A DNA stretch of 64,000 nt from Coprobacter fastidiosus (GTDB lineage: Bacteria > Bacteroidota > Bacteroidia > Bacteroidales > Coprobacteraceae), in assembly GCF_030296935.1 (NCBI RefSeq), contig NZ_AP028032.1, forward strand, positions 248,001 through 312,000. Direction: 5' to 3'. A model generated the notes under the pieces. That model saw only the letters and a list, made by a program, of their open reading frames with translations, ran no database searches and was not told the origin of the DNA. Position numbers and translations under genes: made by a program. This document shows positions 1 through 64,000 of the stretch, in pieces (position 1 is the first letter of the stretch; every line of letters begins with the position of its first letter).

Positions 1-372
1 TTAGATATTGATTATCCTTATGAAATTATTCGGAAAGAGAATCTTCGTACTAAGCCGGATAGAATTCCGTATACTTTAACTCCGATTCGTTATAGACATT
101 ATGGAAAAACTCTTGAGCGTATGATAAAGAAATGTGAAGATTACCCCGATGGCCCGGAACGGGATCAACTGATTTCTTTATTGGCCAATCATATGAAGAA
201 ATCTTTTCTTACTTGGAATAAGGAGGTTGTTGATGACGATAAAATATTCAAGGATCTAAGAGAATATTCCCATGGTAGAATCGATCTTAGTCCGGAAACT
301 TTCCGATTGAAGGAGTCGAAAGAGTTTCTTCAGAAAAAGAATAAAAATAATATGAGAAAAGCGGGTAGATAA
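1..372 (+). CDS. DUF4290 family protein (C-terminal part)
   Basis: The reading frame is open from the first base of the window and ends at 372, so the start lies outside; 123 residues are visible. The visible part is soluble, rich in charged residues, and ends in a Lys/Asn/Arg-rich tail. The segment with PYEIIRKENLR and TPIRYRHYGKTLE matches my memory of DUF4290 proteins, which in Bacteroidota commonly sit immediately before murA, as here (47 bp gap). The function of the family is not known to me. The likely role in envelope or cell-division physiology is only inferred from the conserved neighbourhood with murA and rimM. Confidence 0.75.
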   Translation, partial: LDIDYPYEIIRKENLRTKPDRIPYTLTPIRYRHYGKTLERMIKKCEDYPDGPERDQLISLLANHMKKSFLTWNKEVVDDDKIFKDLREYSHGRIDLSPETFRLKESKEFLQKKNKNNMRKAGR

Positions 373-419
373 CCGCTTTTTTTGTATCTTTCACAAAAAC
401 AATCAAATTCCGACACAAT

Positions 420-1724
420 ATGGCATCGTTTGTTATAGAAGGGGGACATCGTCTACAGGGGGATATTGTTCCGCAAGGCGCTAAGAATGAAGCTTTACAG
501 ATTATTTGTGCTACATTGCTTACATCCGAAGAAGTTAAAATTTATAACATTCCCGATATTTTGGATGTAAATAATTTGATACAATTATTGAGAGACATGG
601 GAGTCACAGTGCAGCATATAGGGGTTAATGCCTACAGTTTTAAAGCGGATAATGTGAACTTGGATTATCTGCATTGTGAAGATTTTTTACGGCGTAGCGC
701 ATCATTGCGAGGTTCTGTTATGATTGTCGGACCGTTGGTCGCTCGTTTCGGGATGGCGGTTATACCCAAGCCGGGAGGTGACAAGATCGGCCGGAGACGG
801 TTAGATACTCACTTTATCGGTATTCAAAAGTTAGGGGCAGATTTTACATATTATCCCGAACAGCAGTTGTATGAAATTACAGCGAGAGAATTGAAAGGTG
901 CTTATATGTTATTGGATGAAGCCTCGGTGACCGGTACAGCCAATATACTTATGGCTGCAGTGTTGGCAAAAGGTACGACAACGATATATAATGCAGCGTG
1001 TGAGCCTTATTTGCAGCAGCTTTCCAAAATGTTGAATAAAATGGGCGCAAAAATTTCGGGTATCGGATCAAATCTGCTGACCGTCGAAGGAGTAGAATCA
1101 TTAGAGGGATGTTCTCATACTATATTGCCCGATATGATAGAAGTCGGGAGTTTTATCGGGATGGCGGCAATGACCGGTTCTGACATTCGGATTAAAAATG
1201 TTTCCTATAACGATTTGGGAATTATTCCGGATAGTTTTCGCCGTTTAGGGATTACGTTAAATCAGGAAGGTGACGATATACATGTGCCGCATCACGATTA
1301 TTATGAAATAGAAACTTTTATCGACGGGTCGATCATGACTTTTGCTGATGCGCCTTGGCCGGGGTTGACTCCAGATTTGTTGAGCGTATTTTTAGTTGTT
1401 GCGACACAAGCAAAAGGAAGTGTGCTGATTCATCAGAAAATGTTCGAGAGTCGTTTGTTTTTTGTCGATAAATTGATTGATATGGGAGCTCAAATTATAT
1501 TATGCGATCCGCATAGAGCAGCTGTAATCGGGCAGGGGAAATCTCATACATTACGTGCGGCGACAATGGTTTCTCCGGATATTCGTGCAGGTATTGCCTT
1601 ATTGATAGCCGCCATGTCGGCAGACGGTATCAGTACGATTCATAATATTGATCAGATAGATAGGGGATATCAGGATATTGATAAAAGGTTGAATAAATTA
1701 GGGGCGAGAATTACCCGTTTGTAA
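420..1724 (+). CDS. murA: UDP-N-acetylglucosamine 1-carboxyvinyltransferase MurA
   Basis: Catalyses the first committed step of peptidoglycan synthesis, transfer of enolpyruvate from PEP to UDP-GlcNAc in the cytoplasm. The 434-residue length is normal for MurA/EPSP-synthase family proteins. The N-terminal QGAKNEAL segment carries the conserved Lys-Asn of the active site. The flexible active-site loop reads PKPGGDKIGRRRLD, so residue 121 is Asp (codon GAC at 780-782) where E. coli MurA has the catalytic Cys115 that fosfomycin alkylates. Cys-to-Asp is known to keep activity and give intrinsic fosfomycin resistance in Mycobacterium and Chlamydia. rimM follows after 2 bp, so the two genes are probably cotranscribed. 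Confidence 0.96.
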   Translation: MASFVIEGGHRLQGDIVPQGAKNEALQIICATLLTSEEVKIYNIPDILDVNNLIQLLRDMGVTVQHIGVNAYSFKADNVNLDYLHCEDFLRRSASLRGSVMIVGPLVARFGMAVIPKPGGDKIGRRRLDTHFIGIQKLGADFTYYPEQQLYEITARELKGAYMLLDEASVTGTANILMAAVLAKGTTTIYNAACEPYLQQLSKMLNKMGAKISGIGSNLLTVEGVESLEGCSHTILPDMIEVGSFIGMAAMTGSDIRIKNVSYNDLGIIPDSFRRLGITLNQEGDDIHVPHHDYYEIETFIDGSIMTFADAPWPGLTPDLLSVFLVVATQAKGSVLIHQKMFESRLFFVDKLIDMGAQIILCDPHRAAVIGQGKSHTLRAATMVSPDIRAGIALLIAAMSADGISTIHNIDQIDRGYQDIDKRLNKLGARITRL

Positions 1725-1726
1725 TC

Positions 1727-2248
1727 ATGATTACGAGAGAAGAATTAATAAAAATCGGACAGTTCAATAAGCCTCACGGCATACACGGAGAAATATCTTT
1801 ATCTTTTACCGATGATGTATTTGACCGTACGGATTGTCCTTATATTGTGTGCGAGATAGATGGTATTTTTGTCCCGTTTTACATAGAAGAATACAGGTTT
1901 AAGAGTGAGATGACCGCCCTTTTCAAATTAGAAGATGTCGATACTGACAGTGATGCCAGAGTTTTTACTAATTTGGACGTTTATTTCCCGAAATCTTATT
2001 TAGAAATGGAGGGGGAAGATTATATTGCTCCCGGAGATTATTTCTTGGGATATACAGTCGTCGACAAACATCATGGTATCTTGGGGAAAATTGTACATAT
2101 AGATGATTCGACAATAAATACGTTGTTTGTTGTGGATCGTGATGCCTCTGAACTGCTTATTCCGGCGAATGATGATTTTGTGATATCTGTTGATAAAGAA
2201 AATAAAATTATAAAGATGAATATTCCGGATGGATTGCTGAATCTGTAA
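1727..2248 (+). CDS. rimM: Ribosome maturation factor RimM
   Basis: 173 residues, the usual RimM size. The N-terminal half begins with a lysine-glycine motif region (IGQFNKPHGIHGEISL), typical of the RimM N-domain that binds ribosomal protein S19 during 30S head assembly. The C-terminal half is the PRC-barrel domain (GDYFLGYTVVD, then ELLIPANDDFVISVD and a hydrophobic end). The start is two bases after the murA stop, so translational coupling is likely. A strong hairpin follows at 2281, closing the DUF4290-murA-rimM unit. Confidence 0.92.
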   Translation: MITREELIKIGQFNKPHGIHGEISLSFTDDVFDRTDCPYIVCEIDGIFVPFYIEEYRFKSEMTALFKLEDVDTDSDARVFTNLDVYFPKSYLEMEGEDYIAPGDYFLGYTVVDKHHGILGKIVHIDDSTINTLFVVDRDASELLIPANDDFVISVDKENKIIKMNIPDGLLNL

Positions 2249-2277
2249 GTTTTTGAAAGAACTTCCCAAAATGAAAT

Positions 2278-2312
2278 AAAGGGCAAGACCGAATATTCGG
2301 CCTTGCCCTTTA
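2278..2312. terminator. Bidirectional terminator between rimM and gltA
   Basis: A 28-base inverted repeat (arms from 2281 and to 2308, GGGCAAG...CTTGCCC around the palindrome CCGAATATTCGG) is flanked by AAA on the left and TTT on the right. It lies between the convergent rimM and gltA genes and can serve both. Confidence 0.85.
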
Positions 2313-2341
2313 TTGAGAAAAATGAGAAAATTATCGAATAT

Positions 2342-3694
2342 TTAACGTTTATCTAAAGGAATAAAGGGCGCATCTTCCGACACGTTTTTATATGCTGGGC
2401 GGATAATACGTTTGCTGTCAAAGTTAAGTTCTTCGATTCTATGTGCCGTCCATCCTGTAATACGAGACATCGCAAAAAGAGGTGTATATACTTCTTTAGG
2501 TAAACCGATCATTTCATATACAAATCCGGAATAAAAATCGACGTTTGCACAAACCCGTTTTTTTACTTGGTTCCCTTTGAATTTCATAAAAGTCTCTATT
2601 GCACGTTCCTCTATCAATTCCAGAAATGCAAACTCTTTGTCCAAACCCTTTTCCTTTGCAAGATTGCGAGCCCATTCTTTAAGCAATAAGGCACGAGGAT
2701 CGGAGATAGTATATACTGCGTGACCGATGCCATATATTTTTCCGCTTTTATTGTATCCTTCCTTACGTAGCATTTTAGTCAAATAAGCATCTATTTCATC
2801 TTTATCTGTCCAGTCGCTGATTACTTCTTGCAGATGATGGAACATATCGATAACCCTAAGGTTTGCACCTCCATGTAACGGACCTTTTAAAGAGCCTATT
2901 CCGGCTGCGATAGAGGAATAAGTATCTGTTCCCGATGAACTGGTAACCCGTACGGTAAATGTAGAGTTATTCCCTCCGCCATGATCGGCGTGAAGCATTA
3001 GTGCCAAATCGAGAATACGTGCTTCCGATTGGGTATATTGAGGACCTTTCAACATAAACAGAAAATTTTCCGCGATAGAAAGATTTTCTTTCGGATGTCT
3101 GATGTGCAAAGATCTCCCTTGTTGACTATGTCTTAAAATGTTATAGGCATATGCTATGATTGTGGGAAATTTGGCTATCAATTCTATAGATTGCCGCATC
3201 AGATTGTCTCTGGATGTATCGTCGGGATTAGGATCGAACGTGTACATTTCGAGAACACTCCGAGCCAGAATATTCATAATATTATGTCCCTCAAGATCCA
3301 GAATATTCATCGTCGTTTTTTGCTCTAAAGGCATAGATTGGTTAAGCAAACGGGTAAATGTTTCCAATTCGTCTTTATCCGGTAAAAAACCTGAAAGAAG
3401 GAGAAAGGCCGTTTCTTCAAAGCCGTAACGATTTTCCTTTTCAATGCCTTTAACCAGATCTTCGATATTAATACCCCGATATACGAGCTTTCCCGGAATA
3501 GCTTTGAGACCGCCTTCCGGCATACGTTCATATCCTACGACATCTCCGATTTTTGTCAATCCGACAAGTACACCTGAATGATCCTCATTGCGTAAACCCC
3601 TTTTTACATTATGTTTTACAAACAGTTCGTTATCTATATGGCTTGTACTCTTGATAGAATCAGAGAGTTTGTATATCATATATTCATCTTTCAT
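2342..3694 (-). CDS. gltA: Citrate synthase
   Basis: Condenses acetyl-CoA and oxaloacetate to citrate. 450 residues, in the range of the type II/Bacteroidota citrate synthases. The catalytic residues are visible in their usual contexts: His in GPLHGGANL, His in GIGHAVYT, and Asp in ANVDFYSGFVY. The gene is last in acn-icd-gltA (27 bp after icd), so its expression is tied to the other two enzymes that make 2-oxoglutarate for glutamate synthesis. A second in-frame Met lies five codons in and could also be the start. Confidence 0.95.
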   Translation of the reverse strand: MKDEYMIYKLSDSIKSTSHIDNELFVKHNVKRGLRNEDHSGVLVGLTKIGDVVGYERMPEGGLKAIPGKLVYRGINIEDLVKGIEKENRYGFEETAFLLLSGFLPDKDELETFTRLLNQSMPLEQKTTMNILDLEGHNIMNILARSVLEMYTFDPNPDDTSRDNLMRQSIELIAKFPTIIAYAYNILRHSQQGRSLHIRHPKENLSIAENFLFMLKGPQYTQSEARILDLALMLHADHGGGNNSTFTVRVTSSSGTDTYSSIAAGIGSLKGPLHGGANLRVIDMFHHLQEVISDWTDKDEIDAYLTKMLRKEGYNKSGKIYGIGHAVYTISDPRALLLKEWARNLAKEKGLDKEFAFLELIEERAIETFMKFKGNQVKKRVCANVDFYSGFVYEMIGLPKEVYTPLFAMSRITGWTAHRIEELNFDSKRIIRPAYKNVSEDAPFIPLDKR

Positions 3695-3721
3695 ATCTTT
3701 ATAATCTTTACTCTCTTGTTG

Positions 3722-4981
3722 TTACAAATTTCGGATAATTTCATCTCTGAATTCGGTTGTTGTCAGAGTTTTAGAATCGTCCATAAACCGGGCTAAATCT
3801 ATGGTTGCTTTATGTGACTGGAATGTCTTTTCTAAAGCGTTGACGATATTTGCTGCGGCCTCTTGCCAGCCTAAATATTCGAGCATCATTACTCCTGATA
3901 GTAGGAGTGAAGACGGATTGACTCTGTTTTTACCGGCGATATTAGGAGCTGTACCGTGTGTAGCTTCGAATATGGCATGTCCTGTAATGTAATTTATATT
4001 TGCACCCGGTGCAATTCCGATGCCTCCCACCATGGCGGCTAACTGGTCAGAAATATAATCTCCGTTTAAGTTTAAGGTCGCAATGACCGAATATTCTTCC
4101 GGAATTAGGAGAGTGTTTTGAAGAAAAGCATCAGCAATAACATCTTTAATAATAATTTTTCCTTCTTTTATTGCTTTTTTCAGGGCATTTTCAGCAGCCG
4201 GTTCTCCATCTGATTTTTTTAGCCGTTCATACTGCATCATAGTGAATACTTGATTACCGAATTCTCTTTCGGCCATTGCATATCCCCATAATTTGAATCC
4301 GCCTTCGGTGAACTTCATGATATTGCCTTTGTGTACAAGAGTCACAGACGGGAGTTTGTGTTCAATAGCATATTGAATAGCAGATCGTATAAGTCGTTCG
4401 CTTCCTTCAATAGAAACAGGCTTCACTCCGAAAGAAGAGGTTTGGGGAAATCTTATTTTACTCACTTTCATTTCATTTTGCAGAAAATGAAGAAATTTTT
4501 CAGCTTCGGGACTTCCTTGCTGCCATTCTATTCCGGCGTATATGTCTTCCGTATTTTCCCGGAAGATATGCATATTGACTTTATGGGGTTCTTTTATCGG
4601 AGAAACGACGCCTTTGAACCAGCGTACCGGACGTAGGCATACATATAGATCCAGTTCTTGCCGTAAAGCAACGTTTAGCGATCGAATACCCCCGCCTACG
4701 GGTGTGGTTAACGGGCCTTTGATTCCGATCAGGTATTCTCGAAATGTTCTCATGGTCTCTTCCGGAAGCCATGAGCCTGTTTGTTTAAAGGCTTTTTCTC
4801 CGGCAAGAACTTCGAGCCATTCGATTTTTCTTTCTCCTGCATAACATTTTTTTACAGCGGTATCGATAATAGATTGTGTAACAGGCGATATTTCCGCTCC
4901 GACACCATCGCCGGCTATGTATGGAATAGTTATATTATTGGGGACTACCAATTTCCCGTTTTCTATTTTTAGTTTTGCCAT
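3722..4981 (-). CDS. icd: NADP-dependent isocitrate dehydrogenase
   Basis: Oxidative decarboxylation of isocitrate to 2-oxoglutarate. The sequence opens with [15 protein letters not shown] (nucleotide/substrate-binding start of the family), has the arginine-rich substrate region [20 protein letters not shown], the [11 protein letters not shown] segment, and ends with [19 protein letters not shown] and the metal-binding region. I choose ATG at 4981 (419 aa) rather than the GTG at 4987, because [11 protein letters not shown] is the natural beginning and the GTG would overlap the acn stop. Middle gene of acn-icd-gltA. Confidence 0.94.
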
Positions 4982-4986
4982 GATCA

Positions 4987-7251
4987 CTATTTTTTATTTG
5001 CTAGATAGTTTAATGCGCTTCCTGCTTTAAACCATTCGATTTGTAAATTATTATATGTGTGAGAAGCTTCAAAACTTTCAAGACTTCCATCCGGATGAAT
5101 AATTTCTATTGTCAGATTTTTATCTGGAGCAAAAGATTCCAGCCCTTTGACTGATAAAATATCTTTTTCCTTAATTTTATTGTAGTCATCCTTATTGACA
5201 AATGTCAGAGCCAGCATGCCTTGCTTTTTTAAATTGGTTTCATGAATACGTGCAAAAGATTTGCATAAAACCGCTTTTACGCCAAGAAAACGAGGCTCGA
5301 GGGCTGCATGTTCCCGAGATGATCCTTCCCCATAATTTTCTTCAGCTACGACTATTGATGATATTCCGTGCATTTTATAACTTTTCGCGGTCCCGGAAAC
5401 GGTGTCGTACTCATTTGTCAGTTGGTTGAAAACTTCGTTTGTCTTGCCATTAAAAGCATTTACTGCACCCATTAGTAAATTGTCCGATATGTTTTCGAGA
5501 TGTCCCCTGAAACGTAACCAAGGTCCTGCCATTGATATATGATCTGTCGTACATTTCCCGCTTGTTTTTATCAGTAAAGGCATTCTTTCGAAATTCAACG
5601 GATTAAACGGTGCGAAAGGTGACAGTTTTTGTAATCGTTTAGAGTTCGGATCAATGATAATATCAGAAGAAGATAGGCCTTTGTCCGGAGCTATGTAGCC
5701 GGGATCTTTGACATCAAAACCTTTAACAGGAAGTTCTTCTCCTTCTGGCATATCCAATTTTACAGACTCCCCGTTTTCATTGATTAAGGTATCTGTCAAG
5801 GGATTAAAGCACAGATTCCCGGCGATTGTCAAAGCTGTGACGATTTCGGGAGAAGCGACAAATGCATGTGTATTCGGATTGCCGTCTGCACGTTTTGCAA
5901 AATTTCGGTTAAAAGATGTCACAATCGAATTTGCCCTTTGATTATCATCTGTATGACGTTTCCATTGTCCTATGCAAGGACCGCAAGCATTTGTCATGAC
6001 AATACCTCCGATCGATTCGAAATCGGAGATCAATCCGTCTCGTTCTGCTGTATAACGAACTTGTTCTGATCCGGGATTAATTCTGAATTCGGCCTTTGCT
6101 TTTAGATGTTTTTTTGATGCTTGTCGGGCTACAGATGCCGCACGGCTTAAATCTTGATATGATGAGTTTGTACAAGACCCGATCAGACCTACTTCCATAG
6201 TTTGCGGATATCCGTTTTCTTTAACGATTCGGCCGAATTCCGAAATAGGATGTGCCGCATCCGGAGTAAAAGGTCCGTTGATATACGGCTCGAGTTCGGA
6301 AAGATTGATTTCTATGATCCGATCATAATATTTTTCGGGATTGTCGATTACCTCTTTGTCCGCTTCTAAATAATCTGAAAGTTTGTTTGCCATTTCGGCA
6401 ATTTGTTCGCGTCCGGTAGCTTTAAGATACCTTGCCATGCTCTCATCGTATGCAAATAGGGATGTTGTCGCTCCTACTTCAGCACCCATGTTGCAAATAG
6501 TCGCTTTCCCTGTTGCCGACAGATTTTTAGCCCCTTCACCGAAATATTCTATAATGGCATTTGTTCCGCCTTTTACAGTGAGTATTCCGGCTAATTTTAA
6601 AATGACATCTTTGGGAGAAGCCCAACCGTTCAGTTCACCGGTTAATTTGACTCCTATTATCTTGGGCATTTTCAATTCCCATGGAATACCGGTCATGACA
6701 TCTACCGCATCTGCTCCTCCTACACCGATTGCTATCATACCTAACCCACCGGCATTGGGAGTATGAGAATCTGTCCCTACCATCATACCTCCCGGGAATG
6801 CATAATTTTCTAAAACGACCTGATGTATGATTCCAGCTCCCGGTTTCCAGAAACCGATCCCGTATTTGTTTGAGACATCTTTTAAGAAGTCATATACCTC
6901 TTGATTGGAAACAAGAGCTTTTTTTATGTCGTTACTTGCATCTATATCCGCTTGTATAAGATGGTCGCAATGTACGGAAGAAGGTACGGCTACTTTGTCT
7001 TTCCCTGCAATCATAAATTGTAATAAAGCCATTTGTGCCGTAGCATCTTGCATCGCAACTCTGTCCGGAGAAAAATTGACATAGTCGATTCCTCGTATAA
7101 ACGGTTTATGGGGATACTCATTATTATACAAATGCGCATATAAGATCTTTTCTGTAAGAGTCATCGGACGACCTAATAATTGACGGCTTTTTTCAACCTT
7201 TTCTGCATACGAAGCATATACTTCCTGTATTAATTCTATATCAAATTGCAT
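4987..7251 (-). CDS. acnA: Aconitate hydratase
   Basis: Citrate/isocitrate isomerase with a [4Fe-4S] cluster. The mitochondrial-type domain order is seen: [10 protein letters not shown], then [14 protein letters not shown], cluster Cys in [15 protein letters not shown] and [10 protein letters not shown], and the C-terminal swivel domain with [15 protein letters not shown]. About 754 residues, normal for this subfamily. An upstream in-frame ATG exists at 7272, but a minus-strand promoter element at 7270-7277 would place transcription start downstream of it, so the start at 7251 (MQFDIELIQ) is preferred. First gene of the acn-icd-gltA operon. Confidence 0.94.
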
Positions 7252-7269
7252 ATTTAAAAATGTTTTGTG

Positions 7270-7277
7270 CAAATATA
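7270..7277 (-). promoter_or_regulatory. -7 promoter element for acn-icd-gltA
   Basis: Read on the minus strand the site is TATATTTG, fitting the Bacteroidota -7 consensus TAnnTTTG, about 20 bp before the chosen acn start. I see no convincing -33 element, so this is moderate evidence. Confidence 0.45.
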
Positions 7278-7518
7278 TATCATTTTGTTTATTCTATATC
7301 TGTTTTTATATTATTATTTTTGATTTTATTATTTGTATAGAGAAAAATGAATTCTATTATGTATATTTATGTGTTATTTATGCGTTTTTTGATAAAAGTA
7401 ATTACGATATAATATAATAATCATTTTGATATCTCTATATACGTTATTTGTATATATTGACGGGGATTTGTCCAATTTTTTTTTGTGGTATAGATTGTTT
7501 TGGTGTCAGATTAAAATA

Positions 7519-7582
7519 TATTCAAGTAATTATTATATATTTTGTAAATATATTCAAGTAATTATTATATATTTTGTAAATA
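7519..7582. repeat. Tandem 32-bp duplication
   Basis: Two perfect adjacent copies of a 32-bp AT-rich unit (7519-7550 and 7551-7582, beginning TATTCAAGTAATTATTATAT) in the stretch between acn and the small gene at 7669. The rest of 7278-7668 is very AT-rich, and I see no convincing gene in it. Confidence 0.9.
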
Positions 7583-7668
7583 TATTTCTATATATAATAG
7601 GATTTTATTATTTAATTTTATATCTTTACTTTTAAAACATAGAATGGTTCGATTTAAAATGGAGAAAC

Positions 7669-7885
7669 ATGAGTTTTGATGTGGATCATACGGTTACTGG
7701 TTTGGGATTTCAAACATATTTTGTGTTCCAAGGCAGTACATATCAAATATCTTCCAATGGTAGAGATTGAATATATAGTTGCTGGGGCTGTTTGTTATAG
7801 GGCTACTACAGCGGGAGAATTAGGTGTTGAGGTAACTGTTACCGAATTTTCAATGCATGGGAAGGTTGCACCAAAAGTTTATTAA
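7669..7885 (+). pseudogene. Frameshifted small gene of unknown family
   Basis: From ATG 7669 the first frame encodes 33 plausible residues (MSFDVDHTVTGLGFQTYF... ending SSNGRD) and stops at TGA 7768-7770. Skipping one base there continues without interruption in the next frame for about 38 residues (EYIVAGAVCYRATTAGELG... ending KVAPKVY) to the stop at 7885. Both halves have protein-like composition, and together they make a protein of about 71 residues, so I read this as one gene broken by a single-base insertion. A programmed +1 shift at GAT-TGA is possible but less likely. Unknown function. The small membrane protein gene follows after 17 bp. Confidence 0.5.
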
Positions 7886-7902
7886 ATTTTAAATCTAAAT
7901 AT

Positions 7903-8124
7903 ATGGACTTTATAGATTTATTTTTTAGTTATGGACCACTGATTTTGATGGTTATTATTTATATTATTCCTATAATAGTAGGTTGCTATTTATTTCGTCA
8001 TTATAAAGAAATATCCGTAGGAACTAAAGTGATTTGGTTTGTTATATTGTTGATTACTAATTATATTGGGCTTATTGGGTTGTCCATTTATTTAAATACT
8101 AAAAAAAATGAGGTGAGAAAATGA
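7903..8124 (+). CDS. Small two-helix membrane protein, PLDc_N-like
   Basis: 73 residues with two hydrophobic helices (about residues 8-29 and 43-64) separated by a short charged loop containing KEISVGTKVIWF. The layout hydrophobic helix, basic loop, Trp, second helix with Tyr resembles the PLDc_N domain found at the N-terminus of cardiolipin synthases and, free-standing, as small proteins of unknown function or immunity-like proteins. It sits 17 bp after the broken small gene, and the two may have been one unit. No catalytic domain is present, so an enzymatic role is unlikely. Confidence 0.55.
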   Translation: MDFIDLFFSYGPLILMVIIYIIPIIVGCYLFRHYKEISVGTKVIWFVILLITNYIGLIGLSIYLNTKKNEVRK

Positions 8125-8158
8125 ATAAATTTATCTCGGTTTAATTTAAGGGTAGTCC

Positions 8159-8333
8159 TTAGAACTTGTCTAAATTTTGCTCGGGCCAGGTTTGGGAGTT
8201 TTTTGAGGATATTTTTTTGTTTTTACGAGGAGGATAGCGGGTTATCCGACGAGGGAAAACAGGAAAAAGACCAGAATAAAACATAAAGATGACCTGATAG
8301 TATTTTTTATTGGAAAGTTTAGACAGTTCTTAA
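8159..8333 (+). mobile_element. MITE-like repeat, copy A
   Basis: About 175 bp bounded by imperfect inverted ends: TTAGAACTTGTCTAAATTTT at 8159-8178, and at 8314-8333 a sequence whose complement reads TTAAGAACTGTCTAAACTTT. The interior (GAGGAGGATAGCGGGTTATC near 8227 and AAGATGACCTGATAGTATTT near 8285) recurs in the copies at 16.8, 35.9 and 51.2 kb. Non-coding, intergenic, with no transposase. Confidence 0.65.
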
Positions 8334-8421
8334 AAGAGAATAGAAATTACTGTATCATTTAAAGGGGGTACAAAAAATCAAAACTGAATTGGTAAAAGTT
8401 ACAGATTGTAACAAAATAAAT

Positions 8422-8476
8422 AAAGAATGCCACTTTACACCTAATTTTTATAGGTGAAAGTAGCATTCTTTTTATA
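8422..8476. terminator. Terminator between the small membrane protein and recJ
   Basis: Long hairpin with arms AAAGAATGCcACTTT-CACCTA (from 8423) and TAGGTG-AAAGTaGCATTCTTT (to about 8471), followed by T residues on the right and preceded by A residues on the left, so it can end transcription from both sides. The remaining bases 8334-8421 and 8477-8565 hold nothing I can identify. Confidence 0.8.
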
Positions 8477-8565
8477 ATCGAAGCCTATCAGTTCTAAATT
8501 GAAAGTTTGAATTTGAACTTTCTAACTTTTTGAACAGCCCCTGTTTTTCATAAACTATCCATTTT

Positions 8566-10284
8566 CTATTTAGAAGGTTGAATATCTTTTATCATCAATT
8601 GAATATTTTTATTATGAGTGTTTTCTTCAATTGTATAACAAATATCGAAAGGGTGATGAGCTTTTATATATTCATTATGTTCATGCATACCGAAAGCAAT
8701 ACCGTTCATTATGTTTTCTGAACGGCTATCGACCATTTCTAATTTTAAGTGTTCCAATTCACGTCCGACTAATCGACTTGTTCCGTAGTCCAAAACCCGT
8801 TTGGTGCAAAAAATAGGTTTGGTGTTTCCGGGTCCGAACGGATTGAATTGTTTTAACGTTTTCAAAAAAGAGGGGGTTATATCTTTGAAATCAATTGTTG
8901 CATCGATGTCTATTTGGGGCATCATTTGTTCCGGAAGAATATTTTCTGCTACATAATTTTCAAAACGTTCTATAAATGTCGGAATGTTCTCTTCTTTTAG
9001 AGAAAGTCCGGCAGCATATGTGTGTCCACCGAAATTTTCCAATAAGTCTCGACACGATTCTATTGCTTTGTAAACATCGAATCCTTGTACCGAACGTGCC
9101 GAACCGGTAACTAATCCATTGGAAAATGTCAGAACTATTGCGGGGCGATAGTAGAGTTCGGTAAGGCGAGAAGCTACGATGGCGATGATGCCTTTATGCC
9201 AGTCCGGATTATATATTACAATAGATTTATGCGATTCGAAATCCTTCAGATTCTCGAGGATTTTATTGGCTTCTCCGGTGACCTGCTTGTCTATTTCTTT
9301 TCGAGTTTCATTATATTGGTTGATGTTTTCCCCTTTTTCTTTAGCTCCTTCAGGATCTTTGGAAATCAGAAGATCCACTGCCTCTTTGCCGGATTGTACT
9401 CTGCCTGAAGCATTGATACGAGGACCTATTTTGAAAACGATATCGCTGGTAGTAATATCTTTGTTTTTCAAACCGCAGAGGTCGATAATGGCTTTTAATC
9501 CGTTGCTTGGATTGGAGTTGAGTTGTTTAAGCCCATGAAAAGCCAGTATTCGGTTTTCGTCCGTTATCGGTACGATATCCGAAGCGATGCTTACAGCTAT
9601 AAGATCGAGTAAAGGGAAAAGATATTCTTTTATACTTAGATTGTTGCTTATTGCGAAAGCCTGCATAAATTTAAATCCGACTCCGCATCCTGATAAATGT
9701 TGATAAGGGTAGGTCGAGTCATCTCTTTTGGGGTCTAATACGGCAACAGCTCCGGGAAGCTCTTTGTCCGGAACATGGTGGTCGCAGATAATAAAATCTA
9801 TCCCTTTGCTTTTTGCATATTCGACTTTTTCTATTGCTTTTATTCCGCAATCAAGAGCAATGATCAGGGAAAAACCGTTTTCTTCAGCGTAATCTATACC
9901 TTTTATCGAAATGCCGTACCCTTCATCATATCGGTCAGGTATGTAGCAGTCCAGACCGGAATAGAAATTCTGTAAAAATTTATACACTAAGGCGACAGCT
10001 GTAGTGCCGTCCACATCATAATCTCCGTAAATCAGTATTTTTTCTTTGCTCCCCATCGCCTTATTCAGACGATTTACAGCTTTGTCCATGTCGTTCAGTA
10101 AAAACGGATCATATAGATCGGATAATTGGGGGCGGAAAAACTTTTTTGCATCTGTTTCGTTTGTCACCCCCCGCAGTACCAGTAGCTCGCATATATAGGG
10201 ATCTAATCCCAATGTCCGGGATAGAATCTCTTTGGCTTGTTTTTCTTTTTCTGTAAGGGGTAAGTAATTCCATTTACTTATCAT
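8566..10284 (-). CDS. recJ: Single-stranded-DNA-specific exonuclease RecJ
   Basis: 5'-to-3' ssDNA exonuclease of the DHH superfamily used in recombination and mismatch repair. The DHH-family motifs are present: IYGDYDVDGTTA (motif I), ALDCGI (motif II), ICDHHVP (motif III, the DHH itself), and the late DHHA1 motif GGHTYAAGLSL. The C-terminal OB-like domain is present. 572 residues, the usual length. Monocistronic by appearance; mscS upstream on the same strand is separated by a strong terminator. Confidence 0.95.
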   Translation of the reverse strand: MISKWNYLPLTEKEKQAKEILSRTLGLDPYICELLVLRGVTNETDAKKFFRPQLSDLYDPFLLNDMDKAVNRLNKAMGSKEKILIYGDYDVDGTTAVALVYKFLQNFYSGLDCYIPDRYDEGYGISIKGIDYAEENGFSLIIALDCGIKAIEKVEYAKSKGIDFIICDHHVPDKELPGAVAVLDPKRDDSTYPYQHLSGCGVGFKFMQAFAISNNLSIKEYLFPLLDLIAVSIASDIVPITDENRILAFHGLKQLNSNPSNGLKAIIDLCGLKNKDITTSDIVFKIGPRINASGRVQSGKEAVDLLISKDPEGAKEKGENINQYNETRKEIDKQVTGEANKILENLKDFESHKSIVIYNPDWHKGIIAIVASRLTELYYRPAIVLTFSNGLVTGSARSVQGFDVYKAIESCRDLLENFGGHTYAAGLSLKEENIPTFIERFENYVAENILPEQMMPQIDIDATIDFKDITPSFLKTLKQFNPFGPGNTKPIFCTKRVLDYGTSRLVGRELEHLKLEMVDSRSENIMNGIAFGMHEHNEYIKAHHPFDICYTIEENTHNKNIQLMIKDIQPSK

Positions 10285-10517
10285 TTATATGTTTTTTATT
10301 TTATCGAGGTCGGCAAGTTGCAATTCATGGTTTATATGACTATGTGCAACTTGTATCATCATTATTAAATTAAATGATGACTTTGTATAGTGCTAAAGTG
10401 TTGATAATTAAATATTAGCATTATAATAATATGCTCTTTTTTATGCCTGTTTTCTTGTAGCCTATAAAAGAGCAGCTGTAAAGATAGTAAATTATGAGCT
10501 AAAAAAAGAGGCTATCT

Positions 10518-10580
10518 GTCGCAAAAAAATAAAAATGCGGCAACAAAATTTTGTTGCCGCATTTTTATTTTTTTTGCGAC
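10518..10580. terminator. Perfect 63-base inverted repeat after mscS
   Basis: A near-perfect palindrome (stem GTCGCAAAAAAATAAAAATG / CGGCAACAAAATTTTGTTGCCG core) ends two bases before the mscS stop codon on the minus strand. It fits a very strong rho-independent terminator for mscS and also insulates recJ. The remainder of 10285-10517 is AT-rich without a recognisable gene. Confidence 0.85.
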
Positions 10581-10582
10581 TA

Positions 10583-11506
10583 TTATTCTTGTTCTTTTAT
10601 AACATGCACATCCATTTGCGGGAATGGTATATTGAGCCCGTATTTCCCAAATTCCTTATAGACTCTTTCGTTCATATCGAAATATACAGACCAGTAATCT
10701 GAAGTTGCTACCCAGGCTCTAACGACAATATTTACAGAGCTATCTCCTAAGCTATGTAAGGCTATAAAATATGCCGGATCTTTAAGAACTCGTGTATCTT
10801 CATCGAGCATTCGAGATAATACTTCTTTAGCTTTGTCGTAGTCATCACCATATCCGATACCGAAAGTCCAATCCACCCGGCGCTTACCTTCTTTCGAATA
10901 ATTATTGATAATACCTGTTGACAGTCCTCCGTTTGGTACAATGATTGTCTTATTATCGGGTGTATTTAAAATAGTATTGAATATTTGTATCTCTTTTACT
11001 GTTCCACTTTGTCCTTGAGCTTCGATATAATCTCCTACTTTATAAGGCTTGAAAAGGAGTACCATGACTCCTCCGGCAAAATTCTGTAATGTTCCGCTCA
11101 ATGCCATACCGACAGCGATACCTGCTGATGCAAATAATGCGACAAATGAAGAAGTATTGACACCGAGAATACCGATGACGATAACGAGTAATATCAACAT
11201 AAGCGATATGTTGATAAGGCTTAGAAGAAAAGTGCGTAATGAAAGTTCTACATTTCTTCGTATTAGAATGCCGGAAACGAATTTCCTGATTTTTTTCATC
11301 AACCATTTCCCTACCCAGAATATGACTAAAGCGATCAGTATTTTTATAGAAATATGTATTATTCCACTGACCATTTGCTCTAATAATTGTTGCAGAGACA
11401 TATTGGAAGCACTGGAAAGTTTTTCAAAAAAAGAAACAACCTTGGTCGTGTCTGCCGGTGTCGGTACGGTTGTCGGGAGACCTCCGCTAATAAGTAAATC
11501 AAGCAT
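10583..11506 (-). CDS. mscS: Small-conductance mechanosensitive channel (MscS family)
   Basis: 307-residue inner-membrane channel that opens on hypo-osmotic shock. After an extended N-terminus there are three hydrophobic segments (about residues 48-72, 88-112 and 116-148). The last is the Gly/Ala-rich pore helix (FASAGIAVGMALSGTLQNF), followed by the conserved beta-domain start KPYKVGDYIEAQGQSGTV and the cytoplasmic vestibule. A TAATTTTG promoter box on the minus strand at 11536-11543 lies just upstream. Confidence 0.93.
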   Translation of the reverse strand: MLDLLISGGLPTTVPTPADTTKVVSFFEKLSSASNMSLQQLLEQMVSGIIHISIKILIALVIFWVGKWLMKKIRKFVSGILIRRNVELSLRTFLLSLINISLMLILLVIVIGILGVNTSSFVALFASAGIAVGMALSGTLQNFAGGVMVLLFKPYKVGDYIEAQGQSGTVKEIQIFNTILNTPDNKTIIVPNGGLSTGIINNYSKEGKRRVDWTFGIGYGDDYDKAKEVLSRMLDEDTRVLKDPAYFIALHSLGDSSVNIVVRAWVATSDYWSVYFDMNERVYKEFGKYGLNIPFPQMDVHVIKEQE

Positions 11507-11535
11507 TATCGTAGTATTTTTAAGTTTGACTTTTG

Positions 11536-11543
11536 CAAAATTA
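11536..11543 (-). promoter_or_regulatory. -7 promoter element for mscS
   Basis: TAATTTTG on the minus strand, matching TAnnTTTG, about 30 bp before the mscS start. No clear -33 partner. The region 11544-11726 otherwise shows no gene. Confidence 0.4.
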
Positions 11544-11726
11544 ATATAAAATAATTTTATATCTAACTAATGTATTAAAAAACACGATATGAGATGTTTT
11601 TGTTTGGTATAGATTTTTGACCGATTCTTATAAAAATATAATTCTTATGAATTTACGGCATTTCGATATTTCATTACTTGCAAAATAGGTATTTTTGTTT
11701 CTCATTTATAAAAAGGCTAATCGATT

Positions 11727-12557
11727 ATGAAATGTATATTGTTTATCGTTTTCTTTATGGCAGTTTTTTTGTCTGTCTCGGCTCAGACTTATAATGAGTG
11801 GATCGACAAATCGTTTGAATGCATCGAGTCGGAAGATTGGACAGGAGCAGAAAAAGCTTTGATCGGTGCATTGAGAGTTCAACCGGCTAATCCGCAGAAT
11901 GCTTTGTTGCTGTCTAATTTGGGAACTATTCAAAGGAAGATGGGAAAAAACGATGAGGCGCTGAAGTCCTATACGAATGCGTTGATGATTACGCCTCGTT
12001 CGGTAACATTGTTGATGAACCGAGCTGCATTATTTTCGGAAATGGAAAAATTTGATGATGCCTTAAAAGATTATAATCAGGTCCTAATGTTAGATGATAA
12101 AGAAGAAGATGCTCTCTATTTGAGAGGACTGATTCGATTGGAGAAAAATGACACGACGGCCTGCCGTAAGGATTTTGAACAGCTTCTTAAAATTAATCCG
12201 AAAAGTTCTAATGCTCGTATCGGATTAGCTGCATTGATGAAGTTAAGAGGTTATTATACCGAGGCGATAGATCTTTATACGCAGGTAATACGGGTTAATC
12301 CCGAACAAACGTCTTTATATTTGAATAGGGGAGAAGCTTACTTATTAAACCGTCGTTTGAATAAGGCCGATGAAGATGTAGCTAAAGCATTAGAGTTAGA
12401 TCCAAAAGATCCGTTAGTGTATGTTTTGCGTGCTAAATTGAAGTTGGCTCGTTATGAAAAAGAGGATGCGAGTCGAGATTTGGACAGGGCTGTTTCATTG
12501 GGTTTTGACAGAAAAGATGCTGATATTCTTTTAAATAAAGAACAATCCGAAAAATAA
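11727..12557 (+). CDS. Secreted tetratricopeptide-repeat protein
   Basis: 276 residues. A signal peptide (hydrophobic residues 4-18, cut after SVSAQ) leads into roughly six to seven TPR units from about residue 20 to 260, e.g. LLSNLGTIQRKMGKNDEALKS and LYLNRGEAYLLNRRLNKADE. TPR arrays bind partner proteins; this one would act in the periplasm. It precedes the HU-like/SPOR gene by 71 bp. That neighbour has its own promoter-like box, so cotranscription is not certain. No specific partner can be read from the sequence. Confidence 0.85.
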   Translation: MKCILFIVFFMAVFLSVSAQTYNEWIDKSFECIESEDWTGAEKALIGALRVQPANPQNALLLSNLGTIQRKMGKNDEALKSYTNALMITPRSVTLLMNRAALFSEMEKFDDALKDYNQVLMLDDKEEDALYLRGLIRLEKNDTTACRKDFEQLLKINPKSSNARIGLAALMKLRGYYTEAIDLYTQVIRVNPEQTSLYLNRGEAYLLNRRLNKADEDVAKALELDPKDPLVYVLRAKLKLARYEKEDASRDLDRAVSLGFDRKDADILLNKEQSEK

Positions 12558-12615
12558 TTCGAGAATTTGGAGAAAATTCATGATCGTATGATTTCTAATT
12601 CTACAGAAAAATAAC

Positions 12616-12623
12616 TACATTTG
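12616..12623 (+). promoter_or_regulatory. -7 promoter element just before the HU-CCDC81/SPOR gene
   Basis: TACATTTG ends six bases before the ATG at 12629. If used, transcription would begin at or next to the start codon, giving a leaderless mRNA. Confidence 0.35.
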
Positions 12624-12628
12624 TACTG

Positions 12629-13648
12629 ATGTTAGAATTAGTAAGACATATTGAATATTTGCTGACGGAACATGATTGTGTTCTTGTTCCGGGGTTGGGA
12701 GGTTTTGTTTTGCAATATGTTCCCGCACGATTTAGCGAGGACCGTAAGTCGATACAACCTCCTGGAAAACAAATAACTTTTAATTCTTCTTTATCGTATA
12801 ATGATGGGTTATTGGCTCAATCGTTGATGCGAACATTGGATATAGATTACGGAAAAGCTGTGGCAATGATAGAACATTGGGTTGATGAAATAAAACGGAG
12901 TTTTTCAGAACCCGGTGATTCTTATGCTTTCGGGGAGTTGGGAACATTTGTCCTTTCAGATGAAAGATCATTGATATTCGAGCCACCGGCATCTTGCTTG
13001 TTCGGTATTTCTGCATTCGGATTAAAAAAGTTAAATATCTGTCCGTTAGGTCAGTTACATAAAGATGAAAATGTAGCAGAACCGAAGCTCAGAAGCAAGA
13101 AACGTGATGTTGTATATATCCCCGTAAATAAATCTTTTGTTCGACAATTGATCGCAGCTGCGGCTATAATCATTCTGCTTTTAATGATTTCAACTCCTAT
13201 GTCTGAAATGAAAACGACATCGGATTATGCAAGTCTTGTTTCTTCTGAATTATTTGAAAATGGAAAAGATGGGGAAATAGAAATAAATGATATCGTATCG
13301 TTGCAACAAGGGAATGATTCTGTTATAGCGGCCGAAAATAATTTTTCTACGGTACAGAAATCAGAGCAAGACAATTCTCAAGTTGCTAATATATCTGACA
13401 GTGATGTTGTGCGTCCTTATATTGTGGTCGTTGCAACACTATCGGGAAAACAAGCTGCCTTGCGGCAATTAGAGCAATTTAAACAGCAAGGTGTAACGGC
13501 CGATCTGAAAATATATGAAACTTCTAAGAAAGTTAGAATATATATAGATTCTTTCTCTGAGAAAGAAGAGGCTCAGAAATTTTTGATGACTTTAAGAAAT
13601 GGTGATTCGCCTTTTTCTGATGCGTGGGTAATGTCTGTGAGAAGATAA
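12629..13648 (+). CDS. HU-CCDC81-like domain, transmembrane helix and SPOR domain protein
   Basis: 339 residues in three parts. Residues 1-135 match the Bacteroidota HU-CCDC81-type double domain (IEYLLTEHDCVLVPGLGGFV, then FNSSLSYNDGLLAQ and FGELGTFVLSDE). One hydrophobic helix follows at about 170-187 (LIAAAAIIILLLMIS). Residues about 260-339 form a SPOR fold (YIVVVATLSGKQAALRQLEQF...VRIYIDSFSEKEEAQKFL), known to bind glycan-stripped peptidoglycan at division sites. The topology predicts a cytoplasmic HU-like head and a periplasmic wall-binding tail. Function is not established; a link between cytoplasmic polymer or nucleoid and the septum is inference. Confidence 0.85.
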   Translation: MLELVRHIEYLLTEHDCVLVPGLGGFVLQYVPARFSEDRKSIQPPGKQITFNSSLSYNDGLLAQSLMRTLDIDYGKAVAMIEHWVDEIKRSFSEPGDSYAFGELGTFVLSDERSLIFEPPASCLFGISAFGLKKLNICPLGQLHKDENVAEPKLRSKKRDVVYIPVNKSFVRQLIAAAAIIILLLMISTPMSEMKTTSDYASLVSSELFENGKDGEIEINDIVSLQQGNDSVIAAENNFSTVQKSEQDNSQVANISDSDVVRPYIVVVATLSGKQAALRQLEQFKQQGVTADLKIYETSKKVRIYIDSFSEKEEAQKFLMTLRNGDSPFSDAWVMSVRR

Positions 13649-13675
13649 ACAACAAGCACTATAATTGATAATAGA

Positions 13676-13710
13676 GGGGGTGCACTTCAAAGCAAAGGCA
13701 CTCCCTTTTT
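13676..13710 (+). terminator. Terminator after the SPOR-domain gene
   Basis: Stem GGGGGTGC (13676-13683) and GCACTCCC (13698-13705) followed by TTTTT. Confidence 0.8.
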
Positions 13711-13936
13711 ATATATCTTTAGTTATTTTCGCGGCCTCGATTTGTTATAATAATTGCAGTGTTTTTTGTCAAGTCGTTTTTGACGCTTCTGGAAAGAAAA
13801 GTTTGCGGAATAATTTGATAAAAAATGTTATTATTTATATTATGTATAAATAAAAAGATGGATATGTTATGTAGAATCAGAATAAATAGTGATCTTTGTA
13901 ACGCAAATTAGGTATAACTTAAAAAATAAGAGTAGT

Positions 13937-16324
13937 ATGCGTTTATCCGATCTGCAAACTGGTGATGAAGCTGTAATTGTCAAAGTTTTGGGACATGGAG
14001 CTTTTCGTAAACGTATTACAGAAATGGGATTTGTCAGGGGGAAAAAGGTTTCTGTTTTATTGAATGCTCCGTTAAAAGACCCGATTAAGTATAAAATTTT
14101 AGATTATGAAGTTTCTTTAAGAAGAAGTGAAGCTTCTATGATAGAAGTCCTTACGGAAAATGAAGCTGTAGATTTGGTTTCTTGTGAAGATCCTAATGTG
14201 CTTCAAAACGATGATGTTATCGGAAAAGCGGTGGTTCGCTCGGGAAAAACGATTAATATAGCGCTCGTGGGGAATCCTAATTGTGGAAAAACCTCTTTGT
14301 TCAATGTGGCATCCGGTTCACACGAACATGTGGGAAATTATAGTGGAGTAACGGTCGATGCAAAGAAAGGATATTTCAATTATAAAGGGTATCATTTTAA
14401 TATTTATGATTTGCCGGGGACATATTCGTTGTCGGCATATTCTCCTGAAGAACTATATGTGCGTCGTCATATATTTGAACAAACTCCCGATGTTATTGTA
14501 AATGTCGTTGTCGCTTCTAATTTAGAGCGGAATTTATATCTCACTACCGAGCTTATCGATATGGATCTTAGTATGGTTATCGCTTTGAATATGTATGATG
14601 AGTTGGAGCAAAGTGGGGCAGTACTGGATTATAAGACATTAGGTGAAATGATCGGAGTACCTATTGTCCCCACAGTTTCGCGTTCGGGCAAAGGAATCGA
14701 TAATTTGTTCGATACGATTATTCGGGTATATGAAAATCAAGACTTGACCGTGAGGCATATACATATCAATCATGGGAAAGTAATTGAGTCGGGTATTAAT
14801 GTGTTAAAAGAAGAATTGAAGACCGATCCTCAAATAAAACAGCATTTCTCACCTCGTTATTTGGCGATAAAACTTCTTGAAGGTGATAAAGAGGTTGAAT
14901 CTATATTGAAAGATAAGGCAGATTATAATGACTTGATTACATTGCGAAATAGAGAGGTGCAGCGCATTTCAAAAACTTTGGGAGAAGACGTGGAAACTGC
15001 GGTTTCTAATGAGAAATACGGATTCATTTCGGGTGCTTTGAAAGAAACCTTAATTCCTGGAGATAGAGAAAAAGCTCGTACCACTCATATAATAGATTCG
15101 TTGGTGACGAATAAGCTTTTCGGTTTTCCTATTTTTATTCTACTCATGTGGGTTATGTTCGAAGCAACTTTTAAATTAGGAGCGTATCCGATGGAGTGGA
15201 TCGAATCAGGAGTTGCATGGATAGGATCTTTGGTGGAAAGATATATGAGTGACGGCCCTTTGAAAGATCTGATTGTGGATGGTGTTATTGGCGGAGTAGG
15301 AGGTGTTATCGTTTTTCTTCCGAATATATTGATATTGTATCTTTTTATTTCCTTTATGGAAGACTCGGGATATATGGCTCGGGCGGCTTTTATCATGGAC
15401 AAGATTATGCATAGGATAGGGTTGCACGGTAAGTCTTTTATTCCGTTAGTTATGGGTTTCGGATGCAATGTTCCTGCAATTATGGCTTCTCGTACGATCG
15501 AGAGTCGCAGTAGTCGGCTTATTACTATTTTGATAAATCCTTTTATGTCTTGTAGTGCACGTTTGCCTATATATGTTTTATTGATCGGAACATTTTTCCC
15601 CGATCATGCAAGTCTGGTTTTCATAGGACTTTATTTGTTAGGTATCATTGTGGCTATCATTACAGCACGTTTATTGCGGAAGTTCTTGTTTAAAAAGGAT
15701 GAAACACCTTTTGTTATGGAATTGCCACCTTATCGTATTCCCACGGCAAAAGCTACTTTACGTCATATGTGGGGAAAAGCTGAACAATATTTGAAGAAAA
15801 TGGGAGGATTGATATTGGTTGCATCTATTATCATCTGGTTTTTAAGTTATTACCCGAGAACTTCTATTTCAGATACAGTATCTGAAACTACTGTAGAAGA
15901 AAGTTTTGTTCAGCAGCAAAATTCATATATCGGGAGAATAGGACAATTTATCGAGCCGGTATTAGAACCACTCGGATTTAATTGGAAAGTTAGTATCGCT
16001 CTTATTTCCGGTACGGCAGCAAAAGAATTGGTTGTGAGTACTATAGGAGTTTTGTATTCAGAAGGTGCTTCGGATGATGATGCGACACTGTCGGCGAAAC
16101 TTACTGCACCTAACCCACAAACAGGACATCCGGACTTTACACCATTGATTGCAATTAGCTTTATGGCATTCGTTTTGTTGTATATTCCTTGTATCGCTAC
16201 AATTGTTGCGGTGGCTAATGAGGCCGGAAGCTGGAAATGGGGATTATTCACAATTATTTATAATACCGGAGTTGCTTGGATTGTCTCTTTTTTGATCTAT
16301 AATATCGGAAAATTGTTTATATAA
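13937..16324 (+). CDS. feoB: Ferrous iron transporter, FeoA-FeoB fusion
   Basis: Inner-membrane Fe(II) importer. Residues 1 to about 75 are a FeoA (SH3-like) domain (MRLSDLQTGDEAVIVKVLG...), fused to a full FeoB. The G domain has G1 GNPNCGKTSLF, G3 DLPG and G4 NMYD. The C-terminal permease has about eight helices, with GFGCNVPA and the second gate motif region NPFMSCSARLPIY. The fusion is usual in Bacteroidota. I choose ATG 13937 (795 aa) over the ORF start at 13889, since MRLSDLQ is the normal FeoA start. The small Cys-rich gene follows 15 bp downstream. Confidence 0.95.
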   Translation: MRLSDLQTGDEAVIVKVLGHGAFRKRITEMGFVRGKKVSVLLNAPLKDPIKYKILDYEVSLRRSEASMIEVLTENEAVDLVSCEDPNVLQNDDVIGKAVVRSGKTINIALVGNPNCGKTSLFNVASGSHEHVGNYSGVTVDAKKGYFNYKGYHFNIYDLPGTYSLSAYSPEELYVRRHIFEQTPDVIVNVVVASNLERNLYLTTELIDMDLSMVIALNMYDELEQSGAVLDYKTLGEMIGVPIVPTVSRSGKGIDNLFDTIIRVYENQDLTVRHIHINHGKVIESGINVLKEELKTDPQIKQHFSPRYLAIKLLEGDKEVESILKDKADYNDLITLRNREVQRISKTLGEDVETAVSNEKYGFISGALKETLIPGDREKARTTHIIDSLVTNKLFGFPIFILLMWVMFEATFKLGAYPMEWIESGVAWIGSLVERYMSDGPLKDLIVDGVIGGVGGVIVFLPNILILYLFISFMEDSGYMARAAFIMDKIMHRIGLHGKSFIPLVMGFGCNVPAIMASRTIESRSSRLITILINPFMSCSARLPIYVLLIGTFFPDHASLVFIGLYLLGIIVAIITARLLRKFLFKKDETPFVMELPPYRIPTAKATLRHMWGKAEQYLKKMGGLILVASIIIWFLSYYPRTSISDTVSETTVEESFVQQQNSYIGRIGQFIEPVLEPLGFNWKVSIALISGTAAKELVVSTIGVLYSEGASDDDATLSAKLTAPNPQTGHPDFTPLIAISFMAFVLLYIPCIATIVAVANEAGSWKWGLFTIIYNTGVAWIVSFLIYNIGKLFI

Positions 16325-16339
16325 AAAGAAAGGGTATAT

Positions 16340-16516
16340 ATGAATCAGAATATAATTGTCGGGATTATCGGTATATTGGTAGCTTTATATTTATTGAGAG
16401 CTATTATTCGATTTATTCGTAAAGATAAAAAATCTGCATCTTGTTGTAGTTGTTCGGGTTGTGGAAAGAAGAGCGATTGTTGTAAAGACATATTGGAAGG
16501 AAAAGTCTCTAAATAG
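16340..16516 (+). CDS. FeoB-associated Cys-rich membrane protein
   Basis: 58 residues: an N-terminal membrane helix (about residues 5-25), a basic stretch, then the cysteine cluster CCSCSGCGKKSDCCKD with six Cys. This is the layout of the small FeoB-associated family found directly after feoB in Bacteroidota and Firmicutes. It probably replaces FeoC as an accessory, perhaps as an iron-binding or complex-stabilising subunit. It lies 15 bp after feoB, so is cotranscribed. Confidence 0.9.
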   Translation: MNQNIIVGIIGILVALYLLRAIIRFIRKDKKSASCCSCSGCGKKSDCCKDILEGKVSK

Positions 16517-16539
16517 TAAAATAAAAATTATCATTTGTC

Positions 16540-16569
16540 TTGCAGATTAAAAAAAATACATTACCTTTG
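16540..16569 (+). promoter_or_regulatory. Promoter of tRNA-Cys
   Basis: TTG at 16540-16542, a 19-bp spacer, then TACCTTTG at 16562-16569. This is a full match to the Bacteroidota TTG-N19-TAnnTTTG pattern, 20 bp before the tRNA. Confidence 0.7.
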
Positions 16570-16589
16570 CAATCGCAAATGAGAAATAA

Positions 16590-16660
16590 GGTTCCTTGGC
16601 CGAGTGGCTAGGCACCGGTCTGCAAAACCGTTTACGGCGGTTCGAATCCGCCAGGAACCT
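16590..16660 (+). tRNA. tRNA-Cys (GCA)
   Basis: 71 bases folding as a cloverleaf: acceptor stem GGTTCCT/AGGAACC, D-arm with GGCTAGGC, anticodon GCA at 16622-16624 in the loop CTGCAAA, T-arm GGCGGTTCGAATCCGCC, and discriminator U at 16660, as expected for tRNA-Cys. The CCA end is not encoded. Confidence 0.96.
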
Positions 16661-16666
16661 CTTACG

Positions 16667-16713
16667 AACCTTGTAACTAACTGAATTTCGGTGTATGGTT
16701 ACAAGGTTTTTTG
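16667..16713 (+). terminator. Terminator after tRNA-Cys
   Basis: Stem AACCTTGTAAC (16667-16677) with GTTACAAGGTT (16698-16708), then a T-run. Confidence 0.8.
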
Positions 16714-16736
16714 TTTTTAGATGATTCTTCAATAAT

Positions 16737-16900
16737 TTAAAAACCTGCCTAAAATTTCTAATAAAAATATTATCAGAACATTTTTTGAGATTTCTTCCGG
16801 TCTATAACAATGTTGGCTAATTTTTTCTCGAGAGGGAAAGAGACTATTCATGTGGATTTCTCTTAAACTTTGCTCAAGTAAAATTTAGATTGCTTCTAAA
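16737..16900 (-). mobile_element. MITE-like repeat, copy B (reverse orientation)
   Basis: Reads as the reverse complement of the copy at 8.2 kb along its whole length: ends AAACCTGCCTAAAATTT (16741) and AAAATTTAGATTGCTTCTAA (16880-16899), with interior matches AATAAAAATATTATCAGAAC and TTTCTTCCGGTCT. Intergenic and non-coding. The remaining bases to the protease gene at 17092 hold only AT-rich sequence and a TACATTTG -7 box at 17061-17068. Confidence 0.6.
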
Positions 16901-17091
16901 TATATATAGTGAAAAAGTGAATAATTAAAAAGACCGCTATAAGTAGGTATAAAGAAAAATTTGTTCTATCCTGAAAAGGAATAAGTTTTGAATATATATT
17001 AATAATACATGTTGAGATAGTTAAAAAGAAATATATACAGGTTATTTTTAAACTTTTGCATACATTTGTAAATCATTGAAAATAAATTAAA

Positions 17092-18762
17092 ATGAAAATG
17101 ATGAAAGTAAAGTTGTTTTTCTTTGTTATTTGGGAAATCTTATTTTTAGTGGCTTGTCAGGAAAATACAAAGAAAGACAATGAGCCGCTCATCCCGGAAG
17201 ATGTTGTCCCGGATAAATTGACGATTGAACCGGAATCTATTGATTTGAAAGTGGGAGAATCTTGTCAATTGGTTGTTAAGTTAAATGGTACTCCATTGGA
17301 AGGAAATGAGGTACAATGGACTTCAAATAGCTCTTTACTGGATGTTGATGATAATGGTAAAGTTACGGCTGTTGATTATGATGAATTTATATCGGGTTTG
17401 AATATTAAGGCTACAGTAAAAGGAGGGCAACTTTTTGCTATATGTAGAGTCTCTGTGCATCAACTATATAATTATAAGTTACGTTTAATTCTTAAAGATA
17501 AAGGTCGTTCGGAGTATTCGTTGAGTGAACCTGAAAGATTTTTATCGTCCCGGGCGATTGAGAGGCGACATAAACAAGATATTGATATTGATGATTTAGA
17601 CTTACCCATTTCAAAAAATTATCTGGCTCAAATAGAAGAAATCGGAGGAACTATTATTGCTCAAAGCAAGTGGCTAAAGACTGTTTGTGTGCAATGTCCT
17701 GATGAAGATTTGATTGATAAATATAAAGAACTGCCTTTTGTTGAAGATGTCATAAAAGTCTGGAGAGGTAAAGATAGAGAACAGAATCAAGATAATTACG
17801 AGGCCTATCCGTTATATATAAAAAATATACAAGACTATTCTTTCGAAAATTATGCCGAGGCATGGGAGAATATTGCGCTTCATAAAGGGCAACTTTTACA
17901 CGAGAGAGGATTTAGGGGAGAAGGTATAGATATTGCGGTTATTGATGCAGGCTTTATAAACCTTCCGCAAAATTCTGTTTTAAACAATATTAGAATTAAG
18001 GGGGCTAGATCTTTTATATATGAAGATACAAATCCTTATAATACAGATGAACATGGAATCGGTGTTGTTGCTTGTATGGCGACTGATAGATCGGGATGTT
18101 ATGTAGGGACAGCTCCGGATGCTGCCTATTGGTTGTTGAGATCAGAAGATGTTATATCTGGAGATTATCCTGTTGAAGAAGATTATTGGGTGGCAGCAAT
18201 GGAATATGCCGATAGTGTAGGGGTCGATTTAGTAAATACTTCATTATCATACATTGAATATGAATGGCCTTTTACTTCTTACAAATACGAAGATATGGAT
18301 GGACGTACGGCAATGCCGACACGTGCAGCGAATATAGCTGTAGATAAAGGTATTTTTGTCGTATGTTGTGCCGGCAATGGAGGAAGTTGGGTCGGGACTC
18401 CTGCAGATTCTCCGAATGTACTTACTGTAGGGGCGGTTACGGCATCCGGTAATATCGGTTCGTTTACCGCTTATGGGATGACTGTTGACGGGCGGATGAA
18501 ACCCGATGTCATGTCTCTAGGTTCTGGAGTATCGACTATCGATGTAAACGGGAATGTGGTTATTAAAAGCGGGACATCGTATGCAAGTCCTATCCTGTGT
18601 GGATTAGTCGCTTGTTTGTGGCAAGCTTATCCCGAATTGACGAATAAACAGTTATTGGATATTCTAAAAAGATCTTCCGATAGATATGTTGATCCTGCAT
18701 TACCTTATGGATATGGAATATGTGATATGGAAAAGGCTTTTTATTTGGCTGAAGAAATGTGA
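17092..18762 (+). CDS. Subtilisin-like (S8) serine protease lipoprotein with Ig-like domain
   Basis: 556 residues. The N-terminus is a lipoprotein signal with lipobox LVAC (Cys at residue 23) followed by an acidic/Lys stretch that could act as a surface-export signal. Residues about 42-125 look like a BIG2-type Ig domain (LTIEPESIDLKVGESCQL). A pro-region-like segment follows (RFLSSRAIERRHK). The S8 catalytic triad is in place: Asp in IAVIDAGF, His in DEHGIGVVACMA, Ser in GTSYASPILCGLVA, with the oxyanion Asn in CCAGNGG. Likely surface or periplasmic protein degradation; the substrate is unknown. Confidence 0.88.
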   Translation: MKMMKVKLFFFVIWEILFLVACQENTKKDNEPLIPEDVVPDKLTIEPESIDLKVGESCQLVVKLNGTPLEGNEVQWTSNSSLLDVDDNGKVTAVDYDEFISGLNIKATVKGGQLFAICRVSVHQLYNYKLRLILKDKGRSEYSLSEPERFLSSRAIERRHKQDIDIDDLDLPISKNYLAQIEEIGGTIIAQSKWLKTVCVQCPDEDLIDKYKELPFVEDVIKVWRGKDREQNQDNYEAYPLYIKNIQDYSFENYAEAWENIALHKGQLLHERGFRGEGIDIAVIDAGFINLPQNSVLNNIRIKGARSFIYEDTNPYNTDEHGIGVVACMATDRSGCYVGTAPDAAYWLLRSEDVISGDYPVEEDYWVAAMEYADSVGVDLVNTSLSYIEYEWPFTSYKYEDMDGRTAMPTRAANIAVDKGIFVVCCAGNGGSWVGTPADSPNVLTVGAVTASGNIGSFTAYGMTVDGRMKPDVMSLGSGVSTIDVNGNVVIKSGTSYASPILCGLVACLWQAYPELTNKQLLDILKRSSDRYVDPALPYGYGICDMEKAFYLAEEM

Positions 18763-18794
18763 CATATTGATTATCGGTGACATGTATCTATATA

Positions 18795-19979
18795 TTATTT
18801 CCCTATAGGTTGTATGTCTTTACGTATGTTTCGAGATATTTCCAGGAGAGTATAGAATTTCTTTTTACTTTCTATAGAGATTTTATTTTCTTCATACCGT
18901 TTATTGGCATATTCTTTTGACTTGTTAAATATTGTATATGAAATTTCGTTTTGGCTTTTTCCTACCATAGTCGAGTCTAATTGTTCTTCAGGGAAAAAGT
19001 CATCTAAATTGACATCGCCTATCATTGTAGTTTCTAAAAAATTTTTTTTCGTGTGGCTTTTATCCAGATAATATCCTACGAACATGTGACCGGGCATTCT
19101 TACCAAGATCGGATCTATATTGATTGCTTTCAGCAATGAGGCAAATAAAACGCTTCCGTCCACACAATTTATTTGAGCAGATTCCAGTACATCCTCGAAT
19201 AAACGAACTCGTTGAGAAAAGACTACATTTGAAGACAAACTTGAAGAAGATATAGAACTATATTTCAAATTTCGTTTTTGCAGAGCATTCCAGATTGCAT
19301 AAACTTGTTTTTCTACATACTTTCCCTGATATTGATAACCGAGAAACCGATTTACTATGCGTGTATTTAATGCTTCTCTTAAAATAATATCGATCATCGG
19401 ATGGTCTTCATTTACGTAAGCTGCAAAAAATATTCCGGTGTCATGGAATTTTTGTTTTTCATCGATATAACCCAATAGACATTCGTTTATACTCCTTACA
19501 GACATGGTTTTAACATGCCTTCCCATTTTCTTGTAATTCATTTCGACCTGTATTGCTACACTGACAGGAGAGGGCTGTATGGCCTGTTTTAAAGCATCGT
19601 ATTTCCAAATAATATCCGGATATATCCTATATTCGGTTTTAGGTCTTTCCAAGATAAATTCAGAAACCGATTCTTCAAAAAAAGGTGTCGCACCTACTGT
19701 AATTCTGACTTTGCTATGAGGTTTTCCCGATTTTATGCGAATTGCAATTCCTGATTTAGGATTTCCTAAATATACGGTATCTGCCGGAACGACAATTTGT
19801 GTATCGGAAACCGCAACGGAAAGAATGGCCGAAGGAAATATGTTTCCCCCTAAATCATCGACAATCTCGAATGTTGTGTGCTCATTATTATAACGATACC
19901 AGAATAGTCCGGCAATCACCAAAAGAAGTACAGAAAGTATGATCGTGGATACTATCCATGGATTCTTCTCTTTGCTCAT
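18795..19979 (-). CDS. Membrane-anchored transglutaminase-like protein
   Basis: 394 residues with one N-terminal membrane helix (about residues 9-28, ILSVLLLVIAGLFWYRY), then a beta-rich extracytoplasmic region and a transglutaminase-like core. The core shows the Cys in NCVDGSVLFASLL and the His in RMPGHMFVGYYLD about 30 residues later. This pairing is typical of bacterial transglutaminase/protease-like folds acting on proteins or cell-wall peptides. The third catalytic residue is not obvious to me, so activity is uncertain. Convergent with the S8 protease, divergent from the gene at 20111; a TATCTTTG box on the minus strand at 20003-20010 may be its promoter. Confidence 0.6.
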   Translation of the reverse strand: MSKEKNPWIVSTIILSVLLLVIAGLFWYRYNNEHTTFEIVDDLGGNIFPSAILSVAVSDTQIVVPADTVYLGNPKSGIAIRIKSGKPHSKVRITVGATPFFEESVSEFILERPKTEYRIYPDIIWKYDALKQAIQPSPVSVAIQVEMNYKKMGRHVKTMSVRSINECLLGYIDEKQKFHDTGIFFAAYVNEDHPMIDIILREALNTRIVNRFLGYQYQGKYVEKQVYAIWNALQKRNLKYSSISSSSLSSNVVFSQRVRLFEDVLESAQINCVDGSVLFASLLKAINIDPILVRMPGHMFVGYYLDKSHTKKNFLETTMIGDVNLDDFFPEEQLDSTMVGKSQNEISYTIFNKSKEYANKRYEENKISIESKKKFYTLLEISRNIRKDIQPIGK

Positions 19980-20110
19980 TTTAGTCTGTTTTAATCTGGG
20001 AACAAAGATAACAATTCTGGTTCAAGAAACTCTTGTAGATTTTCTTTTAAATGGGATGAGATAAACATTATTGATTTTTTATCTGTTCTAACTTTCAAAA
20101 TAACGGAATT

Positions 20111-20581
20111 ATGGATAAAATCGCAATGCAGATACGTTTGGTAAAAATAGAGGAATTGTCTTATAGAGATAAAACAAAATTGGGAGAAGCTTTGAAAGAG
20201 CCTGTTTTTGTAAAATTGTTATTGAATATATTACCTGATATTGGTCGAAATATCATAGAACTAATTGTCGGTGTAGTGTATCATACGAATTCTGAAGATT
20301 TGCTGACTTATGAAATCAAATCAACTTTCGAGGTAGGAGAAATGGAAGCGGTGGTATGTGTTCGGGATTATAGTGTTTCTGTAGCTCCCGAACTGTTGAG
20401 TATATTGGTCGGGGTTTCGATCGGCACTTTGAGGGGAATGCTGGTTTTAAAAAGTGCAGATTCGTTTTTTGGTAACTACCCACTGCCGATAATTAATATT
20501 ACAGAACTTATCGCTTCCTTACAAACCGAAACGGTAAAACAATCCTCTTATTTCCCGTTTTTTAGATTCAGATATGAGTAG
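20111..20581 (+). CDS. Conserved hypothetical protein, possibly SecB-like fold
   Basis: 156 residues, no signal peptide and no membrane helix. The central alternation of strands (TYEIKSTFEVGEMEAVVCVRDY) followed by a helix with LLSILVGVSIGTLRGMLVLKS and the ending NYPLPIINITELI resembles the general plan of SecB-type chaperone domains, where a late helix precedes a proline-rich tail. I hold this weakly. The 3' end overlaps the convergent ppk1 gene by 14 bp. Confidence 0.5.
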   Translation: MDKIAMQIRLVKIEELSYRDKTKLGEALKEPVFVKLLLNILPDIGRNIIELIVGVVYHTNSEDLLTYEIKSTFEVGEMEAVVCVRDYSVSVAPELLSILVGVSIGTLRGMLVLKSADSFFGNYPLPIINITELIASLQTETVKQSSYFPFFRFRYE

Positions 20582-22637
20582 TAGATTCGGCTTCATTTTT
20601 TAGAAGTTCGTATATTTCTTGTTGAGCTCTTACCGGTTTTTCAGAATTTTCGACTACAGGAATATTTTGTAGATTTTCATCGATAATACAGGCCTGAGTA
20701 TTATCCTGTAATTGAAGTCGTAATATCTTTATGATTTTTTGTTTTATCTGTTCATTTGTGATGGGAAATGCAGTTTCTATCCGGCGACTCAGATTCCTTT
20801 TCATCCAGTCGGCAGAGCTTAGGAAAACTTCCTCTTTACCATCGGAGTTAAAGTACCAAATGCGGGTATGCTCCAAAAACTTGTCGATAATGCGAATAAT
20901 TTTTATGTTCCGGCTATACGGCTGGTTGGGAACGAGGCAACAGATGCCTCGAATAATTAAATCTATTTTTACTCCTGCTTCACTGGCATCATATAATAAT
21001 CTGATCATTTCTTCATCTTGTAGGCCGTTCATTTTCAAAATGAGATATGCCTGTTTTCCCTGCCTTGCGAGTTCGATCTCGCGGGCTATTTTTTCTTTTA
21101 ATGAAGAAAGCATGTTAAACGGAGATACAATTAATTGCTCGAAATGAGGATATGCGGTTTTACCTTCAAGGATGTTGAACAATAAATTCAAATCTTGTAT
21201 CAGTGTCGTATTATAAGTAAACAAGCCCATATCAGAATATATCTTGGCTGTTTTTTCATTAAAATTTCCGGTACTCAAATAAGCAAAACTTTTTTCAATA
21301 TTTTCACCTCTTTCCGAACGGCGTAGAATCAATGCCACTTTTGCATGAACTTTCAATCCGGGAGTACTATATATTATTTTTATTCCATATTTTTTCATTC
21401 GTTCAGAAGTGGCGATATTGTTTTCTTCATCAAATCGGGCTTTCAACTCTACGAAGACCGTGACTCTTTTCCCGTTTTTCGCAGCAGTGATAAGAGCATT
21501 TACTACTGCCGATTCCTCAGCAACCCTATATTGGGTGATCTTTATCTCATCGACTTTAGGATCATAGGCGGCTTCGGTAAGGAAACGGATTAGATAGTCG
21601 AACGATTGATAAGGGTAGTGCAATAAGATATCTTGGTTTTTTATGACCTTGAACATCGAACCTGATCGGTCGAATAGAGCAACCCGCATGGGGGAGAATG
21701 TTCGGGATGAGAGACTGGGAGAACCTGGATTAGGAAGTTTGATAAGGTCTTCCAACGTCAAATAACGTCCGGCCGGAATACACTGAGATTCCGGGATATG
21801 ATATGTTTCACATAAATATTGGAGCATATCTGCCGGCATTCTATGATTGTAAACCATGCGGTTTGCTCTTCCCGTTTTTCTCTTTTTTACGCTTTTTTGG
21901 ATCTCTTTCACCAGATCATAATTCCGATGAGGATCGATTGAAAAGTCTGCATCTCGGGATATTCGAATACTATAATAAGAATCTACGATAAATCCCGGAA
22001 ATACGATGTCTAGATTGTATCCGATTGCATCGTCTATGAACATCAAATAATGAGTTTCTCCGATAGACGGAAGAGAAATGAATCTGGGGACTTTGGAAAA
22101 CGGAATTTTTATTAGAGCATAACATAGTTCGGCATTGCTTTTTTTATAAAGTTTTATGACCAAATAAAGTCTGTTATCCCGCAAAAAAGACGAAATATCA
22201 TCTTTTAAAATTAGAACGGGTTGTAAAAAAGGGAATATTTCGTCATAAAAATAGTTTCGGATAAAAGCTCGGTGCATTTCTATTATAGGTTGTTCTCCTT
22301 GGTATAAAATGATATTATTTCGGGCGAGTTCTGGTAATATTTCATCTCGAAATATAAAAAAGAAATCTTGCATTTGTCGACTTACCTCTTTGTTGATTTC
22401 ATATAAAGTCGCTTTTGCGCGAGATTTTAGCTCGGGTTCGTTGTTTTCCTGAGCAATGGTTTGACGATATTCCGATATGCGTATTTTGTAAAATTCCTCT
22501 AAGTTCGAAGAGAATATAGATAAAAATTTAATTCTTTCGAATATTGGTAATTTTTTATTTTTGGATTCTGATAGAACCCGATAATTAAAAGATAACCAAC
22601 TGATATCTCTTTTAAAAAAAATTCGATTCTCGTCCAT
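20568..22637 (-). CDS. ppk1: Polyphosphate kinase 1
   Basis: Reversible synthesis of polyphosphate from ATP; membrane-associated. 689 residues, usual length. Conserved regions in order: N-terminal FFKRDISWLSFNYRVL and NLEEFYKIRISEYRQ, the ATP-domain segment DPKVDEIKITQYRVAEES, the autophosphorylated His region in TPGLKVHAKVALILRR, and LSTGNFNEKTAKIYSDMGLF. Monocistronic. Its 3' end overlaps the opposite-strand gene at 20111-20581. Confidence 0.95.
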   Translation of the reverse strand: MDENRIFFKRDISWLSFNYRVLSESKNKKLPIFERIKFLSIFSSNLEEFYKIRISEYRQTIAQENNEPELKSRAKATLYEINKEVSRQMQDFFFIFRDEILPELARNNIILYQGEQPIIEMHRAFIRNYFYDEIFPFLQPVLILKDDISSFLRDNRLYLVIKLYKKSNAELCYALIKIPFSKVPRFISLPSIGETHYLMFIDDAIGYNLDIVFPGFIVDSYYSIRISRDADFSIDPHRNYDLVKEIQKSVKKRKTGRANRMVYNHRMPADMLQYLCETYHIPESQCIPAGRYLTLEDLIKLPNPGSPSLSSRTFSPMRVALFDRSGSMFKVIKNQDILLHYPYQSFDYLIRFLTEAAYDPKVDEIKITQYRVAEESAVVNALITAAKNGKRVTVFVELKARFDEENNIATSERMKKYGIKIIYSTPGLKVHAKVALILRRSERGENIEKSFAYLSTGNFNEKTAKIYSDMGLFTYNTTLIQDLNLLFNILEGKTAYPHFEQLIVSPFNMLSSLKEKIAREIELARQGKQAYLILKMNGLQDEEMIRLLYDASEAGVKIDLIIRGICCLVPNQPYSRNIKIIRIIDKFLEHTRIWYFNSDGKEEVFLSSADWMKRNLSRRIETAFPITNEQIKQKIIKILRLQLQDNTQACIIDENLQNIPVVENSEKPVRAQQEIYELLKNEAESTTHI

Positions 22638-22820
22638 CCGTGTAAACTTTTATACCAGATAGGTAAATATAAGATTTATTTCGTTATTTTGTATCCGATT
22701 TTTTGAAAATAATTAAACAGAGTGTCGAGATATTTTGTTTTGTCTTGATGAAAGATGATTATTTTGAAAAATCGAAAAAAAAGTGTAATATAGCATCCGA
22801 ATTGTTTAAATGATAGTTAC

Positions 22821-23114
22821 GTGGAACATAAACAATTTATAGAAGAACTTCAAAGCAGATTGGGAAAAGATAAAAAAGAAATAGATAATCTTTTTTCGGA
22901 TATGTTGCAAATATTAAAAGATCGTTGCGGCCAGATGGATACATTGTCTATACAAGGATTCGGGACTTTTGAGCCTCGGAAAAAAATGGAACGGGTATCA
23001 GTAAATCCTGCAACCGGCAAACGAATGCTTATTCCTCCCAAAATAGTATTGGGTTTTAAACCGGGAACGGTAATCAAAAATCGATTAAAAGATATTTCTG
23101 GAGATGAACAATAA
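22821..23114 (+). CDS. HU/IHF-family DNA-binding protein
   Basis: 97 residues with the full HU fold: two N-terminal helices (MEHKQFIEELQSRLGKDKKE), LSIQGFGTFEPRKK, then the DNA-binding arm with the conserved turn VSVNPATGKRMLIPP, and the closing VLGFKPGTVIKNRLK. The start is GTG at 22821; no ATG in this frame gives a better N-terminus. It overlaps the next HU gene by 11 bp, implying coupled synthesis of the two proteins. Confidence 0.88.
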   Translation: MEHKQFIEELQSRLGKDKKEIDNLFSDMLQILKDRCGQMDTLSIQGFGTFEPRKKMERVSVNPATGKRMLIPPKIVLGFKPGTVIKNRLKDISGDEQ

Positions 23115-24336
23115 AATAACTATGCCCGATTTGGCGGATCTTCTTGCTCAAAAGGCCAGATGTACCAAGAAAGATGCAGAACTTTTTTTAAAGGAGTTCT
23201 TTGGGTTGGCGTCTGAAGTTATCTCCAAAGGAGAACCTTTGAAAATTAATGGGTTAGGTGTTTTTAAAGCTATCTGGGTAGAGAAGAGGGCTAGTGTCAA
23301 TATCCAAACGGGATTGCCTTTTGAAATCCCCGGACATTATAAATTGACTTTTATTCCGGATAAAAATCTTAAAGAAGCGGTTAATGCTCCGTTCGCTTGT
23401 TTTGAAGCGGAAATCCTTCCTGATGATGTCATGACCGATGCCGCCTTGACAGAGGAGGAAGATGAGGAGAGTGAAGATCTTTTGGATTTTGATGAGGATG
23501 AGGTCGGTGTGATAGATGGCGATGAAGCTGCAACGAAAACTGTAACTTTGACTTCTCATGAAGATCGTGACGAAAAGGAAAAATATTCTTCATCGAAATC
23601 TGAAAGTGTTTCGGAATCTGTTAATGAGGAAAAAAATACAGATGAAAGGGATGTTTCATTACAGCCTTTGCAGAAGTTTGTCCAGCCTGAAAATATAGAT
23701 ATAAAAGGTGAATTTAGACGCCGTACCAAAATGGGGTATATTTCAGGATTTCTGTCTGCTTGTCTTCTTATTTCATTGCTCGCTTTGGGTTGGTTATATT
23801 TTGATAAAGCGGATTCGTATAAAGAAGTGAATCTGACAATGCATCCCGTGACTTTTACCATAAAAAAGAATAAAACGGACGTAAATGAGAACAAAGATTC
23901 TTTGTCAGTTGTTGAAACGATGGTAACAGATTCTATAAAAGCGACGGCAGTAATGAAACGGAAGTCGAATGCGGTGGATGAAGTTGTAAAGCAAAGGAGT
24001 GATGTCCGAGATGAAGAAAAATATCAGAATGTTGATTCGGTAGATTTGCAACAACATCAAAAAGAAGTAGAAGAACCGAAAATCCCGGTTACTGAAGTTG
24101 TAAAGCCCGGCATTTTTTTGACAACTATTTCGTTAAAACATTACGGACACAAGACTTTTTGGGTTTATATCTATGAGGAAAATAAAATGAAAATAAAGAA
24201 CCCGAATAATGTTCCGATTGGTACGGTCTTGGTTATTCCCGATCCGGATAAATATGGAATAAATTCGGGAAATAAAGAGTCTGTTGATAAAGCAAAGGCT
24301 CTCGCGGCGGAAATATTGAAAAGATATGAAAAATGA
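23104..24336 (+). CDS. HU domain, transmembrane helix and LysM-like C-terminus
   Basis: 410 residues. Residues 1 to about 92 form an HU domain (MPDLADLLAQKARCTKKDAE, INGLGVFKAIWVEKRASVN), but the arm lacks the usual basic character. An acidic linker follows (EEEDEESEDLLDFDEDE, residues about 117-135). One membrane helix lies at about 208-229. A long charged periplasmic linker leads to a C-terminal LysM-like domain (ISLKHYGHKTFWVYIYEENK...VPIGTVLVIPD). LysM binds peptidoglycan, so the protein would connect a cytoplasmic HU head to the wall. It overlaps the soluble HU gene upstream, a likely heterodimer partner. Confidence 0.82.
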   Translation: MNNKITMPDLADLLAQKARCTKKDAELFLKEFFGLASEVISKGEPLKINGLGVFKAIWVEKRASVNIQTGLPFEIPGHYKLTFIPDKNLKEAVNAPFACFEAEILPDDVMTDAALTEEEDEESEDLLDFDEDEVGVIDGDEAATKTVTLTSHEDRDEKEKYSSSKSESVSESVNEEKNTDERDVSLQPLQKFVQPENIDIKGEFRRRTKMGYISGFLSACLLISLLALGWLYFDKADSYKEVNLTMHPVTFTIKKNKTDVNENKDSLSVVETMVTDSIKATAVMKRKSNAVDEVVKQRSDVRDEEKYQNVDSVDLQQHQKEVEEPKIPVTEVVKPGIFLTTISLKHYGHKTFWVYIYEENKMKIKNPNNVPIGTVLVIPDPDKYGINSGNKESVDKAKALAAEILKRYEK

Positions 24337-24347
24337 TCTATAATAGC

Positions 24348-24390
24348 CTAAGTCGTCCGTTGGATTCAGCCGGTCGACTTAGTTTTTTTT
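24348..24390 (+). terminator. Terminator after the HU pair
   Basis: CTAAGTCG (24348-24355) pairs with CGACTTAG (24375-24382), followed by eight T. Confidence 0.85.
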
Positions 24391-24422
24391 AATATATAGT
24401 TCTTTCTTTTTTAACATCTAAA

Positions 24423-24455
24423 TTGTTAAATGTAAAAGCAACATGGCTACTTTTG
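24423..24455 (+). promoter_or_regulatory. Promoter of the moxR-Bat operon
   Basis: TTG at 24423-24425 and TACTTTTG-type box at 24448-24455, spaced by 22 bp. It lies about 60 bp before the moxR start and is the only good promoter match in this gap. Confidence 0.5.
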
Positions 24456-24516
24456 CAACGTTACATAGAATAAAATAAACCGATAACTATAAATAACTCA
24501 TTTAAAAAGAAAAAAT

Positions 24517-25512
24517 ATGAGTCAAACAGTTGATATTCGAGAACTTAATGAACTTATTGCCAGCAAAAGTTCTTTTGTCAATATGATTACAATGGGCATG
24601 GATCAGGTCATTGTGGGGCAAAAACATCTTGTGGATTCTCTTTTAATCGGATTGTTGTCTAACGGACATATTTTGTTAGAAGGTGTTCCCGGATTGGCAA
24701 AGACATTGGCTATTAAGACACTTGCTTCATTAATTGATGCTAAGTATAATCGTATTCAGTTCACTCCCGATTTACTTCCGGCCGATGTGATCGGTACGAT
24801 GGTATATAGTCAGGCAAAAGAGCAGTTTCAGGTAAAGAAAGGGCCTGTTTTTGCAAATTTCGTTTTGGCAGATGAAATAAACCGTGCACCGGCAAAAGTA
24901 CAGAGTGCTTTGTTAGAGGCGATGCAGGAACGTCAGGTGACAATCGGAGAGGAAACTTATAAATTGGATGATCCGTTTCTTGTCTTGGCTACTCAAAACC
25001 CGATCGAACAAGAAGGTACATATCCTCTGCCTGAAGCACAAGTTGACCGTTTCATGTTGAAGGTAATCATAGGTTATCCTAAAAAAGAAGAAGAAAGATT
25101 GATTATCCGTCAGAATATATCCGGAGAAAGAGCCAAAGTTCAACCTGTATTAAAGGCTGAGGAAATTATCGAGACGCGTAATATCGTCCGGAAAGTATAT
25201 ATAGATGAGAAAATCGAACGCTATATCGTTGACATCGTATTTGCAACTCGTTTTCCTCAAGACTATGGTTTGGGAGATATAAAGGATATGATTTCATTCG
25301 GAGCTTCGCCACGTGCATCTATCAATCTGGCTTTAGCAGCTCGTTCGTATGCATTCTTGAAACAACGAGGATATGTGATTCCTGAAGACGTTCGTGCTGT
25401 ATGTCATGACGTGATGCGGCATCGCATCGGTTTAAGTTATGAGGCAGAAGCAAACAATGTTACGTCTGAGGAGGTGATCAGTGAAATATTGAATAAGGTA
25501 GAAGTTCCCTAA
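24517..25512 (+). CDS. moxR: MoxR family AAA+ ATPase
   Basis: 331-residue cytoplasmic AAA+ ATPase of the MoxR type, a chaperone that usually works with von Willebrand A proteins. Walker A-like loop is GVPGLAKT, Walker B lies in FVLADEINRAP, and sensor 1 in LATQNPIEQEG. It opens a nine-gene set (moxR, DUF58, BatD-like, batA, batB, batC, partial BatD, batD, batE) with tight spacing, the Bat operon described in Bacteroides for oxygen tolerance. Confidence 0.95.
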   Translation: MSQTVDIRELNELIASKSSFVNMITMGMDQVIVGQKHLVDSLLIGLLSNGHILLEGVPGLAKTLAIKTLASLIDAKYNRIQFTPDLLPADVIGTMVYSQAKEQFQVKKGPVFANFVLADEINRAPAKVQSALLEAMQERQVTIGEETYKLDDPFLVLATQNPIEQEGTYPLPEAQVDRFMLKVIIGYPKKEEERLIIRQNISGERAKVQPVLKAEEIIETRNIVRKVYIDEKIERYIVDIVFATRFPQDYGLGDIKDMISFGASPRASINLALAARSYAFLKQRGYVIPEDVRAVCHDVMRHRIGLSYEAEANNVTSEEVISEILNKVEVP

Positions 25513-25540
25513 ATAAGAATATTCCGGAGAATTATAACGT

Positions 25541-26410
25541 ATGGAGACGACAGAATTATTAAAAAAAGTCCGCCAGATCGAAATAAAGACGCGGGGACTA
25601 TCCCGTAATATCTTTGCGGGGCAGTACCATACGGCTTTTAAAGGGAGAGGTATGGCCTTTTCCGAAGTTCGGGAATATCAGTTTGGAGATGATGTTCGGG
25701 ATATCGATTGGAATGTAACAGCCCGTCATCACAAACCTTATATCAAAGTTTTTGAAGAAGAGCGGGAGTTAACAGTTATGTTGCTTATCGATGTTTCCGG
25801 TAGCCGTAATTTCGGTGCTGTAGGTGAATCGAAAAAGGAGGTGATAACTGAAATTGCCGCAACATTGGCATTTTCTGCAATACAAAATAACGACAAAATA
25901 GGAGTCATCTTTTTTTCGGATCAAATAGAGAAATTTATTCCGCCGAAAAAAGGAAAGAAGCACATTCTCTATATTATTCGGGAGTTAATCGATTTTCAGC
26001 CTGAACACACGGGCACGAATTTGTCTTTGGTATTAGAATATCTGACTAATGCTATCAAAAAAAGATGTACGGCATTTTTTATCTCGGATTTTATTACCGA
26101 AGAAAATTTTAAAAATGCTTTATCGATAGCCAACCGTAAGCATGATGTCGTAGCTGTTCAGGTGTATGATAAGAGAGAGACCGAACTTCCGAATGTCGGA
26201 TTGATGAAAATGCAGGACTCCGAACGGGGTGAGGAAAAGTGGATCGATACTTCTTCCAAGAGGGTGAGAGATACATACTCGCAATGGTGGTCTCAACGTC
26301 AAAGTCGTGTGTTGGATGCTGCTCGCAAGAGCAGAGTCGATATAACTGCTATCGCTACGGATGAAAATTACGTATTGGCTTTGATGAATCTGTTTAAGCA
26401 TAGGGGATGA
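25541..26410 (+). CDS. DUF58 domain protein with vWA fold
   Basis: 289 residues, cytoplasmic, usual for the short DUF58 form. The family signature is seen in GQYHTAFKGRGMAFSEVREY and DDVRDIDWNVTARH. The vWA metal site is DVSGSRN with a later Ser/Thr and Asp (FISDF). The MoxR partner precedes it by 28 bp. Proteins of this pair are thought to act together in assembling or activating periplasmic partners. Confidence 0.92.
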   Translation: METTELLKKVRQIEIKTRGLSRNIFAGQYHTAFKGRGMAFSEVREYQFGDDVRDIDWNVTARHHKPYIKVFEEERELTVMLLIDVSGSRNFGAVGESKKEVITEIAATLAFSAIQNNDKIGVIFFSDQIEKFIPPKKGKKHILYIIRELIDFQPEHTGTNLSLVLEYLTNAIKKRCTAFFISDFITEENFKNALSIANRKHDVVAVQVYDKRETELPNVGLMKMQDSERGEEKWIDTSSKRVRDTYSQWWSQRQSRVLDAARKSRVDITAIATDENYVLALMNLFKHRG

Positions 26411-26445
26411 TAAACCTTATAACGGATAAAAATAGAAATTCTGAA

Positions 26446-27480
26446 ATGAAAGATATTTATAAGGAATTATTGATGAAGTTTTTCGCAGTGGTGTCGGCTA
26501 TCTTTATAGTTTGTCCGGTTTTTGCCGGAGACCCTGTCGTTCGAGCTCGAATGGATTCGGCATCTATATGGATGGGAGAGCAGACGCGGATACATCTGGA
26601 ACTCGTACAGGATAAAAATAAAATGATTTCTATGCCGGTTTTAAATGATACATTGGTTACCGGAGTAGAAATATTGAATGTTTCGAAGCCTGACACCGTG
26701 TTGTTGGGCAATGATCGCATTCAAATCAATAGAGATATTTTAGTAACCTCTTTTGATTCGGGTTTCTATTATATACCGCCATTTCGGTATATTTTAAACA
26801 ATGATACATTTTCTACTCAGACATTGAGTTTGAAAGTCGTTCCGGTAGAAGTTGATACGACTCAGGCTGCAATTGATATAAAAGGAGTACAAGAGCCTCC
26901 GTTTGTATTGTTCGATTATATTTCGGATACACTTCTTACAATTATAGGTATCATTATTTTATTGGCTTTGATCGTTGCCGGATATCTTTATTATAGGAAG
27001 AAAAAGAGACCCGAAGAGAAGACTGTTTCTCCGGAGGATCTGTTGCCTCCACACGAGCGTGCATTAAAAGCTTTGGCGGTTTTAAAGGAAGATAAACTTT
27101 GGCAGAATGGGCAGGAAAAAGAGTACTATACTCGGTTAACTGAGATTTTGCGTGAATATATTGATGATCGTTTTCATATTAATGCAATGGAGATGACATC
27201 ATCTCAGATTTTGTCTGTTTTGCGTTCTAATAAAGAGACTAAAGCTGTTGATACACAGTTAAAACAAATTTTGGAAATGGCTGATTTTGTGAAATTTGCA
27301 AAAATGAGACCACTTCCGGATGATAATGAAGCAACAATGCGGGATGCAATAACTTTTGTTGAAGAGACGAAAGTCGTTGAAGAACAGCCCTCTACAAACG
27401 AAGAGAAAAAAGAAAACGGAGTACAGATCGATGGAGATAAAACCTCTATATCCGGTTCTGATAAAAAAGATGAATTATGA
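26446..27480 (+). CDS. Bat-operon membrane protein with periplasmic N-domain (BatD-like/DUF4381-like)
   Basis: About 344 residues. A signal peptide (MKFFAVVSAIFIVCPVFAG) is followed by a beta-rich periplasmic domain, one membrane helix at about residues 170-190 (LLTIIGIIILLALIVAGYLYY), a basic stop-transfer and a helical cytoplasmic domain with PHERALKALAVLKED and TRLTEILREYIDDRF. That layout is shared by the third gene of Bacteroidota Bat operons. The ORF is open from 26407, but ATG 26446 or 26473 are the better starts because they lead directly into the signal peptide. The stop overlaps batA by 4 bp. Confidence 0.8.
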   Translation: MKDIYKELLMKFFAVVSAIFIVCPVFAGDPVVRARMDSASIWMGEQTRIHLELVQDKNKMISMPVLNDTLVTGVEILNVSKPDTVLLGNDRIQINRDILVTSFDSGFYYIPPFRYILNNDTFSTQTLSLKVVPVEVDTTQAAIDIKGVQEPPFVLFDYISDTLLTIIGIIILLALIVAGYLYYRKKKRPEEKTVSPEDLLPPHERALKALAVLKEDKLWQNGQEKEYYTRLTEILREYIDDRFHINAMEMTSSQILSVLRSNKETKAVDTQLKQILEMADFVKFAKMRPLPDDNEATMRDAITFVEETKVVEEQPSTNEEKKENGVQIDGDKTSISGSDKKDEL

Positions 27481-28460
27481 TATTTGCGAATCCTCTATAT
27501 TTATGGTTGTTACTTTTGCTTCTTCCGGCAATAGTCTGGTATATTATGAAGCAAAAAAAAGCCCAAGCCTCATTGCAGGTTTCGTCAACTTTCGCTTTTG
27601 ATAAATTGCCGACGACTTATAAGGCTTATTTGCGACATTTGCGTTTTATTTTGCGTTTAGGCGTTGTTGCATGTGTGATTGTAGCGTTGGCCCGTCCTCA
27701 ATCGACAGATAAGTGGGAAAACCAAACGACAGAAGGGGTTGATATTGTCGTCGCTTTAGATATATCGACAAGTATGTTGGCACGAGATTTTAAGCCCAAT
27801 CGTATCGATGCGGCAAAAGATGTTGCGGCACAATTTATAACCGGGCGTACGCATGATAATATCGGGTTGGTAATATTTGCAGGAGAAAGTTTTACAATGT
27901 GTCCGATGACTACAGATCATGCCGTCTTGTTGAACTTATTGAAAGATGTTCAGTGCGGTATGATTGCCGATATGACAGCCATCGGAGACGGACTCGCAAC
28001 AGCTGTAAATCGTATTAAAGACGGTCCGGCAAAGTCGAAGACGATAATATTGTTAACAGATGGTACTAACAATGCTGGGGATATTGCTCCGGTTACGGCT
28101 GCACAGATTGCAAAATCGTTCGGTATTCGAGTATATACGATTGGAGTAGGGACACAAGGAACTGCTCCGTATCCGGTTCAGACCCCGTATGGTATCGAAT
28201 ATCAGAATATTCCAGTAGAAATAGATGAAGTTACTTTGAAACAAATTGCCTCTACTACGGGAGGAGAATATTTCAGGGCTACGAATAAAGGTGTTTTGAA
28301 AAATATATTCTCAGAAATCGACAAGTTGGAAAAAACAAAATTGACGGTAACGGAATTTAGCCGTAGAGAAGAGAACTTTATGCCGTGGGCAATGATGGCT
28401 CTGATTTTGTTGATTTGTGAGATTGTTTTGAGAAATACTCTATTAAGAAACATTCCTTAA
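27477..28460 (+). CDS. batA: Aerotolerance protein BatA (vWA)
   Basis: 327 residues: N-terminal membrane helices (residues about 5-20 and 55-73), a von Willebrand A domain with an intact metal-binding motif DISTSM and a later LTDGTNN, and a C-terminal membrane helix (WAMMALILLICEIVL). The vWA domain is extracytoplasmic or membrane-proximal. It overlaps the previous gene and is followed 5 bp later by batB, its paralogue. Confidence 0.93.
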   Translation: MIFANPLYLWLLLLLLPAIVWYIMKQKKAQASLQVSSTFAFDKLPTTYKAYLRHLRFILRLGVVACVIVALARPQSTDKWENQTTEGVDIVVALDISTSMLARDFKPNRIDAAKDVAAQFITGRTHDNIGLVIFAGESFTMCPMTTDHAVLLNLLKDVQCGMIADMTAIGDGLATAVNRIKDGPAKSKTIILLTDGTNNAGDIAPVTAAQIAKSFGIRVYTIGVGTQGTAPYPVQTPYGIEYQNIPVEIDEVTLKQIASTTGGEYFRATNKGVLKNIFSEIDKLEKTKLTVTEFSRREENFMPWAMMALILLICEIVLRNTLLRNIP

Positions 28461-28465
28461 ATGAT

Positions 28466-29497
28466 TTGATTATGTTTCGATTTGCACAACCAGAATATTT
28501 ATATTTTCTTCTTATAGTACCGCTAATATGGGTGCTTTACTTTTATAGTGTGTACAAAAAAAAGAAAAATTTGGCAAAGTTTGGTCATGTAAAAACACTT
28601 GAACCTTTGATGCCGGATGTTTCAAAATATAAACCGGGAACAAAGTTCTTTTTACAACAGTTGGCATTGATTGTTTTGGTATTTTTGATTGCCAGACCTC
28701 AAATGGGAGCAAAAGTGGAGACTGTGAGAAAACAAGGTGTAGAAATAGTAGTGGCGTTGGATGTTTCTAATTCGATGTTGGCTCGTGATATTAATCCGAG
28801 TCGTTTGGAAAAAGCCAAGATGATGTTATCTAAGTTGGTCGATGAATTGGATAACGATAAAGTCGGATTAATCGTGTTTGCCGGAGATGCATATACGCAA
28901 TTACCGATAACTTCAGATTTTGTTTCGGCAAAAATGTTTTTGTCCAGTATCGATCCCAATATGGTTCCTACTCAAGGGACAGCAATAGGAAGGGCGATTA
29001 GTTTGGCAATGAATTCGTTTACTCCGGATGAAAGTGCCGATAAAGCGATTATCGTGATTACAGATGGAGAAAATCATGAAGATGATGCGGTTGCAATGGC
29101 TGCAGAAGCTGCAAAAAAAGGTATTCGTGTGGATGTGATCGGAATAGGTTCTCCACAAGGATCTCCTATTCCGATGAGTAATGAAAGTAGTGATTTCAGA
29201 AAAGACAATGAGGGAAATGTTGTCATTACTAAATTGAATGAACAGATGGGACAAGAAATTGCTAAAGCCGGAGAGGGTATTTATGTAACGGCGGATAATA
29301 CGAACAGCGCTTTGCGGGCTCTGACCAGCCAGATAAAAAAAATGAAAAAATCAGATATCGAAAGTAAAGTATATTCGGAATATGACGAACAGTTTCAAGG
29401 ACTTGCTTGGATTGTACTTTTGTTGTTGCTGGTTGATATTTTTATTTTAGATCGGAAAAACGAGTGGATGAAGAAATTTAATTTCTTTACTAAATAA
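28466..29497 (+). CDS. batB: Aerotolerance protein BatB (vWA)
   Basis: 343 residues (341 if the second Met at 28472 is the start, which looks as good). Same plan as BatA: two N-terminal membrane helices, vWA domain with DVSNSM and ITDGENHED, and a C-terminal helix (GLAWIVLLLLLVDIFIL). BatA and BatB are paralogues expected to form a membrane complex with BatC and BatE. Confidence 0.93.
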   Translation: MIMFRFAQPEYLYFLLIVPLIWVLYFYSVYKKKKNLAKFGHVKTLEPLMPDVSKYKPGTKFFLQQLALIVLVFLIARPQMGAKVETVRKQGVEIVVALDVSNSMLARDINPSRLEKAKMMLSKLVDELDNDKVGLIVFAGDAYTQLPITSDFVSAKMFLSSIDPNMVPTQGTAIGRAISLAMNSFTPDESADKAIIVITDGENHEDDAVAMAAEAAKKGIRVDVIGIGSPQGSPIPMSNESSDFRKDNEGNVVITKLNEQMGQEIAKAGEGIYVTADNTNSALRALTSQIKKMKKSDIESKVYSEYDEQFQGLAWIVLLLLLVDIFILDRKNEWMKKFNFFTK

Positions 29498-29545
29498 AAT
29501 TGTTTTTGGTCGATAAATAGACCGGACACTTAAAACGGAAAGGTT

Positions 29546-30316
29546 ATGAAATATATAATAATGATAGTTTCATTGTGTTGTTTTACCGTACTTTCTGCTC
29601 AGAATTCGGCAAAAGAACCTATGTCCTCAAGTAAAGAAGTAAATAAAAAAGCTGAACGAAACAGCATTCGTGGCGGAAATAAACTATATTCCGATGAGAA
29701 ATATACCGAATCGGAAATTGAGTACAGAAAGGCATTGGATGCCAATCCCGACTCATGGATGGGAATGTATAATTTGGGAAATTCATTGTTTCGTCAAGGA
29801 AAATATGAAGCAGCTTTCGAACAATATAAAAAAGCGGCGACATTGGAAACCGATAGTATAAAAAGTGCTCAAGCTTGGTACAACATGGGAAATGTATTTA
29901 TGCAGGATAAAAAATATGCTGAGAGTATAGATGCGTATAAAAATGCATTGCGGCGTAATCCGAAAGATGACGAAGCACGCTATAATTTGCGTTTGGCTCA
30001 GTTGCTTTTAAAGAAACAACAACAAGACCAAAAAAATCAGGATCAAAATAAAAATCAGAATAAGGATAATAAAGACCAAAAAGACCAAAATAAAGATAAT
30101 AAGGACCAAGATAAAAATCAACAGCAAAATCCTAAAGACAATAAACAGGATAAGAAAGACCAGGATAAACAACAATCATCTTCTCCTCAAATGTCTAAAG
30201 AAAATGCACAACAGATATTGGATGCTATGCAGCAAGATGAACGGAATACTCAAGAAAAAGTCCGTAAAGCTATGATGCAACAGCAGAAACGAAAGAAGAC
30301 GGACAAGGAATGGTAA
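29546..30316 (+). CDS. batC: BatC-like TPR protein with Asn/Lys/Gln/Asp-rich tail
   Basis: 256 residues. A signal peptide (residues 1-18, ending VLSAQ) leads into three TPR units (about residues 40-150, e.g. SWMGMYNLGNSLFRQGKYEAA and AWYNMGNVFMQDKKYAE). A low-complexity region of about 60 residues follows, built from Q, K, N and D, and then a helical end (NAQQILDAMQQDERNTQEKV). The tail is typical of BatC and probably disordered. Periplasmic partner of the BatA/BatB complex by operon context. Confidence 0.88.
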   Translation: MKYIIMIVSLCCFTVLSAQNSAKEPMSSSKEVNKKAERNSIRGGNKLYSDEKYTESEIEYRKALDANPDSWMGMYNLGNSLFRQGKYEAAFEQYKKAATLETDSIKSAQAWYNMGNVFMQDKKYAESIDAYKNALRRNPKDDEARYNLRLAQLLLKKQQQDQKNQDQNKNQNKDNKDQKDQNKDNKDQDKNQQQNPKDNKQDKKDQDKQQSSSPQMSKENAQQILDAMQQDERNTQEKVRKAMMQQQKRKKTDKEW

Positions 30317-30346
30317 TGATAATGTAAAGATTAAAACTTATTCGGC

Positions 30347-30787
30347 ATGATAAAAAAAGCAAAATTCACTGTGTTCATATTTTTTCTCATAAGTGTTGCG
30401 ACTTATGGAAGAAATAATGTGCGTTTTGAATTGATTGTCCCGGAAAAAGTAGAAGTGGGGAAAACATTTAAGGCTGTTTTTGTTTTAAAAAATGCACAAG
30501 GAGAAAATTTTAATCTTCCTATAGTAAAAAATTGCGAATTGGTTTACGGACCAGAGGTTTCTCGCAATGGAGGTTTTTCGTTTTGGGGGCGTACTCCGAT
30601 CGAAACGGTATATACATTGATATTGAAGGCAAAGAAGACTGGAAAAGTTAAGTTCCCTTCTGCTTCAGTAGATGTAAATGGTAATGTTTTGAAGACAAAA
30701 AAAGTAAAAATAAAAATATTGCCGGAGAGTGAAAAAACTCGTGAAAAGAGGTTTAATGAAGCTCAACGGAAATATCAGTCTATATAA
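30347..30787 (+). CDS. Stand-alone paralogue of the BatD N-terminal domain
   Basis: 146 residues: signal peptide (about residues 1-22) and a single beta-sandwich domain that aligns with residues 21-125 of the next gene, batD. Both show the series V-F---P--V--G--F---F-L-NA-G, a GP-VS motif and a closing LKILP. The domain ends there and lacks the rest of BatD and the membrane helix. It is therefore a soluble periplasmic copy, probably from a partial duplication. 25 bp separate it from batD. Confidence 0.8.
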   Translation: MIKKAKFTVFIFFLISVATYGRNNVRFELIVPEKVEVGKTFKAVFVLKNAQGENFNLPIVKNCELVYGPEVSRNGGFSFWGRTPIETVYTLILKAKKTGKVKFPSASVDVNGNVLKTKKVKIKILPESEKTREKRFNEAQRKYQSI

Positions 30788-30812
30788 GTAATAAAAAATA
30801 GTATATATAAAA

Positions 30813-32624
30813 ATGAAAAAATTATTTTTCATAATAGCGATTTTTTTCAGTACTATTTCATCCGGTTTTGCTGATGGGGTGAAATTTTCTGCTTCGGCGC
30901 CGGGACAGGTAATTAAAGGGCAGACATTCCAGATAACATTTACGTTAATCAATGCAAATGGTCAAGATTTAAGAGTCCCGGAATTTCCCGGATGTAATGT
31001 TCTTTTTGGTCCGGCAGTTTCTCAAGGGTCGCAGTTTACCAGTATAAATGGAAAAACAACAACTCAAACAGAAGAATCTTACACTTATACGTTAAAGGCG
31101 ATTAAAGAAGGAACTTATAAGATAGGATCTGCAACTATTCGGGCAGGCGGAAAACAATTGACATCCAATACTCTCAATTTAAAAATTTTGCCTCCGGATA
31201 AAAATTCCGATGGTGGTTCTGATGATGACAGGGAATATGTACCTTCGGCTCAGAGTTCTGCAGGAACAGACGCAACGACATTTGCCCGTTTGATACTTTC
31301 AAGAACAAAGGTATATGAGCAAGAAGCTATATTGGCAACTATAAAATTATATACCAAAGCTGCCAATATGGGACTTGAGAATTATACTTTTCCGAGTTTT
31401 GACGGCTTTGTAGTTCAGGATATGCCGATTCAGAATCCTCAGTTTGAGTTAGATCACTATGACGGAGCTAATTATACGACAGTTGTGATTAAGAGAGCTT
31501 TGTTATTTCCTCAACGTTCGGGGAAAATAACGATTAATCCCGGTAAATTCGATATGGCATTACAGGTCGTTCGTCCTATGAGAGGACCTTTCGGTATGAT
31601 GCGAGGTTTGCAGGAAGTAAAAAAGACAGTGCGTACACAACCGGTTACGGTAGAAGTATTGCCGTTGCCTGCAGGAAAACCGGCCTCATATATGGGAGCA
31701 GTAGGAACATTTACGGTTACATCTTCTATAAATAGAGAGAATTTGAAAACCAATGAAGCCGTAACTGTAAAATTGCAGATCAAAGGGGTGGGAAATCTTA
31801 AATATGTAAAGAATCCGGAGATCAAATTCCCTGCAGATTTTGAGGTTTATGATCCAAAGATTGATGTGAAAACTCAAAATACGACGTCCGGAGTAGAAGG
31901 TGTCCGCACGATAGAATATACAGCTATCCCTCGTAATGCAGGAGATTTTGTTATTCCGGGAATTGATTTTTCATATTTCGACGTTCATTCGAATAGCTAT
32001 AAGACTTTGACAACACCGGAATATCATTTAAAAGTAGAAAAAGGCACAGGCGGTTCTTCATCTCAGATCTCCAATTTTACGGATAAAGAAGCTTTGCAAA
32101 TGTTGAATCAAGATATTCATTTTATTAAAACCGGAAATTTGCATTTGCAAAAATCTCCGTCTATTATGTGGGGAAGTACGGGATATTGGCTGTGGTATAT
32201 TTTGCCTGCATTGTTTTTTATTATATTTGTAATTATCAATCGGAAGCAGGCTCGGGAGAATGCAAATGTTACTTTAATGAAAACGAAGAAAGCCAATAAA
32301 GTAGCGACTCGAAGGTTGAAAGCTGCGGGAAAATATTTAAAAGAACATCAAAAAGAAGCGTTTTACAATGAAGTCCTGCAGGCTGTATGGGGATATTTGA
32401 GCGATAAATTAAGTTTACCGTTATCAGAATTGACTCGGGATAATGTGGCTACCGAATTAGCTAAATATGGAGCAAGTGAAGATTTGGTAAATCATTTTAT
32501 GGAAATATTGGATACCTGCGAATTTGCTCAGTATGCACCTTCCCAATCAGATAGTGCAATGGATAAACTGTATGCGGATACGGTGGAAGCGATAGGAAAA
32601 ATGGAAAATACCGTAAAAAAATAA
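30813..32624 (+). CDS. batD: Aerotolerance protein BatD
   Basis: 603 residues: signal peptide (about 1-20, ending GFADG), several periplasmic beta-sandwich domains up to about residue 430, one membrane helix at about 455-473 (YWLWYILPALFFIIFVII), a Lys/Arg-rich stretch, and a helical cytoplasmic tail. Domain plan and length are those of BatD (oxygen-tolerance protein family). The role is inferred from the operon: scaffolding of the vWA proteins in the envelope. Confidence 0.93.
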   Translation: MKKLFFIIAIFFSTISSGFADGVKFSASAPGQVIKGQTFQITFTLINANGQDLRVPEFPGCNVLFGPAVSQGSQFTSINGKTTTQTEESYTYTLKAIKEGTYKIGSATIRAGGKQLTSNTLNLKILPPDKNSDGGSDDDREYVPSAQSSAGTDATTFARLILSRTKVYEQEAILATIKLYTKAANMGLENYTFPSFDGFVVQDMPIQNPQFELDHYDGANYTTVVIKRALLFPQRSGKITINPGKFDMALQVVRPMRGPFGMMRGLQEVKKTVRTQPVTVEVLPLPAGKPASYMGAVGTFTVTSSINRENLKTNEAVTVKLQIKGVGNLKYVKNPEIKFPADFEVYDPKIDVKTQNTTSGVEGVRTIEYTAIPRNAGDFVIPGIDFSYFDVHSNSYKTLTTPEYHLKVEKGTGGSSSQISNFTDKEALQMLNQDIHFIKTGNLHLQKSPSIMWGSTGYWLWYILPALFFIIFVIINRKQARENANVTLMKTKKANKVATRRLKAAGKYLKEHQKEAFYNEVLQAVWGYLSDKLSLPLSELTRDNVATELAKYGASEDLVNHFMEILDTCEFAQYAPSQSDSAMDKLYADTVEAIGKMENTVKK

Positions 32625-32638
32625 ATAGAGATATCGAT

Positions 32639-33385
32639 ATGAAAAAAATATATAGTATTCTGTTTTTTTTCTGCCTCACTGCTGTTGTTTGGGGACAAGA
32701 ATTATTGAATCAGGCAAATCAATCATATAGTCGAGAAGATTATAAAAAAGCAGCAGAATTATATGAGAAAGCTCTTCAAGATGAAGGAATCTCTTCAGAT
32801 TTATACTACAATTTAGGAAATGCCTATTATAAAGATAAGCAATATGCAAAAGCTATATTGAATTACGAAAGGGCATTATTGCTCTCTCCGGGAAACGAAG
32901 ATGCACGTTTTAATTTGAATATGGCGAACAGTCATATAACAGATAAAATAGAACCGGTAGGCTCATTCTTTTTGACCGTTTGGATTCATTCTCTGATAAA
33001 TACTTTGTCGTCAAACAGTTGGGCTATATTAGGTATTATTAGTTTTCTGCTTTTTATTGTAGGTATTTATTTGTATTTCTTTACAAGAAATGTATTATTG
33101 CGGAAAATAGGATTTTTTGCCGGATTATTATTGTTATTGGTTTCCATATTTTCAAATAGTTTTGCATCGGAACAAAAAGATAAAATAACCGAGCGTAACG
33201 AAGCCATAGTCTTTGCGCCGACGATAACGATTAAAAGTTCACCGGCTGAAAGCGGAACAGATCTTTTTGTTTTGCATGAAGGTACGAAAGTGAAACTTTT
33301 GGATAAAGTTGGAGATTGGTCTGAAATTTTGTTGGCAGACGGAAATAGAGGTTGGATACCGACAAATCAAATCGAAATAATTTGA
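32639..33385 (+). CDS. batE: BatE-like protein, TPR and SH3 domains
   Basis: 248 residues: signal peptide (1-18), two TPR units (SREDYKKAAELYEKAL, YYNLGNAYYKDKQYAKA), two membrane helices (about 100-146 and 153-174), and a C-terminal SH3-like domain (TITIKSSPAESGTDLFVLHEGTKV...WIPTNQIEII). This order is the BatE plan. Last gene of the operon; a terminator follows at 33413. Confidence 0.9.
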   Translation: MKKIYSILFFFCLTAVVWGQELLNQANQSYSREDYKKAAELYEKALQDEGISSDLYYNLGNAYYKDKQYAKAILNYERALLLSPGNEDARFNLNMANSHITDKIEPVGSFFLTVWIHSLINTLSSNSWAILGIISFLLFIVGIYLYFFTRNVLLRKIGFFAGLLLLLVSIFSNSFASEQKDKITERNEAIVFAPTITIKSSPAESGTDLFVLHEGTKVKLLDKVGDWSEILLADGNRGWIPTNQIEII

Positions 33386-33412
33386 AGTAAAAATATAAAG
33401 AACGCTTATTAA

Positions 33413-33462
33413 ATTACACAAAACGGCGGAAGCATTTTGTCGCTTTGTGTAATCTTATTTTA
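33413..33462 (+). terminator. Terminator of the Bat operon
   Basis: ATTACACAAA (33413-33422) pairs with TTTGTGTAAT (33444-33453), followed by a T-rich run. It also argues against a PAP2 start upstream of 33473. Confidence 0.75.
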
Positions 33463-33472
33463 TAAAGACATT

Positions 33473-34165
33473 ATGCTTGAGGAACTTATCAAGATAGATC
33501 AACAAATATTGTTATTGTTCAATCGATATCATACTGTATATTGGGATCAGGTTATGTGGGTATATACCGGAAAATATATCTGGATACCGCTTATTTTGTC
33601 ATTTGTTTGGGTGTATTTTCGAAAAAACTGGAAAGATGCGTTATGGACAATATTAATGATGATTCTTGTCGTTACTGTATGCGATCAATTCGCTTCGACG
33701 ATTTGTAAACCTTATTTTGCCCGTTTCAGACCGGCTCAAGATCCGGACTTTTCTCAGTTCGTTACTATTGCAAACGGATATCGGGGCGGAAAATTCGGTT
33801 TCATATCGAGTCATGCTGCGAATGCTGCCGGTTTGGTAACTTTTACTGCGTTATTATTCAGAAATAAATTATATACGATTACTGCTATTATATGGGCTTT
33901 GTTGACATGTTATTCCCGTATGTATTTAGGAGTTCATTATCCGGGAGATATTTTAGCAGGAAGTGTTTGGGGAATATTGACCGGATGGGGAGGTTATTAT
34001 CTATATGTTACGGGGCGCAGTAATGCAGTAAAACGAGGATGGCTTCAAGGGAATCTTTCTCCTTATTATAATAATAAGGATGTTCGTATAATTGTTGCTG
34101 TAATTTATGTTACGTTTTTGGCTATATTGATTCTATCTCCTTGGATTAATTTCAGAATAAAGTAA
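33473..34165 (+). CDS. PAP2-family membrane phosphatase
   Basis: 230 residues from ATG 33473 (an in-frame start at 33437 would lie inside the terminator loop). The three-part acid phosphatase signature is present: KPYFARFRP (KX6RP), SSHAAN (equivalent of PSGH, the Pro-Ser-Gly replaced by Ser-Ser) and SRMYLGVHYPGD (SRX5HX3D). Five to six membrane helices surround it. Such enzymes dephosphorylate undecaprenyl pyrophosphate, phosphatidylglycerophosphate or lipid A; the substrate cannot be told here. Confidence 0.9.
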   Translation: MLEELIKIDQQILLLFNRYHTVYWDQVMWVYTGKYIWIPLILSFVWVYFRKNWKDALWTILMMILVVTVCDQFASTICKPYFARFRPAQDPDFSQFVTIANGYRGGKFGFISSHAANAAGLVTFTALLFRNKLYTITAIIWALLTCYSRMYLGVHYPGDILAGSVWGILTGWGGYYLYVTGRSNAVKRGWLQGNLSPYYNNKDVRIIVAVIYVTFLAILILSPWINFRIK

Positions 34166-34188
34166 ACCCTGTTAATTTATACTGAAAA

Positions 34189-34222
34189 ACTCACAGAAAA
34201 TTTTCCCTGTGAGTTTTTTTAT
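34189..34222 (+). terminator. Terminator after the PAP2 gene
   Basis: ACTCACAG (from 34189) pairs with CTGTGAGT (to 34214), followed by a run of T. Confidence 0.85.
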
Positions 34223-34331
34223 TAGAATGAACGATAAAAAAGTCCGATAAATTTGGAAATGTGGATTTTTAAATATAAATTTAATGCGTATTACAAACCA
34301 TAGCTATTAACCATTTAAAACATTAACGACT

Positions 34332-34601
34332 ATGACTAAAACAATAACATTTAATGAACTTCGCCGTATCAAAGATTGTTTACCCGATGGTTCTATGCAC
34401 AGAATTGCAGATGAGTTGAATGTAACAGTACAAACAGTACGTAATTATTTCGGTGGAAATAATTATGAATACGGGAAAAATTGCGGTCTGCACATAGAAC
34501 CAGGTCCTGACGGTGGTATAGTCGTATTGGACAACACTACTATATATGATATGGCGATGTCTATTCTTCAAGAAGAGAATAGCATGGCCGAAGAAAAATA
34601 G
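34332..34601 (+). CDS. Small helix-turn-helix DNA-binding protein
   Basis: 89 residues. Residues about 9-42 give a helix-turn-helix (FNELRRIKDCLPDGSMHRIADELNVTVQTVRNYFGG), then a short beta-rich middle and an acidic end. This small protein is common in Bacteroidales next to stress genes. It may regulate the universal stress protein gene 28 bp downstream, with which it is probably cotranscribed. Confidence 0.7.
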   Translation: MTKTITFNELRRIKDCLPDGSMHRIADELNVTVQTVRNYFGGNNYEYGKNCGLHIEPGPDGGIVVLDNTTIYDMAMSILQEENSMAEEK

Positions 34602-34629
34602 AAGTAAATAATTTTTAAACTTTTGCGTT

Positions 34630-35757
34630 ATGGGCGATGATAAATTAATCACTATAGCCATTTATACGTATGAAAAGGCTCAGATTATAAAAGGCATTCT
34701 GGAGAACGAGGATATCCCGGTGGCTATCCAAAACGTAAATCTGATACAGCCGGTAATATCGTCAGGCGTACGCGTAAGAATCAGAGAACAGGATTTACCG
34801 CATGCTCTTCAAATTTTAGAACAATATTCGCTTTTCGATGATAAAGATCATCAAAAAGATAAAAATAAAAATCACGAAAAGAAAATTCTAATTCCGGTCG
34901 ATTTTTCCGACTATTCTTTTAAAGCCTGTCAGATCGGCTTTGATTTTGCAAAGGCTCATAATGCCAAAGTGATGCTATTCCACGCTTATTTCAGCCCGTA
35001 TTTTCCGGGTGCTATACCAATCACCGATACATTTACTTATGAAGTTTCTGAAGATGAAGCGCTGAAACAGGTGCAAGATCGAGTAGGAAAAGATATGGCT
35101 CGTTTTGTCGAGACTTTACATAAGCAGATTGCCGAAGGGTTACTGCCGGACGTAGAATTCGATTATATTCTTCGGGAAGGCATTCCGGAAGATGAAATCA
35201 ATCATTACAGTAAGGAATACAACCCTATGTTGATTGTAATGGGTACGCGCGGAAAAAGCCAAAAAGAACTTGATTTGATAGGAAGTGTCACGGCAGAAGT
35301 TCTGGATTCTACAAAATTCCCTGTATTTGCCGTTCCGGAAAGTGTTCCGTTTACGATGATTGATGAGGTAAATAACATTGCGTTTTTTACAAACTTCGAT
35401 CAACAAGATTTGATAGCGATAGATACATTTATGAGGTTATTCGGTTCGTATGATTTTAAAGTCAATTTCGTTCATATGAATACGAAGCGGGACGCTTGGA
35501 ATGAGATCAAATTGGCAGGGATGAAAGAATATTTCGATAAACATTACCCAGGACGTGAAGTTGCTTATATGATGTTGGATGGAGATGATTTCTTGAATAG
35601 TGTAGAAAAGTTTATCAGAGATGAGAAAATAGACATATTAACAATGACGACACGAAAGAGAAATATATTTGCAAGGTTGTTCAATCCGAGTATTGCTCAT
35701 AAGATGTTATTCCATGCAGATACACCATTATTAGTAATTCCTTCTGTCGGCTGGTGA
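34630..35757 (+). CDS. DUF2007-type and double universal stress protein
   Basis: 375 residues. The first 65 or so (DKLITIAIYTYEKAQIIKGI...VRVREQDLPHALQIL) match the DUF2007 putative signal-transduction domain. Two Usp domains follow. The first begins KILIPVDFSDYSFKA and holds VMGTRGKSQKELDLIGSVTAEVL, close to the ATP-binding GX2GX9G(S/T) pattern. The second is degenerate and ends TMTTRKRNIFARLFNPSIAHKML. Probably cytoplasmic. No DNA-level regulatory site is visible beyond the upstream HTH gene. Confidence 0.85.
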   Translation: MGDDKLITIAIYTYEKAQIIKGILENEDIPVAIQNVNLIQPVISSGVRVRIREQDLPHALQILEQYSLFDDKDHQKDKNKNHEKKILIPVDFSDYSFKACQIGFDFAKAHNAKVMLFHAYFSPYFPGAIPITDTFTYEVSEDEALKQVQDRVGKDMARFVETLHKQIAEGLLPDVEFDYILREGIPEDEINHYSKEYNPMLIVMGTRGKSQKELDLIGSVTAEVLDSTKFPVFAVPESVPFTMIDEVNNIAFFTNFDQQDLIAIDTFMRLFGSYDFKVNFVHMNTKRDAWNEIKLAGMKEYFDKHYPGREVAYMMLDGDDFLNSVEKFIRDEKIDILTMTTRKRNIFARLFNPSIAHKMLFHADTPLLVIPSVGW

Positions 35758-35777
35758 AGGTTTTAAGCGAGGTAAAA

Positions 35778-35825
35778 ATATATTCCCTGAAATACAATAA
35801 GTAATTTCAGGGAATATATTTTTTA
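35778..35825 (+). terminator. Terminator after the universal stress protein gene
   Basis: Perfect 16-bp arms ATATATTCCCTGAAAT (35778-35793) and ATTTCAGGGAATATAT (35804-35819), then T residues. Confidence 0.9.
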
Positions 35826-35975
35826 GATACAGTTTAAAATCTTATTTCGTATTTTATTTTTGTGAGGATGATAGAGCGGGGCTATCTGATGAGTGAAAAC
35901 GGGAAATAGAACGGAAGAAAACGTAAAGATGACCAGATAATATTTTTTTGTTGGAAAATTTAGGCAGGTTCTTAT
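35823..35975 (+). mobile_element. MITE-like repeat, copy C
   Basis: Same orientation as the copy at 8.2 kb. Interior GAGGATGATAGAGCGGGGCT with CTGATGAGTGAAAACGGGAA, then AAAGATGACCAGATAATATT and the end AAAATTTAGGCAGGTTCTTA (35955-35974). The left end has diverged (TTAGATACAGTTTAAAATCT at 35823). The following 35976-36175 is AT-rich and holds nothing else I recognise. Confidence 0.6.
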
Positions 35976-36175
35976 AGTAACCGAAAACGAATAGTTAAAA
36001 AAATATTTGTGTGAGATTTTGATAACCGATATCTTGGATAAATAATTTATATATAGTAAGATATATATTGTTTTATCATTTAAATTAATATCTGTATTAT
36101 CCCTTTTTTCTTAAGAAATTCAGAGAAACTCTAAAAAAATCTGCTATTTTATATCGCTATTACGATCATTTTGCA

Positions 36176-36183
36176 TAATTTTG
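36176..36183 (+). promoter_or_regulatory. -7 promoter element for the MFS transporter
   Basis: TAATTTTG matches TAnnTTTG, 32 bp before the MFS start. No clear -33 element. Confidence 0.4.
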
Positions 36184-36214
36184 GTTCATTAATAATACAC
36201 ACAATTGACCTCAG

Positions 36215-37369
36215 ATGAAAAACAAAACTTCATTATCGGCACTTCTCGCAGTGCTGTTCGGATTCTTTATCATGGGATTCTGTGATGTAGTCGGTATGGC
36301 TACCTCTTATGTAAAAAACGATTTCGGATTGTCCGAAACATTAGCAGGTTTTATCCCTTCTGCAGTATTTTTCTGGTTTTTACTTCTGTCCGTTCCTACA
36401 GCTATCGTGATGAATAAAATTGGACGGAAGCGGACAGTTTTGGTAAGTATGGTTATAACCATTGTGGGAATGATGTTGCCTTTTATTTCTTACAACTTGG
36501 TATCTTGTATGGTCGCTTTTGCGTTTTTAGGAATTGGAAATACGATTTTACAAGTTTCTTTAAATCCGTTATTGACCAATGTCGTAAAAGGCGATGCTTT
36601 GACCAGTTCGTTAACCGGAGGACAAGTTATTAAGGCAATATCATCATTCTGCGGACCGTTTATTGCCGCATTTGCCTTGAGCTTTTTCGGATCTTGGGAA
36701 TATCTTTTCCCTATTTTTGCTGTAATAACTTTGATTTCTACGCTTTGGCTGTTGGTTAGTCCTATTCAGGAAGAAAAACCCGATTCAGCTTCGTCATTCG
36801 GAGCGACATTCGGATTATTGAAAGATAAAACGATTTTGCTCCTTTTCTTAGGAATAGTGTTTGTCGTAGGTACAGATGTAGGAATGAATACTATTGCTCC
36901 GAAATTGCTAATAGAACGTTGTGGTATGGCTGTTGATGCCGCGGGATTCGGTTCGAGCGTATATTTTGCTTGTCGTACGGTCGGGGCTTTTGTCGGTACG
37001 GCCTTATTAGCGAAATATTCACCTGTTAAATTTTTCCGGATCAATATTCTTATAGCGATTTTAGGTATGTTAGCTCTGTTTTTTGTGAATGATTTGATGT
37101 TAATATACACAATGATCGGGTTAGTAGGGTTTGTATGTTCAAGTATTTTCTCTGTTATTTACTCTATGGCATTACAAAGTCGTCCCGACAAAGCGAATGA
37201 AATTTCCGGTTTAATGATTACGGGAGTTTTTGGTGGAGCGATTGTCCCTCCTTTAATGGGATATGCTACGGATTTGGTTGGAAGTCAGAACGGATCTGTC
37301 GCAGTTATTTTGGTTTGCATATTATATCTGACATATTGTTCTTTCGGCATTAAGGTGAAGAATAATTAA
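36215..37369 (+). CDS. MFS transporter, sugar:proton symporter type
   Basis: 384 residues with about twelve hydrophobic segments. The first loop has the MFS signature as NKIGRKRTV (residues about 67-75). Helix content such as FGFFIMGFCDVVGMATSYV at the start and QVSLNPLLTNVV in the fourth to fifth helix resembles the FucP/GlcP-like sugar transporters of Bacteroidota. The substrate cannot be read from sequence. It stands alone, with its own terminator at 37392. Confidence 0.85.
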   Translation: MKNKTSLSALLAVLFGFFIMGFCDVVGMATSYVKNDFGLSETLAGFIPSAVFFWFLLLSVPTAIVMNKIGRKRTVLVSMVITIVGMMLPFISYNLVSCMVAFAFLGIGNTILQVSLNPLLTNVVKGDALTSSLTGGQVIKAISSFCGPFIAAFALSFFGSWEYLFPIFAVITLISTLWLLVSPIQEEKPDSASSFGATFGLLKDKTILLLFLGIVFVVGTDVGMNTIAPKLLIERCGMAVDAAGFGSSVYFACRTVGAFVGTALLAKYSPVKFFRINILIAILGMLALFFVNDLMLIYTMIGLVGFVCSSIFSVIYSMALQSRPDKANEISGLMITGVFGGAIVPPLMGYATDLVGSQNGSVAVILVCILYLTYCSFGIKVKNN

Positions 37370-37391
37370 GAATTTAATAATTTATGAGACT

Positions 37392-37425
37392 CCGGGAAGT
37401 TACATTGTAGCTTCTCGGATTTTTT
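37392..37425 (+). terminator. Terminator after the MFS gene
   Basis: CCGGGAAG (37392-37399) pairs with CTTCTCGG (37411-37418, one G-T pair), followed by ATTTTTT. Confidence 0.75.
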
Positions 37426-37436
37426 ATGAGATATAG

Positions 37437-37522
37437 CTTAAAGTTCTATTTAAGATATGAATTTTTTACAGACAGAATAAGCAGAAAAAATATTTCCATA
37501 AAATTTAGATAGGCTCTAAAAT
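37437..37522 (+). repeat. Probable shortened MITE-like copy
   Basis: The right end ATAAAATTTAGATAGGCTCTAAAA matches the right inverted end of the longer copies, and TTAAAGTTCTATTTAAGAT at the left could be a decayed left end. The interior is missing, so this is less certain. It directly precedes the promoter of the B12-controlled gene. Confidence 0.3.
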
Positions 37523-37541
37523 AATTTTGTAATAAAAGTAT

Positions 37542-37549
37542 TATCTTTG
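37542..37549 (+). promoter_or_regulatory. -7 promoter element for the riboswitch transcript
   Basis: TATCTTTG fits TAnnTTTG and lies just before the aptamer, placing the transcript start at about 37555. Confidence 0.45.
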
Positions 37550-37555
37550 CTGCGC

Positions 37556-37745
37556 TTCGGTTCATAGTTTCTGTTCAGAGACATGATTAAAAGGGAATCA
37601 GGTGAGAATCCTGAACAGTCCCGCTGCTGTAAGCTCTGTAAAATGTTTTGACAAAATACTTTGCCACTGTTTATTATATATAAATGGGAAGGCGTTCAAA
37701 ACAGGAGTAAGTCAGAAGACCTGCCAGGCAGATTCATTTCAATAG
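37556..37745 (+). promoter_or_regulatory. Cobalamin (B12) riboswitch
   Basis: The 5' leader contains the conserved cobalamin aptamer in order: AAAGGGAATCAGGTGAGAAT with CCTGAAC (about 37590-37616), CCCGCTGCTGTAAGC (37620), GCCACTG (37663-37669), GGGAAGGC (37686) and the B12 box AGTAAGTCAGAAGACCTGCC at 37706-37725. Downstream, TTTGATT (37825) can pair with AATCAAA (37840), 13 bp before the first ATG, a possible expression platform acting on translation. In established cases B12 binding lowers expression of the downstream gene. Confidence 0.93.
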
Positions 37746-37859
37746 CTTTCGAGGAATAAGCTTTTGAGTATTATTGCGCGGTATTTTACCATATAATGTT
37801 CACTCCCTTATTTTTAGTTGGCTATTTGATTTTGGTTAGAATCAAATAAATATATCAGT

Positions 37860-39869
37860 ATGCAGAAATTTTTACGTTTTAATTGTGAAAAAGATTTTGT
37901 TTTGCAGGGGGTGAGAAAGTCCCGAGTATTGCTTTGTTGCAGTTTATTGTCAGTTTCGTTAAATGTGGCGGGGCAAACGACATCAGTGACTAAAGTATTG
38001 GAATATGTGCCTGCACCCGGGCAATTCGTGAATGCATCTTTGCCTAAATATGAAGCAGGAGATACGGATGAATCGATTCGGGCAAAGGCAGAATCGACAA
38101 TGAAAGCCGGTAGTTCGTTTATCGGTTTAGGGGCTTATGGAGGTTATGTGGTTGTCGGTTTTGATAAACCGATTGTGAATGTTCCCGGTGAGTATGATTT
38201 TAAGACAGCAGGAAATGCGTATGTAAATAATGCCGAGTGTGGAATTATTATGGTATCTCAAGATAAGAATGGAAATGGTCTTCCTGATGATGAGTGGTAT
38301 GAATTGGCCGGTTCGGAATATAATAACCCCAAGACAGTTCATAATTATAAAATAACTTATTACAGACCTCAATACGATATAGAAATACGGAAAGGAGAAA
38401 CTCCTGATGAAAATTATATAAATAATCCGGCTTCATTTCGTACAGAAACGGAAAATAATAATATTGCGGATGTAATGTGGAAAGATAATTTGGGAAATAC
38501 AGGTTATGTATTACGTAATACTTTCCATAAACAGCAGTCTTATTATCCGATGTGGATCGAATCGGATGAGTTGACATTTTCGGGTTCTTTATTACCTTCA
38601 AATGCTGTACAGTCCGGCAATATATGGCAATTTCCGGCTTATGATTGGGGGTATGCCGATAATTGGAGTGCCAATGAGTCAGATGAGAAAATTGGGATGA
38701 AAATAGATTGGGCTGTCGATAAATACGGAAATCCTGTTCGTTTGACACATATCGATTTTGTGAAAGTATATACTGCTTTGAATCAATGTGTCGGAGCTGT
38801 AGGAGAGACATCGACAGAATTTAAGTCTGTCATAGATCTTCATCCCGATGCTCAAGTATCTGAAGACAAATCTGTTGTTTTGGATTTATCCGAAGCAGTT
38901 TTAGATGAATCGACAAAGGTTTCGGATTTTATTTTCGATACAGAAACGAAATTCTTTGATTTTAATGATTTGTTCCGTTTTTCACATTCGGCAACGGATT
39001 GGGGTGGGGGTTCTTTCTCTTGGGACGGTTTTGTTTGCAGTAAACAGCAACCCGATCTGAATGAACCTTCGGATTTATACAACCCGGATGGCAGTGTAAA
39101 TACAGATGTCGTAAGTTCGTGGGAATATTTGCCGCAGAATACTTACGCTGCAGTGACCGGAGCAGGCGTAAACGGGGATAATACCCCATATATTTTCGGA
39201 TATTGGGACTCATATAGTGATCAAAGTATTATATCTTTTGCAGACGGAATGTCTCATAAAGTAAACGGTGTGTATGTGACGAATGCTGCCATAAATTATA
39301 TTTCGATGAAATATGGTGATTCTTATGGGAAAAAGTTTGGTGGAGAAAACGGGACAGATCCAGATTTCTTAAAATTGACGGCTGTTGGAAAGAATGGTGA
39401 TACCGAGACCGGAAGTGTCGATTTTTATTTGGCTGATTATCGTTCAGATTATAGTTGTGACGATTATATCGTCACAGACTGGAGTTGGATGGATTTGTCT
39501 TCTTTGGGAGAGGTTTCTTCGATAGAGTTTTCTTTGTCGTCTTCAGATAATGGAGATTATGGGATGAATACTCCGACTTATTTTTGTTTAGATGGTTTGT
39601 CGGTAAATCCTCAGGCTTCAGTGCCGTCTGCAATATCGGAAAGTGAGAAAGCAGTTTCTTGGAGTGTATATCCTAATCCGGCATTAAATTATATTCGCAT
39701 CAAAGGTGATGAATATAAAAAAGCTGATATTTATACGTTAAACGGAGTTCTTGTTCGTTCTGTTTCAGCATCTGAACAAATTTATGTAGGTGATCTGGCT
39801 ACCGGACTATATTATATCCGGATTACAGATGATACATATACTTCAACATTGAAATTTATCAAACAGTGA
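37860..39869 (+). CDS. Secreted DUF4465-like protein with type IX sorting tail, B12-riboswitch controlled
   Basis: 669 residues from ATG 37860. A GTG at 37911 with an upstream AGGGG is an alternative start that leaves a clean signal peptide (RKSRVLLCCSLLSVSLNVAGQ). An N-terminal cell-surface-type domain has a Ca-binding-like stretch DKNGNGLPDDEWYELAGSEY. Residues about 370-590 resemble DUF4465 (FSWDGFVCS, TYAAVTGAG, GSVDFYLADYRSD, YFCLDGLSV). The last 80 or so are a type A T9SS/Por sorting domain (VYPNPALNYIRIKG...GLYYIRITD). The leader carries a cobalamin riboswitch, so a role in capturing or handling corrinoids at the cell surface is likely. No btuB lies next to it. Confidence 0.8.
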   Translation: MQKFLRFNCEKDFVLQGVRKSRVLLCCSLLSVSLNVAGQTTSVTKVLEYVPAPGQFVNASLPKYEAGDTDESIRAKAESTMKAGSSFIGLGAYGGYVVVGFDKPIVNVPGEYDFKTAGNAYVNNAECGIIMVSQDKNGNGLPDDEWYELAGSEYNNPKTVHNYKITYYRPQYDIEIRKGETPDENYINNPASFRTETENNNIADVMWKDNLGNTGYVLRNTFHKQQSYYPMWIESDELTFSGSLLPSNAVQSGNIWQFPAYDWGYADNWSANESDEKIGMKIDWAVDKYGNPVRLTHIDFVKVYTALNQCVGAVGETSTEFKSVIDLHPDAQVSEDKSVVLDLSEAVLDESTKVSDFIFDTETKFFDFNDLFRFSHSATDWGGGSFSWDGFVCSKQQPDLNEPSDLYNPDGSVNTDVVSSWEYLPQNTYAAVTGAGVNGDNTPYIFGYWDSYSDQSIISFADGMSHKVNGVYVTNAAINYISMKYGDSYGKKFGGENGTDPDFLKLTAVGKNGDTETGSVDFYLADYRSDYSCDDYIVTDWSWMDLSSLGEVSSIEFSLSSSDNGDYGMNTPTYFCLDGLSVNPQASVPSAISESEKAVSWSVYPNPALNYIRIKGDEYKKADIYTLNGVLVRSVSASEQIYVGDLATGLYYIRITDDTYTSTLKFIKQ

Positions 39870-39904
39870 TAAGTTAAGTTTTCCTTTACAAATTAATCTG
39901 CGCA

Positions 39905-39946
39905 AAAAGAAGCTGTGTCAAAATATTGACATGGCTTCTTTTATGT
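39905..39946 (+). terminator. Terminator after the B12-controlled gene
   Basis: AAAAGAAGCTGTGTCAA (39905) pairs with TTGACATGGCTTCTTTT (ending 39942), one mismatch. Confidence 0.8.
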
Positions 39947-40186
39947 GTTTTTTATGAAAAATCCAATTATTTTCCGTTTTAATATAGGAAAATTTATAGA
40001 TTTTATAACTGCAATATCTTTATTTTAAATGGATTCTAAAATAGATATATATGTTTCTCTTTTCTGTGTTGTTCTAATATGAATAAATAATTACATTTTT
40101 ATGGTGTAAAACTCGCTATTTATGGTATTTTATTCATATAATATGATAAAATGTATATGATAAGTTTTGAGGTTAAGATAAAATAG
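39947..40186. other. AT-rich intergenic stretch
   Basis: No gene or structured RNA seen. A weak likeness to the MITE end (GGATTCTAAAATAG near 40031) is too short to call. Confidence 0.5.
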
Positions 40187-40225
40187 TTACTTTTGCACAG
40201 TTTTTAATTAAGTGTGCAAAAGTAA
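40187..40225 (+). promoter_or_regulatory. Palindromic operator overlapping the promoter of the TetR operon
   Basis: Perfect 13-bp inverted arms TTACTTTTGCACA (40187-40199) and TGTGCAAAAGTAA (40213-40225) around a 13-bp spacer. The left arm contains the -7 box TACTTTTG (40188-40195), and the right arm ends 11 bp before the TetR start. A repressor bound here would block its own promoter. Confidence 0.65.
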
Positions 40226-40236
40226 AAAACATTTAT

Positions 40237-40815
40237 ATGTCTAAAACTCGTGAGATGCTGGTCGATGTAGCACGTCAATTATTTGCTAAGTCGGGGTTGG
40301 AAAATACTACGATGAATGACATTGCCATTGCATCTCGTAAAGGAAGACGGACTCTCTATACGTATTTCAAAAATAAAAACGAGATTTATTGGGCAGTAGT
40401 AGAATCGGAACTTGCACATTTATTGCAACGGCTTAAAGATATAGCTAATAAAGATCTCCCTCCTGAAGAAAAACTTACTAATTATATTCTTACCAGACTT
40501 GAGGCGGTTAAAGAGACCGTTTTGCGTAATGGCACTTTAAAAGCAGAGTTTTTCAGGGATATTTGGAAAGTAGAGCAAGCTCGTAAGAATATCGATATGC
40601 ACGAAGTTGTGTTGCTAAAGGGAATTTTGAAGGAGGGTGTCGATAGAGGAGATTTTAGAATTACCAGCGTTTCTGCAACAGCGACGATATTGCATTATGC
40701 TCTAAAAGGTTTAGATGTGCCTTATATACGGGATAATTTTACCGAGATGGGGTTGGAAAGGCTTCGGGTAAAAGAATATATAGCAGATCTTGTGTTGTAT
40801 GGAATCAAGAAATAA
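40237..40815 (+). CDS. TetR family transcriptional regulator
   Basis: 192 residues. N-terminal TetR HTH: EMLVDVARQLFAKSGLENTTMNDIAIASRKGRRTLYTYF, followed by a divergent helical ligand domain. It opens an operon with a KAS III-like and a FabG-like gene (36 and 26 bp gaps), and a perfect palindrome overlaps its promoter. Autoregulation and control of a fatty-acyl or related pathway are inferred, with an acyl ligand as the natural guess. Confidence 0.92.
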   Translation: MSKTREMLVDVARQLFAKSGLENTTMNDIAIASRKGRRTLYTYFKNKNEIYWAVVESELAHLLQRLKDIANKDLPPEEKLTNYILTRLEAVKETVLRNGTLKAEFFRDIWKVEQARKNIDMHEVVLLKGILKEGVDRGDFRITSVSATATILHYALKGLDVPYIRDNFTEMGLERLRVKEYIADLVLYGIKK

Positions 40816-40851
40816 AGCAACAAAATTAATAAATTACTAATTTAAAATTGT

Positions 40852-41796
40852 ATGTATATTAATGCGACCGGGTATTATATCCCTACAGAAAGAGTGTCTA
40901 ACGACCATTTTTTTGAAATTAATGGGTTAACCAGTGACTGGATATTACAGCGAACGGGTATAAATACGCGATCTAAGGCCGGAGAAGGAGAAAATTCAGA
41001 TACAATGGGGTTAGAAGCGATACGGGTTGCCATACCACATTTGCCGTACGACATAAAAGATGTTGATTTGATTGTTTCCGCATGTTATTCTCCTCGTGAT
41101 ACGGTGGCTACTTTGGCTCATGTTGCCCAACGCGAATTTAAGATAGAAAAGGCAAAAGCTTTGTATATATCATCGGCTTGTTCTTCATTCAGTAATGCAC
41201 TTGAGGTTGTTGAGGGCTATTTTGCCATGGGAAAAGCAACCAAAGCTTTGGTTGTTTGTTCAGAGCATAATACTTATTATAGCAATGAAAGTGATCCCAA
41301 ATGCGGACATTTATGGGGTGATGCCGCAGTCGCTCTTTTTGTTTCTAAAGATTTGCAGAAAGAAGGCGAAGCGGAGATAACCAGTATTTATACTCGAGGT
41401 TTGGGGCATATCGGTAAAGGCCCGGATGCTGTGCATTTGAAACCGAAAGAAGATGGAATTACAATGCCTGAAGGTCGAGATGTGTTCATGCATGCGTGTA
41501 AATATATGGTTGAAGTTCTTGAACATTTGACTTCGGATAACCAGATGTCGATTGACGATTTGAATTATATTATATGTCATCAGGCAAATATGCGTATCGT
41601 AGCGAATGTCGCTCATCAGTTGAAGCTCGGAGAAGACCGTTTTCTGAATAATATTCGGGAGTTGGGAAATACAGGTTCGGCAAGTGCCATGCTGGTTTTG
41701 GCGCAGCATATCCATGAAATGAAAAAAGGAGATAAGGTCGCTGTCACTGTTTTTGGTGGAGGTTATTCAAGTGGCGGATTTTTAGTGAAATTTTGA
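40852..41796 (+). CDS. 3-oxoacyl-ACP synthase III (KAS III)-like enzyme
   Basis: 314 residues, thiolase fold. The catalytic triad of KAS III is intact: Cys110 in ISSACSSFSNAL, His243 in ICHQANMRI and Asn273 in ELGNTGSAS. FabH-type enzymes condense an acyl-CoA starter with malonyl-ACP. Its place between a TetR regulator and a FabG-like reductase suggests a dedicated fatty-acid or ketoacyl module, rather than the housekeeping fabH usually found with plsX. Confidence 0.9.
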   Translation: MYINATGYYIPTERVSNDHFFEINGLTSDWILQRTGINTRSKAGEGENSDTMGLEAIRVAIPHLPYDIKDVDLIVSACYSPRDTVATLAHVAQREFKIEKAKALYISSACSSFSNALEVVEGYFAMGKATKALVVCSEHNTYYSNESDPKCGHLWGDAAVALFVSKDLQKEGEAEITSIYTRGLGHIGKGPDAVHLKPKEDGITMPEGRDVFMHACKYMVEVLEHLTSDNQMSIDDLNYIICHQANMRIVANVAHQLKLGEDRFLNNIRELGNTGSASAMLVLAQHIHEMKKGDKVAVTVFGGGYSSGGFLVKF

Positions 41797-41822
41797 TTTT
41801 AATCTATTTAATAAGATAACTT

Positions 41823-42569
41823 ATGAAATTATTGCAAGGAAAAGTTGCCGTTATTACAGGTGCGGCTCGTGGAATAGGCAAAGCGATTGCCATCAAATTT
41901 GCAAATGAAGGTGCGGATATTGCGTTTACCGATTTGGCCATTGATGATAATGCAAAAGCTACAGAAGCTGAAATAGCAGCTTTAGGTGTAAAAGTAAAAG
42001 GGTATGCTTCGAATGCAGCGAATTTTGAAGATACACATAACGTTGTTACTGAGATTGTAAAAGATTTTGGACGCATCGACATTTTGGTAAATAATGCAGG
42101 AATCACTCGGGACGGTCTGATGATGCGTATGTCAGAAGCCCAATGGGATATGGTAATCAATGTGAACTTGAAATCTGCATTTAATTTTATACACGCAGTT
42201 TCTCCTGTTATGATGAAACAAAAGAGCGGGAGTATCATAAACATGTCTTCTGTTGTCGGTGTATCGGGTAATGCCGGACAATGTAATTATTCAGCATCGA
42301 AAGCCGGTATGATAGGTCTGGCTAAATCTATTGCAAAAGAGCTTGGTTCTCGCGGTATTCGTGCCAATTGTATCGCTCCGGGATTTATTATTACCGATAT
42401 GACAGGTGCATTATCTGATGAAGTGAAAGAAGCTTGGGCAAAACAAATTCCATTACGTCGTGGCGGTACACCCGAAGATGTTGCTAACGTATGTACTTTC
42501 CTTGCTTCCGACCTTTCTTCATATGTTACCGGGCAAGTTATTCACTGTTGTGGCGGTATGAATATGTAA
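41823..42569 (+). CDS. fabG: 3-oxoacyl-ACP reductase FabG
   Basis: 248-residue classical short-chain dehydrogenase. NADP-binding TGAARGIGKA near the N-terminus, NNAG (in LVNNAGITRDGLMMRM), catalytic Ser in NMSSVVG, and the YXXXK pair in YSASKAG. The ending GQVIHCCGGMNM fits the FabG C-terminus, where the usual DGG is CGG. Last gene of the TetR operon, closed by a perfect terminator. Confidence 0.92.
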   Translation: MKLLQGKVAVITGAARGIGKAIAIKFANEGADIAFTDLAIDDNAKATEAEIAALGVKVKGYASNAANFEDTHNVVTEIVKDFGRIDILVNNAGITRDGLMMRMSEAQWDMVINVNLKSAFNFIHAVSPVMMKQKSGSIINMSSVVGVSGNAGQCNYSASKAGMIGLAKSIAKELGSRGIRANCIAPGFIITDMTGALSDEVKEAWAKQIPLRRGGTPEDVANVCTFLASDLSSYVTGQVIHCCGGMNM

Positions 42570-42591
42570 AGAATATTTTATAACATATATT

Positions 42592-42638
42592 CAGAAGGTA
42601 AAAGAATCATTACGATTCTTTTACCTTCTGTTTTTTTA
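42592..42638 (+). terminator. Terminator after fabG
   Basis: Perfect 17-bp arms CAGAAGGTAAAAGAATC (42592-42608) and GATTCTTTTACCTTCTG (42614-42630) with a five-base loop and seven T. Confidence 0.95.
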
Positions 42639-42642
42639 TCCC

Positions 42643-42650
42643 TATCTTTG
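42643..42650 (+). promoter_or_regulatory. -7 promoter element for the pseudouridine synthase gene
   Basis: TATCTTTG, matching TAnnTTTG, 22 bp before the ATG at 42673. Confidence 0.4.
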
Positions 42651-42672
42651 TTTCATATCTAATGTATATTTT

Positions 42673-43362
42673 ATGACGGTATTGTATGAAGATAATCATT
42701 TGATTATCGTAAATAAAACGACATCGGAGATCGTACAGGGTGATAAAACCGGAGATACTCCTCTATCTGAAATATTGAAGTTATGGCTGAAAGAGAAGTA
42801 CGGTAAACCCGGAAATGTATTTGTCGGGGTAACCCATCGGCTCGACCGTCCGGTGAGCGGATTGGTGATTTTTGCTAAAACAAGCAAAGCTCTGACACGG
42901 ATGAATGAGATGTTTCGCAATAACGAGGTGAAAAAAAAATATTGGGCGATCGTAAAAAATCGTCCGCCGAAAGACTCGGATGAGATTACTCATTATATTG
43001 TGAGGAATGAGAAAATAAACAAGTCGATTGCATGGGACAGAATGAAACCTAATGCTAAAGAAGCCGTTCTTGCGTATCGGATAGTTGCTCATAGTGATAA
43101 ATATTATTTATTGGAAATAGATTTGAAAACAGGAAGACATCATCAAATTCGATGCCAATTGTCTAAGATCGGGTGTCCTATAAAGGGTGATTTGAAGTAT
43201 GGAGCTGAGCGATCTAATCCGGACGGAGGCATTAGCCTGCATGCCCGTCATATTAAATTTATTCATCCGGTATCCAAGGTAGAAATCGATATAACTGCCC
43301 CGGTTCCGGATAATAATCTTTGGAAAACTTTTGAGAAGTTGGCCGGATCTTTTTCAGAATAA
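42673..43362 (+). CDS. RluA-family pseudouridine synthase
   Basis: 229 residues, the short form without an S4 domain. The catalytic Asp is in THRLDRPVSGLVIFAK, and the family motifs KKYWAIV and LKTGRHHQIRCQLSKIGCPI follow. It modifies uridine in rRNA or tRNA; the exact site cannot be told. It has its own promoter-like box and stands 31 bp before the lyase gene on the same strand. Confidence 0.9.
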   Translation: MTVLYEDNHLIIVNKTTSEIVQGDKTGDTPLSEILKLWLKEKYGKPGNVFVGVTHRLDRPVSGLVIFAKTSKALTRMNEMFRNNEVKKKYWAIVKNRPPKDSDEITHYIVRNEKINKSIAWDRMKPNAKEAVLAYRIVAHSDKYYLLEIDLKTGRHHQIRCQLSKIGCPIKGDLKYGAERSNPDGGISLHARHIKFIHPVSKVEIDITAPVPDNNLWKTFEKLAGSFSE

Positions 43363-43393
43363 AGAATTATACACACACTAATTATTTTATATT

Positions 43394-45478
43394 ATGAGAA
43401 CACATCTTAAATTTGCGGTAGTGTTTTTGATTACCGTATTCGTTTTTGTCGGCTTGTCGGCACAGACCTTTATCCATCCCGGTATTGATATGTGCCGGGA
43501 AGATCTTGAGTTGATGAAGAATAAAACATTGGCGGGAGAACAGCCTTGGCGGGGAGCTTTTGAGCGTCTAAAGGCGGAAACACCTCTTTCTTTCGAAGTT
43601 AAGACTTATGCGCATGTTATCAGTGGACCGTACGGAAAACCTGATATTGGCGGATCGGATCTTTCTAAAGGTGCGGTAATGGCTTATAATTGTGCTGTTT
43701 TGTGGTATATTACAGAAGATAAAGCCTATGCAGAAAAAGCGATCGAAATTATAGGAAAGTGGTCTGAATCATTGCGTAGTCTGGACGAAAACAACGCTAA
43801 GTTGCTGGTTGCTCTTTCCGGATATAAATTTTGCAATGCCGCTGAAATTTTAAGATATACTTATCCGGGTTGGACTGAAAATCACACAGCGGCTTTTACA
43901 GAAATGATTATGAGCGTGTATTATCCGTTATTGAGATTCTATTTCCCTCAGGCAAACGGAAATTGGGATGGAGCGATTATGCATACTTTATTGTCGATCG
44001 CTATTTTTACCAATGATCGGCCGCTTTTTGATAATGCAGTTTATCATTATTTGCATGGAAAGGCAAACGGCAGTTTGATTAAATATATTTTTCCGAATGG
44101 ACAATGTCAAGAAACTACCCGGGATCAGGGACATGTACAAATGGGGCTTGGTGAATTTGCCGGAGCAGCCCGAATTGCCTATACACAAGGCGTTGATCTT
44201 TTTTCTGCCGGTGATAACCGTTTGGCATTAGGTTATGAATATACTTCTCGTTTTCTTTTAGGAGAAGATATTTTCTCTTACGGAGAACCTTCTCATCGTG
44301 ATAAGGATTTACGCAATGATTACGGGATAGAGTATGTCTATCAACACTATAAAGCCCAGGGAATAGACATGCCATATACTCGTTCTATATGTGATAAAGT
44401 TCGGGATAAGTCTTCGTTGATATTGCTTACAGCTTTCCGTGCGGCTTTTCAGGGAAAAACGCCCGAGCAGAGACCTTTGATTTGCAGTAAGATTGCTTAT
44501 CCTGCAGGAGCGTTAAGAGTATCGGATTTTAAAATACCGGAAGGTGCGATTGTCGTATCGCCTGGAGATTCGTTACAGCAAATATTGGATAATGAGGCGG
44601 GACACAAGCGTACAATTTTTTTGAAAGCCGGAGAGTACACGATGAATAAAACTCTGAAAATCCATTCGGGGACGCATTTGATCGGAGAAGGTACAAAAAC
44701 AGTTCTTATGTTTACACCGTCTGTACGAACTGCTGCAATTATGGCTGCCACGCCAGACATGAGTGATGTCGTTATTGAAAATTTGATAATAGAAGGTGCT
44801 CGGGAACATGCTGCTGGTTTTGATCCCAATGCCGGACGCTTTGAAAGACAAAGACGTTATGCAAATAATTTGGCCGGAATATCTTTCCGTAGTGAAAAAA
44901 ATTATTCACTTTCCGGGATAACCTTGAGAAATCTTTCTGTAATTAATTTTTCTCGTACAGGAGTATATATTTCAGGTGCAAAAAATGTAAAAATAGAAGC
45001 TTGCGATTTTACTGAGAATGGGACATTTGTCGTACCGGGGCCGAGACTTCAACATAATTTATTGTTGCAGCGTGTTGATGGTGGAGTTGTGCGGGATAGT
45101 CGTTTCGATACCTCTTTACATGGAGCAGGTGTTGTGTTGGATCATTGCCGTTCATTAGATTTGAAAGATTGTGAAATAGCCCGGAATGCATGGCATGGAG
45201 TTTTATTGTCCGAATGTTCCGGTATAAATATTTCTGAAAATTTGATAGAAGGAAATGACGGTTGTGGTATTTTGTCGGAATTTTTATATAAGGGATCGAG
45301 TAATCTCAAAATTCGAAAAAATAGAATCCGCTATAATAACGGATATGGAGTCGAAGCTTTTGCGGTTAAAAATCTTTCTGTGTCAGGTAATTGCTATGAT
45401 CGTAACGGAAAGTTGGGAGCGCAAGAACATTTATGTTCAGATCTTACTTTACAAATGGAAAAGATCTCAGTCGATTGA
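43394..45478 (+). CDS. Secreted polysaccharide lyase-like protein: alginate-lyase domain plus parallel beta-helix
   Basis: 694 residues. Signal peptide (1 to about 23, ending GLSAQ). Residues about 30-340 form an alpha-helical toroid like the alginate_lyase family (ANGNWDGAIMHTLLSIAIFT, FPNGQCQETTRDQGHVQMGLGEFAGAARIAYT). Residues about 390-690 are a right-handed beta-helix of the pectate-lyase type (LQQILDNEAGHKRTIFLKAG, VVIENLIIEG, LSGITLRNLSVINFS, repeated about every 22-25 residues). Cleavage of uronic-acid polysaccharide is inferred; the substrate is unknown. No SusC/SusD genes are adjacent. Confidence 0.8.
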   Translation: MRTHLKFAVVFLITVFVFVGLSAQTFIHPGIDMCREDLELMKNKTLAGEQPWRGAFERLKAETPLSFEVKTYAHVISGPYGKPDIGGSDLSKGAVMAYNCAVLWYITEDKAYAEKAIEIIGKWSESLRSLDENNAKLLVALSGYKFCNAAEILRYTYPGWTENHTAAFTEMIMSVYYPLLRFYFPQANGNWDGAIMHTLLSIAIFTNDRPLFDNAVYHYLHGKANGSLIKYIFPNGQCQETTRDQGHVQMGLGEFAGAARIAYTQGVDLFSAGDNRLALGYEYTSRFLLGEDIFSYGEPSHRDKDLRNDYGIEYVYQHYKAQGIDMPYTRSICDKVRDKSSLILLTAFRAAFQGKTPEQRPLICSKIAYPAGALRVSDFKIPEGAIVVSPGDSLQQILDNEAGHKRTIFLKAGEYTMNKTLKIHSGTHLIGEGTKTVLMFTPSVRTAAIMAATPDMSDVVIENLIIEGAREHAAGFDPNAGRFERQRRYANNLAGISFRSEKNYSLSGITLRNLSVINFSRTGVYISGAKNVKIEACDFTENGTFVVPGPRLQHNLLLQRVDGGVVRDSRFDTSLHGAGVVLDHCRSLDLKDCEIARNAWHGVLLSECSGINISENLIEGNDGCGILSEFLYKGSSNLKIRKNRIRYNNGYGVEAFAVKNLSVSGNCYDRNGKLGAQEHLCSDLTLQMEKISVD

Positions 45479-45541
45479 AAGAGAGAATAAAATATGTTTG
45501 GATAAACAAGTTTTTTATTTGAGAAAAATGATAAATCATTA

Positions 45542-45570
45542 TTGCATTTGATAAGATTTGTATATCTTTG
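45542..45570 (+). promoter_or_regulatory. Promoter of ferritin
   Basis: TTG at 45542-45544, 18 bp spacer, TATCTTTG at 45563-45570, about 35 bp before the ferritin start. Confidence 0.6.
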
Positions 45571-45604
45571 AAAGTTCTATTCATTTTATTAAAATTAAAT
45601 AGTC

Positions 45605-46123
45605 ATGTTAAGTAAAAAGATTGAGGAAGCTTTAAATGCTCAAGTAAATGCGGAGTTTTGGTCTGCATATCTTTATTTGTCTATGTCTACTAATTTTGCA
45701 GTAAAAGGAAACCCCGGATTTGCGAATTGGTTTGAAACTCAGTTTAAAGAAGAGCAAGATCATGCGTTGATTTTTACAAAATACATTCTTTCTCGAGGGG
45801 GAAAAGTAACATTAGCTCCTATTGCCGAGGTAAAGACCGAATGGAACACTCCTTTGTCTGCTTTTGAAGATACTCTCGCTCATGAACAGAAAGTAACTTC
45901 TATGATCAATGATTTGTATGCTTTGGCTACAGCGGAAAAAGACTATGCGACTCAAAGTATGTTAAAGTGGTTTATCGATGAACAAGTAGAAGAAGAAGAG
46001 ACGGCTCAAGGCATTATTGACAGTCTTAAAATGATTAAGGACAATGGATTTGGTATCTATACTTTAGATAAGGAACTCGGTGCTCGTACTTATACACAAG
46101 CTGCTCCGTTAGCCGGGAAATAA
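45605..46123 (+). CDS. ftnA: Ferritin
   Basis: 172 residues, standard non-heme ferritin. The four-helix bundle carries the ferroxidase ligands in order: Glu in NAEFWSAYLYL, EEQDHA (Glu and His), and EQVEEEETA late. Iron storage in the cytoplasm. Own promoter and a perfect terminator, so monocistronic. Confidence 0.95.
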   Translation: MLSKKIEEALNAQVNAEFWSAYLYLSMSTNFAVKGNPGFANWFETQFKEEQDHALIFTKYILSRGGKVTLAPIAEVKTEWNTPLSAFEDTLAHEQKVTSMINDLYALATAEKDYATQSMLKWFIDEQVEEEETAQGIIDSLKMIKDNGFGIYTLDKELGARTYTQAAPLAGK

Positions 46124-46145
46124 TAAATCCGGCTAGGCTATTATA

Positions 46146-46180
46146 AAAGGGAAACAGATTTTTATCTGTTTCCCTTTCTA
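46146..46180. terminator. Bidirectional terminator after ferritin
   Basis: Perfect 14-bp arms AAAGGGAAACAGAT (46146-46159) and ATCTGTTTCCCTTT (46164-46177), four-base loop; between convergent ferritin and TetR genes. Confidence 0.9.
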
Positions 46181-46198
46181 TATTTATAGTGATATTTT

Positions 46199-46831
46199 TC
46201 AGTTCTGATTTTCATTTGAAAGAAGATTACATACATGTGTGATGATGTATGGTTTCCATTTCGCAAGCATTTCATCATAAGTTTCATTTTCTTCGAGTAG
46301 AATATTTTGGCACATGTTTTTTGTTGAGAATGGCATTGTCAATAACGAATAAAATGTGAGAAACAGAAAGCGCATGGGTACTGTTTTGAGTTTTCCTTTT
46401 TTCATTTCATTTTGTAATCCATTTCTTATAGTATCGAAATAGTGGACAGAGTGCATTTCAGTTATAGTTTTAGAAAAGTAATCGAAATCGCGATGCATCT
46501 CTTTCATTATAAATATAGGTAGATTAGGATTGGCTTTAAATACTTCGTAGTAAGCATCTACGACTCTTCCTATACGTTCTCCGATCGGTGTGTCTTGTTG
46601 TAATATTATATCCTGAACTTTGGGTATCAAAGATTTTACAATCGATCCGAACACGGCTTGGAACATTTTATCTTTTGTCCGGAAGTAGTAATGCACTCCG
46701 GGTCGATTTATTCCTACCTTTGTCGCAATGTCGCTCATGCTGGTCTCCGCAAAACCATTTTCAATAAACAGCTCTTTGGCAGCTTCTATTATTTTTGTTT
46801 CCAAATCTTCGCTCTTTTTATTTTCAGTCAT
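46199..46831 (-). CDS. TetR family transcriptional regulator
   Basis: 210 residues. HTH: KIIEAAKELFIENGFAETSMSDIATKVGINRPGVHYYF, then a helical ligand domain. It starts 8 bp inside the end of the 1402-aa activase gene on the same strand, so the two are cotranscribed and probably translationally coupled. It may regulate that operon. Confidence 0.93.
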   Translation of the reverse strand: MTENKKSEDLETKIIEAAKELFIENGFAETSMSDIATKVGINRPGVHYYFRTKDKMFQAVFGSIVKSLIPKVQDIILQQDTPIGERIGRVVDAYYEVFKANPNLPIFIMKEMHRDFDYFSKTITEMHSVHYFDTIRNGLQNEMKKGKLKTVPMRFLFLTFYSLLTMPFSTKNMCQNILLEENETYDEMLAKWKPYIITHVCNLLSNENQN

Positions 46832-49800
46832 GATTATAGTTATTTTTTAAATTATCAATAAAAAGGAGTATTCGGTTTTTTATATTGACATCGCTGACTC
46901 CACTATCGAAATCTAAAGATAGAAAATTTATTTCTGGATATAAATCTTTTATTCGTTTTTCCATCCCTTTTGCCACGATATGGTTGGCAATACAGCCAAA
47001 AGGTTGTAGGCTTATAACATGTTTTACTCCTTGTTTGGTCATTGAGAGAATCTCTCCGGGCAGTAGCCATCCTTCTCCGAATTGAGCGCAAAGCGATATC
47101 ACTTTGCTGGCTTCTTCTGCTTTAGAGAAGATACTTTCGAATGGAGTGAAATAACGAAATTGACGACTGACGGTATTTGCTCGATCTATTTGTTTTTTTA
47201 CCCTATTGTATATCCAATGAATAACAATATCCGGCAGAATTTTTTTTGAAAGTTTATTGTTTTGATTGACTTTTGTATTTACAAAACTCTGCATAAAAAA
47301 GTCTGTCAGAAGCGGAGGAATTACTTCTATACCCTGCTCTGTCAGCCATGATGTAATGTCCTTTTGTGCAAACGGATTGAATTTCAGATAAATTTCTCCT
47401 ACTATACCTACTTTGTTCGTGTCTTTTTCTAAAACAATTTTATTGAAAGCTTGAGCTGCAGATGAAAGTAGATTCCAAATCTCATTTACACTGTTTTTTC
47501 GGATAGCTTCTATCGCTGCATTCATGTAATGGTCGAGTAGGAGAGCAGCCATTCCTTTTTCTTTTTCGCGAATAACCGATGCATAGTAAAATTTTGCCAG
47601 GCAGTCGCTGTATAGTAATGACGTAACAACAATTGGGAAAACTTTTATCCAATTGATTTTGAATCCGGGCTGGTTATTGTTTATACCCGAATTGGCTGTG
47701 ATCGATATGACCGGGACATCTTTAAATCCGGATTCTGTCAGAGCTTTTTTAATGAGAGAAATGTAATTGGATGCCCTGCATTGTCCCCCGGTTTGTGTAA
47801 TTGCAACAGCCGTATTTTGAGGGTCGTATTTCCCGGTTTTGAACGCTTTTACTATATCTCCGACAATAAGTGTAGCAGGATAACATACTTCGTTATTAGC
47901 GTATTTTAATCCCCATTCACATGATTGTGAATCACTGACAGGAAGATTATCGACATCATAACCGGCAAGTCCCATGAGCGGAGGTATTAGCGGAGAAATA
48001 AAAGGGGTGAAAAAAGGAGCTATGATTTTTCGGTATTTATCTTTTTTTCTGAATATGGGAGTTTGCATAAATGGCAACGTCTCGTTTTCCTGTGTTTTTT
48101 GCATTGAGAGCTTTAAACTCTCTATTACCGATCGTACACGTAATTTGAGTGAACCGAGATTGCTCACATCATCGATTTTCAATAGAGTCAGAGTCTTTCC
48201 ATGACGTCTTAGCAGATTGTGTGTCTCGTCAGTCAAAAAAGCATCCGGTCCGCATCCAAAAGAGGTCATTTGCATGAATTGGATGTGCTTATCCTGTTTT
48301 GCCGCCCATTTGGCAGCTTTCAAGATACGGTTGGTATAAGCCCATTGAGAAATGAAGTTTACGTCGTTTATTTCAATGTCGAGGCCTCGTACAATGTCTT
48401 CTGTTATTACATTTGCTCCCATTGCGGAGATCATATCCGAGAGCTTATGTTGAATCAGCGGATCGGTATGATACGGTCTGCCCGCAAGAAGAACTGTAAG
48501 CTTTTGCGTGTCTTTATTCTGTTCCAATATATCCCTGTTATATTTTGTTATTTCCGCCTCATATTCATTCGATGCGGCTATTGCTTTTTCAAAAGCTTTT
48601 TTGATGGTGGAGCGGGCTATGCCGAATTGCTCCAGATACGCAGTGCACTGTTTGAAGAGCAATTGCTTGTTCTTAAAGGTTATTGCTGGAGAATCTATCG
48701 GAATATTGTCATGTTGTACCCCTTTTATGACTTCGGTATATCCTGACACAATAGGACAATTATAACTGTTTTGTCCCCCGTCGAGTTTCTCATATACAAC
48801 GAAAGGCATAAAAATACGGTCGACTTTTTTAGTGATTAGATTTTTGATGTGACTATGCACCAGTTTTGCCGGGAAGCAGATATTGTCGGACATAACCTGT
48901 TTTGCACTTGCTTCATAGTCGGCAAACGTAGAAGCGTCAGAAAGTATAACATTGATATTGCAGTGTGTAAAAAGCGTATGCCAGAAAGGATATTCCTCAT
49001 ACATATTAAGACAACGGGGCATCCCGATCGTTGTTATGGGAAAGTCGATATTGACTTTACGGTCGAAGAGTAGCTCCAGCTTGCGTGTATATGCGTTAAT
49101 GCCGTGTTCGTTTTTTTGACCCTTATTTGTAAATACCTTTTCACAACGATTCCCGGAGAAATAACGGTTGCCGTTGTTAAAACGGTATACTGTGACTAAA
49201 CATTGATTTTCACATCCGTGACATTGCTGTGGGTGTGTAGTATAATCAGAACTGCCGATAAATTTTTCAAGAGATATTATATTACCCTGTTTTTGCCGGG
49301 CATAAAGGGCACAACCTATAGCTCCCATCAATTCGGGATGATTGCAACGGAATACTTCATGTCCTGTTAGTTTCTCAAAAGCATGCACTACTGAGTCGTT
49401 TTTCATGGTACCGCCTTGCACTACAATATGTTTGCCGAGTTCTTCTGTATTTTTTAAACGTAGTACTTTATAAAGGCAGTTTTTAACTACCGAATAGGAT
49501 AGTCCGGCGGCTATGTCACTTACCGTGGCTCCTTCACGTAAAGCTTGTTTTACTTTAGAATTCATGAAAACGGTACAGCGAGTGCCGAGATCATAAGGTA
49601 ATGTTGCTTCACAGGCTTTACGGGAAAATTCATCTATACTATACCCTAATGATTTTGAAAATGTTTCTATGAAAGAGCCGCATCCTGAGGAACAGGCCTC
49701 ATTTATTTCCATACGGTTTATTACACCGTCGTTGATAAATATCGCTTTCATGTCTTGCCCTCCGATATCGAGAATAAAGGATACTTTGTTTGTAATATGC

Positions 49801-51032
49801 CGGGCAGCCATGTAATGGGCAATAGTTTCTATAATACCGTAATCGAGAAGAAATGAAGCTTTTAGCAGATCTTCACCGTAGCCCGTTGAACAACTTCCGG
49901 TTATGACGATTTCTGCCTCAGCCTCTTTACATTTATCTTGAAACAATCTCAATCCGTTCTGTACCGTAGCGATCGGATTACCGTCATTGTTATGATAATA
50001 ATGAAAAACTATCTCGCCATCATTATTCAGTGCCACGATTTTTGTCGTTGTAGAGCCCGAGTCTATCCCGAGAGTTACTTCGGTTTTACCACGAGTGAGT
50101 GTTGTCTCTTTTATTTCGTGACAAGATATTCTTGATTTCCAAGATTTATAGTCTTCTTCATCTTTAAATATCGGCTCTAACCCTTTGGCGATCGTAACAG
50201 TATTATTCAGTCCTTTTTGTATATTTTCAATTAGTGAAGATAATTTGATCGCTTTATTTTTATCTGCAGAAAGGGCAGCTCCTAACGCAGGAATTAGATG
50301 GCTGTCTTGAGGTATGACAATGCCGTCATCTGTTATTTTAAGGTAGTCTTTAAATGCTTGTCGCAGTGCCGGTAAAAAAGTAAGAGGTCCGCCACAAAAT
50401 AAGACTGGTGTTTGTATATCGCATCCATGAGCCAGTGTGACAACGACCTGTACGGCTACGGCATGAAATATAGAAGCGGCAATATCATCTTTGTTCACGT
50501 TTTTTGCTATCAGATTTTGTATATCGGTTTTACTGAATACTCCACAACGTGAAGCTATCGGATAAATGTTCTTTGCCCTTATTGCCAGTTGATTCAATTC
50601 TTCAGTAGGTATTCCGAGAAGTATCGCCATTTGGTCTATAAAAGCTCCTGTTCCTCCGGCGCAATTACCGTTCATTCTCAAATCTGTCGCTTTGCCTTCG
50701 TTAAAGAATACGACTTTAGCATCTTCGCCTCCGATGTCTATCATTGATTTTACATCGGGATGGTCTTTTTGTACGACTTTAGTTGCGGCTATTACTTCTT
50801 GTATGAATGGAAATGAACATTTTTCTGATACTCCCATGCCTACCGAACCAGTAATATCAATCGTTACTTCTACATCACCGATTTGAGATTGTAGATTTTT
50901 CATAAACGATATAAGCAGATCTTTTACTTTGGCGTTATGTCGTTCGTATGCGGAAAATATGATTTTGTCATACTCGTCAAGTACGACAATCTTGGCTGTT
51001 GTAGAGCCTATATCTATACCAACCTTAATCAT
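46824..51032 (-). CDS. Double 2-hydroxyacyl-CoA dehydratase activase (BadF/HgdC ATPase) with DUF2229 and HgdB-like region
   Basis: 1402 residues. Two ASKHA ATPase modules stand in tandem (about 1-265 and 319-580). Each has the phosphate loop (GIDIGSTTAKIV; GIDSGSTTTKIV) and the two cluster cysteines: C124 in GNCAGGTGAF with C163 in SRCGVFSKTD, and NEACSSGCGSF with TRCTVFMN. A Cys cluster (HGCENQC) follows, then a DUF2229 region (GMPRCLNMYEEYPFW), and a long C-terminal part with GRPYHTDPLIQ and FGCGPDAF like the dehydratase B component. Such ATPases donate an electron at very low potential. No separate HgdA/HgdB genes are adjacent. Substrate unknown. Confidence 0.9.
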   Translation of the reverse strand: MIKVGIDIGSTTAKIVVLDEYDKIIFSAYERHNAKVKDLLISFMKNLQSQIGDVEVTIDITGSVGMGVSEKCSFPFIQEVIAATKVVQKDHPDVKSMIDIGGEDAKVVFFNEGKATDLRMNGNCAGGTGAFIDQMAILLGIPTEELNQLAIRAKNIYPIASRCGVFSKTDIQNLIAKNVNKDDIAASIFHAVAVQVVVTLAHGCDIQTPVLFCGGPLTFLPALRQAFKDYLKITDDGIVIPQDSHLIPALGAALSADKNKAIKLSSLIENIQKGLNNTVTIAKGLEPIFKDEEDYKSWKSRISCHEIKETTLTRGKTEVTLGIDSGSTTTKIVALNNDGEIVFHYYHNNDGNPIATVQNGLRLFQDKCKEAEAEIVITGSCSTGYGEDLLKASFLLDYGIIETIAHYMAARHITNKVSFILDIGGQDMKAIFINDGVINRMEINEACSSGCGSFIETFSKSLGYSIDEFSRKACEATLPYDLGTRCTVFMNSKVKQALREGATVSDIAAGLSYSVVKNCLYKVLRLKNTEELGKHIVVQGGTMKNDSVVHAFEKLTGHEVFRCNHPELMGAIGCALYARQKQGNIISLEKFIGSSDYTTHPQQCHGCENQCLVTVYRFNNGNRYFSGNRCEKVFTNKGQKNEHGINAYTRKLELLFDRKVNIDFPITTIGMPRCLNMYEEYPFWHTLFTHCNINVILSDASTFADYEASAKQVMSDNICFPAKLVHSHIKNLITKKVDRIFMPFVVYEKLDGGQNSYNCPIVSGYTEVIKGVQHDNIPIDSPAITFKNKQLLFKQCTAYLEQFGIARSTIKKAFEKAIAASNEYEAEITKYNRDILEQNKDTQKLTVLLAGRPYHTDPLIQHKLSDMISAMGANVITEDIVRGLDIEINDVNFISQWAYTNRILKAAKWAAKQDKHIQFMQMTSFGCGPDAFLTDETHNLLRRHGKTLTLLKIDDVSNLGSLKLRVRSVIESLKLSMQKTQENETLPFMQTPIFRKKDKYRKIIAPFFTPFISPLIPPLMGLAGYDVDNLPVSDSQSCEWGLKYANNEVCYPATLIVGDIVKAFKTGKYDPQNTAVAITQTGGQCRASNYISLIKKALTESGFKDVPVISITANSGINNNQPGFKINWIKVFPIVVTSLLYSDCLAKFYYASVIREKEKGMAALLLDHYMNAAIEAIRKNSVNEIWNLLSSAAQAFNKIVLEKDTNKVGIVGEIYLKFNPFAQKDITSWLTEQGIEVIPPLLTDFFMQSFVNTKVNQNNKLSKKILPDIVIHWIYNRVKKQIDRANTVSRQFRYFTPFESIFSKAEEASKVISLCAQFGEGWLLPGEILSMTKQGVKHVISLQPFGCIANHIVAKGMEKRIKDLYPEINFLSLDFDSGVSDVNIKNRILLFIDNLKNNYNHD

Positions 51033-51069
51033 TTGTGTTTTATATATTATTTTACACTATTGTCAAACG

Positions 51070-51100
51070 CAAAAGTAAAAACTGGTGTGCTAAGATCCAA
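51070..51100 (-). promoter_or_regulatory. Promoter of the activase-TetR operon
   Basis: On the minus strand TTGG (51100-51097), a 19-bp spacer, then TACTTTTG (51077-51070), a full match to the Bacteroidota pattern, 38 bp before the start codon. Confidence 0.65.
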
Positions 51101-51120
51101 GAGCGGTTGAAAATAAATAA

Positions 51121-51238
51121 CTGTTGTTAATATTTTTTTGATAGAATCCGGGATATAGTCGGTTGAAAATCAACGAAAGAAAACACAAAAGTGATCAGAT
51201 AATACTTTCTTATTGGAAAATTTATAAAGGTCGCATAA
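51121..51238 (+). mobile_element. MITE-like repeat, copy D
   Basis: The right part matches the other copies: GATAGAATCCGGGATATAGTC with GGTTGAAAATCAACGAAAGA, AAAGTGATCAGATAATACTT, TTATTGGAAAATTTATAAAGG. The left end is not recognisable. It lies between the divergent activase and CXXX-peptide operons. The remaining bases 51239-51464 are AT-rich without other features. Confidence 0.5.
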
Positions 51239-51464
51239 TACTTATTGTTGAAGTAAAGTAAGATAGCGAAAGAATTAATTTTAGATTTGATAAAAATTGA
51301 TTTTATAAAGTATTGTAGTGCGTTGTTTTTATTGATTGATACTATTTTGCGATATATATATTATTTATTAAGTTTGTTACCATTTACTTGCATATATAGA
51401 TAAATTTTGCGAATATTGCATATAGATTGTACATATAGTAATCGGGTATCAGACTTCTATTTTG

Positions 51465-51472
51465 TAATTTTG
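51465..51472 (+). promoter_or_regulatory. -7 promoter element of the CXXX-peptide operon
   Basis: TAATTTTG fits TAnnTTTG, 40 bp before the precursor start; no clear -33 partner. Confidence 0.4.
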
Positions 51473-51512
51473 CCGGCAGATCGATTAGGATAATTTAATT
51501 CATTTATTTTTT

Positions 51513-52241
51513 ATGAAGATAGAAAATGATAAAATAGATGAGAAATCTTCTTTAGATAGAAGACAGTTTATTAAGAAAACATTATTTTCTATACCTATAC
51601 TTACTTCTATATCAATAACTTCATTACTTACTTCTTGTGAAAAAGATACAGAAGATTTAAGTTCTGGAGGAGGTGGAGGTCATCTCGGTTGTAATAATTC
51701 ATGTAGTTCTTCTTGTAGCGGAGATTGTTCTTCTGGTTGTGGAGGAGACTGTTCTAATATTTGTACGGCAACATGCGGCAATAATTGTACGAGTGGATGT
51801 ATTGATGCGTGTACAGCAACATGTGGTAATACTTGTTCTAATACCGGATTAAAAAGCAGTATAGAACAATTTGGTTGCGGACTTCCTCCCGGATGTAGCA
51901 GTTCTTGTAGTTCAGGATGCTCTAACGCTTGTAGTAAAGCTTGTAGTGTGGGTTGTATGGGGGCATGTAGCAGCAGTTGCGGTGGTACTTGCTCGGGGAC
52001 TTGTAGTACTCAGTGTTCGGGAAGTTGCAAAGGTTCTTCTACTTCCAGCGGCTGTAGTGGATGTTCTGCCACTTGTAGTGGGACATCAAGATCCAGCACA
52101 TGTTCTACTTGCGGGTCGGGATGTGCGAATAGTTGCATAGCAGGATGTGGTGCTTGTGGAAAAAGTTGCACTACCGGTTGTGATAATACGTGCCGTTCGG
52201 GATGCGATACTCAGTGTTCACTTAATTGTGCTTTTTATTAA
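51513..52241 (+). CDS. CXXX-repeat peptide precursor (RiPP candidate), Tat and lipoprotein signals
   Basis: 242 residues. The leader holds a twin-arginine motif (LDRRQFIKK, Arg16-Arg17), a hydrophobic stretch, and a lipobox LLTSC with Cys42, followed by an acidic EKDTED and a Gly5 hinge. From residue 59 on there are 41 cysteines, mostly in exact C-x-x-x units rich in Ser, Gly, Thr and Asn. One block has 13 Cys; a spacer (SNTGLKSSIEQFG) separates it from a second block of 28 with a few irregular gaps. The radical SAM gene starts 5 bp after the stop. This is the precursor of a thioether- or otherwise modified peptide by family logic. Confidence 0.88.
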   Translation: MKIENDKIDEKSSLDRRQFIKKTLFSIPILTSISITSLLTSCEKDTEDLSSGGGGGHLGCNNSCSSSCSGDCSSGCGGDCSNICTATCGNNCTSGCIDACTATCGNTCSNTGLKSSIEQFGCGLPPGCSSSCSSGCSNACSKACSVGCMGACSSSCGGTCSGTCSTQCSGSCKGSSTSSGCSGCSATCSGTSRSSTCSTCGSGCANSCIAGCGACGKSCTTGCDNTCRSGCDTQCSLNCAFY

Positions 52242-52246
52242 TCAGC

Positions 52247-53404
52247 ATGGTACAGGAAGAAAGCCAACGTGAATGGATAAAAGGTAATGCCCGACATATA
52301 ACTTTTATCGTAACGGAGAATTGCCAATTGCGCTGTAAGTATTGTTATATAACAGGAAAAAACAGTATTAAGAAAATGTCGTTTGACATTGCTGCTAAAT
52401 CTGTGGATATGATACTTGATATGCCGCAGTTGGTGTTTGGAAATGAGGGTGTCGTATGGGAATTTATAGGGGGAGAGCCTCTTATGGAAATCGATCTGAT
52501 CGATCGTATCTGTGATTACATCAAAATTAGAATGTTTGAAATGAATCATCCTTGGTTCAATTCTTATCGAATAAGTATATCGACTAATGGACTGTTATAT
52601 AGTTCTCCCAAAGTCCAAAAATTTATAGAGAAAAATAGCAAGCATCTGAGTATAGGTATATCTATAGATGGAAATAAAGAGAAACATGACAGTCAGCGAA
52701 TATTTCCGAACGGTGAAGGTTCTTATGAAGAAGTGTTGAGGAATGTGAAACTTTGGTTGGCGCAATTTCCTGAAGCAACGACAAAAGCTACGATTTCTCA
52801 TGATGATCTTCCGTATGTTAAAGATAGTGTTTTGCATTTATGGAGTATCGGTATAAAGTATGTGAATATGAATACCATTTTTGAGAATTGTTGGGAAGAT
52901 GGCGATGATCTTATTTTTGAGAGGCAGTTAACCGAACTTGCGGACGAAATAATAGCAAATAAGTATTATAATAATTTTTATTGTTCTCTATTTGATCGGA
53001 GTTTAAGTGAACCGGTAATAAAAGACGGTAACGATTCGAACTGGTGTGGTGCAGGTAAAATGATTGCGGTGGGATGTGATGGCGGTTTTTATCCTTGTAT
53101 TCGATTTATTGATTATTCTTTAAATAATAAACCCGGATTAAAGATCGGGGATTGTAAAACGGGTATTGATAAAAATCTGTTACGGCCGTTTGAAACATTA
53201 CGAAAATCGACGCAAAGTAGTATGGAGTGTATGGACTGCGAAGATAGCAATGGATGCGCTTGGTGTCAGGGAGCTAATTATGATTTTGCTGATTCGGACA
53301 CAATTTTTCAGCGAGCTACTTATATTTGTAAAATGCATAAGGCTCGTGTCCGGGCTAATAAATACTTTTGGAATAAACTGGACAGAATTGAAAATGGAAA
53401 ATAG
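52247..53404 (+). CDS. Radical SAM/SPASM peptide maturase, CXXX-repeat type
   Basis: 385 residues from ATG 52247 (5 bp after the precursor stop; an ORF start at 52226 would overlap it). The radical SAM cluster triad CX3CX2C is Cys26, Cys30, Cys33 in TENCQLRCKYCY. GGEPL follows at the SAM-binding strand. The C-terminal SPASM region holds many Cys (NWCGAGK, GCDGGFYPC, ECMDCEDSNGCAWC, ICKMH) fitting two auxiliary Fe-S clusters. By family it modifies the Cys-rich product of the gene just upstream, probably forming thioether bonds; the chemistry is not proven. Confidence 0.9.
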   Translation: MVQEESQREWIKGNARHITFIVTENCQLRCKYCYITGKNSIKKMSFDIAAKSVDMILDMPQLVFGNEGVVWEFIGGEPLMEIDLIDRICDYIKIRMFEMNHPWFNSYRISISTNGLLYSSPKVQKFIEKNSKHLSIGISIDGNKEKHDSQRIFPNGEGSYEEVLRNVKLWLAQFPEATTKATISHDDLPYVKDSVLHLWSIGIKYVNMNTIFENCWEDGDDLIFERQLTELADEIIANKYYNNFYCSLFDRSLSEPVIKDGNDSNWCGAGKMIAVGCDGGFYPCIRFIDYSLNNKPGLKIGDCKTGIDKNLLRPFETLRKSTQSSMECMDCEDSNGCAWCQGANYDFADSDTIFQRATYICKMHKARVRANKYFWNKLDRIENGK

Positions 53405-54371
53405 TAAGTTGGAATCTGTCGTTATTGTTACAGACGATATTGCTCCGTCTTTTTGTTATTACGATAGCAAAACAAAAATGACCGGATTGATGCCGATTGA
53501 CGTATTGAAAGATAGTATAAATTTTTGTGAAAGGGGAGGCTATGCGGCAACGGTCTTGTATAGTGCCAGAATATCGGAGGAACATCTAAAACTTTTGGAT
53601 GGTTTTGCTCATATAAAAGTGCTGGATATAGATACTCTGAAGTTTTGTTTACCAGATCCGGAAAATGATATTATAATTGTCGAATTAGGAAAATTTCAAA
53701 ATTTAGACACTCTTCAAGGTAAGAAATATAATATTATTTTGAGAATGGACCTTGAAGAAGCTAAGCAGTTGCCAATGCTTATATATCAGTATCACCATTA
53801 TTTTCGAAGGTTGAATGTTCTTTTTAAAAATGTTGGATCGGCAACGGAATCGGCTTTAAATCAGTTCAGGATAGATATAGAGCCGTTAAAAAATGTTATA
53901 TACGATTTGTTAGTATCGGGCAATGCATTTGAGTTTAATATGGTAACCGATAGGATGGTTTTAGATAGCGTAAATTCTTGTGATGCGGGGATAAAACATC
54001 TAACGATAGCTCCGAATGGTTGTTTTTATGTTTGTCCGGCATTTTATTATGAAGATGAGGATCATGCAGTCGGTTCTTTAAATACAGGTATCAATATACC
54101 TAATAGTCATTTATTGACAATACAATATTCTGCTTTGTGCCGTATTTGTGACTCATATCAATGTAGAAGATGTGTATTTTTGAATAAGAAGATGACACAT
54201 GAAGTCAATACTCCTTCTCATCAACAATGTGTATTGAGCCATCATGAACGGAATTTGTCTGGTATTTTATTGCAGAAGCTGCAAAGCAAGCATTTTTTCA
54301 GTCATATAAAAAATATACCGCCACTATATTATTTAGACCCGTTAGATTATTATCAAGATATAGTAAAATGA
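53394..54371 (+). CDS. Second CXXX-repeat maturation protein with SPASM-like C-terminus
   Basis: 325 residues from ATG 53394, overlapping the end of the radical SAM gene by 11 bp (an upstream extension to 53166 would lie wholly inside that gene). There is no N-terminal CX3CX2C triad. The C-terminal third has a SPASM/twitch-like Cys set: SCDAGIKHLTIAPNGCFYVC, then LCRICDSYQCRRC and QQCVLSHH. This fits the second maturase of CXXX-repeat systems. It may bind precursor or carry clusters rather than cleave SAM. Confidence 0.8.
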   Translation: MENSKLESVVIVTDDIAPSFCYYDSKTKMTGLMPIDVLKDSINFCERGGYAATVLYSARISEEHLKLLDGFAHIKVLDIDTLKFCLPDPENDIIIVELGKFQNLDTLQGKKYNIILRMDLEEAKQLPMLIYQYHHYFRRLNVLFKNVGSATESALNQFRIDIEPLKNVIYDLLVSGNAFEFNMVTDRMVLDSVNSCDAGIKHLTIAPNGCFYVCPAFYYEDEDHAVGSLNTGINIPNSHLLTIQYSALCRICDSYQCRRCVFLNKKMTHEVNTPSHQQCVLSHHERNLSGILLQKLQSKHFFSHIKNIPPLYYLDPLDYYQDIVK

Positions 54372-54394
54372 ATAATGTAATAAAAAGATAGAAA

Positions 54395-54670
54395 ATGGAA
54401 AGAAAGTTAATAGGTTCTGTGTCGGAGCAAGAAAGAGATGAGATTAGAACATTATTTGAAAGAAAAAATGGTCTTAATGAGTTATTTAAAGTTCTTGATG
54501 CGGAAAATGAGGCATTATATAATAAGTTGGTAGCAGATATGAGTATAACGGCAACCAAGTTTCAATCATGGTGGGATGAGAAAGCTCAGAAGTATCAATG
54601 GGACTCTTTGCCGGATCATAGGTGGGAAATAGATTTTGATACTTGTGAAATTTTCTTGGTTAAACGTTAG
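54395..54670 (+). CDS. CXXX-repeat peptide modification system small protein
   Basis: 91 residues, highly charged, helical at the start (SVSEQERDEIRTLFERKNGL), then a WWDEKAQKYQW segment and a beta-like end. No signal or membrane helix, only one Cys. Its place as the last gene of the cassette, 23 bp after the second maturase, fits the small accessory family of CXXX-repeat systems. A peptide-binding partner role is inferred. Confidence 0.75.
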   Translation: MERKLIGSVSEQERDEIRTLFERKNGLNELFKVLDAENEALYNKLVADMSITATKFQSWWDEKAQKYQWDSLPDHRWEIDFDTCEIFLVKR

Positions 54671-54692
54671 TCTTTGTACGTATATTTTATTA

Positions 54693-54738
54693 GAACAACA
54701 AAGAAATATAAATTCATTTTCTTTGTTGTTCATTTTTA
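54693..54738. terminator. Terminator closing the CXXX-peptide operon
   Basis: Perfect 14-bp arms GAACAACAAAGAAA (54693-54706) and TTTCTTTGTTGTTC (54718-54731), T-rich after; between convergent genes. Confidence 0.85.
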
Positions 54739-54749
54739 TACTCTGTAAT

Positions 54750-55820
54750 TTATTTCGGAGCTTTTCGATAAAGATAAACAGCTATAATACTATATACGAT
54801 ATTGGGTAACCATACGGCAACACGCGGAGATGTTGCTCCGGATACGGCAAAAGTTGACGAAACGGTACTGAAAAGGATATAAGAAAAACTTAAAAGCAGG
54901 CCGATACCGATATTGACACCCATTCCTCCTTTGACTTTTCTCGAAGAGAGGGACATCCCGATTACGGTAAGGATAAAAGAGGCTGCCGTCATTGCAAATC
55001 GTTTCTCGTATTCAATTTCAAAATCTTTGATATTGGCTACACCACGTTTTTTTTGTCTGTCGATGTATGTTTTCAGTGCGCTGGTCGTCATTAATTCACT
55101 GTCATATCTGGATATGAGGAAATCTGAAGGTTCTATGGTGATGATAGAATCTAAGCGGCTACCCCGAGTTAGCTCTTCCCGCATTCCATTAAAATTTCGG
55201 ATCATATAATCTTTTATAATCCAATGGTATGCAGAATCATAAGTAACAGTTTGAGCAGTTAGTCTCGATTTCAAAATTTTTCCTTCGAACTTTTCTAAAG
55301 AGAAACGATAGCCGGTCTTCGTATTATTATCGTATCGACTCATATAAGCGATTACACCGGGTTCTACTTGTAACTGTATATTGCTGGCATAATCCACTTT
55401 TTTGTTTTTTACATATTTGTTTTGAAACTCGATACGGGTGACATTAGCAGGAGGGATTACATAGCTGTTAAGATAAAATGTAACACCTGCGATAATCGCT
55501 GCCGAAATCATATAGGGAATCATCAATCTTCTGAAACTTATACCGCTGGATAACATGGCGATGATTTCAGAATTATCGGCAAGCTTGGATGTAAAGAAAA
55601 TAACGGCGATAAAAGTGAATAGCGGACTGAATAAGTTGGCGAAATAGGGGATGAAATTCAAATAATAATCTACGACTATGGCTTTTAACGGAGCGTTGAG
55701 GAACGAATCCAGTTTTTCATTTATGTCGAAGACTACCGCAATCGATATGATAAGAGCAATGGCGAAAAAATAAGTCCCCAAAAATTTCTTGATAATATAT
55801 ATGTCGATTTTTTTTAGCAT
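54750..55820 (-). CDS. LptF/LptG family permease (YjgP/YjgQ)
   Basis: 356 residues. Six membrane helices, three at each end (about 14-34, 58-78, 95-115, then 272-290, 300-320, 330-350), with a periplasmic beta domain between. This is the LptF/LptG plan for lipopolysaccharide extraction from the inner membrane. Start MLKKIDIYIIKKFLGTYFF is typical. It follows tgt by 10 bp, so both are cotranscribed from the promoter at 56983. Which of LptF or LptG it is cannot be told. Confidence 0.9.
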   Translation of the reverse strand: MLKKIDIYIIKKFLGTYFFAIALIISIAVVFDINEKLDSFLNAPLKAIVVDYYLNFIPYFANLFSPLFTFIAVIFFTSKLADNSEIIAMLSSGISFRRLMIPYMISAAIIAGVTFYLNSYVIPPANVTRIEFQNKYVKNKKVDYASNIQLQVEPGVIAYMSRYDNNTKTGYRFSLEKFEGKILKSRLTAQTVTYDSAYHWIIKDYMIRNFNGMREELTRGSRLDSIITIEPSDFLISRYDSELMTTSALKTYIDRQKKRGVANIKDFEIEYEKRFAMTAASFILTVIGMSLSSRKVKGGMGVNIGIGLLLSFSYILFSTVSSTFAVSGATSPRVAVWLPNIVYSIIAVYLYRKAPK

Positions 55821-55830
55821 GCGATAATGT

Positions 55831-56961
55831 TTATAACCGGTGTGTAACCCGTATTATCATCTCGTCTTTCCAAGTTTTAAAAGTACCGTTCAGAATATGT
55901 TTTCGGGCTTCTTGAGTAAGCCATACATAAAAAGCGAGGTTGTGCACCGATGCAATTTGCATGGCGAGAATTTCGTTACTGATAAACAGATGCCTTAGGT
56001 AAGCTTTCGAGTATTGATGATCTACATAGGATGTGCCGTCCGGATCGATAGGTGAAAAATCGTCCGCCCATTTTTTATTCCGCATGTTCATGATCCCGTT
56101 TGCTGTAAATAACATTCCGTTGCGACCGTTGCGAGTAGGCATTACACAGTCGAACATATCGATACCGCGTTCTATTCCTTCCAGAATATTTGCAGGAGTT
56201 CCTACACCCATGAGATAACGGGGTTTATCGGTCGGCAATATTTCGTTTACGACATCGATCATTTCATACATCTTTTCTGTCGGTTCTCCGACAGCCAGAC
56301 CTCCGATGGCATTCCCGTCAGCCTCTAACTGAGCTACATGTTTTGCCGCATCTTTACGCAAGTCGGGATATACACATCCTTGTACGATCGGAAAAAATGT
56401 TTGTTTGTATCCGTATTTGCCCTCTGTTTCGCAAAAATGTTTCCATCCTCGTTCTAACCAGCGTTGCGTAAGTTGTAAAGATTTCTTTGCATAAGAGTAG
56501 TCTGATTGTCCGGGAGGGCACTCATCTAAAGCCATCATAATATCCGAGCCGATAATGCGTTGAATATCTACAACTTTCTCAGGTGTAAAAAGGTGTTTCG
56601 AACCATCTATATGAGAACGGAAATGTGCCCCTTCTTCAGTTAACTTCCGGTTTTCTGAAAGAGAAAAAACTTGAAATCCTCCGCTGTCGGTAAGAATAGG
56701 TCTGTCCCAACCGTTAAATTTATGCAGCCCTCCGGCTTTCTCCAAAGTATCGAGACCGGGTCTTAAATAAAGATGGTATGTATTTCCTAATATAATTTGG
56801 GCTTTTATATCCTCTTTCAGTTCATGCAGATGCACGGCTTTCACCGATGCGACAGTACCTACCGGCATAAATATAGGAGTGTTGATACATCCGTGATCTG
56901 TAGTTATTTTCCCCGCTCTGGCACGACTGCAAGGATCGGTATATTGTAATTCGAAGTCCAT
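55831..56961 (-). CDS. tgt: tRNA-guanine transglycosylase (queuine insertion)
   Basis: 376 residues from MDFELQYTD; an ORF start at 56985 lies upstream of the probable transcription start. TIM-barrel enzyme exchanging guanine 34 for preQ1 in tRNAs. Asp92 (TDSGGFQVFSL) and the nucleophile Asp271 (FDCVMPTRNGRNG) are present. The zinc-ligand region before YSKAYLRHL reads DGTSYVDHQ, so all three cysteines of the usual CXCX2C are replaced (Gly309, Ser311, Asp314), while the His in SVHNL remains. Followed by the lptF/G gene. Confidence 0.94.
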   Translation of the reverse strand: MDFELQYTDPCSRARAGKITTDHGCINTPIFMPVGTVASVKAVHLHELKEDIKAQIILGNTYHLYLRPGLDTLEKAGGLHKFNGWDRPILTDSGGFQVFSLSENRKLTEEGAHFRSHIDGSKHLFTPEKVVDIQRIIGSDIMMALDECPPGQSDYSYAKKSLQLTQRWLERGWKHFCETEGKYGYKQTFFPIVQGCVYPDLRKDAAKHVAQLEADGNAIGGLAVGEPTEKMYEMIDVVNEILPTDKPRYLMGVGTPANILEGIERGIDMFDCVMPTRNGRNGMLFTANGIMNMRNKKWADDFSPIDPDGTSYVDHQYSKAYLRHLFISNEILAMQIASVHNLAFYVWLTQEARKHILNGTFKTWKDEMIIRVTHRL

Positions 56962-56982
56962 TCTTTTATTTAAAATTTGTCG

Positions 56983-56990
56983 CAAATATA
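56983..56990 (-). promoter_or_regulatory. -7 promoter element for tgt-lptF/G
   Basis: TATATTTG on the minus strand, 22 bp upstream of the chosen tgt start; supports that start over the ORF start at 56985. Confidence 0.5.
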
Positions 56991-57208
56991 CTGCTTTTTA
57001 AAGATAGAATTGCTATCCGCAACAGATAGAATATCGAAAATTCTCTATGAAAAGATAAAATTTATCTTCAAGATAAGAAGTTTTGTCTTTAGATGTTTTT
57101 TTACAGGTGTTTTTTGTTTCTTATTGTTCAAGTAGGTTAATGAAAAATGATTTTCTCTTTTTCCCCGGATGATAAAATATATTTGTATAAAAATTACCCA
57201 ATGTTATT

Positions 57209-57718
57209 ATGACACGGAAGGCGGTACTTGTTTGGTCGTATTTTGTCGGACTGATTTTATATCCGTCGTACATGTTTGCGCAAGAACCGCCCGTAGAGAC
57301 TCCGAAACTACTTTTTGATGGAAAAACATTTACACTTCCGCTTGAAAGCCCGGTATTGCAAAAGCGTCAAATTGCAGACACGCTTTTAGTAGGGATGCCG
57401 ATAGAGGCGTATATAGAACCGTTGAATCTTAAACTGTCGGAGTATAAGTTTGCCTTACCTAATAATCCTTCTCAGACAATAAAGCGGGCATTACTTATTC
57501 ATATGGCGAATTATAAGGGAGATGAGGAGCAAAACGCATTGATGTTGAGAGCAAGAAATAATGTAGCTCAAATGTTGAATTTATCAGGAGCTAAACGGGC
57601 GAAAAGTGTTGGTTTCAGTCTTGATCCGGTCTATTATATCCGGCATCGGAAGGAGATTAAAAGTGCTGAGAGAGCGCGGTTGATCATCCAGAATCTGAAT
57701 AAATTAGATTCTAAATAA
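57209..57718 (+). CDS. Secreted protein of unknown function
   Basis: 169 residues with a signal peptide (hydrophobic 8-21, ending YMFAQ), then a Pro/Leu-rich segment and a helical end rich in Ala, Arg, Lys (ALMLRARNNVAQMLNLSGAKRAK). No recognisable domain. It stands alone between the divergent tgt promoter and clpB, with a small hairpin after it (GAAGAAG/CTTCTTC at 57744-57770). Confidence 0.6.
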   Translation: MTRKAVLVWSYFVGLILYPSYMFAQEPPVETPKLLFDGKTFTLPLESPVLQKRQIADTLLVGMPIEAYIEPLNLKLSEYKFALPNNPSQTIKRALLIHMANYKGDEEQNALMLRARNNVAQMLNLSGAKRAKSVGFSLDPVYYIRHRKEIKSAERARLIIQNLNKLDSK

Positions 57719-57743
57719 CACCTTTTATAAAAATAGACTCTTT

Positions 57744-57776
57744 GAAGAAGTATTAGTTTACTGCTTCTTCTTTATT
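57744..57776 (+). terminator. Weak terminator after the secreted protein gene
   Basis: GAAGAAG (57744-57750) and CTTCTTC (57764-57770), then TTTATTGTTT. The stretch from here to clpB (57777-58019) holds a TATTTTTG box at 57932-57939, a possible clpB promoter, and no CIRCE-type repeat that I can see. Confidence 0.5.
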
Positions 57777-58019
57777 GTTTGTCGAACAAAGCTGAACTCG
57801 AGTTGTTATAGGTGATATAGGTCAAAATGTCAGTTTATGGAACTGTTTAAGTGTAAATACATTTTTTTATCGGTAGGTTGTTCGTAATCTTTAATGTGGT
57901 CATTTTGTCATTTTAACCGATTGGTTACTAGTATTTTTGTCCGTAAATTCATTTGGCATCCCTTTTGCGAATAACTTCTTGAATTTAACTAAAAAAAGAA
58001 TGGAAAGGAGAAAAAAGAT

Positions 58020-60608
58020 ATGAACTTTAATAATTTTACAATCAAATCGCAAGAAGCTGTTCAGAAAGCAGTCGAGATAACTTCTGCCAATGGACAGCAG
58101 GCTATCGAGCCGGTACACTTGCTGAAAGGTGTTGTTGATGTAGGAGAAAGCCTTGTCAATTATATTTTTCAGAAATTAGGCGTTAATGTCAACTTACTGA
58201 AAACAGCGGTTGATCGGGAGATTGCCTCTTTACCTAAGGTGAGTGGCGGTGAACCTTATTTGAGTCGTGAAGCAAATGCGGTATTGCAGAAAGCTTCTGA
58301 CTACTCTTCTAAAATGGGAGATCAGTTTGTTGCTTTAGAGTCTATTCTAATGGCTCTATTACAGACAAAAAGTTCTGCATCGTCTTTTATGAAAGATGCC
58401 GGAATTAATGAAAAAGAATTGGGAGCGGCTATTGATGAATTGAGAAAGGGACAAAGTGTAAAGGATGCTTCTGCTGAAGATACTTATAATGCTTTGAGTA
58501 AGTATGCAATTAACTTGAATGAACGTGCCCGTACCGGAAAACTTGATCCTGTTATCGGACGAGATGATGAAATCCGTAGGGTATTGCAGATATTAAGTCG
58601 GCGTACGAAAAATAATCCTATATTAATAGGAGAGCCGGGTACTGGTAAAACTGCCATAGCAGAAGGTTTGGCTCACAGAATTGTACGTGGTGATGTTCCT
58701 GAAAATCTGAAAAGTAAACAGATATATTCTTTGGACATGGGAGCTTTGGTTGCTGGAGCTAAATATAAAGGCGAGTTTGAAGAACGACTCAAAGCTGTTG
58801 TTAATGAGGTGACTCAGGCTGAAGGAGAGATTATTCTTTTTATAGATGAAATACATACTTTAGTCGGTGCGGGAAAAGGTGAGGGGGCAATGGATGCCGC
58901 CAATATCTTAAAACCTGCATTGGCAAGAGGAGAACTTCGTTCGATCGGAGCTACTACTTTAGATGAGTATCAGAAATATTTTGAAAAAGATAAGGCTCTT
59001 GAACGTCGTTTCCAAATTGTTATGGTCGATGAACCTGATGAATTGAGTACGATTTCGATTTTGAGAGGTTTAAAAGAACGGTATGAAAATCACCACAAAG
59101 TGCGTATTAAAGATGATGCGATCATTGCTGCCGTACAACTGTCCGAACGATATATTACAGATCGGTTTTTACCGGATAAGGCAATCGATTTAATGGATGA
59201 AGCTGCCGCCAAGCTGCGTCTTGAGGTAGATTCTGTTCCTGAGGCTTTGGATGAGATTTCTCGTCGTATCAAACAGTTGGAAATCGAACGGGAGGCGATC
59301 AAAAGAGAAAATGATAAAGATAAGCTGAAAACGTTGAATGAGGAAATTGCCAATTTGAAAGAGGAAGAAACGAAATTTAAAGCTAAGTGGGAATCCGAAA
59401 AGGAATTGGTCAATAAAATTCAGCAAAACAAAATCGATATAGAGAACCTTAAGTTTGAGGCCGACCGTGCGGAGAGAGAGGGCGATTATGAAAAAGTCGC
59501 TGAAATACGGTATGCAAAGATTACGGCCAAAGAACAAGAAATAAAAGATGTTCAGGAAAAACTGAAGACTTTGCAAGGCGGAGCTGCCATGATCAAGGAA
59601 GAGGTGGATGCGGAAGATATTGCCGATGTCGTTTCCAGATGGACGGGAATTCCTGTCAGCAAGATGATGCAGAGTGAAAAAGAAAAACTGCTTCATCTGG
59701 AAGAAGAACTTCATAAACGTGTAGTCGGGCAGGAAGAAGCAATACAGGCTGTTTCGGATGCAGTTCGTCGTAGTCGTGCGGGACTGAGTGATCCGCGTCG
59801 TCCGATAGGCTCATTTATTTTCTTGGGAACTACGGGTGTCGGAAAAACAGAGTTGGCAAAAGCTTTGGCGGAATATTTGTTTGACGATGAAAATATGATG
59901 ACCCGTATCGATATGAGTGAGTATCAAGACAAATTCAGTGTGACCCGTCTTATCGGATCGCCTCCCGGATATGTCGGATATGAAGAAGGCGGGCAGTTGA
60001 CCGAAGCGATACGGCGTAAACCGTACTCGGTAGTGTTGTTCGACGAAATAGAAAAGGCTCATCCCGATATTTTCAATATTTTATTGCAAGTGTTGGATGA
60101 CGGACGTTTGACCGATAATAAGGGGCGTTTGGTGAATTTCAAGAATACGATTATCATCATGACTTCCAATATGGGATCAAGTCTTATTCGGGAGAATTTC
60201 GAGAAAATTACACCCGAAAATAAAGATGAAATTACAGAAATGACCAAACGTCAGGTTTTGGATTTGTTGAAGCAGTCTATACGTCCTGAGTTCCTGAATC
60301 GTATCGACGAAACGATTATGTTTACTCCTCTTAATGAAAAAGAGATCGAACAGATTGTTGCAATGCAACTTAAAGGAATTGAGAAATTGTTGGCTTCGAA
60401 TGGTGTGAAACTGGATATTACACCGGCAGCTTTGGCATTTGTCGCTAAAGAAGGTTATGATCCGCAATTCGGTGCTCGTCCCGTAAAACGTATCATTCAC
60501 CGATATATATTGAATCAATTGTCAAAAGATTTATTGGCTCAGAAAGTAGATAAAAGCAAACCCATAGTTATCGATGCTGATGAAAACGGGTTGGTATTTA
60601 GAAATTAA
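58020..60608 (+). CDS. clpB: ATP-dependent chaperone ClpB
   Basis: 862 residues. N-terminal Clp-N repeats (1 to about 145), first AAA+ domain with Walker A GEPGTGKT and Walker [15 protein letters not shown], the ClpB-specific coiled-coil middle domain (about 405-535), second AAA+ with GTTGVGKT and [12 protein letters not shown], then the C-terminal domain. The middle domain sets it apart from ClpA/ClpC. Disaggregates proteins with DnaK. Monocistronic. Confidence 0.97.
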
Positions 60609-60627
60609 TTGATATTTCTATAATAGA

Positions 60628-60669
60628 GGGGGAATTTTACTATTAAAAAGTAAAGTTCCCCTTTTTTTG
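60628..60669 (+). terminator. Terminator after clpB
   Basis: GGGGAATTTTAC pairs with GTAAAGTTCCCC (one mismatch), followed by a T-run from 60662. Confidence 0.85.
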
Positions 60670-60769
60670 TTTGTGAGTCTTGGATTTTGATTTAAAATTG
60701 ATCTTTTTTGAAATATTTCTATTCCTTTTCTTTTCCCCCTTTCATTTACATTTGCATTTTAAAAAATCA

Positions 60770-60777
60770 TAGATTTG
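60770..60777 (+). promoter_or_regulatory. -7 promoter element for the GH35 gene
   Basis: TAGATTTG matches TAnnTTTG, 20 bp before the start codon at 60797. Confidence 0.4.
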
Positions 60778-60796
60778 TATATCTAATACTGGTTGT

Positions 60797-63268
60797 ATGA
60801 GAAATATATTTTTGAGTTTATTGTTTGGAATTGTGTGCAATCTCTTTGTGATAGAGGCAAAGAATAGTTTAGTCAGTGATTTTGTGGTGTCAAGAGAGGA
60901 AAACCCAAAGAATACAGTTTATAGATACGAGGTTTGCCATGAAGATAAATTTAATGTAAATGATGAAATTCGAAAAGGTGAAATGCCTCGATCTGGCTTT
61001 GAAGTTGGGAAAGGTACTTTCCTATTGAACGGTAAGCCTTTTATCATAAAAGCGGCAGAATTACATTACCCTCGCATACCGAAACCATATTGGGAACAGC
61101 GCATCAAGCTTTGTAAAGCTCTTGGTATGAATACGATATGTCTCTATGTGTTTTGGAATTTGCATGAGCCTCGACCGGGAGAGTTTGATTTTACCGGGCA
61201 AAATGATTTGGCTGCATTTTGTAGGCTGTGTCAGCAAAATGATATGTATGTCATTTTACGTCCGGGTCCGTATGTCTGTGCCGAGTGGGAGATGGGCGGA
61301 TTACCTTGGTGGTTACTTAAGAAAAAAGATATACGCCTGAGAGAAGCAGATCCGTATTTTATAGAACGTGTAAATATATTTGAACAGGAAGTTGCACGAC
61401 AAGTTGGCGGATTGACCATTCAGAATGGAGGACCTATCATTATGGTCCAGGTAGAAAATGAATACGGGTCTTACGGAGAAAGTAAAGAATATGTATCTCT
61501 GATACGTGATATTGTACGTACTAATTTTGGAGATGTAACATTATTTCAGTGTGACTGGGCATCAAATTTTACCAAAAATGCTTTGCCGGATTTACTTTGG
61601 ACTATAAATTTCGGCACGGGTGCTAATATCGATCAGCAATTTGCAGGATTGAAAAAGCTTCGTCCCGATAGCCCGTTGATGTGCAGTGAGTTTTGGAGTG
61701 GTTGGTTCGATAAATGGGGTGCTAACCATGAAACCCGACCGGCTTCGGACATGATAGCTGGTATTGATGAGATGCTGTCGAAAGGCATTTCGTTTAGTCT
61801 CTATATGACCCACGGGGGAACTAATTGGGGGCATTGGGCAGGAGCAAACTCTCCGGGATTTGCCCCTGATGTTACTTCTTATGATTATGATGCCCCTATT
61901 AGCGAATCGGGGCAAACTACACCCAAATATTGGGCGTTACGGAAAACATTGGGAAAATATATGAATGGGGAGAAACAGACGAAAGTGCCGGATATGATCA
62001 AATCTGTTAGTATTCCTGCTTTTCAATTTACAGAAGTCGCTCCGTTATTTGCAAATTTACCGATATCCAAAAAAGATAAAAACATTCGCACTATGGAAGA
62101 GTATGATCAAGGATTCGGTACGATTCTTTATCGTACGATTTTACCGGAAATAACCTCTTCAGCACAACTTACGGTAAATGAGGCGCACGATTATGCACAG
62201 ATCTTTGTCAATGGTAAATATATAGGAAAGCTGGATCGCCGTAACGGAGAAAAACAACTTACTTTACCAGCATGTCCGAAAGGAGCACAGCTTGATATTC
62301 TTGTAGAGGCTATGGGACGTATTAATTTCGGACGAGCAATTAAAGATTATAAAGGTATTACGAAAAATGTGGAGCTTTCTATAAATATAGATGGGTATCC
62401 TTTTACTTGCGATTTAAAGAATTGGGAAGTTTTCAATATTGAAGATTCCTATGAATTTTATAAAAAAATGAAATTCCACCCGATACGGTCGTTAAAAGAT
62501 AAATACGGTCAGCGTATTCCGGGTTGTTATCGGGCGACTTTTCAAGTGAAAAAGCCAGGCGATACCTTTTTGAATTTCGAGACGTGGGGTAAGGGACTGG
62601 TCTATGTCAACGGTTATGCATTAGGGCGCATTTGGGAAATCGGTCCGCAACAGACGCTTTATGTTCCGGGTTGTTGGTTGAAGAAAGGAGAGAATGAAAT
62701 CCTCGTTTTTGATATTATCGGTCCTAAAGATGCGAAATCTGAAGGTTTGGATAAGCCGCTTTTGGATCAATTGCTTGTTCAAAAGCCGCTTACGCATCGT
62801 AAAAAGGGTGAAAACTTAAATCTTTCGAATGAATCTCCTGTTTTTTCAGGATGTTTTAAATCGGGAAATGGCTGGCAAGAAATAAAATTTGATAAACCTG
62901 TTACAGGTCGTTATATTTGTTTAGAAGCATTGAATGCCCAAGATGGGAAAGAACTTGCTTGTATTGCAGAAATGCATGTATTGACTGAAAATGGTGAACG
63001 ACTTTCTCGTGAACCGTGGATTGTAACTTATGCCGATAGTGAGGATGTGTCGCATGTCAATCGTTCGGCAGATAAAATTTTCGATTTGCAGGAATCTACT
63101 TATTGGAGTACTGTTGCGGGGATTGATTATCCTCATTCCGTAGTCATTGACTTAGGAGCAGTTTATACATTAACCGGAATTCAGTATTTGCCTCGTATGG
63201 AGAGTGAAGTTCCCGGAGGAATCAGGGATTTTAAAATTTATGTAAAGCCTCATCCTTTTAAATTGTGA
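60797..63268 (+). CDS. Glycoside hydrolase family 35 beta-galactosidase with F5/8-type C-terminal domain
   Basis: 823 residues. A short hydrophobic N-terminus (4-19) may be a signal peptide. GH35 catalytic barrel: LYVFWNLHEPRPGEFDF, acid/base Glu222 in VENEYGSYG, nucleophile Glu296 in MCSEFWSGWFD, and THGGTNWGHW. Beta-sandwich domains follow, and residues about 690-820 are an F5/8 type C (discoidin) carbohydrate-binding domain (GRYICLEALNAQ, DLQESTYWSTVAG, VIDLGAVYTLTGIQYLPR). Cleaves terminal beta-galactose from glycans, likely periplasmic or surface. The exact glycan is not clear. Confidence 0.95.
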   Translation: MRNIFLSLLFGIVCNLFVIEAKNSLVSDFVVSREENPKNTVYRYEVCHEDKFNVNDEIRKGEMPRSGFEVGKGTFLLNGKPFIIKAAELHYPRIPKPYWEQRIKLCKALGMNTICLYVFWNLHEPRPGEFDFTGQNDLAAFCRLCQQNDMYVILRPGPYVCAEWEMGGLPWWLLKKKDIRLREADPYFIERVNIFEQEVARQVGGLTIQNGGPIIMVQVENEYGSYGESKEYVSLIRDIVRTNFGDVTLFQCDWASNFTKNALPDLLWTINFGTGANIDQQFAGLKKLRPDSPLMCSEFWSGWFDKWGANHETRPASDMIAGIDEMLSKGISFSLYMTHGGTNWGHWAGANSPGFAPDVTSYDYDAPISESGQTTPKYWALRKTLGKYMNGEKQTKVPDMIKSVSIPAFQFTEVAPLFANLPISKKDKNIRTMEEYDQGFGTILYRTILPEITSSAQLTVNEAHDYAQIFVNGKYIGKLDRRNGEKQLTLPACPKGAQLDILVEAMGRINFGRAIKDYKGITKNVELSINIDGYPFTCDLKNWEVFNIEDSYEFYKKMKFHPIRSLKDKYGQRIPGCYRATFQVKKPGDTFLNFETWGKGLVYVNGYALGRIWEIGPQQTLYVPGCWLKKGENEILVFDIIGPKDAKSEGLDKPLLDQLLVQKPLTHRKKGENLNLSNESPVFSGCFKSGNGWQEIKFDKPVTGRYICLEALNAQDGKELACIAEMHVLTENGERLSREPWIVTYADSEDVSHVNRSADKIFDLQESTYWSTVAGIDYPHSVVIDLGAVYTLTGIQYLPRMESEVPGGIRDFKIYVKPHPFKL

Positions 63269-63385
63269 CCTCATGAATTGGATATTGTTCTTGTTCTTGT
63301 TCTTGTTGTTGAGATTTATGGATTAATATTGCGAATCACTTTTTGTTTTATTTCATACTAAAAATACGAGATTCAAGATGTTCAG

Positions 63386-63427
63386 CACCCCAAAAGTTAG
63401 ACAAAAAAACTTTGGGGTGTATTTTTT
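63386..63427 (+). terminator. Hairpin, terminator or insertion-sequence end remnant
   Basis: CACCCCAAA (63386-63394) pairs with TTTGGGGTG (63411-63419), followed by ATTTTTT, which can terminate the GH35 transcript. The sequence GCACCCCAAAAGTTAGACAA also resembles, from memory, the end of IS3-family elements of Bacteroidota. No transposase is present. Confidence 0.5.
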
Positions 63428-63626
63428 AGTGCAATGCAATGTTTAATCTGTTTAAGATTTCCGATAAAATTATATATTCAGAATTTTTTGCTTTTCTTTT
63501 TTGTCTATTTTACTGTTTGGTAGTCCGTATGTTTCTTATTGGAATACAAATACTTGAAACAGTACTCAAAATGTTTGTGCAGAATTTAGATAGACTGATG
63601 TGTTGATTTTAGATAATCGTTCAAAT

Positions 63627-63668
63627 AAATAACCAACCGCATATTATTCTCTGCGATTGGTTATTTTA
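63627..63668. terminator. Hairpin upstream of the end of the minus-strand cargo gene
   Basis: AAATAACCAACCGCA (63627) pairs with TGCGATTGGTTATTT (63652-63666), one mismatch. Likely terminator for the gene at 63765, read on the minus strand. The rest of 63428-63764 holds no gene I can support. Confidence 0.6.
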
Positions 63669-63764
63669 TCATGTCTTATTTCTTGTTCTAATAAAATCAA
63701 GATTAAACGATTACGTTCCGGATCGAATAAATTTATTGTTTCTGCTCTTGATTTGCAGTTTATT

Positions 63765-64000
63765 TTATTGTATGTTCAGTTTCCCTCTGAATTGTTTTTC
63801 TTCATTTTGTATGTGTATAATATATATACCCGGAGTAAGTCCTGATTTTATATAGTTCGTATCTGTTTTCACAGAATAAACTTTTTTCCCTTCAAGATTA
63901 TAAATCGATATTTTACTTGTGCCGGAAAATCCTTTTAAGTGAATATTTCCGTTTGTACAATAGACATTACCCTCGTTTTGAGTATATGTTTCTATTCCGG
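63765..64000 (-). CDS. Type IX secretion cargo protein (C-terminal part)
   Basis: 78 residues are visible and the gene runs off the window end. They read like the end of a type A T9SS/Por sorting domain: ISIYNLEGKKVYSVKTDTNY, IKSGLTPGIYIIHIQN, then FRGKLNIQ before the stop at 63765-63767. The domain directs transport across the outer membrane and is usually cut off. What the protein does cannot be seen. It resembles the tail of the B12-controlled protein at 37860. Confidence 0.8.
   Translation of the reverse strand, partial: GIETYTQNEGNVYCTNGNIHLKGFSGTSKISIYNLEGKKVYSVKTDTNYIKSGLTPGIYIIHIQNEEKQFRGKLNIQ

Follow-up and report, generated by a model that had tools for sequence, protein, structure and literature searches.

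The window (the whole stretch of 64,000 nucleotides analysed here, from Coprobacter fastidiosus) holds a cassette of four tightly packed genes on its forward strand, spaced in order by a 5-bp gap, an 11-bp overlap and a 23-bp gap. These genes, their spacing and the single terminator closing them had been recognised in a preliminary description of the sequence; the coordinates and gaps hold, and the terminator is confirmed by folding. The features are given below by position in the window.

51465..51472, + strand: TAATTTTG, a weak match resembling the Bacteroidota -7 element TANNTTTG, 40 bp 5' of the precursor ATG
51513..52241, + strand: CXXX-repeat precursor, 242 aa with 42 Cys; TIGR04117 match below cut-off (22.2 vs 50 bits)
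51549..51641, + strand: predicted Tat signal peptide (SLDRRQFIKKTLFSIPILTSISITSLLTSC) ending in the lipobox LLTSC and followed by EKDTED, read from the sequence and the consensus of homologues
51690..52235, + strand: CXXX array of 41 Cys, interrupted by a linker near residues 108-127
52247..53404, + strand: radical SAM/SPASM maturase, 385 aa; TIGR04115, 567.1 bits (cut-off 350)
53394..54371, + strand: SPASM-only partner, 325 aa, with a radical-SAM-like fold but no CX3CX2C; TIGR04119, 215.7 bits (cut-off 150)
54395..54670, + strand: modification-system protein of 91 aa with a predicted beta-alpha-alpha-beta-beta fold (AF2 pLDDT 95); TIGR04116, 88.6 bits (cut-off 50)
about 54693..54731, no strand assigned: terminator hairpin with a perfect 14-bp stem (-17 kcal/mol, z -6.8), probably bidirectional

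A simple scan for short-loop terminators missed this hairpin because its loop exceeds 8, and U-rich flanks on both sides make it probable that the terminator is shared with the convergent gene. The -7-like match before the precursor is by itself no evidence of a promoter, since 10 such matches occur in 4 kb where 5.4 are expected. Upstream, the cassette is flanked by the gene for a 1402-aa protein on the reverse strand (46824-51032), named by eye only as of 2-hydroxyacyl-CoA dehydratase activator (BcrAD/BadFG) type, for which tblastn in congeners returned no matches within their short flanks. Of five genomes of the genus examined, two carry the cassette; in the three congeners lacking it, a rarA-like gene (also named by eye) lies in the stretch after LptF, which makes the cassette accessory within the genus.

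Each of the three maturation proteins exceeds its curated NCBIfam cut-off, so that the gene set corresponds to the named CXXX-repeat system and the assignment made in the preliminary description is borne out. The precursor falls below its own model, and it nevertheless provides the adjacent Cys-X-X-X-repeat protein of such a system, with 33 of its 41 Cys-Cys intervals being exactly 4. Judged by sequence, the cassette as a gene set is of an already known kind. The earlier count of 41 Cys is also correct, the 42 of the precursor being these plus the Cys of the lipobox. In 5000 shuffles of the mature part, 8.0 +/- 2.3 C-x3-C pairs were expected and at most 16 obtained, against the 33 present. Whether such precursors always occur apart from a radical SAM gene, a circumstance that had been named as speaking against the proposal, can be addressed for one genome: that of the window has no clear CXXX array other than the one next to the radical SAM gene. 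Among relatives the arrays range from 7 to 74 Cys, and at four related loci four or five different CXXX precursors surround a single maturase set.

The N-terminus of the precursor carries a feature that was absent from the preliminary description. After a short stretch comes SLDRRQFIKKTLFSIPILTSISITSLLTSC-EKDTED, in which a twin-arginine signal (DRRQFIKK) leads to a Bacteroidota lipobox (LLTSC); the Tat motif S/T-R-R-x-F-L-K before a hydrophobic stretch appears here as DRRQFIK, with D for S and I for L. We compared 80 loci encoding relatives of the maturase, which are either of a split type, with maturase and partner as separate genes, or of a fused type, with both in one chain. The RR motif occurs in 96 of 100 split-type precursor-like ORFs vs none of seven fused-type precursors, and in none of 892 other ORFs at these loci. 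The split-type leader consensus is E-L-Q-S-R-R-E-F-F-K-K-A-A-K, with Phe at 95% in both Phe positions (the residue directly after S-R-R being given also as x), and conservation extends to E-L-Q before S-RR, to AAK and to a Pro at about +13. Because these flanking residues lie outside the Tat consensus, the maturases may recognise the leader as well.

A lipobox-like motif precedes the array in 36 of 95 related precursors, the remainder resembling signal peptidase I types. The surface export signal of Bacteroidota lipoproteins is C-X-K-(D/E)2-X after the lipidated Cys (PMC5080379); the window precursor has C-E-K-D-T-E-D, with the K and one acid in place and Thr at +5. The lipobox motif supports lipidation at LLTSC, and the product would be located probably at the outer membrane and possibly at the surface. 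The earlier proposal of a surface peptide thus receives partial support from the signal peptide and lipobox, while Tat seems a likelier route than Sec and agreement with the surface-export motif is only partial.

Genes for the translocon itself accompany many of these cassettes. Among the split-type genome-contig loci with enough downstream sequence, tatC lies 3' of TIGR04116 in 42 of 62, usually after a gap of about 150-250 bp in which a simple motif search found a TatA ORF in at least 26 of the 48 loci looked at; Pfam TatA_B_E and TatC were confirmed on two loci. An independent set of 392 genomes of the window's order included 10 with TIGR04116 above cut-off, in seven of which tatC adjoins the cassette. 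The mere presence of TatC is uninformative as evidence, being found in 329 of the 392, and it is adjacency that informs; a second TatC is enriched in cassette carriers (5/10 vs 16/382, Fisher p=6e-5). No tatAC adjoins the window cassette. In its genome a single tatAC operon lies at 2.99 Mb, while the cassette is at 0.30 Mb (TatC 2987970-2988698, with a TatA ORF just upstream), and among split genomes without adjacent tatC, 16 of 19 have tatC elsewhere. The three split genomes with no TatC match comprise one whose precursor lacks an RR leader, one apparently mis-binned contig and one RR precursor in a MAG. Linkage to tatAC is patchy on the maturase tree, where supported branches force at least eight gains or losses, and the window and its congener stand apart on a long branch, so that the lack of tatAC there may reflect the ancestral state or a later loss. 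When lipobox precursors were checked for a pairing with non-adjacent tatC, the counts showed no clear pattern (21/42 vs 11/19 loci).

In Bacillota members, and in one genome of the window's order, maturase and partner are fused into about 700 residues and RR is absent; ABC transporter and protease genes lie near these fused-type loci (with Pfam confirmation on one of them). That CXXX targets appear to be exported in two ways speaks for the N-terminal part being an export element that differs according to lineage. Two Bacillota-binned contigs bear cassettes that fall inside the Bacteroidota clade and are probably mis-binned. MT837480.1, deposited as an unverified bacteriophage from human faeces, holds a complete cassette in the order Tat precursor, radical SAM gene, partner, TIGR04116, TatA, TatC (named by eye, from close similarity); as it is really a six-gene cassette of Bacteroidales type, it was not counted as a viral maturase match.

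The Tat exporter moves folded proteins and RiPPs are normally exported via ABC transporters; we know of no natural RiPP that has been shown to use Tat. The tatA-tatC pairs inside relatives' operons make Tat export of a RiPP directly testable. It was once suggested that Tat would give modifying enzymes time on lanthipeptides, and that group's preliminary attempts failed (PMC5686179). Searches of the literature for CXXX-repeat, for TIGR04117/TIGR04119 and for Tat together with RiPP returned nothing on this system, although Tat may have been mentioned before in connection with it. The combination of a Tat signal with linked tatAC, of which we found no description, shifts the model from a secreted peptide to a folded, probably anchored protein.

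The maturase has what a ranthipeptide or sactipeptide enzyme of the radical SAM/SPASM type needs: the CX3CX2C described earlier as intact is so (CQLRCKYC at residue 26), and auxiliary-cluster Cys are provided by seven SPASM Cys (267, 284, 328, 331, 337, 340 and 361), invariant in A1. Its second-best model is PapB (185 bits vs a cut-off of 340), and the nearest solved structure is CteB (5wgg, E 6e-33). The adjoining gene had rightly been called a second SPASM-like protein, with seven SPASM Cys conserved in 60 aligned homologues. The N-terminal part lacks CX3CX2C in all 74 TIGR04119 proteins, profile comparison aligns the partner to the C-terminal half of the maturase, and its predicted fold (pLDDT 92) best matches CteB (TM 0.66). 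By this prediction the partner is a pseudoenzyme of radical-SAM-like fold whose only clusters are the auxiliary ones, a natural separation of those clusters from the SAM cluster that should be useful for the question of auxiliary-cluster function. For the predicted structure of TIGR04116, no PDB entry matched at E<=0.001. Two genomes of another family encode the partner and TIGR04116 as one fused protein of 510 aa.

The nearest characterised enzymes, PapB and CteB, are both thioether formers, and by analogy the array may be thioether cross-linked; we found no characterised product of the CXXX-repeat family. PapB forms a thioether from Cys on a repeated, CX3-spaced target (PMC9413430), and its auxiliary cluster binds the substrate thiol, with an electron that leaves intermolecularly after each turn and must return (PMC10470005). 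The cassette has no PapA-type CX3D/E target, a Cys following CX3 in 33 units, and the maturase lies below the PapB cut-off. The exact reaction of PapB cannot simply be copied here, because in its i to i+4 geometry the link would land on the following Cys. Across the arrays of relatives of the split type, X2 is Gly in 36% and X3 is Ser, Thr or Gly in 70%, a composition compatible with links to X3 or X2.

We consider it probable that the product of the cassette is a cysteine-repeat protein that is cross-linked many times, exported through Tat and anchored by a lipid. The precursor would stay in the cytoplasm while TIGR04115, helped by the TIGR04119 partner and by the small protein TIGR04116, modifies the CXXX units in succession, most likely joining each Cys as a thioether to a carbon of a nearby residue. 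As it keeps two auxiliary Fe-S sites and lacks the motif that binds and cleaves SAM, the partner is probably a non-catalytic helper that keeps hold of substrate thiols or passes on the electron set free with each cross-link; given the precedent of PapB, a separate SPASM protein may be suited to such a task over a long array. The folded product would then leave through the Tat translocon by way of its RR signal, using the single distant tatAC operon in the window genome and the dedicated tatA-tatC pair in many relatives, and would be anchored by signal peptidase II and lipidation at the lipobox Cys. Because Tat moves folded proteins, the finished molecule is probably shipped already cross-linked, and modification before export would explain how arrays with as many as 74 Cys are tolerated. 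Against this model speak the absence of adjacent tatAC, the D for S before RR and the partial surface-export motif in the window, and beyond it the conserved residues around RR, the three split genomes with no TatC match and, for the bond type, the i+4 position taken by a Cys.

The same RR region can be taken as mainly a RiPP leader for the maturases, with the precursor exiting by Sec as an ordinary lipoprotein. The conservation of E-L-Q, AAK and the Pro beyond the Tat consensus suits this, as does the window locus without its own tatAC; the frequent tatC behind the cassette, the ABC exporters and proteases that appear instead near RR-less Bacillota relatives, and the difficulty of threading a cross-linked array through Sec make it quite improbable. 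A less remote, still unlikely alternative is that the array is not cross-linked and belongs to a protein rich in thiols that binds metal or acts in redox reactions, with some other change, e.g. on Cys, being made by the radical SAM pair. Tat is also a normal route for proteins whose metal is inserted in the cytoplasm, which favours this alternative together with the 41 Cys and their mostly small and neutral neighbours, but the nearest enzymes with known products form thioethers, and both SPASM domains are intact, which fits thiol handling.

As for function, sactibiotics are made by the same common enzyme superfamily and the Bacillota versions do lie beside ABC transporters and proteases, so a diffusible cross-linked bacteriocin comes to mind. 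We regard it as very improbable for the window, where the precursor has a lipobox and no protease, dedicated exporter or immunity gene was found between the genes flanking the cassette; the spread of array lengths among relatives also counts against it. A passive structural, protective or metal-binding role at the surface would fit the anchored, cross-linked protein better than would a released toxin.

Further homologues of the maturase occur in other settings. On seventeen IMG/VR contigs, radical SAM homologues lie beside proteins of 200-940 aa with CXXX arrays and a non-Tat N-terminal domain; in those contigs that were checked they lie in phage tail modules with baseplate wedge, tail fibre and endolysin neighbours, and the arrays match phrog_6085, while TIGR04119 is absent from the contigs and TIGR04116 is present in few only. 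Their sequences suggest a branch of radical-SAM-modified phage tail proteins. Four loci of Candidatus Termititenax/Margulisiibacteriota encode proteins (638-667 aa) whose CXXX arrays hold 112-122 Cys, adjoining a distant maturase (33-34% identity) and without partner or Tat signal. It is tempting to speculate, somewhat short of an even chance, that CXXX-repeat proteins are a natural class of radical-SAM RiPPs, cross-linked and then exported folded through Tat by a dedicated translocon, that serve as long-lived structural polymers (lipid-anchored in the envelope here, tail parts in phages) and not as secreted antibiotics.

Comparison with known systems shows where the cassette agrees with and departs from each. 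With PapB/PapA (the ranthipeptide freyrasin) it shares the second-best maturase model, a repeated CX3-spaced target and Cys thioether chemistry, the last presumed here; it differs in that the PapB acceptor is Asp/Glu in CX3D while position i+4 is the next Cys, and the portions of the PapB reports drawn on mention neither a SPASM-only partner nor TIGR04116. CteB, the SCIFF maturase (5wgg/5why), is nearest to the maturase in structure and to the partner in fold, but is a complete radical SAM enzyme, whereas the partner lacks the SAM-cluster motif. The NCBIfam CXXX-repeat system is matched in TIGR04115, TIGR04116, TIGR04119 and an adjoining CXXX target; the precursor scores below the cut-off of its target model TIGR04117, and the Tat signal, lipobox and linked tatAC are absent from those of its model names and descriptions that were consulted. 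Finally, the Tat-exported lipoproteins of Bacteroidota share RR-x-F-h-K, the hydrophobic stretch and the lipobox, and differ in that the cargo here is predicted to be a radical-SAM-modified repeat protein, for which the cassettes of relatives hold their own tatAC.
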